This document shows positions 1 to 42,091 of a DNA stretch of 42,091 nucleotides, one piece after another (positions within the stretch are counted from its first letter, which is position 1; each line of letters opens with the position of its first letter). Source of the stretch: Syntrophobacter sp. SbD2 (GTDB lineage: Bacteria; Desulfobacterota; Binatia; UBA9968); NCBI GenBank assembly GCA_945889495.1, contig CAMDBU010000032.1, positions 1 to 42,091 on the forward strand, read 5' to 3'. A program made the translations under genes and the position numbers. The notes beneath the pieces were generated by a model, which had not been told where the DNA came from, searched no databases, and saw only the letters and a program-made list of their open reading frames with translations.

Positions 1-53
1 TCACCGCCACCCACATCCCTCTCTGCTCTTCGTGTTTTCGTTTTCCCATCGCC

Positions 54-218
54 ATGCAATAAACTCTACACGATCTCTTCTTCCTGTCGATCCTCATCGC
101 CTCGGTTACCCACTTCATTCTCGACTTTCACCACGGGCTGCTAGCCAAGGGCGCGAATCGGTTGATTTACTTGCCAAGGCTGGAGTCATTGCGTAGGATC
201 GAAGCGCAAGTTGCGTGA
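54..218 (+). pseudogene. Possible remnant of a small membrane protein gene
   Basis: Reading from ATG 54, codon 3 is TAA, but the same frame stays open afterwards for about 51 codons to TGA 216-218. The peptide has a hydrophobic stretch (LFFLSILIASV) and a basic tail. Its stop lies 2 bases before the ATG of the next gene, a spacing typical of coupled genes, so a small gene that lost codon 3 to a stop (CAA to TAA would suffice) is possible. No ribosome binding site is visible and the family is not recognised. It may equally be chance. The rest of positions 1-214 holds nothing I recognise. Confidence 0.2.
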
Positions 219-220
219 CG

Positions 221-1018
221 ATGAACTATCGAGGGGAAATATTTGCCGCGCTGTTGCTCGGCGCGGTTAGCGCGGCGATGGATGCAACGGCGCAGGATGT
301 TGCCGCCATGGTGCGCATCCCCGCCGGCGCCTTTCTCATGGGTAGCAACAGCGGTCCGGAGGATGAACGGCCGCAGCATCGGGTCGAGGTCGCGGAGTTT
401 TTCATCGACCGAACTAAAGTGACCAACGGGCAATTCGCGCAGTTTCTAAACGCCGTCGGTGCTCTCAGTCCTCAGGGCGAAAAATATTTCGACATCGACG
501 ACAACGACGCCAGAGTGCATCGGCGCGACGGCAAATGGTCGGCCGATGCCGGCTTCGAGAACAATCCGGTGGTAGAAGCGTCCTGGTATGGCGCGTTTGC
601 GTACTGCAAGTTTGTCGGCAAACGTTTGCCCACCGAAGCGGAGTGGGAGAAGGCGGCGCGCGGCACCGACGGCCGGAAATATCCGTGGGGCGACGAGCCG
701 CCCGATCGCACTCGCGCTCACTTCGGCGCCGGCTGGAACGATCTGAAACCGGTGGGCAGCTTTCCTAAAGGCGCCAGTCCCTACGGCCTACTCGATGCCG
801 CGGGCAATGGCTGGGAGTGGGTGAGCAGCGCCTATCAATCTTATCCCTACAACCCAAAAGACGGTAGAGAAGACTTGGCCAAGGATGTGGTGCGTGGCAC
901 GCGCGGCGGCGGTCACGACGTTCGCGCCGACGAACTGACGACCACCCACCGCGGGCGAAACGTATCGCGCAACCCGCGCGGCGGCCATCACAATATTTCT
1001 TTTCGCTGTGCACGCTGA
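221..1018 (+). CDS. Secreted FGE-sulfatase (SUMF1) fold protein
   Basis: 265 residues from ATG 221 (an in-frame GTG lies at 215). The N-terminus has a hydrophobic, signal-peptide-like stretch ending near ATAQD. The rest matches the formylglycine-generating-enzyme/EgtB C-terminal fold: IPAGAFLMGS, ERPQHRVEVAEFFID, RLPTEAEWEKAARG, YPWGDE, GNGWEWVSS (usually GNVWEW) and a final FRCAR. The catalytic cysteine pair of true formylglycine-generating enzymes is not seen; the region between the RGGG motif and the end has no cysteine except the one in FRCAR. There is no DinB domain as in EgtB. It is therefore probably a periplasmic or surface protein of unknown activity using this fold. A LysE exporter gene follows after 14 bases. 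Confidence 0.85.
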   Translation: MNYRGEIFAALLLGAVSAAMDATAQDVAAMVRIPAGAFLMGSNSGPEDERPQHRVEVAEFFIDRTKVTNGQFAQFLNAVGALSPQGEKYFDIDDNDARVHRRDGKWSADAGFENNPVVEASWYGAFAYCKFVGKRLPTEAEWEKAARGTDGRKYPWGDEPPDRTRAHFGAGWNDLKPVGSFPKGASPYGLLDAAGNGWEWVSSAYQSYPYNPKDGREDLAKDVVRGTRGGGHDVRADELTTTHRGRNVSRNPRGGHHNISFRCAR

Positions 1019-1032
1019 TTGTTAACTCCCGC

Positions 1033-1677
1033 ATGCCGATCTTCTACATCATTCAAGGTATCCTCATCGGCCTGGTGGTCGCCGTGCCGGTGGGACCGTT
1101 GGGTTTGTTGTGCATCAACCGCTCGTTGATATTGGGCGCGGGCGCTGGGTTAGCGTCTGGCATGGGCGTCGCTAGCGCCGATGCCCTGGCCGCTGGTATC
1201 GCCGCCCTGGGGATATCGCTGGTGTCGGATTTCTTGCTCGCGCATCAATTCACCCTGCGTCTGGTCGGCGGGATTTTTCTCTGCATTCTCGGCTATCGGA
1301 TCTTTCGCACCGAGCCGGCGGCCAAGCTGCCGACGATCAGGGGCAATGGTTTGCTCAGCGCCTACGCGACGACCTTTTTACTGACCTTCTCCAATCCAGT
1401 GACGATTATCTCGTTTGTCGCCATCTACGCCGGCTGGCATGTGCCGAGTCTGCATGGCCACTACCTGGCGGCGGCGCTCTTGACCTTCGGCGTCTTCATC
1501 GGTTCGGGGCTCTGGTGGATTATCTTGTTCGCCGGCCTAACGTTGTTTCGTTTGAATATCAGCAGCGGTTTTCTTTCCTGGGTGCACCGGGTGTCGGGTG
1601 TGGTGATCGTCGGCTTCGGCGTCGCCGTGCTGTTGAGCCTGTCGCCGTTGAAGCAAACTTTGAACATGAATTTTTAA
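1033..1677 (+). CDS. LysE family amino acid/metabolite exporter
   Basis: 214 residues from ATG 1033. The N-terminus FYIIQGILIGLVVAVPVGPL carries the LysE/RhtB signature (gly- and pro-rich first helix), followed by about five more hydrophobic segments; FLLTFSNPVTIISFVAIYAG is the typical fourth-helix motif with the conserved N-P. Family members export amino acids or related small molecules across the inner membrane. It lies 14 bases after the FGE-fold gene and 5 bases before the desaturase gene, so the three probably form one transcript. The substrate cannot be told from sequence. Confidence 0.85.
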   Translation: MPIFYIIQGILIGLVVAVPVGPLGLLCINRSLILGAGAGLASGMGVASADALAAGIAALGISLVSDFLLAHQFTLRLVGGIFLCILGYRIFRTEPAAKLPTIRGNGLLSAYATTFLLTFSNPVTIISFVAIYAGWHVPSLHGHYLAAALLTFGVFIGSGLWWIILFAGLTLFRLNISSGFLSWVHRVSGVVIVGFGVAVLLSLSPLKQTLNMNF

Positions 1678-1682
1678 CCGCC

Positions 1683-2654
1683 ATGCGCCAAGCCGATGCC
1701 ATCATGAACCGCGCCAGCGCCACGCCGGAGATCGTCAACGGCGCGTTGGCGCTATTTTATCTTGGCGTAAATTTGTTCCAGTTCTTCGTCTTGCCGCTCT
1801 GCTTGTTGCCCGCCGACCCGCGCTGGGGTTGGCTGCTCTTGCCGTTGGCGCTACTCACCAATCCCTTCTGGAGTTTGATTCATGAGGCGATCCACGATCT
1901 GCTTCACTCAAATAAATCCGTGAATTCGTTCGTCGGCCGGCTCCTGGCGGTCCTGTTCGGTTCGCCGTTTCGGATTCTCCGGCTGAGCCATCTGCTGCAC
2001 CATAAGCTCAATCGCATGCCGGCCGAGGGCACGGAGTATTTCGACCGCGACAAAACCACCAAGGCTGCGGCCGCGCCGGGATATTTCTTTCAGATACTGC
2101 TCGGCTTGTATTTAGTCGAAGTCATTAGCGCGCTCTGTTTTTTTCTGCCGCGCCGTTGGTTGGATGGATTCCGCGCGCGCTATTTGCCGGCGCACAGCGT
2201 CAGCGCCATGCTGATGCAAAATTGGTTGGGTGCTGAGTCGCTCCGCGAGATTCGCCGCGACGGCGCGTTAGTCCTGCTCTGGCTGGGGTCGGCGTACTAC
2301 CTGTACGGCGCCCATTGGCCGCTGCTACTCGGCGCGCTGGCGGCGCGCGGGGTGCTGATCTCGTTTCTCGACAACGTTTATCACTACGAGACGCCGGTGA
2401 GCGATGTCTTCTTCGCCAAAAACTTAAAACTGGCGAAGCCGTTGGCCAAGCTGCTGTTGAATTTCAACCTGCACGGCATTCATCATATCAATCCGGCGAT
2501 CTCCTGGATCGATCTACCGAGAGCGTTCGAGGCCCAGGCGGGGAAATATCATGGCAGCTATTTTGCCACCGCGCTGGGCCAACTGCGTGGCCCGATCGCA
2601 CTGCAAGACCTGCCCCAGGGTGCGCCCGTGCTGCGGGTCCGTCCCTATCTGTGA
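1683..2654 (+). CDS. Membrane fatty acid desaturase family protein
   Basis: 323 residues if started at ATG 1683, 5 bases after the exporter stop; ATG 1704 is an alternative. The open frame extends upstream inside lysE, but that part is a shadow. Three histidine boxes of the di-iron desaturase/hydroxylase family are present: HEAIH, HLLHH and HGIHH (in NLHGIHHINP), interspersed with hydrophobic segments such as FQFFVLPLCLLP. Such enzymes insert double bonds or hydroxyl groups into lipids or related chains in the inner membrane. Its last 10 bases overlap, tail to tail, with the end of the methyltransferase gene on the other strand. Exact substrate unknown. Confidence 0.85.
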   Translation: MRQADAIMNRASATPEIVNGALALFYLGVNLFQFFVLPLCLLPADPRWGWLLLPLALLTNPFWSLIHEAIHDLLHSNKSVNSFVGRLLAVLFGSPFRILRLSHLLHHKLNRMPAEGTEYFDRDKTTKAAAAPGYFFQILLGLYLVEVISALCFFLPRRWLDGFRARYLPAHSVSAMLMQNWLGAESLREIRRDGALVLLWLGSAYYLYGAHWPLLLGALAARGVLISFLDNVYHYETPVSDVFFAKNLKLAKPLAKLLLNFNLHGIHHINPAISWIDLPRAFEAQAGKYHGSYFATALGQLRGPIALQDLPQGAPVLRVRPYL

Positions 2655-3679
2655 GCTTGCTTACGCAGTAGTAGGACGGAAAACCAATCTTGTGGGTCGC
2701 TGTAGTGGGCCACCGGTTGCAGGCCGATAAAGCTCAGCTGCTCCTGCAAACGGTTGGCTTCGAACTTGCGGCTGATCTCGACCAGGATGCGCTCGTCGCG
2801 CTGCCAGATGAATTCTGCCTTGGCGCTGGGGAAGCGGATGGTTTGATTTTCCTTCGCCACCGCGTACATCTCGATCTGCTGCCACTCGGGGTTGAACCAT
2901 GAGTGGTAGCGCATCTTCTCGCGGGCGAAATTGCCGCCGAGCAGCCGGTTGATGTTCTGGAAGACGTTCAAGATAAACGCCGCGGTGATGCCGCGGCTGT
3001 CGTTGTAGGCGGGTTGCAAAATATTTTTGTCTTTGACCCGGTCGGCGCCGAGCAGCAGGTAATCGTTGGGGCCCATGGCTTCGGCGAGGGCGCGGAAGAA
3101 GCGCGGGAAGTCGGTCTGGTTGAAGTTGCCGATGGTGCTGCCGAGAAAGACAAACAGGGTCGGCAGATTTTTGTCGACGGCGGCGAAGCCGGCGTCGTAG
3201 CGCGCGTGGATGCCGTGAAATTCTATTTGCGGAAAATCCCGCCGCACCGCGGCCTGCGACGCGATCAGGCCGGCGGCGCTGACGTCGATGGGCGCGAACA
3301 GGCAGTGGCCGCGCTGGCGCAGCTGTTCGGTGAGCAGATGGATGGTTTTTTTACTGTAACCGGCGCCGAGTTCGACGATGCATTCCACGGCAGCCGCGGC
3401 GATGATATTCTTCGCCTGGGCTTCGAGGATGCTGTTCTCGGTGCGGGTTAAATAATACTCCGGCAGCTCGCAGATCTCCTCGAATAGCTCCGAGCCCTGG
3501 TCGTCGTACAGATGATAGGCTTCGAGCCAGCGCGGTTGATCCCATAGGGTGGTCAAGATCGACAAGGTCGGCACCGCGTCGAGATCGGCGCCGCGCCGGG
3601 ACCAGATACCGTCATGTTGGGAGGTCCAGTGCGGGCTTTGATCGGCGGCGAAAATAGTCGGCAGTGTTTGCTTTTTCAT
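2645..3679 (-). CDS. egtD: EgtD-type L-histidine N-alpha-methyltransferase
   Basis: 344 residues from ATG 3679 (MKKQTLP). The open frame continues upstream, but that part runs through a dispersed repeat and is not coding. The family (dimethylhistidine N-methyltransferase) trimethylates histidine to hercynine with SAM, the first step of ergothioneine synthesis. Motifs: YDDQGSELFEEI (58-69), LPEYYLTRTE (72-81), SAM-binding ELGAGYSKKT (103-112), FLGSTIGNFN (178-187), QPAYNDSRGITAAF (222-235), VEISRKFE (300-307). Asn185, Tyr225, Glu301 and Ser303 appear to match the histidine-contacting residues known from mycobacterial EgtD; this is my alignment from memory. No EgtB with a DinB domain is in the window. 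Divergent from the egtUV-like transporter genes. Confidence 0.88.
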   Translation of the reverse strand: MKKQTLPTIFAADQSPHWTSQHDGIWSRRGADLDAVPTLSILTTLWDQPRWLEAYHLYDDQGSELFEEICELPEYYLTRTENSILEAQAKNIIAAAAVECIVELGAGYSKKTIHLLTEQLRQRGHCLFAPIDVSAAGLIASQAAVRRDFPQIEFHGIHARYDAGFAAVDKNLPTLFVFLGSTIGNFNQTDFPRFFRALAEAMGPNDYLLLGADRVKDKNILQPAYNDSRGITAAFILNVFQNINRLLGGNFAREKMRYHSWFNPEWQQIEMYAVAKENQTIRFPSAKAEFIWQRDERILVEISRKFEANRLQEQLSFIGLQPVAHYSDPQDWFSVLLLRKQAHR

Positions 3680-3749
3680 GGACGGGAAGACTATAAAAGA
3701 AATTGACTGTGGATGCGACTGGGGCAAGAGGAATTCAGGACAACCCAAG

Positions 3750-3841
3750 ATTCCGTCATGCCGGTGAAGACCGGCATTCAGGTTGGGCTTGGGCGGTCGC
3801 AGCGAAAACCTGGATTCCCGCCTGCGCGGGAATGACGGAAT
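3750..3841. repeat. Dispersed palindromic repeat, two-hairpin unit
   Basis: Two hairpins, one with CCGGtgaagaCCGG and one with ATTCCCGCctgcGCGGGAAT, form a larger inverted repeat: the left end ATTCCGTCAT mirrors the right end ATGACGGAAT. This is the very common repeat that translates as FPRRRES or VIPAQAGIQ when read through. It fills the intergenic region between egtD and the ATPase gene and creates false N-terminal extensions of both. A one-hairpin relative lies at 13194-13229. Confidence 0.85.
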
Positions 3842-3842
3842 A

Positions 3843-4634
3843 GTGAACCCGAGATTTTTCGAATCTATAAACAGCCTCGAAACCGCCATTGAATTTCGCG
3901 ATGTCAGCTTTGTCTTGCCGAGCGGCAAGACGCTGCTGGCTCATCTCAATTTGCAGGTCGGCCGCGGCGAGACCTTGGTGCTGCTTGGGCGCAGCGGCTC
4001 GGGCAAGACCACGACCATGAAATTGATCAACCGCTTGATCGATCCTAGCGCCGGCCAAGTGATCGTCGACGGCAAGCCGACGGTGGAGTGGGACGCGATC
4101 CAACTGCGCCGGCGCATCGGCTATGTGATCCAGGAGATCGGCTTGTTTCCCCATCTGACCATCGAGCAAAATATCGGCGTGGTGCCGCGGCTCGAAGGCT
4201 GGGAGCCTGATCGCGTCGCCGCGCGCGCGCGCCAGTTATTGAATCTGGTCGGCCTCGATGCCGACCGCTTCGCCGATCGCTTTCCGCGCGAGCTGTCGGG
4301 CGGCCAGCGCCAACGGGTTGGCGTGGCGCGCGCGTTGGCCGCCGATCCGCCGGTGATTCTCTTGGACGAACCCTTCGGCGCCCTCGACCCGATCACCCGG
4401 CGCGACATTCAACAGGAGTTCAAGAGTCTGCAGCAGGAGTTGGGCAAGACCATGGTGTTTGTCACCCATGACATCGCCGAGGCGTTCGTCCTCGGTAGCC
4501 GCATCGGCCTGCTCAAGGATGGCGAAATGGTTTTGCTCGGCGTCCCCGCCGAGCTGCTCGAATCCTCCCACCCGGAAGCGCGCGCCTTTGCCGCCTGCTT
4601 TCACGACGGCCAGGCGATCGGGAGGCCGGCGTGA
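3843..4634 (+). CDS. egtV: ABC transporter ATPase, EgtV/OpuCA-like
   Basis: 263 residues from GTG 3843, the first plausible start after the repeat; the frame stays open upstream through the repeat. Walker A GRSGSGKT (49-56), signature LSGGQRQR (151-158), Walker B VILLDEP (171-177) and the H-loop in VTHD (209). The family is the osmoprotectant/betaine group (OpuCA, OsmV, EgtV). There is no CBS domain pair after the ATPase, unlike OpuCA, and like EgtV of ergothioneine importers. The stop overlaps the start of the permease/binding protein by 4 bases (GTGA), so the two are translated together. Symbol is by analogy; a betaine or choline importer is the alternative. Confidence 0.8.
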   Translation: MNPRFFESINSLETAIEFRDVSFVLPSGKTLLAHLNLQVGRGETLVLLGRSGSGKTTTMKLINRLIDPSAGQVIVDGKPTVEWDAIQLRRRIGYVIQEIGLFPHLTIEQNIGVVPRLEGWEPDRVAARARQLLNLVGLDADRFADRFPRELSGGQRQRVGVARALAADPPVILLDEPFGALDPITRRDIQQEFKSLQQELGKTMVFVTHDIAEAFVLGSRIGLLKDGEMVLLGVPAELLESSHPEARAFAACFHDGQAIGRPA

Positions 4635-6196
4635 GCTTGATCGAGTTTTTGCTCAACAATCGCCGTGAGTTCGGCGAGCTCGTGTTGGAACATTTATTCC
4701 TGGTGATCATGTCCACCGGCATCGCCGTGCTGATCGGCGTGCCCTTGGGCATTTTGCTCACCCGCCGGCCGGCGCTGAGCAAGCCGATTCTCGGCTTCGC
4801 CAACATCATGCAGACGGTGCCGAGCCTGGCGCTGTTCGGCTTTCTGATCCCGCTGAATATTTATTTGTTCCAGTTCAAAATCGTCGGCGGTATCGGCGCG
4901 CGCACGGCGATCGTCGCGCTGGTGCTCTATTCGCTGTTGCCGATCATCCGCAATACTTTTACCGGTATCAGCAACGTCGACCCGGCGATCCGCGACGCCG
5001 GCCGCGGCATGGGGATGACCGACCGGCAGTTGCTTCTGCAAGTCGAGCTGCCGCTGGCGCTAGGCGTGATTCTCGCCGGTGTGCGCGTCGCCACCGTGAT
5101 CTGCGTCGGCACCGCGACCATCGCCGCGGCCATCGATGCCGGCGGCTTGGGGCGCTATATCTTTCGCGGCCTGCGCGCCAACGACAACACGTTAATCCTC
5201 GCCGGCGCGGTGCCGGCGGCGCTGATCGCCATCGGCGCGGATTTGCTGCTCGGCTATTTCGAGAAAACCATTCAGTTGGGCGTGATGGTGCGCGGCAAGG
5301 GGAAAAAACTGCTCTGGTCCAGTGGTCTGGTACTGTTGGCGATTGTCGGCGGGATTTATCTGTTCAGCGGCAAGAGCGGCGGCCGCATCGCCGTCGGGTC
5401 AAAAGACTTCACCGAGCAGGTGATTCTCGGCGAGATCGTTGCCCAGGCGATCGAAGCCAAGACTGGAGCGCAAGTCACGCGCCGCTTCGATCTCGGCGGC
5501 AATCTCGCCCATGAGGCGCTCCTCGGCGGCGAGATCGATATCTACGTCGAGTACAGCGGCACGGGACTGCTGGCGATCTTGAAAGAGAAGCCTTTGGCCG
5601 ATCCGCAGGAAGTGTTGCAGCGTGTGCGCTCGGAGTACGCCAAGCGCTTCAAATTCGAATGGACCGAGCCGCTGGGCTTCAACAATACTTTCGCCATACT
5701 CGTGCGCGGCGACGATGCCAAGAAGTTCGGTTTGAAGACGGTCAGCGATGCGGCGAAGATTTCTCATCAGTGGCGCGCCGGCTTCGGCCAGGACTTCATG
5801 TCGCGCGCCGACGGCTATCCAGGATTTTCCAAAGCCTACGGACTGCACTTCGAAGCTACCCGCGAAATGGATTTGTCGCTGACCTATCGGGCGCTGGCGG
5901 AGAATCAAGTCGATCTCATCGCCGGCAACTCCACCGACGGTCTGATCAGCCGCTATGGCTTGTTTCAACTAGAAGACGACCGCCACTACTTCCCGCCCTA
6001 CGACGCCGTGCCGGTGGTGCGCCAGGCGACCCTGGAAAAATATCCAGCGCTGCGCGGCGTGTTGAAAGAGCTGGGCGGCATTCTTACCGTCGACGAAATG
6101 CGCAAGCTCAATTATGCCGTCGACGGCGAGAAGCGGCTGGCCAAGGATGTGGCGCGGGAGTTTTTGGAGCGTAGAGGTTTGCTTGGCCGGAAGTGA
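4631..6196 (+). CDS. egtU: Fused ABC permease and substrate-binding protein, EgtU-like
   Basis: 521 residues from GTG 4631. Residues 1-220 are a permease with the coupling loop RDAGRGMGMTDRQLLLQVELP (about 121-141). A further helix (228-246) leads into a periplasmic binding domain of the OpuAC/ProX type from about 251 (VGSKDFTEQVILGEI; GGEIDIYVEYSGTG; AENQVDLIAGNSTDGLISRY). Permease and binding domain in one chain is the layout of EgtU (ergothioneine), also seen in some bile or betaine importers. Size is close to known EgtU proteins. The neighbouring divergent egtD makes a trimethylated histidine betaine a plausible ligand. Binding-pocket residues were not verified. A 3' copy of this gene lies at 6999-7302. 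Confidence 0.8.
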   Translation: MSLIEFLLNNRREFGELVLEHLFLVIMSTGIAVLIGVPLGILLTRRPALSKPILGFANIMQTVPSLALFGFLIPLNIYLFQFKIVGGIGARTAIVALVLYSLLPIIRNTFTGISNVDPAIRDAGRGMGMTDRQLLLQVELPLALGVILAGVRVATVICVGTATIAAAIDAGGLGRYIFRGLRANDNTLILAGAVPAALIAIGADLLLGYFEKTIQLGVMVRGKGKKLLWSSGLVLLAIVGGIYLFSGKSGGRIAVGSKDFTEQVILGEIVAQAIEAKTGAQVTRRFDLGGNLAHEALLGGEIDIYVEYSGTGLLAILKEKPLADPQEVLQRVRSEYAKRFKFEWTEPLGFNNTFAILVRGDDAKKFGLKTVSDAAKISHQWRAGFGQDFMSRADGYPGFSKAYGLHFEATREMDLSLTYRALAENQVDLIAGNSTDGLISRYGLFQLEDDRHYFPPYDAVPVVRQATLEKYPALRGVLKELGGILTVDEMRKLNYAVDGEKRLAKDVAREFLERRGLLGRK

Positions 6197-6206
6197 GCGA
6201 GAGCGC

Positions 6207-6232
6207 GTCGGGTTACGCTGCGCTAACCCGAC
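6207..6232. repeat. Palindromic repeat (GTCGGGTTA ... TAACCCGAC)
   Basis: A perfect 9-base inverted repeat around CGCTGCGC, 10 bases after the egtU stop. It belongs to a widely distributed intergenic repeat type. A diverged copy sits at 7313-7338, at the same place relative to the egtU 3' fragment, so the two were probably duplicated together with the gene end. It may act as a weak transcription stop or mRNA stabiliser, but there is no T-run. Confidence 0.75.
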
Positions 6233-6323
6233 CTACGCGATATTGTTTGGGTGAGTTTGGAAGGTGGATAGGTGACGTTCGCAGTTTCATGAATTATTGG
6301 CCGCGAAAGGAATATGAAAAATC

Positions 6324-6766
6324 GTGATTCCTCCGTTTAACGAAGAGGGATTGCTGCCCGATGGCATTCACGACTGCACGATGGACGAAGCGGCGGAGCG
6401 CTTCGGCGTGTTTCAGAGCAGCGACCGGCGTCCGCAATTATGGGCGAGGTTTGCTGAGTTCATGCGTGAAGCGATGGCATGCCGATTTATCGAGGCCGTG
6501 CTGGTAGACGGGAGTTTTGTTACCGCTATTTCTAACCCTAATGATATCGACCTTGTTCTGGTAGTGTCTGCAAGCTATGATTTTTCCGCAGATTCGGCGC
6601 CCATGTCTATAATCTGCTGGCCCAGCGCAGGGTGCGGAGACGGTTCGGCTTTGATATAGTGGTGGTGAAAAACGGCAGCGACAATCTGGCACAATCCGTT
6701 GCCTTCTTTAAGCAGGTCAAACAACGGCCCGGCGCAATGAAGGGAATTTTGAGGATAAAGCTATGA
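6324..6766 (+). pseudogene. Frameshifted nucleotidyltransferase-fold gene
   Basis: Starts at GTG 6324 with IPPFNEEGLLPDGIH. The nucleotidyltransferase signature is GSFVTAISNPNDIDLVLV: G63-S64 and D74-x-D76. In the original frame the protein becomes nonsense after about SASYDFSADS (near 6590) and stops at 6659. The other half continues in the frame one base earlier: YNLLAQRRVRRRFGFDIVVV from 6608, then FFKQVKQRP, ending at TGA 6764-6766. One missing base between about 6585 and 6607 explains this. The stop overlaps the start of the next gene (ATGA). MNT-type proteins of this kind often work with a small partner as defence or toxin-antitoxin modules. Either a real mutation or a sequencing/assembly error. 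Confidence 0.75.
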
Positions 6767-6978
6767 TCGAGACTAGCGAGCAACTTTATCAAGCCATCGA
6801 ACAAATGGGCCGGATGCAGCGCGTCCTTGAGTCCTATCGCAATGAAATTTTGACTCAGAACCCGTGTAACTTCGCCATGCTCGCAGAGGGCCCGCTGGAA
6901 CAACTCCGGCAATTACAACAACAGATTGGCGAGTATTGCCAGCGCTTCGAAGCTAACGGAAACACTGCAAACACCTGA
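6763..6978 (+). CDS. Small protein, partner of the nucleotidyltransferase gene
   Basis: 71 residues from ATG 6763, overlapping the reconstructed end of the nucleotidyltransferase frame by 4 bases, the usual sign of a coupled pair. The sequence is rich in Gln, Glu and Leu with predicted helices (EQLYQAIEQMGRMQRVLESYR; PLEQLRQLQQQIGEY) and a possible short coiled coil. No domain recognised. By position it could be the neutralising or structural partner of the nucleotidyltransferase. It ends about 20 bases before the egtU fragment begins. Confidence 0.6.
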   Translation: MIETSEQLYQAIEQMGRMQRVLESYRNEILTQNPCNFAMLAEGPLEQLRQLQQQIGEYCQRFEANGNTANT

Positions 6979-6998
6979 TGCTCGGTTATCCGTGCCTG

Positions 6999-7302
6999 TT
7001 GAGCGCTGGTGGAACACCAAGTGGATAACATCGCCGGTAATTCCACCGATGGGCTGATCAGCTGCTACGGCCTGTTTCAGCTGGAGGACGACCGGAGATA
7101 TTTCCCGCCCTACGACGCTGTGCCGGTGGTGCGCCAAGCGACCCTGGAAAAATATCCGGCGCTACGCGGCGTGTTGAAAGAGTTGGGTAGCGTTCTCACC
7201 GTCGATGAGATGCGCGAGCTCAACTTTGCCGTCGACGGCGAAAAGCGCCAAGCCAAGGATGTCGCGCGGGAGTTTCTCGTTGCCAAGGGTATTTTAAAGT
7301 GA
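6999..7302 (+). pseudogene. 3' fragment of a second egtU-like gene
   Basis: From about 6999 the sequence reads ALVEHQVDNIAGNSTDGL and continues to the end as a close match to the last 98 or so residues of EgtU at 5892-6196 (GLFQLEDDR; YFPPYDAVPVVRQATLEKYP; KDVAREFL). Most base differences fall in third codon positions and the amino acid changes are mild (Y to F, I to V, K to E). The paralogue therefore probably evolved as a working gene before its front part was lost. A stop codon (TGA) precedes the homologous part. A GTG at 7009 could start a 97-residue product, but this lacks most of the binding domain and the whole permease. Confidence 0.88.
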
Positions 7303-7312
7303 GTTCCATGGT

Positions 7313-7338
7313 GTCGGACTACGCTGTGCGCATCCGAC
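7313..7338. repeat. Palindromic repeat, diverged copy of 6207-6232
   Basis: GTCGGA and TCCGAC flank an ACGCTGTGCGCA-like loop, 10 bases after the stop of the egtU fragment, matching the position of the repeat behind intact egtU. Confidence 0.6.
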
Positions 7339-7462
7339 CTAACCGTTGATTGATTCGATAGCGTTGGCCGCACGGTTACAATTTGCGGTTTTTTCGCGTC
7401 ATGTTGTTGAATCTTTGGCGCTGCAGTTGTTACATGAAATTTATCAGGCTTTGCGGAGGTGC

Positions 7463-8518
7463 ATGATGGCGAAGGTCGCAGGTTTCATCGATGCGGACGG
7501 TCATGTGGTCGAAAGCGACGCCGAGTTGCTCGATTTTCTGCCGAAGCCGTATCGCGGCCGCTCGGATCTGCTCGCTTTTCCGTTTTTTCCGACACTCGAT
7601 GGTTTTCATCGCCAGGCGCGCCGCGTAGCCGACGGCAAAGGGCGCTACATCGCCAAAGGGAGCTTGGTGGAATGGCAACAGTTTCTCGATGAAGACCAGA
7701 TCGCTTGGTCGGTGCTTTATCCGACTGCCGGCCTCACCTTCGGTTTGATCCGCGACCAGGACTGGGCTTGCGCGGTCGCCACCGGCTACAATAATTATCT
7801 TTACGAGACTTTCACCAAGCCGGAAGCCCGGCTTAAGGGTATGGCGCTGATCCCGCTGCAGTCGATTCCCGATGCGGTAAAAGAATTGCAGCGTGCCGTC
7901 AAAGAGCTCGGCTTTGTCGGCGCGGTGCTGCCGGCGGTGGGGCTGCGTCAACCATTGGGCGATGAAAAATACTTTCCGGTCTACGAAGCCGCGGAAAAGC
8001 TCGGCGCGTTACTGACCGTGCACGCCGCGCCGACCCAGGGGATCGGTGTCGATAGTTTCGACCGCTTGATCGAAGTGCGCACGCTGAGCCATGGCTTCGG
8101 CCAGATGGTGCAGATGACCAGCATGATCTACCAAGGCGTCTTCGACCGCTTCCCCAAACTCAAGATCGCCTACGCCGAAGCCGGCTGCGGCTGGGTGCCG
8201 TATCTGCTCGAACGCATGGACATGGAGTATGAGCACCGTAACACCCAGGTGCCGCAATGCAAAAAATTACCTTCCGAACATCTCAAGAGCGGACGGGTGT
8301 TTATTCATTGCGAACTGGAAGACCGTGCGATCCCACAGGTTGCCCAGCTGCTGCGTGACGATATCTTGTTTTGCGCCAGCGATTTTCCCCATGAGCCGCG
8401 CAGCGAATTTCGCGAGAATGTCGAACGGTTCATGGCGCGGCAAGATATTGGCGCGGACACCAAGCGAAAAATGTGCTTCGAAAATCCCAAGCGGATGTAT
8501 CCACTGGCGTTGCGGTGA
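7463..8518 (+). CDS. Amidohydrolase family (TIM-barrel) metal-dependent hydrolase
   Basis: About 351 residues. Start at ATG 7463 or 7466; GCGGAGG at 7453-7459 fits 7466 slightly better. The frame stays open upstream, without support. The protein belongs to the amidohydrolase-2 group (ACMSD/decarboxylase-like): it begins with DADGHVVESD (the place of the first metal site), has LTVHAAPT, LKIAYAEAGCGWVPYLLERMD, and CASDFPHEP with the late aspartate. Such enzymes hydrolyse or decarboxylate cyclic or aromatic acids; the substrate is unknown. An MFS transporter and an ABC binding protein follow on the same strand, which hints at a catabolic cluster. Confidence 0.85.
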   Translation: MMAKVAGFIDADGHVVESDAELLDFLPKPYRGRSDLLAFPFFPTLDGFHRQARRVADGKGRYIAKGSLVEWQQFLDEDQIAWSVLYPTAGLTFGLIRDQDWACAVATGYNNYLYETFTKPEARLKGMALIPLQSIPDAVKELQRAVKELGFVGAVLPAVGLRQPLGDEKYFPVYEAAEKLGALLTVHAAPTQGIGVDSFDRLIEVRTLSHGFGQMVQMTSMIYQGVFDRFPKLKIAYAEAGCGWVPYLLERMDMEYEHRNTQVPQCKKLPSEHLKSGRVFIHCELEDRAIPQVAQLLRDDILFCASDFPHEPRSEFRENVERFMARQDIGADTKRKMCFENPKRMYPLALR

Positions 8519-8563
8519 TTCACACCTATTCGCGACGCGACGGACCGCGCGTTGGGTTCCGGA

Positions 8564-8590
8564 TAGGGGCGAAAATTGTTTTGCCCCTAC
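8564..8590. repeat. Palindromic repeat (TAGGGGC ... GCCCCTA)
   Basis: TAGGGGCgAAAA and TTTTgCCCCTA form a hairpin just before the MFS gene. A second member of the family (GGGCGAAA ... TTTCGCCC) lies at 28433-28452. Confidence 0.65.
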
Positions 8591-8596
8591 AGCTCG

Positions 8597-9817
8597 ATGA
8601 ACGATTTGAAAACTACCGGTGCTTTTAGCGCGCTTCGTTACCCCGACTATTTTTGGTTTTGGTCGAGCTATTTCGTATCCAACGTCGGTTCCTGGATGCA
8701 GAGCATCGCCATGGGCTGGCTGCTGTTCGAATTGACCGCGTCACCGCTTTATCTCGGACTATTCAGTTCTCTGCGCATGGTGATGTTGCTGAGTTTTTTC
8801 ATCATCGGCGGGATTCTGTCCGACCGCATCGACCGGCGCAGAGCGATGCTATGGATACAGTTTATCGCCGCCGGCACTTCGCTGATTCTCGCGCTGTTGG
8901 TATCCACTCATGCGATCCAAGTCTGGCATATCTTCGTGCTCGGCGCGGTCACCTCGACCACCTGGGCCTTCGAGCAGCCGGTGCGCCAGGCGTTGTTACC
9001 GCAGCTGGTGCCGCGCGATGTTCTGGTCAACGCCCTGGCGCTCAATGCTGTGACCTGGAACGGTGCCGGTTTGCTGGGGCCGAGTTTGGTGGGGATCTCC
9101 GTCGGTACCATCGGCATCGATGGCTGCTTCTACGTCAACGTCGTCAGTTACCTGGCGGTGGTGGCGGCGCTGATCCGGCTGCGCGTGCCGGCCAACGTTC
9201 AAGAGCCGGGACGCGGCACGGTGGTGCAAAGTCTGCTAGGCGGCTTTCGCTACGTGCGCGGCGAACCGGTGATCTTTACGTTTCTCGTGGTGTCGGCGAT
9301 TTTTAATATCTTCGGCCGATCCTACGTGACGCTGCTCCCTGTGTTTGCCAAGGATGTTTTGCATGTCGGGGCTTCCGGCTTTGGCTTTCTCGCCGCTGGA
9401 CCGGGGCTGGGAACCATCTTTGGTTCGCTCACCTTGGCAAGCTTGGGGAGAGTGGAAGCCAAGCGTTGGCTGATGGTCTCCATGCTTGTGGCTTTTGCGG
9501 TTGTCCTGTGCGGCTTCGCCGTGGGGCGTAACTTCTCCATTGCCGTTGCGCTCTTGGTTGTCATCGGCGCCCTGAGCACGGTATTTGAGACACTGCTCAG
9601 TACGTCGATTCAATTGCGCGTGGAGGAATCGTTTCGCGGCCGGGTGTCGGGCTTCTACGGTTTGACCGGCGGTGGCTTGCGCGAGTTTGGCGGTATGCAG
9701 GCGGGCTTCGTCGCCGAGTGGAGCAGCGCGCCGACGGCGATCGTTGCCGGCGCGCTGGTGCTCGCCGTGGTCGGTTACATGTTTCTCGGCGCCCGCCTCA
9801 AGCGCAGAGCGAGTTAG
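8597..9817 (+). CDS. MFS transporter, EntS/MFS_3-like
   Basis: 406 residues from ATG 8597 (MNDLKTTGAFSALRYPDYFW); the open frame back to 8576 runs through a repeat. The first segment FWFWSSYFVSNVGSWMQSIA is typical of the enterobactin-exporter-like MFS group, with the loop motif GGILSDRIDRRRAM after helix 2. About 10-12 hydrophobic segments follow and the chain ends with a short basic tail. These proteins are proton-driven exporters in the inner membrane. Its cargo cannot be predicted; the neighbouring amidohydrolase and binding protein suggest a small organic molecule. Confidence 0.88.
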   Translation: MNDLKTTGAFSALRYPDYFWFWSSYFVSNVGSWMQSIAMGWLLFELTASPLYLGLFSSLRMVMLLSFFIIGGILSDRIDRRRAMLWIQFIAAGTSLILALLVSTHAIQVWHIFVLGAVTSTTWAFEQPVRQALLPQLVPRDVLVNALALNAVTWNGAGLLGPSLVGISVGTIGIDGCFYVNVVSYLAVVAALIRLRVPANVQEPGRGTVVQSLLGGFRYVRGEPVIFTFLVVSAIFNIFGRSYVTLLPVFAKDVLHVGASGFGFLAAGPGLGTIFGSLTLASLGRVEAKRWLMVSMLVAFAVVLCGFAVGRNFSIAVALLVVIGALSTVFETLLSTSIQLRVEESFRGRVSGFYGLTGGGLREFGGMQAGFVAEWSSAPTAIVAGALVLAVVGYMFLGARLKRRAS

Positions 9818-9841
9818 CGAGAAGAGATTGGTGAGGAAATC

Positions 9842-10837
9842 ATGACATTGGGAAAATATTTATTACTGGTTGCGGCGCTGGCGATGGGATTTTCGCCAGG
9901 TTCGCTAGGCGCCCAGAAGCTCGACCGCGCCGTACTCGCCTACGGTTCCACCGGCGCCAACCTGACGCCGTTTTGGGTGGCGCGTGAGGCCGGGTTGTAC
10001 AAGCAGTATGGCCTTGAAGTCGACATCGTGTTTTTTCGCGGCAGCACGATTGCGATCAATGCCCTGGCGACTAAGGACGCCCACTTCGGCGCCTTTGGCG
10101 CGAGCTCAGCGGTGCTGGCGAAATTGGGCGGCGTCGACACGGTGCTGATCGCCACGGCGGCGCCCGGGCTCCTCTTTTATCTGGTCACCAAGAAAGAGAT
10201 TCGCAACGCCAACGATTTGAAAGGCAAGCGCATCGCCATCAGCCGGCCAGGCACCGACTCCGATCTCGGCGCGCGGGTCGCGGTGCAACGCTTGGGTTTG
10301 AACGAGAAGGATGTGAGCTTCATCAGCTTGGGCACCGACACCGAGCGGGTGGCGGCGATGGTCCAGGGCGTGGTCGACGCGACGGTAGTCACGGTGTCCG
10401 GTTACGTCACCGCGCAGAAGCTCGGCTTCCACTCGATCCTCGATTTGGGCCAGGCGAATATTCCCTACGAAGCCGCGGGCTTGATCACGACGAGAACTCT
10501 GATGCGTGACAACTCAGAGTTGGTCATGAAATACGTCAAAGGCTTCGTCGCCGCCATTCACTACGCCAAGAACAACCGCGAGCCGACGCTAAAAATTCTT
10601 AGCAAATACATGCGCACCGACGACCGCGACGTGCTAACCGCCAGCTACGATTACTTCGTCGGCCGGATCATCCCGCGCGCGCCTTACGTCAGTGAGAAAG
10701 GTTTGCAAGCGGTGATCGACTTCATCCGCCAGCGCAATCCGCAAACGCCCCAAGTGAAAGCGGCGGACTTCATGGACAACCGTTATATCAAAGAATTGGA
10801 CGACAGCGGGTTTATCAAGGCGCTGTATAGCCGGTAG
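9842..10837 (+). CDS. ABC substrate-binding protein, NMT1/TauA-like (orphan 1)
   Basis: 331 residues from ATG 9842, with GAGGAAATC before the start. A signal peptide (MTLGKYLLLVAALAMGF ... LGA) is followed by a NitT/TauT/THI5-type binding fold: PFWVAREAGLYKQYGLEVDI, GKRIAISRPGTDSDLGA, VVDATVV and a C-terminal SGFIKALYSR. These proteins bind small organic compounds in the periplasm for ABC import. No permease or ATPase gene of that family is nearby, so it is an orphan. It shares its architecture and C-terminal SGF/SGY motif with the two other orphan copies at 19040 and 29586. Confidence 0.88.
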   Translation: MTLGKYLLLVAALAMGFSPGSLGAQKLDRAVLAYGSTGANLTPFWVAREAGLYKQYGLEVDIVFFRGSTIAINALATKDAHFGAFGASSAVLAKLGGVDTVLIATAAPGLLFYLVTKKEIRNANDLKGKRIAISRPGTDSDLGARVAVQRLGLNEKDVSFISLGTDTERVAAMVQGVVDATVVTVSGYVTAQKLGFHSILDLGQANIPYEAAGLITTRTLMRDNSELVMKYVKGFVAAIHYAKNNREPTLKILSKYMRTDDRDVLTASYDYFVGRIIPRAPYVSEKGLQAVIDFIRQRNPQTPQVKAADFMDNRYIKELDDSGFIKALYSR

Positions 10838-10854
10838 ATTCGCTGGAATCTTCT

Positions 10855-10904
10855 ACGGGAGCGCGGACATTCCTGTCCGCGGGTTGAAAAACCCGCGCTC
10901 CCGT
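10855..10904. repeat. Cruciform-type repeat after binding protein 1
   Basis: An outer inverted repeat, ACGGGAGCGCGG ... CCGCGCTCCCGT, encloses two hairpins, GCGGACattcctGTCCGC and GCGGGTTgaaAAACCCGC. It is a known style of dispersed intergenic repeat. It lies 18 bases after a stop codon, between convergent genes, and could end transcription from both sides. Confidence 0.75.
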
Positions 10905-10941
10905 GACGGAGCAACGCAGCCTGCGGGATGAGGTGCTGCGC

Positions 10942-11508
10942 TTAGCTAAAGATATCTTTTGCGGCGAGAGTGAAATTTGTGAACGGCGGCATCGACATTG
11001 GAGCATCGCCCTGTAGGGTCGCAGCCAAGCGATAACTATCCGCGTTCAAAAGATAGACTTCGACGGCTTCTTGCTCGGGATCGACGATCCAATAAGCTGG
11101 CACACGGTGGCGCGCGTAAATATGCGCCTTGGTTACGCGGTCGGTACGGCTGGTACTGGGTGACAGGATTTCGACAATCAGATCCGGTGCCCCTTCAATA
11201 GCGCGATTTGTGAGGATGCTTTGACGAGCCTTCGCGACGAACAGCAGATCTGGCTGAAGTATGGACGTGGATTCAAGGATGAGATCGACAGTGGCATGGT
11301 AGAGTTTGCCCAAGTCTTTTTTTCTTATGTGTTGGCTGAGAAGAACGATTAAATTTATCGACACTGTCTGGTGCTTCAGGTTCGGCGCTGGCGTCACGGC
11401 GAGTTCTCCTTCCAGAATCTCGTAGCGGTTGCCGTCGTTGGGTATGGCTGCGTAATCCTCGTAGGTGAAAATGATTTTACCTTCGGAAATAGTCATCGGT
11501 ATGGACAT
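10942..11508 (-). CDS. Uma2 family (DUF820) restriction-like nuclease fold protein
   Basis: 188 residues from ATG 11508 (MSIPMTISEG), preceded by GAGG at a good distance; the open frame extends to 11541. Motifs: YEDYAAIPNDGNRYEILEGE, PAPNLKHQTVS, LQPDLLFVA (the PD), PDLIVEILSPSTSRTDR (the ExxSPS motif) and YWIVDPEQ. The family has a PD-(D/E)XK nuclease-like fold, is spread in many bacteria and has no settled function. It stands alone, convergent with binding protein 1. Confidence 0.88.
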   Translation of the reverse strand: MSIPMTISEGKIIFTYEDYAAIPNDGNRYEILEGELAVTPAPNLKHQTVSINLIVLLSQHIRKKDLGKLYHATVDLILESTSILQPDLLFVAKARQSILTNRAIEGAPDLIVEILSPSTSRTDRVTKAHIYARHRVPAYWIVDPEQEAVEVYLLNADSYRLAATLQGDAPMSMPPFTNFTLAAKDIFS

Positions 11509-11579
11509 GGAAGCCTCGCGCCTGAGTATTATTTTTACCACCCTGGCGGAAGGGGGTCAATGTAAACCGAAACAGCCGA

Positions 11580-13034
11580 CTACGGCTGGCTGTTCTTGAT
11601 TAGCTGGGCGTAGAAGTTTATGCAGCGCAGGTAATCGCTGACCGCGATGCGTTCGTCGATGCCGTGGTATCTCTTGGTGTCGGCGGCGGTCAGCGTGATC
11701 GGCAGGAAGCGCAGGACATTTTTCGTCAAGCCGGCGTAATGGCGCGAGTCGGTGGCGGCGACTAGCAACGAAGGCGCGACCACTGCTTCGGGCATGGTCT
11801 GGCGGATGGTGCGCTCGACCAGTTTGAAGCTGGAGCTGTCGCTGTCGGTGACGGCCGATGGCTCCATGCGAATCGCCAGCGGCGTGAGTTTTACCTGTGG
11901 GTCGTCGATGGCTCTGCGCACATGTTCCAGCGCGCTGGCGGTGCTTTCGCCCGGCATGATGCGTAGATTGATCACCGCGCGGGCTTGAGTCGGCAAAATG
12001 TTTTCCTTGACCCCGGCGTTGAAGAATGTCGGCGCCATTGTCGTGCGCAGGATGGCGTCGGTGAGCGGTGACTTGGCGAGCTTATTGGCGATCATTGGTT
12101 CGAAGAGCCAGAGGTTGGTCAAGGCGATTTTATTTATGCCGGTCATTTCCGGGCCGAGGTAATCGAACATCGCTCGGGTCGGGCCGCGCAGTTTGGCCGG
12201 GAAAGGCGTGGCTTCGAGCCGCTGCAGGGCGCGGTTGATGCGGCCGATGGCGTTGTCTTGGGTCGGGATCGAGCTATGGCCGCCGGCGGCAGCGGCGCTC
12301 AATTCAACGCTCAAATAGCCTTTCTCGGCGATGCCGACGAGGGCCACCGGCGCGGCGACGCCGTCGATGATGCCGCTTAGAATATTCATCCCTTCGTCGA
12401 GAACATATTCCAACTGGACGTTGCGCGCGGCCAATGTCGCGGCGATGTTCGCCGCGCCGTCGTGGCCGCCGATCTCTTCGTCGTGACCGAAGGCGAGGTA
12501 GATGGTGCGCGCCGGTTGGAATCCGTTGTTCAGCAAATGCTCCACCGCTTCGAGGATCGCCATCACGCTGGCTTTGTCGTCCATGGCGCCGCGGCCCCAA
12601 ATGAAACCGCCGGCGATTTGTCCTGAGAACGGTGGGTGGGTCCAAGACTGCTCGCTGGCCGGATCGATGGGCACGACGTCCATGTGCGCCATCAACAAGA
12701 TCGGTTTGAGCTTCGGATCGCTGCCTTGCCAAGTGTAGAGCAGGCTGTGCTGACTGACGGTTTCTCGCGCCAAGCGCTTATGAAGCGCGGGAAATGATCC
12801 GCTAAGAAAGTCCTGAAAGCGCTCGAACTCAGCCTGGGATGCCGAGTCGACCGGTGCGACCGTGCGATGGCGAATCGCGTGGCTCAGCCGTTGGGCGGCG
12901 GTATCGACGTCGATTTGAATCGGTGCCGCGGGAGCGACGGCGATCTGGCGCGACGCGGAGCGCAGAACCCCGGTGGCGAGCGCGCCACCAAGGACAGCGG
13001 TGCCTAAGGCGAGCACGCCAAGAAACTTTTTCAT
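11580..13034 (-). CDS. M20 family metallopeptidase
   Basis: 484 residues from ATG 13034, with GGAG 6 bases upstream. A hydrophobic N-terminus (MKKFLGVLALGTAVLGGAL) suggests export or membrane anchoring. Zinc-site motifs: LLMAHMDVVP (His, Asp), GRGAMDDKASV (Asp), FGHDEEIGGHDG (Glu-Glu) and TDSRHYAG near the end (last His). The size and the N-terminal segment resemble the PM20D1/Gly-X carboxypeptidase branch, which cleaves N-acyl amino acids and peptides. Alone on this strand; about 300 bases upstream lies the bicupin gene. Confidence 0.85.
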   Translation of the reverse strand: MKKFLGVLALGTAVLGGALATGVLRSASRQIAVAPAAPIQIDVDTAAQRLSHAIRHRTVAPVDSASQAEFERFQDFLSGSFPALHKRLARETVSQHSLLYTWQGSDPKLKPILLMAHMDVVPIDPASEQSWTHPPFSGQIAGGFIWGRGAMDDKASVMAILEAVEHLLNNGFQPARTIYLAFGHDEEIGGHDGAANIAATLAARNVQLEYVLDEGMNILSGIIDGVAAPVALVGIAEKGYLSVELSAAAAGGHSSIPTQDNAIGRINRALQRLEATPFPAKLRGPTRAMFDYLGPEMTGINKIALTNLWLFEPMIANKLAKSPLTDAILRTTMAPTFFNAGVKENILPTQARAVINLRIMPGESTASALEHVRRAIDDPQVKLTPLAIRMEPSAVTDSDSSSFKLVERTIRQTMPEAVVAPSLLVAATDSRHYAGLTKNVLRFLPITLTAADTKRYHGIDERIAVSDYLRCINFYAQLIKNSQP

Positions 13035-13331
13035 GCAGCTCCGGGGTAGCAACTTTGGGAGATGACGGCAAGCCGCTCATGGATAATGGATAATTAAAAA
13101 TTGATAATGGAGAATGACGGAGCAAGTTTGGCTGGCTGCGGCAAACCGCTGGCGCAGGTTGGCATCCATCTTCAGCAATTCGGTGAGCTGCAAAAAACCG
13201 GATTCCGGCCTTCGCCGGAATGACGGAAACAGGAAGTCGACTTTGTGTGCCTGAAAACTAGCAGGGGAGATTTGAGTTCGAGTTGGCCGGCTGCGGGGAG
13301 TGTCCCCGCAGCCGCTGTCGAGGTTTATTGG
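13035..13331. repeat. Intergenic stretch with repeats, no gene
   Basis: This 297-base gap contains an AT-rich run of ATGGATAATGGATAATT-like units near 13078-13118 and a palindromic repeat at 13194-13229 (GGATTCCGGccttCGCCGGAATGACGG), a one-hairpin relative of the element at 3750-3841. I see no coding gene or convincing promoter. Confidence 0.6.
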
Positions 13332-14348
13332 TTAGTAAGTGCGTTCGCGCTTACGGACGATCCGGCCCGCTTCAATTGGGTTGCCTTCGTCGTTATAGAT
13401 GCGCGTGCTGGTAAAGCCTTCGGGCCAGATTGAGGTCATCCACTGGCGGATATTGAAGCCAATGCGAATCTGGGTAATCGGATTTGGGTTTTCGTTAATG
13501 TGCTGGTGTTCCCACATGGCCGGCGGGACATAGAGAACGTCGCCGGCTTCCCAAGGGATGCGCTTGCCCTGCATGTCGGTAAAGCCTTTACCTTCGACCG
13601 CGTAGACGACCGCTTCAAGATGTTTGTGTCTGCCGCTCTCGTGGAAGGCCGGCTCGATCCAGCGATTGGTAATCGCCACGCTGACGGCACGGAAGCCGTT
13701 CTTGGGCACGACCAGATAGTTGGAAAAGTCGTGCTGGTTTTTGGTCGCGGCGATGGCGCCCTGGGGATTGTAACTTTCGCCGTCCGGCAACTTTTCTTTG
13801 TTGGTCGGCGCCTGCTCAAGATGGATAATCGCGCGGGTTTTGTCGGGGTAGTATTGCGACGTCTCCTCGGGCATGGCGGCGATCCGCGATGGATCGTTGG
13901 GGCCGCAGGTCTCGATCTGCTCGAGGCGCGCCACCCGCAGGAAGGCTTCGAGATCGAAGCACATGCCATGCAGGATCAAGACCGGCACGTTGCCGGTATT
14001 GAAATGTTGATGCTCGGCCCAAAATGGAATCTGCAGCGTGCTGCTGGTGTGCCAATTGAAACGCTGGCCATTGATAATGCTGAAGCCTTCGCCTTCGAGG
14101 ATATGCATCGACTCTTCACCATGACGATGCTTGCCGGTATGCCAGCCCACCGGAATTTCCGACTTGAGCACGTTGCTGCCCATGGTGGCGAAGCCGAGAT
14201 GGTTGGCAACCATCAGCTTCACTTTGACATCATGAGGCGTTGAAACCCATGGAATGTCTTTATCCGCGGCTACCAGGCGGCCGACTTCAAGTTCGTCTTG
14301 GAGTCTATGGGGTGTTTCGAGCCACTGTTCGTAAAAGTTCTTTGCCAT
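13332..14348 (-). CDS. Bicupin protein 1, gentisate-dioxygenase-like fold
   Basis: 338 residues from ATG 14348, with AAAGGGAA upstream; the upstream open frame is a shadow of the ATPase gene. Two cupin domains. The first has GKHRHGEESMHILEGEG (His74, His76) and EHQHFN (His113, His115). The second has HKHLEAVVYAVEGKG (His241, His243, Glu245) and WEHQHIN (His281, His283). Both metal sites look complete. Bicupins include gentisate 1,2-dioxygenase, oxalate decarboxylase and others; the reaction is not predictable here. It follows an AAA+ ATPase gene by 26 bases on the same strand, so the two are probably co-transcribed. Confidence 0.82.
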   Translation of the reverse strand: MAKNFYEQWLETPHRLQDELEVGRLVAADKDIPWVSTPHDVKVKLMVANHLGFATMGSNVLKSEIPVGWHTGKHRHGEESMHILEGEGFSIINGQRFNWHTSSTLQIPFWAEHQHFNTGNVPVLILHGMCFDLEAFLRVARLEQIETCGPNDPSRIAAMPEETSQYYPDKTRAIIHLEQAPTNKEKLPDGESYNPQGAIAATKNQHDFSNYLVVPKNGFRAVSVAITNRWIEPAFHESGRHKHLEAVVYAVEGKGFTDMQGKRIPWEAGDVLYVPPAMWEHQHINENPNPITQIRIGFNIRQWMTSIWPEGFTSTRIYNDEGNPIEAGRIVRKRERTY

Positions 14349-14374
14349 GATGATTCCCTTTGTCTGTGAAATTA

Positions 14375-15226
14375 TTAATCGGCGATTTGCTGCGCCAAAG
14401 ACTCTTTCTTCAGCAACTTGGCGACGAAGTGGCGCATAGCGAAACGTTGGCCATCGCGCATGCTGCGCACGGTGCCATTCTTCACCGCGGCGATCAGATC
14501 GGTTTTCAACGTGCTCTGCTGGGCGCCGGTCAATTGCCCGATGGCTGGAATTTGCTGGACCATCTGTAGCAGCGTTTCCAGATCCGGATAGTCGACGACA
14601 TAGCTCAGGAAGCGATCGCGAATCGCTTCGTCGATCAGATCCGGGCGGTTGCTGGTCAAAACGATCGTCGCGCGCGAGGTGTCGAGATCGTCGATGGAAT
14701 GAAAGAAAACGCTGTCCTGAGAAAAGTGCCACTCTTTGGCGTGTTGGCTACCGCGCGCCATGAAAATCGATTCGACGTCGTCGAACAGCAGCACCGAGCG
14801 CTGCCCCTGGGCCGTGAACCCCGATCTTGCGTGAAGGAAAATATCGCGAATTCTTTCTTCGCTCTCGCCATATCGTGAGCGCGAAATCTCGCCGCCATCG
14901 ACAAACGCCAATGCGACCGGCGGCTCATCCTCGGCCTCGAACCGGCGACCGAGTTCATAGGCCAGCCGTTTGGCCAGCGTGGTCTTGCCGGTGCCGGGAG
15001 GACCGCTGAGCATGAACCCTTTTACCAGGCCGCGGGTGGTTCCGGACCGCCATTGATATTCGGTGATGGCGGCGATCTCTTGTAACAGATCGCGGTAACG
15101 GTCGCCGACCATTTCACTGCCGCGGACCACGCCGGTGTCGTCGGTGCCGCCAAAAAGCAATGACAGCTTTTCGAACGAAATGACGTTGCCCGCCGATAGA
15201 TGATGATGGCCTTCGTTTGATTGCAT
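14375..15226 (-). CDS. AAA+ ATPase
   Basis: 283 residues from ATG 15226, with GGGGGA about 10 bases upstream. Walker A GPPGTGKT (75-82), Walker B VLLFDDVE (145-152), sensor-1 TSN (191-193), and arginines near RDRF (203, 205) in the arginine-finger place, then a C-terminal helical part to KKESLAQQIAD. The N-terminal 60 residues are unfamiliar. It is a single-domain AAA+ protein of the kind that remodels or activates a partner (compare CbbX or MoxR by role only). The bicupin gene begins 26 bases after its stop and is the natural candidate partner. Confidence 0.85.
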   Translation of the reverse strand: MQSNEGHHHLSAGNVISFEKLSLLFGGTDDTGVVRGSEMVGDRYRDLLQEIAAITEYQWRSGTTRGLVKGFMLSGPPGTGKTTLAKRLAYELGRRFEAEDEPPVALAFVDGGEISRSRYGESEERIRDIFLHARSGFTAQGQRSVLLFDDVESIFMARGSQHAKEWHFSQDSVFFHSIDDLDTSRATIVLTSNRPDLIDEAIRDRFLSYVVDYPDLETLLQMVQQIPAIGQLTGAQQSTLKTDLIAAVKNGTVRSMRDGQRFAMRHFVAKLLKKESLAQQIAD

Positions 15227-15316
15227 CTAGTAGAATCCCCCAGAGAAAAGCACAAACCAGGATGCTATTCTAACCGACAAAAATATCAAGAGCGTTGGCT
15301 TTCCTCGGAGGGGAGA

Positions 15317-15391
15317 TTAACCACGAAAAACACGAAAGACACGAAAATCGGAATACAATCCGGAGTAACCTTTCGTGTGTTTCGTGGTTAA
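15317..15391. repeat. Inverted repeat TTAACCACGAAA ... TTTCGTGGTTAA
   Basis: Arms at 15317-15337 and 15371-15391 pair over 21 bases with one mismatch. A variant with AAAG instead of GAAA occurs at 36720-36861, and a one-armed relative at 24575-24604. It lies between the ATPase start and the stop of the upstream gene. Confidence 0.8.
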
Positions 15392-15408
15392 ATTCTTCCT
15401 CTTAATCT

Positions 15409-15957
15409 TTAAATCGGAAAGTCCTTGGGATTGGGCGACGAGGTTAGCTCAAATGCGTTGAGCGTGCAGGAGATCATCGCGTAGTAGCCAATGGTGGCGG
15501 TGAGTTCGACCAGGCCGGCGACGCCCAGGCGCGCGCGCAGCGACTCGACCGCGGCTTCGCTGACGCGATGTCGATAAATCAGATCGCGCGCGTAGTCGAC
15601 GATCTCGGCTTCGTCCGGCGGCAGGCCGGTGGTCGGCTGGCGTTGGTGCACCGCGACCAAGGTTTCTCTGCTGACTTTGTTTTTCTCGGCGTTGCGCACG
15701 CTGGCGGCCCATTCATGGATGCAGTCGAATTCGCGCGACGCGGTCATGGCCGCTAACGTGCGCACCTTGGGTTCGAGCTTGCCGTCGAAGCGCAGGTAGC
15801 CGCCCAGGCTGGCGGTATGATCGGCGATGGGCGGGACGTGGAGCAGCGCCGGAAAGCAGCCGCGCACCTCGCCGCGGCTTTTTCCGATGGCTTCGTAAAC
15901 CAACCGATGCTCGGGCGTTAAACTTTCCTTATTTTCCACTAACGGTATTCTTGGCAT
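15409..15957 (-). CDS. Carboxymuconolactone decarboxylase/AhpD-like protein
   Basis: 182 residues from ATG 15957, with an ideal GGGAGGAA ahead of it; the frame is open further upstream without support. Features of the CMD fold: FPALLHVPPIADH, LEPKVRTLAAMTASREFDCIHEWAAS and a C-terminal GYYAMISCTLNAFEL. The redox CxxC of AhpD is absent; the site reads DCIHEW, as in decarboxylase-type relatives. Many such proteins are unassigned and occur with catabolic genes. Divergent from the small gene at 16078. Confidence 0.85.
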   Translation of the reverse strand: MPRIPLVENKESLTPEHRLVYEAIGKSRGEVRGCFPALLHVPPIADHTASLGGYLRFDGKLEPKVRTLAAMTASREFDCIHEWAASVRNAEKNKVSRETLVAVHQRQPTTGLPPDEAEIVDYARDLIYRHRVSEAAVESLRARLGVAGLVELTATIGYYAMISCTLNAFELTSSPNPKDFPI

Positions 15958-16041
15958 GATTCCTCCCTGTGATTCTGGTTTATTGCACAAAGGCTTGCTA
16001 GCGCAAGGCTCGGAGCTGGCAATAATTTGCCGAAGAAATTC

Positions 16042-16070
16042 TTGCAAGCCGAGCGAAGTTTTTCTATAGA
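16042..16070 (+). promoter_or_regulatory. Candidate sigma-70 promoter for the small gene at 16078
   Basis: TTGCAA (16042-16047), a 17-base spacer, and TATAGA (16065-16070). A start of transcription about 7 bases later would fall at or just before ATG 16078, so the mRNA would be nearly leaderless; indeed there is no ribosome binding site. Confidence 0.4.
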
Positions 16071-16077
16071 TTTCCCT

Positions 16078-16347
16078 ATGGCCGGCTTCGCCCAAAGTAA
16101 GAACGACGATTCGAAGATGATGCTGGGCTTCATCGTGCGCCGCTGCGCGGCGGATCTTGGCCACACGCCGTCGCCCGACGAGTTCGCTAGGTGGGCCAAC
16201 GGCGATAGCTTGAAAGGCAGTCGCTTTTGTCTGTTCGGCAAAGAGATCTCGCCCATGGCGGCCAAGCTGATGTTCAGCCAACCGGGACGGCTGGTGACCG
16301 TCAGTCCCGACGGCATGGCGCGCCTGTCGAAGAGCGGCGGCCGCTAA
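16078..16347 (+). CDS. Small conserved-looking protein of unknown function
   Basis: 89 residues from ATG 16078 (MAGFAQSKNDDSKMMLGFIV); an in-frame ATG 16027 is possible. The sequence holds FIVRRCAADLGHTPSPDEFARWAN, CLFGKEISPMAAKLMF and PGRLVTVSPDGMARL. I recognise no domain. Codon use resembles real genes here, and a promoter-like sequence precedes it. Divergent from the CMD-like gene. The following 110 bases before the next gene hold only its ribosome binding site. Confidence 0.55.
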   Translation: MAGFAQSKNDDSKMMLGFIVRRCAADLGHTPSPDEFARWANGDSLKGSRFCLFGKEISPMAAKLMFSQPGRLVTVSPDGMARLSKSGGR

Positions 16348-16457
16348 CCGCCGCGCCGCACCGTTCGGTTCTGGTCACATTCCCGATCGTCAACTTTTTC
16401 TCGACTTCGAATTCTCTCGGCGCTATAGCTGGCCCATCGTCGGTGCGAGGAGCTTTT

Positions 16458-16658
16458 ATGGAAGAACAAATCCGCAATCTGTCGGCGCGCTATGGTTGGC
16501 ATCTGAGCGACGACGAAGTACGCCGCATCGCCGCCGAAGCGCGGGTGCAAGAGCAAGTGCTGGAGCGGCTCAAGGAAGTCGATCTCGGCCAGATCCGGCC
16601 GGTCATGGGAGTGTTCAAGACGCGGCGCGCTGGCGCCACCGGACGGAGGCGGAAATGA
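16458..16658 (+). CDS. AtzG/GatC-like small subunit for the amidase
   Basis: 66 residues from ATG 16458, with GAGGAGCTTTT before it. It ends in a 4-base overlap (ATGA) with the amidase gene, a strong sign of a paired complex. The sequence has the layout of GatC and AtzG-type (DUF4089) subunits: a helix with YGWHLSDDEVRRIAAEARVQ, a second helix with VLERLKEVDL, and a tail with RPVMGVF. In AtzE/AtzG and GatA/GatC such a subunit wraps around and stabilises the amidase. Assignment rests on size, position and pattern, not on a search. Confidence 0.6.
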   Translation: MEEQIRNLSARYGWHLSDDEVRRIAAEARVQEQVLERLKEVDLGQIRPVMGVFKTRRAGATGRRRK

Positions 16659-18097
16659 TCGACATAGAATTGGACCAATGGACCGTCGCCGGACTGGCGC
16701 CGGCGATCAAAGCCAAGAGAATCTCCGTCCTCGATGTCACCAAGCAGTGTCTAGATCGCATCGAACGGCATAACCCGGCGATCAATGCCTTTCAGACCGT
16801 CATCGCTGAATCCGCCTTGAAGCAGGCGCGCGTCCTCGACCGCGAATTGCGCGCTGGCAAGTGGCGCGGGCCGCTGCACGGCATGCCGTTCTCGATCAAA
16901 GATAATTTAGCCACCCGCGGCGTCAAAACCACCGCCGGGGCGAAGCAGCTGTCCGATTGGATTCCCGCTTACGACGCCACGGTGGTCGAGAAGTTGAAAG
17001 CCGCCGGCGCGGTGATCCTCGGCAAGACCAATATGCATGAATGGGCATCGGGCTCGACGACGATTAACCCTTACTATGGCACGACCGCCAATCCCTGGGA
17101 TCGCCAACGCATCGCCGGCGGTTCGAGCGGCGGTTCGGCGGCGTCGGTGGCGGCGAGTTTTTGCTTGGGCTCCATCGGCACCGATAATGCCGGCTCGGTG
17201 CGCCATCCGGCGTCGCTGTGCGGCGTGGTCGGTTTGAAGGCGACCTTCGGCCGGGTCAGCCGTTACGGCGGCGTGCTCGGCACCGGCGGTTTTTCCACCG
17301 ATCATTTTGGACCCTTCGCCAAGACCGTGAAAGATTGCGCCTTGATGCTTCAAGCGATCGCCGGGTCGGATTTAAAAGATCCGCTAAGCGCGCGCGAGCC
17401 GGTGGTGAAATATTCCAGCGCCATCGGCAAGCCGGTTAAAGGCATGCGCGTCGGGCTCATCGCCGGCTACTTCGACGAGTTTATGAGCAGCGAGGTGCGC
17501 GCCGCATTCGCCGCCGCGGTGGCGCAGTTGAAAGCCCTCGGCATGAAACCGGTCGAGCTGAAAATTCCTTACACCGACATGATCGCCGCCGTGCAGTTGG
17601 CTACCAGCCGAGTCGAGAATGTCGCCACCGCCGATGAGTATTTAAAAAACTCACCGCGCGATTACAGCCAGCCGCTGTTTCACCGCCATATCAAGTCGCT
17701 GCTGATTCCCGCCGATGTCTATGTGACCGCCCAGCGGGTGCGGCGCTTGATCTGCGAAGGCTTCGAAGCGGCCTTCGATAAGGTCGACGTCATGGTCGCG
17801 CCCACGGTAGGCTCGCCGGCCCAGACCATCGAGGAATGCCGCCAAGGTTTCGCTATCGTCGACGGCAAGCGCGTCGCGCTGCAGGAAGAGCGCGGTACCA
17901 CCGGCACGCTGTGCACGATCCCCTTCAACGTCACCGGCCTGCCGGCGATGAGTCTGTGTTGCGGCTTTTCCGCCCAAGGCTTGCCGTTGGGTATGCAGAT
18001 CGTTGGCGCACCCTTCGACGAAGCGCGGATCTTTCAAGTCGGTCATGCCTACGAACAGGCGGCAGGGTGGTGGCGCGAGCGGCCGAAGCTCGATTAG
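16655..18097 (+). CDS. Amidase signature family hydrolase
   Basis: 480 residues from ATG 16655. The Ser-cisSer-Lys triad is visible: Lys82 in GMPFSIKDN, the glycine/serine-rich GGSSGGSAAS (155-164) with the cis-Ser, and Ser181 in GTDNAGSVRHP. Also HEWASGSTTINPYYGTTANPWD and a C-terminal GLPLGMQIVGAPFDEARI. The family hydrolyses amides (AtzE, GatA, aryl-acyl amidases). With the small upstream subunit, an AtzE-like heteromer acting on a carboxamide or ureido-type compound is a reasonable guess; GatA is less likely because no gatB is near. A repeat follows. Confidence 0.9.
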   Translation: MIDIELDQWTVAGLAPAIKAKRISVLDVTKQCLDRIERHNPAINAFQTVIAESALKQARVLDRELRAGKWRGPLHGMPFSIKDNLATRGVKTTAGAKQLSDWIPAYDATVVEKLKAAGAVILGKTNMHEWASGSTTINPYYGTTANPWDRQRIAGGSSGGSAASVAASFCLGSIGTDNAGSVRHPASLCGVVGLKATFGRVSRYGGVLGTGGFSTDHFGPFAKTVKDCALMLQAIAGSDLKDPLSAREPVVKYSSAIGKPVKGMRVGLIAGYFDEFMSSEVRAAFAAAVAQLKALGMKPVELKIPYTDMIAAVQLATSRVENVATADEYLKNSPRDYSQPLFHRHIKSLLIPADVYVTAQRVRRLICEGFEAAFDKVDVMVAPTVGSPAQTIEECRQGFAIVDGKRVALQEERGTTGTLCTIPFNVTGLPAMSLCCGFSAQGLPLGMQIVGAPFDEARIFQVGHAYEQAAGWWRERPKLD

Positions 18098-18148
18098 TTA
18101 AATCTAATATTCCCCGCTGCTTGCGGCGGGCACAACTAAATGGGGTTT

Positions 18149-18204
18149 CCAAAGGGGGCGAGCATCCCCTTTGGTCGCGAGCGGGGTTCATACCCCGCTC
18201 GCGA
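18149..18204. repeat. Two strong hairpins after the amidase gene
   Basis: CCAAAGGGG/CCCCTTTGG (18149-18174) and TCGCGAGCGGGG/CCCCGCTCGCGA (18175-18204) are perfect inverted repeats of 9 and 12 bases, directly adjacent. There is no T-run, so they look like a dispersed repeat rather than a classic terminator, though they may end the amidase transcript. Confidence 0.7.
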
Positions 18205-18321
18205 AATGCCAGGTTGAATTAGGGCGGGGTTCTGTTTCGAGTCCGGTTGACGCGCCTATGCCAATGGGTCATTCCGTGTTACTATCGCTATGGTCATTCG
18301 AAGTGGACCACTGGAGGTGTT

Positions 18322-18555
18322 ATGGCGCGGATGGTGTCAAAATCACAGTTCAAACCTAAAGCCCTAAACTATTTTCGCCAAGTCGAGCAGAGTGGCAAGG
18401 AGCTTGTGATTACCGATCGCGGCAAGCCGGTGCTGAAGCTGGTGCCTTACACGGAGAAGCCCGCCGCTTGGTTGAAGCCTTTACGCGGGTCGGTCAAGAA
18501 ATATCTCAATCCCACGGAACCGGTGGCGGCGGAGGACTGGGAAGCACTGCGATGA
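18322..18555 (+). CDS. Phd/YefM-type antitoxin
   Basis: 77 residues from ATG 18322, with TGGAGGTGTT before it. The N-terminal part, SKSQFKPKALNYFRQVEQSG, and ELVITDRGKPVLKLVPY form the Phd/YefM DNA-binding and dimerisation fold; the C-terminal tail (NPTEPVAAEDWEAL) would bind the toxin. The pair usually represses its own promoter. Overlaps the toxin gene by 4 bases. Upstream open frame to 18247 is unsupported. Confidence 0.88.
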   Translation: MARMVSKSQFKPKALNYFRQVEQSGKELVITDRGKPVLKLVPYTEKPAAWLKPLRGSVKKYLNPTEPVAAEDWEALR

Positions 18556-18947
18556 TCGTCCTCGATACCCATACCTGGGTATGGTGGATCAATGGTCAGC
18601 CGTCGCTGTCCAGAGGCGCGCAGCGCGCTATTGCTAAGGCGGCAAGCGAAGCCGCGGTCTATGTTTCATCGATCAGCGTTTGGGAAGTGAGTCAGCTGGT
18701 TGCCAAGGGGCGGTTGGAGCTGACCATGGATGTGGAGTCCTGGGTGCACAAATCGGAAGCGATGCCGTTTATGCATTTTGTCGCGGTCGACAACCCCGTC
18801 GCCATGAAGTCGGTACATTTGCCGGCGCCTTTTCATAGCGACCCGGCGGATCGAATCATTGTCGCCACCGCGATTGTCCTGGGTTACCCATTAATCACCA
18901 AGGACCGGCGGATTCTCGATTACTCTCACGTTAAAGCGTTCTGGTAG
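18552..18947 (+). CDS. PIN domain toxin, VapC-type ribonuclease
   Basis: 131 residues from ATG 18552, overlapping the antitoxin stop (ATGA). Acidic metal-site residues of the PIN fold are in place: Asp5 (VLDTH), Glu45 (SVWEVS), Asp100 (DPADRIIVATA) and Asp118 (TKDRR). VapC toxins cleave RNA, often tRNA. The pairing of a Phd-type antitoxin with a PIN toxin is common. Beyond it, 18948-19026 holds no recognisable gene. Confidence 0.9.
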   Translation: MIVLDTHTWVWWINGQPSLSRGAQRAIAKAASEAAVYVSSISVWEVSQLVAKGRLELTMDVESWVHKSEAMPFMHFVAVDNPVAMKSVHLPAPFHSDPADRIIVATAIVLGYPLITKDRRILDYSHVKAFW

Positions 18948-19039
18948 TTGGAGCTCTATCACCTGGCGTTGCCGCTGTCGCGGCAGGTTGTTATGCTTGC
19001 CGAATCGATCCGTTGTCGTTTGCTATTGGAGGTTGGGGC

Positions 19040-20044
19040 GTGAAATTTTCTCGGAGTTCAAATTTCATTATCGCGGTCTGCGCAGCCTTGAATTGGTGCG
19101 GACTTGCTAGCGCGCAGGTTAAGTCGGAGAAACTGCGCATCGGTTACGCCGCCCGGGCGGTGGCGCATTCGGTGCCGTTCGTCGCCAAGGAGGCGGGCTT
19201 CTTCGCCGAGGAACGGATTGACGCCGAGATCATTCATACCACGGGTTCCATCGCGCCGATGGCGTTGGCGGCCAACGAAGTCGACATGACGATCATGTCG
19301 GCCTATTTGATGATTCCGGTGTCGGCGCAGAACCGCGACATCGTCATGCTCGGCGGCTTCTCGCGCTACGCGACCATGGTATTTGTCGCGCGGCCGGAAA
19401 TTAAAAGCGCGCAAGATCTCAAGGGCAAGATCGTTGGCATCCAGCGGCCCGGCGATGCCTATGAGAAAAGCGCGCGCTTCGCTTTGAAACATCTTGGACT
19501 CGACGCCGACAAGGACGTCAAGATGCTGTCCCTCGGCAGTAACGACGTCATGTTCAGCGCGCTCAATACCAACCGGGTGGCGGCCACGGTGCTGTCGCCG
19601 CCGGGGACTTTGTTCGCGCGCAAGGCGGGCATGAACCTCATGGTCGACCTGACTGACTTGAAGCTCGAATACCAGGGCTCGACCATCACCACGCGCCGTT
19701 CTTTGATCCAGAAAAATCCCCAGCTGGCAACGCGGGCCATGCGGGCGATTGTGCGCGGCGTCCATCTGTTCCGCACGCGCAAGGACGACACCACGCGGAT
19801 TCTCAGTAAATTTATCGGCACCAAGGATCCCGAAGGGTTGACCGAATCCTGGGAATGGGCGGCGAAAATGCCGGCCAAGCCCTACGCCTTCGAAAGCGCG
19901 GTGCAGGCGGTGCTGGATCATTTGGCGGAGAGCCAACCCAAATACGCGCACTACAAACCCAGCGAATTCATCGACGCGCGCACGCTGAGCGACATCGACA
20001 AGAGCGGCTATATCGATAAACTCTACGGCGGACAGACGCGCTAG
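19040..20044 (+). CDS. ABC substrate-binding protein, NMT1/TauA-like (orphan 2)
   Basis: 334 residues from GTG 19040, chosen because GGAGG lies at 19027-19031; an upstream start at 19013 would precede it. Signal peptide [17 protein letters not shown]. The fold signature is like copy 1: [40 protein letters not shown], and a C-terminal [12 protein letters not shown]. No permease or ATPase gene of its family nearby. uvrB starts 11 bases after it, so uvrB may be read from the same transcript. Confidence 0.87.
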
Positions 20045-20055
20045 TTCTCATCGCC

Positions 20056-22098
20056 ATGCTACGCGATCAAGACAGCGGACAGTTTAAGCTAATTTCCGAT
20101 TTCCAACCGCAGGGCGATCAGCCGCAAGCGATCGACAAGCTGGTCAAGGGCTTGACCGCCAAGCGGCGTCATCAAGTTTTATTGGGTGTCACCGGTTCGG
20201 GCAAGACCTTCACCATGGCCAACGTGGTCGCCCAGGTGAACCGGCCGACGCTTGTCATCGCGCCGAACAAGACCCTGGCGGCGCAGCTTTATGAAGAGTT
20301 TCGCCTGCTGTTTCCGGAGAACGCGGTGCGCTACTTTGTCAGCTACTACGATTACTACCAGCCCGAAGCCTATCTGCCGGCCAGCGACACCTACATCGAG
20401 AAGGATTCGTCGATCAACGACGAGATCGATAAGCTGCGCCACTCGGCGACCAAGGCGCTGCTCGAACGGCGCGATACCTTGATCGTCGCCAGCGTGTCGT
20501 GCATTTACGGCTTGGGCTCGCCGGAGGCTTACTTCGATCTGATGGTGTTTGTCGAAGCCGGCACGACGGTGAACCGCGATCAGATGCTGCGCAAGCTGGT
20601 CGATATTCAATACCAGCGCAGCGACTACGATTTTCACCGCGGTACCTTTCGCGTGCGCGGCGACATGGTCGAAATCTTTCCTGCCTATGAAGACCGTTCG
20701 GCGCTGCGCATCGAATTTTTCGACGAAGTCATCGAATCGATCCATGAAGTCGATCCGATCCGCGGCAAGATTCTCCGGCGCGTCGACAAGGCGACGATTT
20801 ATCCGGCGAGCCATTACGTCACCGGCAAGGACCGGCGCAAGCAGGCGATCCTGGGCATTCGCCTTGAACTCAAGGAGCGTTTGAAGGAGCTGCAAGAGCA
20901 GCATAAGTCGTTAGAAGCCCAGCGCTTGCAGCAGCGCACGCTCTACGACCTCGAACTGTTGGAAGAGATGGGCTTCTGTTCCGGCATCGAAAATTATTCG
21001 CGCCATTTGACCGGGCGCCAGCCGGGGGAGCCGCCGCCGACCTTGCTCAGTTATTTCCCCAACGATTTTCTTTTGGTCATCGACGAGAGCCATGTGACCG
21101 TACCGCAGATCGGCGGCATGTACCGCGGCGACCGCTCGCGTAAAGAGACTTTGGTCGAGTACGGCTTTCGCTTGCCGTCGGCGCTCGACAACCGGCCGCT
21201 CAATTTCGACGAGTTCGCGGCGATGATCAACCAGACGATTTACGTTTCGGCGACGCCGGCGCCCTTCGAGTTGCGCGAGAGTAACGGCGCGGTGATCGAG
21301 CAGGTGATCCGGCCCACCGGATTGATGGACCCGGCGATCCTGGTGCGCCCGGCGCGCACTCAGGTGGATAATTTGCTGGAGGAAATTCGTCTACGGGTGG
21401 AGCGCAAGGAGCGCGTCTTGGTGACGACGCTGACCAAGCGCATGGCCGAGGATCTCACCGAGTATTATCAAGACCTGGGCGTCAAAGTGCGCTACCTGCA
21501 CTCGGACATCGAAACTCTGGAGCGCATCGAGATCATCCGCCAGCTGCGCAGCGGCCAGTTCGACGTGCTGGTCGGCATCAATTTATTGCGCGAGGGGTTG
21601 GACCTGCCGGAGGTGTCGTTGGTGGCGATCCTCGACGCCGACAAGGAAGGCTTTCTGCGCTCGGAGCGCTCGTTGATCCAGACCATCGGCCGGGCGGCGC
21701 GCAACGTCGATGGCACGGTGATCCTCTACGCCGACGGTATTACCGATTCCATGAAGCGGGCCATGGACGAGACCGCCAGGCGGCGCCACTTGCAGGGAGC
21801 GTTCAACAAAAAGCATGGCATCACGCCGCAGACGATCGTCAAGGCCTTGAGTTCGCCGCTGGTGAAAATCTACGACGCCGATTATGTCGACATTCCGCTG
21901 GCGGCCGAGAGCGCCGGGGAGTATCGCCCCGGCGAATTGACCCGCAAGCTGCGCAAGCTGCAAAAAGAAATGAAAGAGGCGGCGCAAAAGTTGGAGTTCG
22001 AGCGCGCCGCCGACCTGCGCGATCAGATTCGCCAGCTGCAAGGCCAGGAGCTGGCGCTGCGCGATTCGCCTCTGGATGCCGCGCTGCACGAGGACTGA
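20056..22098 (+). CDS. uvrB: Excinuclease ABC subunit B
   Basis: 680 residues, close to the usual length. UvrB verifies DNA damage in nucleotide excision repair after loading by UvrA and recruits UvrC. Visible: Walker A GVTGSGKT near residue 44, the beta-hairpin region [20 protein letters not shown], Walker [12 protein letters not shown], the family helicase motifs [10 protein letters not shown] and [12 protein letters not shown], and the C-terminal UVR motif [18 protein letters not shown] that contacts UvrC. Starts at ATG 20056 without a clear ribosome binding site. Confidence 0.97.
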
Positions 22099-22109
22099 CG
22101 CGCTGGCGC

Positions 22110-22487
22110 TCAGCGTTGTTCGGATTCCGGAATCTGGGTGACGTTGACCGCCATGTCCACCGGGTCCACCGGCCGGCCGCTACGGACGTAGTGGGGCGAG
22201 GGTTTGGGCGGATCGGTGAAAATGGTCGCAACGAAAAACACCGCAATCGCCACGCCGCTGAGCGAGTAGAGCACGAAGGGCTGCATGGAGCCGGTGGAGG
22301 AAAGATACTCGCCCCACTGCACCATGAAGCCGAGATAGAAAGTGAACAGATAGGTGATCAGCAAACAGATCTTGACCCGGTCCATGAGCAAGAACGGCAG
22401 CAGTCCGGCGATGAAAAAGAATACCTGCCAGATCGGAATCAGTTGGTTGAACACGCCCAACTGCATCAAGTTCTCGATATCGAACAT
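22110..22487 (-). CDS. Small membrane protein of unknown function
   Basis: 125 residues from ATG 22487, with AAAGGAGCG ahead. Three hydrophobic segments (IPIWQVFFFIAGLLPFLLM; ICLLITYLFTFYLGFMV; FVLYSLSGVAIAVFFVATIF) and a soluble C-terminal tail. No domain recognised. It sits between uvrB and uvrC on the opposite strand and converges on uvrB with an 11-base gap. The 234 bases from here to uvrC hold no convincing feature. Confidence 0.75.
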   Translation of the reverse strand: MFDIENLMQLGVFNQLIPIWQVFFFIAGLLPFLLMDRVKICLLITYLFTFYLGFMVQWGEYLSSTGSMQPFVLYSLSGVAIAVFFVATIFTDPPKPSPHYVRSGRPVDPVDMAVNVTQIPESEQR

Positions 22488-22721
22488 AACCGCTCCTTTG
22501 CCCTTGGCCTGTCGCGAAATTTACGCGATCGCATCGGTTTTTAACCAAATGTCGTGCCAAGGTCGCGTCGCTGCTGGTCTGGCCATGCCAGGTAATTATT
22601 TGGCGCGGTCGACGAATCGCTTCCGCTTCACCCCCTTGCCATGGCGTGCGAGGTTGTCGCAAATGGCAACTCACTTGTTCTTGGTGAACCCTCGTCCGCC
22701 AATCATGCGCCGCGAGCGCCC

Positions 22722-24578
22722 ATGAATTCACTAGCGGAAAAACTTGCCGGGTTGCCGTCCCGCCCCGGCGTTTACCTGATGCGCGAAGCCGGCGGCAAGG
22801 TGATCTACGTCGGCAAGGCGAAGGATTTGCGCGCCCGGGTGCGCAGCTACTTCAATCGCTCCGACGAACGCTCCCAAGTGGAATTCCTGGTGCGCCGGGT
22901 GGTCGACATCGAGACCCTGGTGACCAGTAACGACAAGGAAGCGCTCATCCTTGAGAATAATCTGATCAAGCAGTACAAGCCGCGCTACAACATTCGCCTC
23001 AAGGACGACAAGAGTTATCTGAGCATCAAGGTCACTACCCAGCATGCCTGGCCGCGCATCCTAGCGACCCGCAAGATCGTCAAGGATGGCAACCGCTATT
23101 TTGGCCCGTTCTCGTCGGCGCTGGCGGCGCGGGAAACTATCGATTTGATCGAAAAGCATTTTCAACTGCGCAACTGCACCGATCATAACTTTCGCAACCG
23201 CAGCCGGCCCTGCTTGCAGTATCAGATTAAACGCTGCCCGGGTCCCTGCGTCTTGCCGGTGGTGCCGGAGGCCTACCAGGAGCAGGTGCGCCAGACGATC
23301 TTGTTCATCGAAGGGCGGCAGCAGGAGCTGATCGACGAATTGAAGCAACGGATGGCGGAAAAATCCGACGCCCTGGAGTTCGAGGCGGCGGCGCGGATTC
23401 GCGATCAGATTCAAGCGGTGGAGCGGACTCTGGAAAAGCAGCGCATGGTGGCGCACTGGGGCAGCGACCAGGATATTTTCGGTTTGTACCGCGAGGGCGG
23501 TTTTATCGAAGTACAGGTGTTGCTGGTGCGCCAGGGCAAGCTCACTAGCAGCCAGTCCTACTCGTTGGCGGATTTGGAATTTCCCGACGACGAAATCCTT
23601 GGCGCGCTGTTGACGCAATTTTACCAGGGCCAGCGCTTCGTGCCCGACGAAATCCTCTTGCCGCTGGAGCTGGAGGACGCCGCGGTGCGCGAGGAATATC
23701 TCGCCGAGCATAAGGGCAAGAGCGTGAAAATCCTCGCGCCCCAGCGCGGCGACAAACGCCACCTGGTCGACATGGCCATCGACAATGCCAAGCAAAGTTT
23801 CGTCGACCGCCACGATCAAGATAAGGCGCGCGAGAAAATGCTTCACGAACTGCAAAGCGCGCTGCGCTTGCAGAACTATCCCCGGCGGGTGGAGTGTTTC
23901 GATATCTCGATGATTCATGGCGCCCACGCGGTGGGCTCCATGGTGACCTTCATCGACGGCGAGCCGGATAAAAATTTCTACCGTCACTTTCGCATCAAGA
24001 CCATCGGCGCGGAATCCGGCGGCGACGATTTCGGCATGATGCTGGAGATGCTCAAGCGCCGCTTCAGCCGTGGCAAGGTAGAGGGAGAATTGCCGCAACT
24101 GATCGTCGTCGACGGCGGCAAGGGGCAGCTGGCGATGGCGCTTGAGGCTTTGGCCGATGTCGGCATCGACGGCGTCGAAGCGGTGGGGTTGGCCAAGATG
24201 CGGGTGCAGTCGGCGCCGCGCAGCGCCGAGATCGAGCGCTCCGAGGAGCGCGTATTCCTGCCCGGCCAGAGCAATCCGGTGGTGCTCAAGCGCAACTCCA
24301 ACGCGTTATTTCTCTTGCAGCGCGTGCGCGACGAAGCGCACCGTTTCGCCATCACGCACCATCGCCAACTGCGTTCGCGCCAGACGCTATCGTCGGCCCT
24401 CGACCGCATTCCCGGCGTCGGCGGGGTGCGCAAGCGCGCCTTGCTGCGCGCCTTCGGCAGCATCAAACGCATCGAGGAGGCGACCTTGGAAGAGCTGCTA
24501 AAGGTGCCGTCGATGAATGAAAAGCTGGCGCAGCAGGTGCTCGATGGATTGCGGGGAGAATCGGAAGCGAAAGATTAA
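22722..24578 (+). CDS. uvrC: Excinuclease ABC subunit C
   Basis: 618 residues from ATG 22722 (MNSLAEKLAGLPSRPGVYLM); the frame is open back to 22641 without support. UvrC makes both cuts in nucleotide excision repair. The GIY-YIG domain is at the start (GVYLM ... VIYVGKAKDLRARV), the UVR motif is ALEFEAAARIRDQIQAVER, the RNase H-like nuclease is CFDISMIHGAHAVGSM and VVDGGKGQL, and the C-terminal helix-hairpin-helix is IPGVGGVRKRALLRAFGS. The stop codon overlaps the start of a dispersed repeat. Confidence 0.97.
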   Translation: MNSLAEKLAGLPSRPGVYLMREAGGKVIYVGKAKDLRARVRSYFNRSDERSQVEFLVRRVVDIETLVTSNDKEALILENNLIKQYKPRYNIRLKDDKSYLSIKVTTQHAWPRILATRKIVKDGNRYFGPFSSALAARETIDLIEKHFQLRNCTDHNFRNRSRPCLQYQIKRCPGPCVLPVVPEAYQEQVRQTILFIEGRQQELIDELKQRMAEKSDALEFEAAARIRDQIQAVERTLEKQRMVAHWGSDQDIFGLYREGGFIEVQVLLVRQGKLTSSQSYSLADLEFPDDEILGALLTQFYQGQRFVPDEILLPLELEDAAVREEYLAEHKGKSVKILAPQRGDKRHLVDMAIDNAKQSFVDRHDQDKAREKMLHELQSALRLQNYPRRVECFDISMIHGAHAVGSMVTFIDGEPDKNFYRHFRIKTIGAESGGDDFGMMLEMLKRRFSRGKVEGELPQLIVVDGGKGQLAMALEALADVGIDGVEAVGLAKMRVQSAPRSAEIERSEERVFLPGQSNPVVLKRNSNALFLLQRVRDEAHRFAITHHRQLRSRQTLSSALDRIPGVGGVRKRALLRAFGSIKRIEEATLEELLKVPSMNEKLAQQVLDGLRGESEAKD

Positions 24579-24604
24579 CCGCAGAGAACGCAAAGTACAC
24601 AAAG
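24575..24604. repeat. One-armed copy of the TTAACCxCAxAG repeat
   Basis: TTAACCGCAGAGAACGCAAAG resembles the arms at 36720-36740 and 15317-15337. It overlaps the uvrC stop codon (24576-24578). No opposite arm is evident before comEC. Confidence 0.5.
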
Positions 24605-24670
24605 TCGGAATCCGTGGGGGAATCTCACTGGTTGCCTTGCGGTGGGCGGTTGTCATAAAGCGTAGCCATC

Positions 24671-27136
24671 ATGGTGAAGCGGCACGATAGTGCGGGATGG
24701 CGCGCGGGTCATTTTCATCCGTCGGCGTGGCTGATCGTTCCAACTCTATTTCTTCTACTGGGCCAGGCGCTGGCTCTGGCGCCTTGGCGGTTGCCTGGCA
24801 GCGAATGGTTGGCGTTGTTGCCGTTTATGCTGCTGCCGTTCTATCGGCACTGGCGGCGTTGGGTGATTCTCGGTCTTCTCATTACCCTCGCCTTCGCGGT
24901 GGGCTATGTGCGCCATCGCGAGATTCTTTATCCAGACTTTCCCGACCATCATCTGCGTTCCGTCATGCAGCGCCAGGAGCGCGTCTGGCTCGAAGCCTGG
25001 GTCAAGGCGGAGCCGGAGAAATTAATCAATCGCCATCGCTGGTTGCTGCGCGCCGAGCGCATCTGGCACCCGACCGGCGCCGAGGAAATAAGCGGCGATC
25101 TGCAACTGAGCTTGCGGTCGGCGCGGCGCGACTGGCGCTACGGCGACCGGGTGCGCTTTTGGCTCCGTCCCAATCTGCCGCAAAACAGCGGCAATCCCGG
25201 CGGCTTCGACTACGCGACCTATTTAGCCCAGCGGCAGATTTATGTCACCGGCTTTCTCGACCACGATGTTGAGATTGAGCTGTTAGCGCGCGAACCGGGT
25301 GCTTTGCGCGGCGCCATCGAAGATATTCGCCGGCGCATACGGCGCTATATCGACGCCAACTTCTCGCCCGATGGCGGCGCCTTGATGAAGGCGCTGACGG
25401 TTGGCGAGATGGGCGGCATCAGCAAGGAGGTGCGCAACGCCTTTACCGCCGCCGGCGTCAATCATGTGCTGTCGATCTCCGGACTCCATGTCGCCATGTT
25501 GGGCGTGGTGATCTTCGCGGCGATCCGTTACGGCCTGTCGTTGAGCCAATACTTACTGCTGCGCTTCAACCTGCTCAAAATGGCCACCTGCTTTTCTTTC
25601 CTCGCGGTGGTGTTCTACACCGCCCTGGCCGGCGCCATGGTGCCGACGGTACGCTCGGCGATCATGATCGGTGTCTACCAATTGGCCGTGCTCCTCGACC
25701 GCGAAGAAGAAGTCTTCGCCAGTTTGACCCTGGCCGCATTAATCATCGCCCTGGTCTGGCCCGGCGTCATCGGCGACATCTCGTTTCAGTTATCGTTCCT
25801 GGCCGTGCTGTTCATCGCCTGGGGCGTGAGCCGGCTGTACCAGGCGCTGGCGCGGGAAAAACGCCAAGAGTTGCCACAGGAAAAAAGTTGGCTCAAGGAG
25901 AAGGGCAGACAAGCGCTGTTTCAGCTGGCGGTGCCGCTCTTGGCGACGCTCGGCACCGGGCCGTTGATCGCCCACTACTTCGGCAATTTGTCGCTCGCCG
26001 GTTTCGTCACCAATCCATTGATCGTGCCGTTGGTCGGCTTCGTCGTCGTGCCGCTGGGATTGGCGCTGGGTATGTTGACGCTGATCGGTAGCGAATTTCT
26101 CGCACCGCTCGCTTGGCTCGGCGACCGGCTGGCCGGTTGGACGATCGTTGTCGTTGATTTTTTTGGCCGGTTGCCCCTGGCGAACCTGCGCGTGGCCGCG
26201 CCCAATATGATCGAGGTGTTTGCGCTCTACGCTGGTGTCATCGCGTTATTGGTTGTGCGCAATCGCAAGAAATTAATTTTTGTCGCAGCGATGTTTCTGA
26301 TTCTCGTCGTCGGTGACTTGTATTACTGGCGACTGCAGCGTTTGGACGCCAAGCAGTTGCGCATTACCCACTTGAACGTTGGCCAGGGCGATGCCGCGGT
26401 GGTTGAGTTGCCGGGCGGCAAAGTGCTGGTCATCGACGCCGGCGGCGCGGCGGTGGGCGACTTCGATACCGGCGAAAGCATCGTCGCGCCCTATCTCAGA
26501 TCGCGGAAAATTCTCAAAGTGGATTACCTGCTGGTCAGCCACGCGCGCATCGATCACTACGGTGGCATGCGCGCTTTGGTCCAGGAATTTTCCCCCAGCG
26601 AATTCTGGTCCGGCGCCGCCAAGGGCGGGACGCGTCGTTTCGAAGAGCTCGATGAAGCTGTCGATGCCATGAAGATACCGCGCCGCCAATTGACTGGCGG
26701 CATGCCCTGCCGCGACTTGGGTGGCGTGCGGTTATGCGTTCTGTTGGCCGCGGCAGAGAGCCCGGTGGTGATCCGTTTGGAATATGGCAAGGCGTCGTTT
26801 CTGTTCGCAAGCGACATCGACAAGCGCGAGGAGTTGCAACTGGCGCTGAATCCTGCGGGCTTGCGAAGTTCGGTGGTGAAGATACCGCGCCACGGCGGTG
26901 GCACGGCGAGTTCAGCGGAATTCATCGCGGCGGTGAAACCCCAGCTGGCGATTCTATCGGCGGGCGCGCGCAGCCGCGCCGAAGCCAAGCGCAACGAAGT
27001 GGTCGAGCGCTATCAGGCGGCGGGCGCGACCGTGCTCAAGACCTATGAAGACGGCGCGATCATCTTGGAGAGCGACGGCGAGACGATTGGTTATCGCGGT
27101 TACAAGAGTGGCAAGGCCGGCAAACTCGACTTGTGA
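24671..27136 (+). CDS. comEC: ComEC/Rec2 DNA-uptake channel protein
   Basis: 821 residues from ATG 24671. N-terminal membrane part with the OB-like segment (LINRHRWLLRAERI; GGFDYATYLAQRQIYVTGFL), then the competence domain (ALTVGEMGGISKEVRNAFTAAGVNHVLSISGLH) with many membrane helices, and a C-terminal metallo-beta-lactamase domain from about residue 563 (ITHLNVGQGDAAVV). ComEC carries single-stranded DNA across the inner membrane. The metal motif reads SHARIDH, where HPDADH-like is usual: His and the Asp-His are kept, the intervening Asp is Arg-Ile. Downstream of uvrC, same strand. Confidence 0.94.
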   Translation: MVKRHDSAGWRAGHFHPSAWLIVPTLFLLLGQALALAPWRLPGSEWLALLPFMLLPFYRHWRRWVILGLLITLAFAVGYVRHREILYPDFPDHHLRSVMQRQERVWLEAWVKAEPEKLINRHRWLLRAERIWHPTGAEEISGDLQLSLRSARRDWRYGDRVRFWLRPNLPQNSGNPGGFDYATYLAQRQIYVTGFLDHDVEIELLAREPGALRGAIEDIRRRIRRYIDANFSPDGGALMKALTVGEMGGISKEVRNAFTAAGVNHVLSISGLHVAMLGVVIFAAIRYGLSLSQYLLLRFNLLKMATCFSFLAVVFYTALAGAMVPTVRSAIMIGVYQLAVLLDREEEVFASLTLAALIIALVWPGVIGDISFQLSFLAVLFIAWGVSRLYQALAREKRQELPQEKSWLKEKGRQALFQLAVPLLATLGTGPLIAHYFGNLSLAGFVTNPLIVPLVGFVVVPLGLALGMLTLIGSEFLAPLAWLGDRLAGWTIVVVDFFGRLPLANLRVAAPNMIEVFALYAGVIALLVVRNRKKLIFVAAMFLILVVGDLYYWRLQRLDAKQLRITHLNVGQGDAAVVELPGGKVLVIDAGGAAVGDFDTGESIVAPYLRSRKILKVDYLLVSHARIDHYGGMRALVQEFSPSEFWSGAAKGGTRRFEELDEAVDAMKIPRRQLTGGMPCRDLGGVRLCVLLAAAESPVVIRLEYGKASFLFASDIDKREELQLALNPAGLRSSVVKIPRHGGGTASSAEFIAAVKPQLAILSAGARSRAEAKRNEVVERYQAAGATVLKTYEDGAIILESDGETIGYRGYKSGKAGKLDL

Positions 27137-27216
27137 AACGACAAGATATTCACAAGTTGTGGCGCGCGCAGTCACGCCCTTTGGTCAACCAGAGAGCTCG
27201 TGTTGTCGAATACCGC

Positions 27217-28383
27217 TTAACTTTTATGGGCGCGGATGAGGTTTTGGCCGAGGCGCCAGCGCAGCACTTCGTTGGCGCCTTCGGTGATGCGCGTGCTGCG
27301 GATCTGGCGGTACCACCATTCGAGGGGCAATTCTTTCATCAAGCCCAGGCCGCCGTGGACTTGGATCGAGCGGTCGACCACTCGGCTGGCCATTTCCGTC
27401 GCCATGACTTTAACCATGTAGGAGAGATCGCGGACATCCTCGCCCCGGTCGACGCGCCAGGCGCATTCGTAAACCATGTTGCGCACCGAGTGGATCTCCA
27501 TGGCCGAGTCGGCGATCATGAACTGGATCGCTTGGCGCTCGGATAGCGGCTTGCCAAAAGTCGTGCGCACTTTCGAATACTCGATCATCATGTCGAGGGC
27601 ACGGGACGCAATGCCCACCGGCCGGGCGCCATGGCCGCGGATGCGCCCTTCGCCGATCCATTTTTGCGCGATCGAGAAGCCGCCGCCGATTTGACCGATG
27701 ACGTTATTGGCGGGCACCCGGACGTTTTCAAAATACAATTGCCAAGGCGCTTCGCCCATCATCGCCGGCCATTGCCGTTCCAAATTGACGCCGGGACTTT
27801 TCAAGTCCACGGCGAAGCAGCTGATGCCGCCGCGGGCTTTTTTCTCCGGGTCGGTGACCGCCATGAGTTGGACATAGTCGGCGCGGCCGGCGGCGGTGAT
27901 AAATCTCTTGGTGCCGTTGATGACGAATTCGTCGCCGTCGCGCACCGCGCGGGTGCGCATGTTGGCCGGGTCGCTGCCGGCGTCGGGCTCGGTCTGGGCG
28001 AAGCAGAATTTCATCTCGCCGCGCAGTACCGGCTTCAAAAATCGTTCCTTCTGCTCGTCGCTGCAATAAAATAACACCGGCCGGACTTCCGGGCCGAACA
28101 GCTCCAGGCTGCGGAAGGGCAAGGAGGCGGCGCGGGCGATCTCTTCATGGATAACGCAGCGCGGCAAGAGTCCGAGCCCGGCGCCGCCATACTCCTCCGG
28201 CACATCGAGCATCCACAACCCCATCGCCTTGGTTTTCTCTTGTAACGGCTTCAACAGATGATCCGGCATCGGCCCTTCGCTGTCGTGGCGGTACTCGCGC
28301 TCCAGCGGGATCAGTTCCTTGTCGACGAACTTGCGCACGGTGTCGCGTAGGATTTGCACTTCTTCAGGCAGGTTAAAGTCCAT
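27217..28383 (-). CDS. Acyl-CoA dehydrogenase
   Basis: 388 residues from ATG 28383, with AAGGAAA upstream. FAD-dependent oxidation of acyl-CoA thioesters. Motifs: CFAQTEPDAGSDPANM (signature 1), the middle beta domain with GTKRFITAAGRADYVQLM, VHGGLGLMKELPLEWWYRQIR, and RITEGANEVLRWRLG at the end, where Glu368 sits in the position of the catalytic base. It lies 95 bases after the FAH-family gene on the same strand. Confidence 0.94.
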   Translation of the reverse strand: MDFNLPEEVQILRDTVRKFVDKELIPLEREYRHDSEGPMPDHLLKPLQEKTKAMGLWMLDVPEEYGGAGLGLLPRCVIHEEIARAASLPFRSLELFGPEVRPVLFYCSDEQKERFLKPVLRGEMKFCFAQTEPDAGSDPANMRTRAVRDGDEFVINGTKRFITAAGRADYVQLMAVTDPEKKARGGISCFAVDLKSPGVNLERQWPAMMGEAPWQLYFENVRVPANNVIGQIGGGFSIAQKWIGEGRIRGHGARPVGIASRALDMMIEYSKVRTTFGKPLSERQAIQFMIADSAMEIHSVRNMVYECAWRVDRGEDVRDLSYMVKVMATEMASRVVDRSIQVHGGLGLMKELPLEWWYRQIRSTRITEGANEVLRWRLGQNLIRAHKS

Positions 28384-28432
28384 GGCGGTTTCCTTTTCGA
28401 AATAAATAATTGCCAGTGGTTAGTGGGCAGTT

Positions 28433-28452
28433 GGGCGAAAAATCTTTCGCCC
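28433..28452. repeat. Palindromic repeat (GGGCGAAA ... TTTCGCCC)
   Basis: Eight-base perfect arms, same family as 8564-8590. Located between the FAH-family and acyl-CoA dehydrogenase genes; it may attenuate or stabilise the shared transcript. Confidence 0.6.
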
Positions 28453-28478
28453 CTAGGGCCGGATTGGCAGAGGGATTC

Positions 28479-29426
28479 TCAATCGCTGGCGACGATCTCA
28501 TTCGACAACGCGCCAATTTGCGCCGACGACACTTCGACGACGTCGCCGACTTTTAAAAACAGATCGAGCGGCCGTTTGCCATCGGCGCTGCGGCGGGATT
28601 TGTCGGCGGCAGTTCCAGCTGACGTGCCACCGGCGATGACATCGCCGGGCACGAAGGTGAAGTCTTGGGATAGGTATTCCAAGACTTCGCCGAAGTTCCA
28701 GATCATCTCCCTGGTGCTGTAGCTCTGGCGCACCACGCCGTTGACTCGGGTTTCCACGTCAATTTGATTTTGTTGGCCGGTCTCGCCGATGACGATGCAA
28801 GGGCCCATGGAGGCGGCGCCGTCGAAGTTTTTTTGCAAATTGTAACTGACCGCCCGATCGGTGCCGCCGCCGTCGCGGATCGACCAGTCGTGAAATAGTG
28901 TGACACCCCAAACGTATTCGTTTACCTTGCTGGCGGGAATATTTTTGCCGCGTTTGCCGATGACGATCGCGACCTCGCCTTCATAATCGAAGTAGGTGAC
29001 GCGCTTGGGAAAGGGGATGGTGCCGCCGGGGCCGGCGACCTCCGCCGGCACCTTCCAAAAGCCCCACTGGCCGGCTTTCTTCGCTTCCGCCGCGACTTCA
29101 TCGACGGTGATGTCGGTCTTGCCTAAGCGGTTGGCCCACATGCCGAGCAAATGTTTGGCGTAGTTGCCGCCGACGCAGGCGATGCGCCGCTCCGGCCAGG
29201 GGGCGTGCAGTTGGACTGAATTGGCCGCGTGCACGATGCCGTCGCCGGGTTTGGACTTGCCATGTTTGTCGATGGCCGCCGCGGCGCCGTCCAGCGCGGC
29301 TTTGCCAGCTTCGATGAAGTTCGACAAACGCGCCGGCAATTGCGCCGAGGCGCGGTTGAGATCGATGACCTGGTCGCCGACCAAAGCGCCGACTCGTTTT
29401 TCTGGACCGAAGACTACGATTTTCAT
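28479..29426 (-). CDS. Fumarylacetoacetate hydrolase (FAH) family protein
   Basis: 315 residues from ATG 29426, with GGAGGCGAAAG before the start. The FAH fold is seen in IACVGGNYAKHL, YFDYEGEVAIVIGKRGKNI (metal ligands Glu149, Glu151), FHDWSIRD (Asp180) and FTFVPGDVIAGGTSAGTA. Members hydrolyse or decarboxylate keto acids in the breakdown of aromatic compounds (fumarylacetoacetase, oxaloacetate decarboxylase, 2-keto-pentenoate hydratase). Exact activity not determined. Divergent from binding protein 3. Confidence 0.9.
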   Translation of the reverse strand: MKIVVFGPEKRVGALVGDQVIDLNRASAQLPARLSNFIEAGKAALDGAAAAIDKHGKSKPGDGIVHAANSVQLHAPWPERRIACVGGNYAKHLLGMWANRLGKTDITVDEVAAEAKKAGQWGFWKVPAEVAGPGGTIPFPKRVTYFDYEGEVAIVIGKRGKNIPASKVNEYVWGVTLFHDWSIRDGGGTDRAVSYNLQKNFDGAASMGPCIVIGETGQQNQIDVETRVNGVVRQSYSTREMIWNFGEVLEYLSQDFTFVPGDVIAGGTSAGTAADKSRRSADGKRPLDLFLKVGDVVEVSSAQIGALSNEIVASD

Positions 29427-29585
29427 TCTTTCGCCTCCAAACTAATTCCGTGAACATTGGCGTAGCATCTAGTTCGGCTTTCGGTCAAGCGCCATGGTTC
29501 CAGGTGGCCGCCGCCGTTTAGTTCTGCTACTGTCGGCTTTCTTTGACGCGCTGCCGTTGATGCGAAGAATTAGGAGGTGGCTCCG

Positions 29586-30587
29586 ATGAGACGAGGTTCG
29601 CTGGGTTTGCTTGGGCTGATAGTTTTGTTCTGCGTGACGCTTCCCAATGGCGTGGCGACGGCGGCCGACAAGTTAATCGGCTTTCAATCGGCGCGCACCA
29701 TGTCCCAGGCGATGCCGTGGATCGCCGATGAAGTCGGTTTGTTTCGCAAGTACGATCTCGACTTTCAGCTGGTTTATATTTCCTCGTCGCAGTTGGTCAC
29801 CGCGGCGATTCTTAGTGGCGATGGGCAAATCGCCATCGGCGGCGGCGAGTCGATCATTCGCGCGGTGGCTCAGGGCGCCAGCGATTTGGTGTTCATCGCC
29901 AGCGCGAAGAATACCCTGACCCATAGCATCGTCGCCAAGCCGGAATTCAAACGGGTCGAGGAGCTGCGTGGCAAAAAGCTCGGTCTGTCGCGGATGGGCA
30001 GCAATTCGCATTACTTTGTCGTTCAGGCGTTGCGCCGCCATGGCGTGGAGACGGCGGAGCTGCAACTGATTCAGACCGGCGGCCAAGTGGAAAATTTGAT
30101 GGCGCTTCTCAATGGCGCGGTCGACGCCGCGACTATGACCGGCCCATCGGGCGGCAGCCGGGCGACGGCGCAAGGGTTTCGCTATTTGGTCTACGGTCCG
30201 GACTTGCAGATACCCTTCGGCGCGGCGACGCTGATCGCGCGCCGTTCAGTGTTGAACGCGCGCGGGCCGGTGTTCGATAAATTCCTCCGCGTGACCGCCG
30301 AAGCGATGAAGATCATGTTCACCGACAAGGAGCTGACTTATCGGGTGTTGGCCAAGCAGCTGCGCATCAGCGACCGTAAAGTTCTCGACGCTGCCTACGA
30401 TGAGGAGGTCAAAGTCTTGGAGCCGCGCTTGGAATTTCGCAATGAAGCGCTACAAGCGATCATCGACGAGACCGCCAAGGTCGATCCGCGCGCCGGCAAG
30501 ATCAAAGTCGCCGACCTGATCGACCGGCGCGTCCTCGATGGACTGAATAAAAGCGGCTTCTTCGACAAACTTTGGGCAAAAAAATAA
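29586..30587 (+). CDS. ABC substrate-binding protein, NMT1/TauA-like (orphan 3)
   Basis: 333 residues from ATG 29586, with AGGAGGT at good spacing; GTG 29577 is an unlikely alternative. Signal peptide (GLLGLIVLFCVTLPNGVATA). Signature as in the other two: MPWIADEVGLFRKYDLDFQL, LRGKKLGLSRMGSNSHYF, and NKSGFFDKLWAKK at the end. It is followed by a VOC protein after 19 bases and by bicupin 2. No permease or ATPase nearby. Confidence 0.87.
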   Translation: MRRGSLGLLGLIVLFCVTLPNGVATAADKLIGFQSARTMSQAMPWIADEVGLFRKYDLDFQLVYISSSQLVTAAILSGDGQIAIGGGESIIRAVAQGASDLVFIASAKNTLTHSIVAKPEFKRVEELRGKKLGLSRMGSNSHYFVVQALRRHGVETAELQLIQTGGQVENLMALLNGAVDAATMTGPSGGSRATAQGFRYLVYGPDLQIPFGAATLIARRSVLNARGPVFDKFLRVTAEAMKIMFTDKELTYRVLAKQLRISDRKVLDAAYDEEVKVLEPRLEFRNEALQAIIDETAKVDPRAGKIKVADLIDRRVLDGLNKSGFFDKLWAKK

Positions 30588-30606
30588 CCGTGACAGGAGA
30601 CTTTCG

Positions 30607-31029
30607 ATGACTATCCCAGCAGTACGTTTCGGCCATGTGGCGTTTCGCGTCGCCGACGTCGAGCGCAGCGTCAAGTGGTACGCCGACGCCTTCGGCGCGC
30701 GCAAAGTGTTTCATGCCGAGCCCCTGGCCGGGCGCCAGGAGTTGTTGTTTTTAGAATTCGCGCCCGGCCAGCATATCGAGATTTTCACCAACGGCAGCGA
30801 GCGCGTTACGGCGTCGGCCAACGCCATTGGCTACCAGCATTACTGCCTGGCGGTGGACGATATCGATGGGCTGATACGCCATCTGGCGACGATGAACGTC
30901 CATCCCGAACGGCCGGTGCGCGAGGGACGGGCGAACTATCGGATCGCCTTTGTCAGCGATCCAGACTCAAATGTCATCGAGCTTATGGAGATCCGACCGG
31001 AGTCGGCGATTTATTCGGGCGGAAGATAA
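30607..31029 (+). CDS. VOC (glyoxalase/extradiol dioxygenase fold) family protein
   Basis: 140 residues from ATG 30607, with ACAGGAGAC before it. The repeats of the VOC fold are recognisable: FGHVAFRVADVERSVKWYAD in the first half, YQHYCLAVDDIDGLIRHL and FVSDPDSNVIELMEI in the second. Candidate metal ligands are His10, the His in the YQHYCL segment and the Glu in IELMEI. Function within this very broad family cannot be told. Probably co-transcribed with binding protein 3. Confidence 0.88.
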   Translation: MTIPAVRFGHVAFRVADVERSVKWYADAFGARKVFHAEPLAGRQELLFLEFAPGQHIEIFTNGSERVTASANAIGYQHYCLAVDDIDGLIRHLATMNVHPERPVREGRANYRIAFVSDPDSNVIELMEIRPESAIYSGGR

Positions 31030-31042
31030 TAGTTTCGCCTCG

Positions 31043-31072
31043 TTGACATCTTTGGCCGCCATCGGATATTTC
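31043..31072 (+). promoter_or_regulatory. Candidate promoter for bicupin 2
   Basis: A perfect TTGACA (31043-31048), an 18-base spacer and TATTTC (31067-31072), in an AT-rich patch after the VOC gene. This would give a leader of about 40 bases before GTG 31119. The -10 box is weak. Confidence 0.35.
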
Positions 31073-31118
31073 ATTTAGTTATAAATTCACGTTCACTGGA
31101 CCAGAGGAGGATTTAACC

Positions 31119-32282
31119 GTGGTAATGCTTGGCACCGATATGAAGATCGCCGAGACCCCGAAAGAAGGTCTCAAGGAATACGTCAAACTAGACCCCTACT
31201 CGGAGTGGCTGAAAAAAGAAGGCGTGCGCGTCTACGAAGAGTACTATTTCCCGAGCATGGCGAAGATTGAACTAGGGCCATGGGAGCGCAAAGGCGGCAG
31301 CGGCGCGGTGGTCCATATCAACAACAATCACATGCCCAACGATTGTCACGTCGTCGAGATCAAGCCGGGCGGTAAGTCCGAACCCGAGCACCACATGTAC
31401 GAGCTGACCTTTTACATCGTCTCGGGACGGGGCGCGACGACCATCTGGCAGGATGAGAAAAAGAAAAGCAGCTTCGAGTGGCAGGCCGGCAGCTTGTTTT
31501 CGATCCCGCTCAACTGCTGGTACCAAAACTTCAACGGCAGCGGCCTGGAGCCGACCCGCTACATCGCCGTGACCAACGCGCCGCCGATGATGCGTTTGTA
31601 CCGCGACAATAATTTTATTTTCAACAATCCCTACATGTTCACCACCCGCTACGCCGGCGAAGACGATTATTTCAGCGGCAAGGGTAAGCTGTTCACCCGG
31701 CGCGTCTGGGAGTCCAACTTCATCGCCAACGCGCCCGACATGGCGCTTTACGGCTGGAAAGAACGCGGCGCCGGCGGCATCAACGCCATGCTGGAAATGG
31801 CCGACAACAATACCAAGAGCCATATCTCGGAATTCCCCATCGGCACCTACAAGAAAGCCCATCGCCATGGACCGGGCGCGCATTTGGTGCTGCTCAGCGG
31901 CACCGGCGGTTATTCGTTGATCTGGACCAAAGACGACCGCTCGGACATGATCAAATGCGACTGGGCGGTGGGTTCATTGGTCACGGTGCCCAATGATAAT
32001 TGCTACCATCAGCACTTTAACTCCGGCACCACCCGGGCGCGCTACCTGGCGCTCCGTCCCGGCGACATGGGCCTTTACAAGAAAGGCCGTGGCGGCGGCG
32101 GCGAGAACGCCGACAAAAGCCTCAAAGAAGGCGGCTGGCAGGTCGAGTATGAGGATGAAGAGCGCGAGATTCACGCCATCTTCGAAAAGGAACTCAAAGC
32201 CCATGGCGCCACTTGCAAGATGAAAGCGTTCATTCCCTGGTGTACCGGCGAGGTCGGACCGACTAGCGAGCGCGACACTTAA
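31119..32282 (+). CDS. Bicupin protein 2
   Basis: 387 residues from GTG 31119, chosen because AGGAGG lies 8 bases before it; ATG 31125 is too far. Two cupin domains. The first has PEHHMYELTFYIVSGRG (His91, His92, Glu95), but its second motif reads CWYQNFNG, with Gln-Asn where a metal-binding His is usual. The second has AHRHGPGAHLVLLSGTG (His248, His250, His255) and CYHQHFN (His297, His299), apparently intact. So probably only the C-terminal site binds metal. Function unknown. Followed by a strong terminator. Confidence 0.8.
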   Translation: MVMLGTDMKIAETPKEGLKEYVKLDPYSEWLKKEGVRVYEEYYFPSMAKIELGPWERKGGSGAVVHINNNHMPNDCHVVEIKPGGKSEPEHHMYELTFYIVSGRGATTIWQDEKKKSSFEWQAGSLFSIPLNCWYQNFNGSGLEPTRYIAVTNAPPMMRLYRDNNFIFNNPYMFTTRYAGEDDYFSGKGKLFTRRVWESNFIANAPDMALYGWKERGAGGINAMLEMADNNTKSHISEFPIGTYKKAHRHGPGAHLVLLSGTGGYSLIWTKDDRSDMIKCDWAVGSLVTVPNDNCYHQHFNSGTTRARYLALRPGDMGLYKKGRGGGGENADKSLKEGGWQVEYEDEEREIHAIFEKELKAHGATCKMKAFIPWCTGEVGPTSERDT

Positions 32283-32301
32283 AGTCAGTTTTGTGGTTGT
32301 C

Positions 32302-32340
32302 ATCGGGGAGCTACGGGCGTCGGCGTCTTAGCTCCCCGAT
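32302..32340 (+). terminator. Rho-independent terminator after bicupin 2
   Basis: Perfect 12-base arms (ATCGGGGAGCTA / TAGCTCCCCGAT) around a 15-base loop, followed by TTTGTTTG. 19 bases after the stop codon of bicupin 2. Confidence 0.75.
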
Positions 32341-32449
32341 TTGTTTGTGCGAGTGTTTGCGCTTGGGCCGACGCCTATGAGACTTCTTCACGTTACGACG
32401 GCTCTCAAGGAATCCTGATAGCTGACAGCGGCGCTCGGCGCGGGAATCG

Positions 32450-32875
32450 ATGATGAAACGAAATAACCAATCGGGCGGGGTCATCGCCATACTTCTGATC
32501 GTCATGATCGGGCTTGGGGGCTTGGCGGCGGGCTATTTTTGGCTTGTTCTCACTTGGAACTTTTCCGTCGGCGAGCGCGCCGGCTGGGTGCAAAAGCTGT
32601 CGAAAAAGGGCTGGGTGTGTAAGACCTGGGAAGGCGAGCTGTCGATGGTGTCGATGCCCGGCGCGGCGCCGGAGAAGTTTCTCTTTACGGTGCGCGATGA
32701 GGAAGTCGCCGAGGCGATCAATAAATTGATCGGCCAACGGGTGTCGTTGCATTACGAAGAGAAGGTCGGGTTGCCGACCAGCTGCTTCGGCGACACGCGG
32801 CACTTTGTTACCAAGGTGATCACCGTGGAGCAAATGCCGATGACGCCGGGCGCGGCCAAGCCGGTTGCCAATTGA
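32450..32875 (+). CDS. Small membrane-anchored protein of unknown function
   Basis: 141 residues from ATG 32450 (the second ATG at 32453 is equally possible). One N-terminal membrane helix (GGVIAILLIVMIGLGGLAAG) and a soluble domain with WVQKLSKKGWVCKTWEGEL, FLFTVRDEEVAEAI, GQRVSLHYEEKVGLPTSCFG. Two cysteines. The domain pattern looks like a widespread conserved family without known function. It converges on the sigma factor gene, sharing its terminator. Confidence 0.75.
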   Translation: MMKRNNQSGGVIAILLIVMIGLGGLAAGYFWLVLTWNFSVGERAGWVQKLSKKGWVCKTWEGELSMVSMPGAAPEKFLFTVRDEEVAEAINKLIGQRVSLHYEEKVGLPTSCFGDTRHFVTKVITVEQMPMTPGAAKPVAN

Positions 32876-32927
32876 CGGTCACGCCGTCGATGTTGCTGCT
32901 TCAGCGCCGTTCGAATCCCCAAAACAA

Positions 32928-32970
32928 AAAAAGGTTCAACGTCCAGTGAAATTGGACGTTGAACCTTTTT
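32928..32970. terminator. Bidirectional rho-independent terminator
   Basis: An 18-base perfect stem (32928-32945 and 32953-32970, core AGGTTCAACGTCCA) with a 7-base loop. An A-run on one side and a T-run on the other make it work in both directions: for the small membrane protein gene and for the sigma factor gene on the minus strand. Confidence 0.9.
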
Positions 32971-32986
32971 CGCGTTTGGCCGACGG

Positions 32987-34516
32987 TTAGTTGATCTGGG
33001 TCGGCGTCGGGTCTTTGGCCAACTGGGTCTGTGGTTTGCGCCGGTTGGGATTGCGCAGGATCTGCAACGACTTTTGCTCGATCTGGCGAATCCGCTCACG
33101 GGTGACGGAAAATTTTTGCCCGAGCTCTTCCAGTGTATAGTCGCGTTTGAGCTCGATGCCGAAGCGCATGCGCAGCACCGTTTCCTGGCGCGGCGTCAGC
33201 ACTGAGAGCGCCTTGCGCACTTCAGTGCACAGCGTGCTTTCCAGGGCTTGGGCTTCGGGCTGCGGGCCGATGCGGTCCTCGACGAAGTCGCCGAGCTCAT
33301 CGCCGTCTTCCCACACCGGAGTGTGCAGCGACACCGGTTCGCCATGGCTTTGCACCGAGTTGAGCATTTCTTGCACCGACAGGCCGAGTTCCTGGGCCAA
33401 CTCTTCGGGCATCGGCTCGCGGCCGAGCCGGCGCTGCATTTCGCGCGCGGTCTGCATGACTTTGTTGCGCGATTCGACGCGGTGCACCGGCACGCGGATG
33501 GTGTGGCCGGTGTCGATCAGGCCGCGGGTGATCGCCTGGCGAATCCACCAGCTGGCATAGGTCGAGAAACGAAATCCCAGCCGGTAGTCGAACTTGTCCA
33601 CCGCGCGCATGAGTCCGAGATTGCCTTCCTGAATCAGATCGAGGAACACCAAACCGCGGTTTATGTATTTCTTGGCGATGCTCACCACTAGCCGGAGATT
33701 GGCTTCGGTGAATTCCTTGCGCGCCAGCTGGACGGTCTGTTCGCCATGTTCGAGTTCGTAGGCCAGCCGCTTGATCGCCGTGACATCGCGGCCGACCGAT
33801 TCTTCGATGGCTTCGACTTCCTCGGCGATATGGGTCTTTTGCGTGCGGGTGGCACGGGTCTGCTGCTGTTCCAGTTCATTAATGCGCTTGGCGGCGCGCT
33901 TGAGGCGGACGATCCAGGCCTCGACATGGGGCGCGGCCAAGTGAAGATCCTGGATCAGGGCGCAAATCTTCGCGGTCAACGCGGTTTCCTTTTCGCTCAA
34001 GGAGGTGAAGCGCTCTTTGGAAATCCGTTTGTGACCGAGCTCGCGCTGGAGCTCCTCTTGGTTTTGACCGAGACGGCGTAGCTTGGCGACCGAGGCGAGA
34101 AACACTTTGGGATCCTGGCCTTCGCTCGCTTCTTTGTCGTGCTCGTCGGGCTTCTCTAGGACTTCGTTGATTTCCAGTTCGCCGTCGGCGACCTTGCGGC
34201 CCAGCTGGATGACGTAACGGAGCGCCGAGGGCGCCGAGAACAGCGCGCGCAGGATCTCGTTCTGGCCCGCTTCGATGCGCATGGCCAGTTCGATCTCGCG
34301 CTCGCGGCTGAGCAGCGGCACCGCGCCGATGTCGCGCAGGTATTGCTGGACAGAGCTCATGGCGAAGTCGGACTCTTTGACTTCGGGCTCAGGCTCCGCG
34401 CCGGTCTCGTTGATGGAGCTGAAGTTCATCTCCCCATCGGCCGGCGCCAGATCGGAAATCTCTTTCTCTTCGAAGTTCTCGTCCATTGGCTTATCGATGT
34501 CGAATTCGCTTGCCAC
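32987..34516 (-). CDS. rpoD: RNA polymerase primary-type sigma-70 factor
   Basis: 509 residues from ATG 34516. Region 1.2 ([28 protein letters not shown]), a charged non-conserved region, region 2 ([45 protein letters not shown]), region 3 and region 4 with [15 protein letters not shown] and [19 protein letters not shown]. The first 50 residues are short, acidic and do not look like region 1.1, so the protein is shorter than typical RpoD. The end differs from the usual pattern: [14 protein letters not shown] in place of AKALRKLRHPSRSRKL, with an extra tail to PTPTQIN. Could be the main sigma factor or a close paralogue. Confidence 0.9.
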
Positions 34517-34734
34517 AATGTTCTCCTTGGATAACCCTGAATCGGCCTTGCCGGTTCCGCAGAACCCAGCTTCGCCTACTCAATGATTAAGCATTAGACG
34601 CGCCAAACGGCCGATCCGTTCGTCACGTGGGCTAGTAAAAGGCCCTAATGGGACCGTAAAGATTGTTAGAAATGCGTCAAAACGTCTGTGAAATCGGTTG
34701 CTTGGTGGACAAAATATTCAATCGATTGGCCCCT

Positions 34735-34763
34735 AAAGTAAGCATGACAGGTCTTTCTGTCAA
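34735..34763 (-). promoter_or_regulatory. Candidate sigma factor gene promoter with palindrome
   Basis: On the minus strand TTGACA (34763-34758), 17 bases, then TACTTT (34740-34735), about 220 bases before the gene. The -35 box overlaps the palindrome TGACAGgtctttCTGTCA (34745-34762), a possible operator. The -10 box is weak. The rest of the 401-base gap 34517-34917 holds an AT-rich leader and the ThDP-operon terminator; no gene seen. Confidence 0.3.
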
Positions 34764-34872
34764 GCTTGTCTTGGTTCTCTTAAGCCGCGGATCTTTCGCC
34801 TAATTGACAAATCAGCCAAACAGCGAGCCCGCGCTATGCGCCGAATAGCGGCGATTTACCAGAGGTGGAAAA

Positions 34873-34905
34873 TTTCCCCCGCGTCCCTGGCGGACGCGGG
34901 GGAAA
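34873..34905 (-). terminator. Rho-independent terminator of the ThDP/liv operon
   Basis: GC-rich 14-base stem (34873-34886 with 34892-34905; core CCCCCGCGTCC) and a 5-base loop, 13 bases after the stop of ThDP enzyme 1. In the minus direction it is followed by an A/T-rich run (AAATTTTCC). Confidence 0.85.
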
Positions 34906-34917
34906 AAGTTTGGATGA

Positions 34918-36690
34918 CTAGCCGTGGTTGCGCCGGTCACAGATGGCGTCGATGAGAGCGGGTTTGCCCTGTTTGACCTGCTCAATGGCGCGCTTCAATG
35001 CCGCCTGGAGATCGTCAGGGTTTTCGATTGGGCCTTCAGCGTACCAGCCCATGGAGCGGGCCAGGCCGGCGAAGTCGGGATCGGGACCGTAGAGATCCAT
35101 GCCGAGATAGGCTCGGGCGGGATCGGTGCCGCGGGTGCGCGCCAAGACCAACTGATGGTTCCAGTCGTTGTAGTAGGCGCGGTTGTTGAACATGACCACC
35201 AGCATGGGAATCTGATACTTGGCGGCGACCCATAGGGCGCCGGCGTCGAACATCAAATCGCCGTCCGGTTGGAGATCGACGACTAAGCGGCCGGTGCCTT
35301 TGTTGGCGAGAGCCACGCCCAATGACAAACCGATCTGCGTGCCGGTGCCGAGTTCTCTACCGCCATGGCAGTAGGGGCGGTCGAAGTCCCAGAGCTTTTT
35401 GCCCCAAGAGCCGAGATCGCCGGCGGTGAGCACCCAGTCTTCGCCCTTGATTGCTTGCCAGACCTCGGAGGCCAGACGCGGCACGGTCATCGGTTTTTGA
35501 TCCCAATGCTCTTGTGCTTGTTTGGCCCACTTGGCGCGCATTTCGCCGTGGCGTTTGCCGATGGCTTCGGCGCGCTTGGCGATTTTCTCCGGCAGGCCGG
35601 GAATCTTGGCGATGCGTTCTTTCAACAGTTTGGTCAGCGCCGGCGCGGCGCCGACCACGTCGGCGATCATGCGCTGCTGGGCGTAGTAGGGGCGCGCGTA
35701 GTCCATCGACCACTTGCTGGTTTCGATATCGGTGAAGCCAATGTCGATCCAGGTGGCGCCGGCGGCGACTTTGCTGACCACGGTGCGGGTGGCGATATCG
35801 CGCACATGGGAGGGCTTTTCAAAATCGGCGATGTCGAGGGTCAAGACGACATCGACGCCCTCGTAGCAGCCATCGGGATCCATGGTTAGGTTCAGCGGAT
35901 GATTGGTCGGGAAATTCAAACGCGAACCGACATCCCATACCGATGCGCCGAGGGTTTCGGCGAGATCGATGACATGCTGCCAACCATGGGGTGGGCGGGC
36001 GGCGAAGTCGGCGATGATCGCGACGCGATTGGCGGCGGCGAGCGTGTCGGCCGCTTTGGCGAGCGCGATCGGATCGGCGGCCGGCGCTGTCGGCATTTCC
36101 ACTGAGCCGGCCGGCGGCATCTCCACGTCATGGTCCAGTTCGGCTTCCTGCAAGCCGGCGTCGTAGCACATATAGATCGGACCCTGGCGCGCTGTCATCA
36201 TGATCGAGTAGGCGCGCGCGAAGGCGCCGGGCACGCCGTCGACGGTGGACGGCTGATAGTCCCACTTGACGAAATTACGAATCGCTTCGCCCTGGACGTT
36301 GGCGGTGTGAATCCAGTCGATGAACGGCCGGCGCTTGGGTTCGGCCAGCGGCCCGGTGGCGCCCATGATAAACACCGGCGCGCGGTCGAGATAGGCGTAG
36401 TAAATGCCCATGGGCGCGTGCAGCAGACCGACCAGGTTGTGGACGATGGCGATCATCGGCTTGCCCTTGGCGCGGGCGTAGCCATGGGCGATCTGCACGG
36501 CGATCTTTTCATGCTGGCAGGTCAGCATCGGCGGATCGTTCTCGCCGTAGTTGACCAGCGAGTCGTGCAAGCCGCGGTAGCTGGCGCCGGGATTGAGCGC
36601 GATGTACTCGAATTTATATTTTTTCACCATGTCGACGATGACGTCGGACTGCCAACGCTTCTCGGACTTCTTAATTGTCGAATCTGCCAT
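34918..36690 (-). CDS. Thiamine-diphosphate-dependent enzyme 1 (acetolactate-synthase-like)
   Basis: 590 residues from ATG 36690, with TAGGAGGAC ahead. Three-domain ThDP fold of the acetolactate synthase/benzoylformate decarboxylase group: the activating glutamate is Glu61 in QHEKIAVQIAHGYA, and the C-terminal ThDP/metal motif is PDGDLMFDAGALW ... FNNRAYY. Such enzymes split or join 2-keto acids. Strongly similar to the next gene over its whole length (shared ALNPGASYRGLHDSLVNYGE). Last gene before the operon terminator. Substrate unknown. Confidence 0.9.
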   Translation of the reverse strand: MADSTIKKSEKRWQSDVIVDMVKKYKFEYIALNPGASYRGLHDSLVNYGENDPPMLTCQHEKIAVQIAHGYARAKGKPMIAIVHNLVGLLHAPMGIYYAYLDRAPVFIMGATGPLAEPKRRPFIDWIHTANVQGEAIRNFVKWDYQPSTVDGVPGAFARAYSIMMTARQGPIYMCYDAGLQEAELDHDVEMPPAGSVEMPTAPAADPIALAKAADTLAAANRVAIIADFAARPPHGWQHVIDLAETLGASVWDVGSRLNFPTNHPLNLTMDPDGCYEGVDVVLTLDIADFEKPSHVRDIATRTVVSKVAAGATWIDIGFTDIETSKWSMDYARPYYAQQRMIADVVGAAPALTKLLKERIAKIPGLPEKIAKRAEAIGKRHGEMRAKWAKQAQEHWDQKPMTVPRLASEVWQAIKGEDWVLTAGDLGSWGKKLWDFDRPYCHGGRELGTGTQIGLSLGVALANKGTGRLVVDLQPDGDLMFDAGALWVAAKYQIPMLVVMFNNRAYYNDWNHQLVLARTRGTDPARAYLGMDLYGPDPDFAGLARSMGWYAEGPIENPDDLQAALKRAIEQVKQGKPALIDAICDRRNHG

Positions 36691-36719
36691 GCAGATGTCC
36701 TCCTAGATTCAAAGATTGT

Positions 36720-36861
36720 TTAACCACAAAGAGCACAAAGATCACATAATAGAAAATCATTAATCGGAAGGTTAACCGCAAAGAGCGCTAAGGTTCCAAC
36801 GCTATATGGGCCTAGTCTAGGCCCAACCCAATTTTGTGCCCTTTGTGCTCTTTGTGGTTAA
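36720..36861. repeat. Long inverted repeat TTAACCACAAAG ... CTTTGTGGTTAA
   Basis: Perfect 21-base arms at 36720-36740 and 36841-36861, with an inner partial copy (GGTTAACCGCAAAGAGCGC at 36771-36789) and a small palindrome (GGGCCTAGTCTAGGCCC at 36808-36824). It fills the gap between the two ThDP enzyme genes. Same family as 15317-15391. Confidence 0.85.
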
Positions 36862-36871
36862 TTCTCTTCTC

Positions 36872-38641
36872 TTACGCATTCTCGCCGCGGCGCCAGACCA
36901 CCGCGTCGACCAGCGCCGGTTTGCCGGCTTTGACTTGGGCGATGGCGCGCTTCAAGGCTGGGCCGACTTCGGCCGGGTCTTCGATGACGCCTTCGGCGTA
37001 CCAGCCGATGCCCTTGGCGATATGGGCGAAGTCGGGCGGCGGACCTTCCAGGTCCATGCCGATGTAAGCGCGCTGGGGGTCGGTGCCGCGCTGGTGCGCC
37101 ATGTGAATTTGATGCGCCCAGTCGTTGTAGTAGGCGCGGTTGTTGTACATCAAGATTAACATCGGGATGTTGTACTTGATCGGCATCCACAGGGCGCCCA
37201 AGTCGAACATCAGATCGCCGTCGGGTTGAATGTCGACCACCAGCTTGCCGGTGCCTTTGTAGGCGAGGGCGGCGCCGATCGACATGCCGATCTGCGTGCC
37301 GGTGCCGAGCTCGCGGCCCAAGTGGCGGTAGGGTTTGTCGAAATCCCAAACCTTGTGCGTCCATTCTTTCAGAGTGTTCGCCGTCAGCACCCAGTCTTCG
37401 TCTTTGATCACCTGCCAGGCTTCATGGGCCAGGCGCGCTTCGGTCATCGGCCGTTCGTCCCACTGCGCTTTGACTTGGTCCTGCCACTTTTGCCACTGAC
37501 GGTCATGCCGTTCGCCGATGGCTTTTTTGCGCTCGGCGATGCGGCTGACGAGCGATTTATTGCCGTCGACGCGCTTTTTCACCGCGGCGGTGAGCGCCGG
37601 AATCGACAGCGCGCTGTCGCCCAACACGCGGTGATCCCAGTTGTGATGCTTATTGTAATCGGTCGCCCACTTGCTGATCTCGATATCGGCGAAGCCGATG
37701 TCGATCCATTTGCAGTCGCCGGTGGTCATGACCTGGACTTCGCGGGTTTGAGAATTCAACTTATGCGAGCCGCGGGTCCAGTCGACGACGTCGAGCGCCG
37801 TGACGAGATCGACGCCGTCAAACGCATCGTTGTGGAAGCTGACGGACAATGGATGCTTGTTGGGAAATCCCAACCGCTTGTTGATGTCGTACACCGACGC
37901 GCCGACGGTCTCGGCGAGTTCGACAGTCGACTGAAAACCCATCGGCATGCGCGCCGCGTACTCGGTCAAGAGCAATGGATTTTTGGCTGCCACTAACATG
38001 TCGGCGGCGTGATCGATGACCGACTGCTCGGGAGCGACCCGGGACGGCACTTTGATATGAAAATTTGGCACCGGCACATCTTCGGTCAACTTGGCTTCCT
38101 GCATGGCCGAGTCGTAAACCATGTAGACCGGGCCTTGAGGTTCGCTCATCATGATCGAGTAAGCGCGGGCAAAAGAATCCGGCACGCCGTGAATGCTGCC
38201 CGGCTGGTAGTCCCATTTGGTGAATCCGCGCACCACATCGCCCTGGGCAAAGGCGGTGTGAATCCAGTCGATGAACGGCCGGCGCAGCTTCTCGTCCATC
38301 GGTCCGGTGGCGCCGATGATGAACACCGGCGAGCGATCGATATAGGCGTAGTAGATGCCCATGGGCGCGTGCAACAGACCGACGACATTATGAACAATCG
38401 CGATCATCGGCTTGCCGGTGGCTTTGGCGTAGCCATGGGCGATCTGTACGGCGATCTTCTCATGGTTGCACAGCAGCATCTCCGGCTTGTTCTCGCCGTA
38501 GTTGACCAGCGAGTCATGCAGGCCGCGGTAGCTGGCACCGGGATTGAGCGCGATGTAAGGAAAGTCGAACTGCTTGATCAGATCGACGATGATGTCGGAC
38601 TGCCAACGTTCGGTGGATTTTTTGATCTTATCGTCTGCCAT
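36872..38641 (-). CDS. Thiamine-diphosphate-dependent enzyme 2 (acetolactate-synthase-like)
   Basis: 589 residues from ATG 38641, with GGAGGAG before the start. Paralogue of ThDP enzyme 1: Glu61 in NHEKIAVQIAHGYA, RRPFIDWIHTAFAQGDVV, and PDGDLMFDLGALWMPIKYN ... YNNRAYYNDW at the ThDP site. Both copies keep the catalytic glutamate and the metal motif, so both may be active, as alternatives or as a heteromer. It comes 106 bases after livF in the same direction. Confidence 0.9.
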   Translation of the reverse strand: MADDKIKKSTERWQSDIIVDLIKQFDFPYIALNPGASYRGLHDSLVNYGENKPEMLLCNHEKIAVQIAHGYAKATGKPMIAIVHNVVGLLHAPMGIYYAYIDRSPVFIIGATGPMDEKLRRPFIDWIHTAFAQGDVVRGFTKWDYQPGSIHGVPDSFARAYSIMMSEPQGPVYMVYDSAMQEAKLTEDVPVPNFHIKVPSRVAPEQSVIDHAADMLVAAKNPLLLTEYAARMPMGFQSTVELAETVGASVYDINKRLGFPNKHPLSVSFHNDAFDGVDLVTALDVVDWTRGSHKLNSQTREVQVMTTGDCKWIDIGFADIEISKWATDYNKHHNWDHRVLGDSALSIPALTAAVKKRVDGNKSLVSRIAERKKAIGERHDRQWQKWQDQVKAQWDERPMTEARLAHEAWQVIKDEDWVLTANTLKEWTHKVWDFDKPYRHLGRELGTGTQIGMSIGAALAYKGTGKLVVDIQPDGDLMFDLGALWMPIKYNIPMLILMYNNRAYYNDWAHQIHMAHQRGTDPQRAYIGMDLEGPPPDFAHIAKGIGWYAEGVIEDPAEVGPALKRAIAQVKAGKPALVDAVVWRRGENA

Positions 38642-38747
38642 AGCTCGGACTCCTCCAATTGCGATTGACCGCCGCCGTCAACCGACTCTCTTTGTTATCT
38701 GGGAAATGGTTTTGCCGCAAGAGATAGGCGCGAGAATCACCGGCGAT

Positions 38748-39457
38748 TCATAAGCCGAGATAGGCTTGGCGAACCCGGTCGTCGTTGAGCAGTTCGTTGC
38801 CGCTGCCGGTCATCACGATGCGGCCGCTTTCGAGCACGTAGCCACGCTGGCAAATCTTGAGCGCCGCGGCGACGTTTTGTTCGACCAGCAGTACCGTAAG
38901 ACCGTTCCGGTTTAGCGCTTGAATCGCCTGTAGCACCTCCTGAACTAGATTGGGCGCGAGACCGAGGGACGGCTCGTCGAGCATGATCAGTTCCGGGCAG
39001 CCCATCAGACAGCGGCCGATGGCGAGCATCTGCTGTTCGCCGCCGGAGAGCGTGCCGGCGAGTTGCTTCCGTCGTTCCGCCAGACGGGGGAACAGGCCGC
39101 AGACTTCAGCGAGCGAGGTTTTCAGCCTGCCGCGGGCGCGCTGCACCATGGCGCCCATGTGGAGATTTTCCAGAACCGTGAGCGTCGGAAATAGCTGCCG
39201 CCCTTCGGCGACCTGGCCGATGCCGAGGTCGCAGATCTCATGGGATTCGAGCGCCGTGATGTCGTGCCCAGCGAAAACGATCCTGCCGGTGATTGGCCGC
39301 TCGATGCCGGCGACGGCGCGGATGAATGACGACTTGCCGGCGCCGTTGGCGCCGACCAACGCGACCATTTCGCCTTTTTCGACTTGCAGCGATACTCCGA
39401 TAAGCGCCGCGGCACCGCCATAGTGCAAAGCGAGATCGCTGACTTGCAATAAATGGC

Positions 39458-39461
<4 letters not shown>
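38748..39461 (-). CDS. livF: Branched-chain amino acid type ABC ATPase LivF
   Basis: 237 residues from ATG 39461. Walker A GANGAGKSS, signature LSGGEQQMLAIGRCL, Walker B LIMLDEPSLGLAP, plus the LivF-typical LNRNGLTVLLVEQNV. One of two ATPases of a HAAT-type importer. Overlaps livG by 4 bases (ATGA). Cargo may be amino acids, amides or aromatic acids, since the family is broad. Confidence 0.95.
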
Positions 39462-40179
<718 letters not shown>

Positions 40180-40183
<4 letters not shown>

Positions 40184-41151
40184 CGTTCCAGCTTCAGCTT
40201 GCGTGCGATGGCCGGCCAGATGCCGTGGGGGAGAAAGACCACGACCGCGAGCAAGATCACGCCGTAGATCAATTGCTTGACGCCGGGGATGTCCCAGCCC
40301 AGGGCGGCGACCAGTTCGGTGGCGCCGTCGGTGAGTAGAGTCATCAGCGCGGCACCGATAACCGGACCGAACAGCGTGCCCATGCCGCCGACGATGGGGC
40401 CCAAGATGATTTCGACGGAGCGGTTGATGTTAAAAATCTGCTCGGGGAAAAGATTGTTGTAATAAAAAGCCAAAAACACCCCGGCCACCGCGGTCATGGC
40501 GGCGCTGATCACGACGGCGAGGATTTTCCAGCGAAACGTGTTGATGCCAAGAGCGGCGGCGGCTTCCTCGTTCTCGCGGATCGCTTGCCAATAGTAACCG
40601 GGCCGGCGGCGTAACAGCCAGGAGCACAGTCCGAAGGCCAGCCCGGCGAGAAGTAAGATCGCGTAGTAATATAGCGCCGGCGGGCCGCGAAGGTTGAGGA
40701 TGTCGATACGATCGCGCTGGGCGACCTTGAGAAACAGGCCGGCCGAGCCGCCGAGCCAAGTGAAATGATCGAAGCCGATGCGCGCGCACTCGGCGAAGGC
40801 GATGGTCAACAGCGTGAAGTAAACGCCGGAGATGCCGTAGCGAAAGGCCAGGGCGCCGAGGCAGGCGCTGAGCGCCGCGCAGATCATCACCGCCAACCAC
40901 AGGCCGATCAATGGACTGATCCCATAGTGAAAATAGAGCGCCGCCGCGCTGTAGCCGCCGACGCCCAAGTACAACGCATGGCCCAAAGAAAGCTGGCCGG
41001 CAAAGCCCATCATGATGTTCCAGGCTTGGCCGGTGTAGGCGAAGAACAGAAACAGCGTGGCGATGGATAGGAGATAGCTGTTGGCGAAAAGCGGCAGGGC
41101 TAACAATGTAATCGCCAACCCGGTTAGAAGAATTACCGCGCGCCGATTCAC
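40180..41151 (-). CDS. livM: Branched-chain amino acid type ABC permease LivM
   Basis: 323 residues from ATG 41151. About 8-10 hydrophobic segments, with the family motifs GQAWNIMMGFAGQLSLGHALYLGVGGY near the start and the late loop AIRENEEAAAALGINTFRWK. Inner-membrane channel subunit with LivH. Overlaps livG and livH by 4 bases (ATGA). Confidence 0.94.
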
Positions 41152-41939
41152 CGCTTACCGCCCAACAGACCGCGCGGGCGCAGCAGTAGCACGAGAATCA
41201 ACAAGGCGAAGCTGAACATGCTTTTCGCCGATGGCAGGATAAAGAGTCCGGCCAGCGCTTCCGACAAGCCGATCAGCACACCGCCGAGCAGTGCCCCGTT
41301 CATGGAACCGAGACCGCCGACGATGACGATGACGATGACGAAGGCGAGGAGCGTGTAGCCGGGACCGATGGCCGGCGTAAGATCTACGAGCAGGATCATC
41401 ATGCAGCCGGCCACCGCGACGCAGACCGAGCCCAGGCCGAAGGCGATGGCGTAGAGCTGATTAACGTTGAGGCCGACAACTTTGGCGCCGAGCCAGTTGT
41501 CGGCGCAAGCGCGGATCGCCGTGCCAGTGCGGGTGAAGCGAAAGCAGCTGAATAGCGCGGCGGCGGTGGCGAGCGCCACCAGCGCGGCGTAGAGCTTGCC
41601 GCGGTCGATGAGCAGCGGGCCGAGTTCTATCGATTCGAGCAAACTGTCGAGCCGCACGCTGCGCGCATCGGGGCCGAAGGCGATCAGCTGCGCGTTGGTT
41701 AAAATGATCGCGATGGCGAGCAGCAGCATGAACTGCGAATGCTCGGGACGGGTGACGAAGGGATTGACGATCCAGCGTTGCAAACCGTAACCCAAAACAA
41801 AGAAGAGCGCCGCGATGGGAATGACCGCGATGAACGGATTCAACTCGAAGGCGCTAAATAGAATCACGCTCGCGTACATCGCCAACGTCATCATTTCGCC
41901 ATGGGCGAAGTTGACCACCCGGGCAACACCGAAGATCAC
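41148..41939 (-). CDS. livH: Truncated ABC permease LivH
   Basis: 263 residues if started at GTG 41939. It begins at MIFGVARVVNFAHGE, a motif that in intact LivH lies about 25 residues in, behind the first membrane helix. In frame, native-looking codons continue only to about 41963 (I-D-V-A-T-T-L-S), then TGA follows at the putative element boundary. So the first helix is missing here, and the gene is probably broken or was rebuilt by the insertion. Downstream genes of the operon look intact. No LivK-type binding protein is visible; it might lie beyond the window. Confidence 0.85.
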   Translation of the reverse strand: MIFGVARVVNFAHGEMMTLAMYASVILFSAFELNPFIAVIPIAALFFVLGYGLQRWIVNPFVTRPEHSQFMLLLAIAIILTNAQLIAFGPDARSVRLDSLLESIELGPLLIDRGKLYAALVALATAAALFSCFRFTRTGTAIRACADNWLGAKVVGLNVNQLYAIAFGLGSVCVAVAGCMMILLVDLTPAIGPGYTLLAFVIVIVIVGGLGSMNGALLGGVLIGLSEALAGLFILPSAKSMFSFALLILVLLLRPRGLLGGKR

Positions 41940-41964
41940 CGACAGTGTCGTAGCAACGTCAATC

Positions 41965-42091
41965 TGTCATGTTAACGGCAAGGCGAAAATGTCAGGTCGG
42001 TTTGTTGGTAGCAGCCTCCAAGGTAGAAATCGGACCGTAGCGGAACCCCTGCTTCTTAGCTGGCGTTCGGTATAGGCCAAGTGTGTGCGTC
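41965..42091. mobile_element. Possible insertion-sequence end cutting livH
   Basis: Coding similarity of livH stops at 41964, and what follows starts with TGTCATG and contains a second TGTCA at 41990. On the minus strand it reads ...CTGACATTTTCGCC... and ends in ATGACA, a style of terminus seen in IS21-like elements. Only 127 bases are visible, without a transposase. The type is a guess; a misassembly junction is the other explanation. Confidence 0.4.

Follow-up and report, generated by a model that had tools for sequence, protein, structure and literature searches.

In the genome of Syntrophobacter sp. SbD2 (Binatia), a predicted hercynine-forming EgtD is encoded back to back with an ABC importer, and genes predicted to make selenoneine lie elsewhere in the genome. 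On balance, we favor the reading that EgtD feeds a SenA/selenoneine route and that the divergent importer takes up a trimethyl-histidine betaine. We observed the genes, their family scores, the EgtD pocket, and a linkage conserved in Binatia and Cyanobacteria, and from these we infer the reactions and the ligand.

The egtD gene and the divergent importer

The window, which is the whole 42,091-nucleotide stretch that was analyzed, contains the following features.

215 to 1018, plus strand: FGE-sulfatase-domain protein without DinB (PF03781 only, 177.7 bits), a neighbor kept in several relatives
1033 to 1677, plus strand: LysE-type exporter (PF01810), a frequent neighbor in relatives
1515 to 2654, plus strand: fatty-acid-desaturase-type protein (PF00487), a frequent neighbor in relatives; its true start is probably later than 1515
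2645 to 3679, minus strand: egtD, predicted L-histidine N-alpha-methyltransferase for hercynine synthesis (TIGR03438, pocket residues, PDB matches)
3750 to 3841: imperfect inverted repeat between egtD and the ATPase gene (35-nt arms, 77% complementary)
3843 to 4634, plus strand: ABC importer ATPase without a CBS domain (PF00005, 125.6 bits)
4631 to 6196, plus strand: fused permease (N-terminal, PF00528) and substrate-binding protein (SBP; C-terminal, about 5381 to 6196, PF04069) of the Asn-cage type

The 344-aa EgtD scored 302.8 bits against TIGR03438, the NCBIfam EgtD equivalog, above the cut-off of 290.9, and 313.9 bits against PF10017. It matched PDB EgtD chains at E about 2e-49 and was the sole match in a genome-wide search, indicating a single copy. 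The histidine pocket was complete, with all ten tested positions (Y39, F47, Y56, G161, T163, N166, Y206, M252, E282, and S284) identical to those of M. smegmatis; Gly161 and Met252 are positions that we take to belong to this pocket. The roles of most of the ten are described in PMC8593015. Identity to the Mycobacterium EgtD was 105 of 293 aligned residues, and Asp141 of the M. smegmatis enzyme is Arg in the window. Judged by family score and pocket, the product is a true EgtD, and methylation of histidine to hercynine is predicted.

The importer genes diverge from egtD. Bounds of the ATPase gene are approximate, as the GTG start at 3843 was our choice. Its product matched ABC_tran and, weakly, AAA, with no match to a CBS domain at E 0.01 in a Pfam domain search, and its best NCBIfam match was the ProV subfamily, at 280.5 bits under a cut-off of 326.6. 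The permease (73.4 bits) and SBP (208.1 bits) domains lie in one frame, whose start overlaps the ATPase stop by four bases. The core of the intergenic inverted repeat was found once more in the window, with three mismatches. A tRNA search in three regions found none, which has no bearing on the question.

The only match to the EgtB model on the window's contig was the FGE protein at 215 to 1018. We rejected it as an EgtB, as it has the FGE domain alone; domain and motif searches found neither DinB nor the HX3HXE iron motif. These results agree with the first-pass annotation of this DNA, which had described a histidine methyltransferase with EgtD motifs, an ATPase lacking CBS domains, overlapping transporter genes with a fused permease/binding protein, and no EgtB with a DinB domain at the locus. 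Its proviso that the histidine pocket might be missing in a proper alignment is answered by the ten retained residues.

The binding protein compared with EgtU, OpuB/OpuC, and ProX

The importer shares its layout with EgtUABC, described in PMC9732360 as importing ergothioneine in Firmicutes such as Streptococcus pneumoniae, in which EgtUBC is likewise a fused permease/binding protein. Both systems pair an ATPase with such a fusion, and their SBPs belong to the same superfamily; the window's importer differs in adjoining hercynine synthesis and in its SBP, which we rejected as an EgtU by residues and by tree. The EgtU hallmarks G244, F293, and Y337 read F, Y, and F in the window, and the EgtU letters at these positions were seen in none of the 21 rows of its clade. 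The aromatic cage of EgtU (F293, Y341, Y419, and Y443) reads Y, F, N, and Y, so that two tyrosines of the four-residue cage are altered, to Phe at 341 and to Asn at 419, where ProX, OpuB, OpuC, and EgtU all have Tyr. E375 of EgtU is D, and the remaining site residues (K242, T296, N339, R379, D381, and Y443) are unchanged. The EgtUC row of the alignment was PDB 9o5f, whose residues at 243 and 274 are not those of 7txk, and the T274/T275 columns were misregistered (S and F in the EgtUC row) and were not used. Because three EgtU hallmarks are absent and two cage tyrosines are changed, binding of a quaternary ammonium group by this SBP is not assured.

Phylogeny placed the EgtU proteins in one clade (100/100, three rows) and the window's SBP in a separate clade of 21 rows (100/98) that grouped with none of the OpuB/OpuC, ProX, or EgtU reference proteins; ProX sits on a long branch in this tree, the deep forks are unsure, and an SBP fragment at 7003 was excluded. 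The EgtUV-like transporter of the first-pass annotation is therefore retained as to its ATPase and fused layout and dropped as to its binding domain. The firm grouping with choline or glycine betaine proteins that would have spoken against a hercynine-family ligand did not appear.

We consider it unlikely, though it is the strongest alternative, that the importer transports osmoprotectants or choline/betaine and that its adjacency to egtD is old but unrelated to hercynine, or reflects methyl-donor supply only. The nearest named families are of the glycine betaine/choline type, yet the SBP, while of the same superfamily as OpuB, OpuC, and AfProX, lies outside the OpuB/OpuC and ProX groups in a clade of its own. 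Its best PDB matches were engineered nicotine/acetylcholine sensors (E 3e-67), then OpuC/OpuB (3e-58 and 4e-54), with EgtUC lower (8e-50). The letters F, Y, and F at 244, 293, and 337 are those of the glycine betaine protein AfProX, but F at 341 and the Asn that replaces the shared cage Tyr at 419 set the window's SBP apart. Likewise, the majority of its cyanobacterial relatives are located away from EgtD, but linkage to EgtD recurs both in Binatia and in Cyanobacteria.

Selenoneine genes and a possible ergothioneine enzyme elsewhere in the genome

Genes for SenA, SenB, and SelD were all found above their family cut-offs. SenA scored 479.9 (cut-off 420) and has DinB and FGE domains with the HX3HXE motif as HEGMHAE, and SenB (413.3, cut-off 300) adjoins it on the same strand with 138 bases between the matches. 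SelD (377.2, cut-off 125) contains one in-frame TGA; some SelD proteins carry selenocysteine at the active site. The SelD gene is on a different contig from SenA/SenB, and SenA/SenB are on a different contig from EgtD both in this genome and in G001. The genome encodes a selenoneine pathway (SenA, SenB, and SelD), with formation of the product predicted from sequence. SenB reads EGSSNV against the SenB motif EGGAHV given in PMC10891094, although our search pattern was badly framed and matched in 3 of 22 rows, and this comparison was set aside. Compared with the sen gene cluster of Variovorax paradoxus, which comprises SenA, SenB, and SenC according to PMC10891094 and PMC9814287, the genome is alike in its adjacent SenA and SenB, both over cut-off, and in having SelD. 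It differs in that SelD is on a separate contig and a GH84 gene is located beside SenA, and relatives of the window join EgtD and the importer to the cluster.

The product of the GH84 gene scored 273.4 against Pfam NAGidase (cut-off 25) and has an Asp pair within LFDDI that is presumably catalytic. O-GlcNAcases are able to cleave thio-linked GlcNAc. Across two families, GH84 was present in 23 genomes, every one of which has SenA, which suggests that this N-acetylglucosaminidase frees selenoneine from a GlcNAc carrier. We found no joint mention of selenoneine and an acetylglucosaminidase in the literature searched, and none of the matches listed in our literature search concerned Binatota/Binatia with ergothioneine or selenoneine.

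The earlier proposal that the cell might make hercynine only, or rely on uptake, does not stand, because other parts of the genome carry genes for SenA, SenB, SelD, and a further DinB/FGE enzyme. That hercynine goes mainly to ergothioneine via this further enzyme (contig C29), and not to selenoneine, would be compatible with our preferred explanation, and we rate it as rather improbable. The enzyme has DinB_2 and FGE domains and the motif HEYMHQE but falls below the EgtB, OvoA, and SenA cut-offs (221, 257.1, and 220.4 versus 360, 400, and 420). Homologues with 43–47% identity adjoin EgtD in G039, G046, and G052, whereas in this genome the gene is away from EgtD. G020 and G023 have EgtD and an enzyme of this type with no SenA found (G020 also has the importer, and its SenB was not found either), whereas here SenA and SenB exceed their cut-offs.

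In the selenoneine route that we favor, EgtD would trimethylate histidine to hercynine, and SenB would form a selenosugar from a UDP-sugar and the selenophosphate of SelD. SenA most likely joins hercynine to this selenosugar, leading to selenoneine, and the second DinB/FGE enzyme may also take hercynine, toward ergothioneine. The ABC importer most likely brings in ergothioneine, selenoneine, or hercynine, and the cell would thereby both make and salvage a trimethyl-histidine betaine.

Conservation of the linkage in Binatia and Cyanobacteria

Both EgtD and the SBP were found in 18 of the 25 genomes of the window's family, and in 15 of these they were divergent and at most 5 kb apart, so the layout is more than chance; this bears out the tie between EgtD and the transporter that had been proposed. 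In the remaining three (G006, G016, and G024), the two are on different contigs. Several further loci, whose contigs had the same lengths as contigs already included, did not enter these counts a second time. SenA was found in 21 of the 25 genomes (18 over the cut-off and 3 as fragments only), as was SenB, and the two were adjacent in 21 of 21. EgtD and SenA share a contig in eight genomes, on the same strand and 1.5–11.7 kb apart, including one (G017) in which SenA is a fragment at the contig end. The order is compact in G014, where SenB-SenA-GH84-EgtD diverges from ATPase-permease/SBP.

An Asn-cage SBP is about 4 kb from EgtD in G047 and G054, where EgtD is fused to EgtB (family scores of the fusion are for G054 only). 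G040 has permease/SBP-ATPase-EgtB-like-EgtC opposite EgtD, and its SBP belongs to a different type, with a Tyr cage. In the sister family f3 (nine genomes), EgtD was present in eight and SenA in seven; no SBP lay close to EgtD, and at E 1e-8 none of the eight SBP loci compared from f3 matched the window's SBP.

Among Cyanobacteria, 7 of 19 rows with a fused importer of the window's SBP type had EgtD at a distance of at most 10 kb, compared with none of 59 split rows; we divided fused from split by an open-frame length of 450 aa. An EgtB-like gene adjoins EgtD in all seven linked rows, which come from related genomes and do not represent seven independent events. These fused members beside egtB-egtD support a hercynine-family ligand for the window's SBP type. 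Some members may carry something else, since 71 of the 78 cyanobacterial rows, which include low-identity ones (39–45%; G127, G138, G146, and G152), were not within 10 kb of EgtD, many being on other contigs. We set aside bare co-occurrence and used only linkage, because EgtD was present in 97 of the 100 cyanobacterial genomes overall, including all 74 that have the SBP.

The cage Asn was present in 18 of 18 distinct SBP sequences of the window's family and in 30 of 32 distinct cyanobacterial ones (36 rows for 32 genes, four of them twice, from 20 regions minus L219, L221, and L225). This substitution could mean a cage without quaternary-amine binding and a ligand outside both the usual osmoprotectants and the hercynine derivatives, with the importer merely co-regulated with egtD, but the remaining site is kept (K, N339, R379, D381, and Y443) and the neighboring genes point to no other substrate, making this the least probable alternative. 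Since relatives of the window tie the EgtD/importer pair to selenoneine genes, the importer is a good candidate for the uptake of ergothioneine-like compounds. A fuller proposal, which we offer as speculative, is that the selenoneine locus takes a new form in Binatia, in which EgtD would make hercynine, SenB and SenA would attach Se-GlcNAc, a dedicated GH84 enzyme would strip the sugar to release selenoneine, and a new clade of fused importers, common to some cyanobacterial ergothioneine loci, would recover external selenoneine or ergothioneine.

EgtU is described in PMC9732360 as nearly exclusive to Firmicutes, and that study left untested how EgtU responds to selenoneine and which ligands related proteins bind. 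An importer beside hercynine synthesis in Binatia, with a fused relative next to egtB-egtD in certain Cyanobacteria, provides a testable candidate ergothioneine/selenoneine importer of producers, with a cage different from that of EgtU. The GH84 partner of SenA makes enzymatic sugar removal in selenoneine synthesis a testable idea. The findings also place selenoneine genes in an uncultured lineage.

The egtD locus and its binding protein

The window is the whole of contig C32 (42,091 bases), from a draft genome of 5.64 Mb that is 95.6% complete. The locus under study contains the following features:

2645-3679, minus strand: EgtD
about 3843-4634, divergent from EgtD: ATPase
4631-6196, divergent from EgtD: fused permease/substrate-binding protein (SBP)
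inside the ~160-base gap between EgtD and the ATPase gene: imperfect inverted repeat

EgtD, the only PF10017 match in the genome, is sound, scoring 302.8 against an equivalog cut-off of 290.9. Its nearest named relatives (59-77% identical) belong to metagenome genomes labelled Deltaproteobacteria bacterium or Candidatus Binatia bacterium, which suggests that the host belongs to Candidatus Binatia. Compared with M. smegmatis EgtD, 105 of 293 aligned residues were identical and all ten tested pocket positions, Gly161 and Met252 among them, were kept; PMC8593015 names roles for the other eight. M. smegmatis EgtD has Asp at position 141; the window protein and most of its relatives within the family have Arg.

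The first-pass annotation had read the importer as EgtUV-like, a reading that the SBP residues and phylogeny do not support. Using EgtU reference positions from PMC9732360, we found all three hallmarks changed (G244 to F, F293 to Y and Y337 to F), as well as two further positions of the aromatic ligand cage (Y341 to F, Y419 to N) and E375 (to D), with K242, T296, N339, R379, D381 and Y443 retained. The combination of F341 and N419 was common to the 18 distinct SBP sequences of the window's own family (f1) and to those of genomes G047 and G054; a second SBP of G014 (L082) lacked it. Phylogenetic analysis of 43 rows placed the window SBP in a 21-row clade (18 f1, two f10 and one Synechocystis plasmid protein; support 100/98), apart from an EgtU clade of PDB 9o5f, a Listeria protein and a Liquorilactobacillus protein (100/100), with OpuB/OpuC and ProX outside both. 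The deep forks of this tree are unsure because two branches are long (L021 and AfProX) and ten rows differ in composition. A PDB sequence search placed engineered nicotine/acetylcholine sensors nearest, then OpuC/OpuB types, with EgtUC lower. Together, these comparisons argue that the window SBP is a separate type.

In the Phycisphaerales locus L021, EgtD shares its strand with genes for an ATPase, a fused transporter in which the SBP comes first, and an FGE protein. The best PDB matches of its SBP are EgtUC, yet its EgtU hallmark positions read F, Y, F.

Window positions 6324-7302 separate the importer from an amidohydrolase, which in G014 directly follows the importer. This stretch holds a DUF6932 gene (6324-6659), a small ORF and then a fragment of an SBP C-terminus, whose DNA is 84% identical to that of the main SBP across 281 bases; it resembles the scar of an insertion or duplication. 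Elsewhere (34918-38641), two adjacent same-strand ORFs of ~590 aa each, mutually similar by eye, look like thiamine-diphosphate enzymes.

Selenoneine genes and their linkage

A whole-genome search with the EgtB model gave seven matches, all of which fell short of the EgtB cut-off. Two belong to one 465-aa protein with DinB_2 and FGE domains and the motif HEGMHAE, which passed the SenA cut-off (479.9 vs 420). SenB directly follows (413.3 vs 300), and SelD also passed (377.2 vs 125); its reading frame holds a single TGA, in the context SAG-U-AAKLGPG. Contig C29 encodes another DinB/FGE protein, which scored under the EgtB, OvoA and SenA cut-offs; its homologues (43-47% identity) adjoin EgtD in loci L140-L142. 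With these genes present, the earlier suggestion of a cell making hercynine only does not hold. In locus L040 (6909-9406), a DinB/FGE sulfoxide-synthase-like protein precedes a PhnD-like binding protein, which matches a putative selenate binding-protein family under its cut-off; the pair recurs in G020 (L167).

We searched 58 genomes, including the window's own, for SenA, EgtD, OpuAC and SenB, and then computed distances. EgtD was found in 20 of the 25 f1 genomes, 18 of which also had the SBP; the two lay less than 5 kb apart in 15 of 18 and were divergent in all 15. They were on separate contigs in G006, G016 and G024, with the ATPase still divergent beside EgtD in G006 and G016. SenA occurred in 21 of 25 (over cut-off in 18; fragments only in G004, G011 and G022), as did SenB, which adjoined SenA in 21 of 21. 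EgtD and SenA shared a contig in eight f1 genomes, on the same strand and 1.5-11.7 kb apart. The compact order in G014 is SenB-SenA-GH84-EgtD, with the ATPase and permease/SBP on the opposite strand; in the window's own genome and G001, the sen genes are on a different contig from EgtD.

The nine genomes of the sister family (f3) had EgtD in eight and SenA in seven (same contig in four, 14-23 kb apart), and none had the SBP near EgtD. Among the 24 genomes outside both families, EgtD was present in 15 and together with the SBP in ten, less than 5 kb apart in G040, G047, G053 and G054. In G040 the transporter genes lie opposite EgtD, together with EgtC (230.3 vs 218.65, passed) and an EgtB-like gene that scored 335.4 against a cut-off of 360; the cage tyrosines of this SBP are the usual ones. 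G054 encodes EgtD fused to EgtB, both parts over cut-off.

A further gene accompanies SenA:

L041 6441-7583 and relatives: GH84 N-acetylglucosaminidase (NAGidase) beside SenA

GH84 was present, at one copy per genome (E 1e-10), in 23 of the 34 f1 and f3 genomes, all among the 28 with SenA, and lay 0.2-2.9 kb from SenA in 22 of 23; in G006 it sits at one end of the contig that also carries EgtD. SenA genomes of these families lacking GH84 were G004, G011, G013, G021 and G022. Outside them, GH84 occurred without SenA in G038, G041, G045 and G051, and SenA without GH84 in G047 and G054. The Asp pair was found in 22 of 23 GH84 sequences, the G003 sequence (matched in two pieces) not covering that site. 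Since V. paradoxus SenB favours UDP-GlcNAc (PMC10891094) and GH84 lies near SenA, we propose that GH84 may free selenoneine from a GlcNAc conjugate. An AmpG-like permease, scoring under its family cut-off, often lies beyond SenB, and GH84 with this permease could alternatively represent cell-wall sugar recycling.

Fused importers in cyanobacteria

We searched 100 relatives of Nostoc sp. FACHB-152. A close SBP, with 39-58% identity at E 1e-50 or better, was present in 74, and EgtD in 97 (over cut-off in 94). The 78 SBP rows comprised 19 permease-fused and 59 unfused proteins; seven of the 19 fused SBPs lay less than 10 kb from EgtD, compared with none of the 59 unfused. Random placement would give such linkage in about 0.4% per genome, which is not a strict probability because the seven linked genomes are related. 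In these cases SBP and EgtD are convergent, with 1.6-7.7 kb between matches, and an EgtB-like gene adjoins EgtD in all seven. By this linkage and its EgtB-like neighbours, the fused form is tied to hercynine chemistry in another phylum too, with EgtB taking the place of SenA. In the residue table for these cyanobacterial SBPs, N419 was found in 30 of 32 distinct genes (34 of 36 rows) and F341 in 26 of 32 (27 of 36 rows); the linked SBPs had N419 in seven of seven and F341 in six of seven. Six of these seven regions (L211, L213-L217) also encode a short conserved protein of ~165 aa (PGQESVWDYPRP), which separates the fused importer from EgtD/EgtB.

A putative selenoneine pathway

In the pathway we propose from the genes present, their family scores, their residues and their linkage, EgtD would convert histidine to hercynine, SelD and SenB would form a selenosugar from selenophosphate and a UDP-sugar, and SenA would join it to hercynine. 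Selenoneine release would follow, perhaps by GH84, and the importer may take up or recapture selenoneine, ergothioneine or hercynine. The first-pass finding was real and its biochemical theme right; its specific readings, EgtU and hercynine only, did not hold up. Overall, in a lineage that carries selenoneine genes, the locus appears to combine hercynine synthesis with a distinct importer type, a new variant among known kinds.
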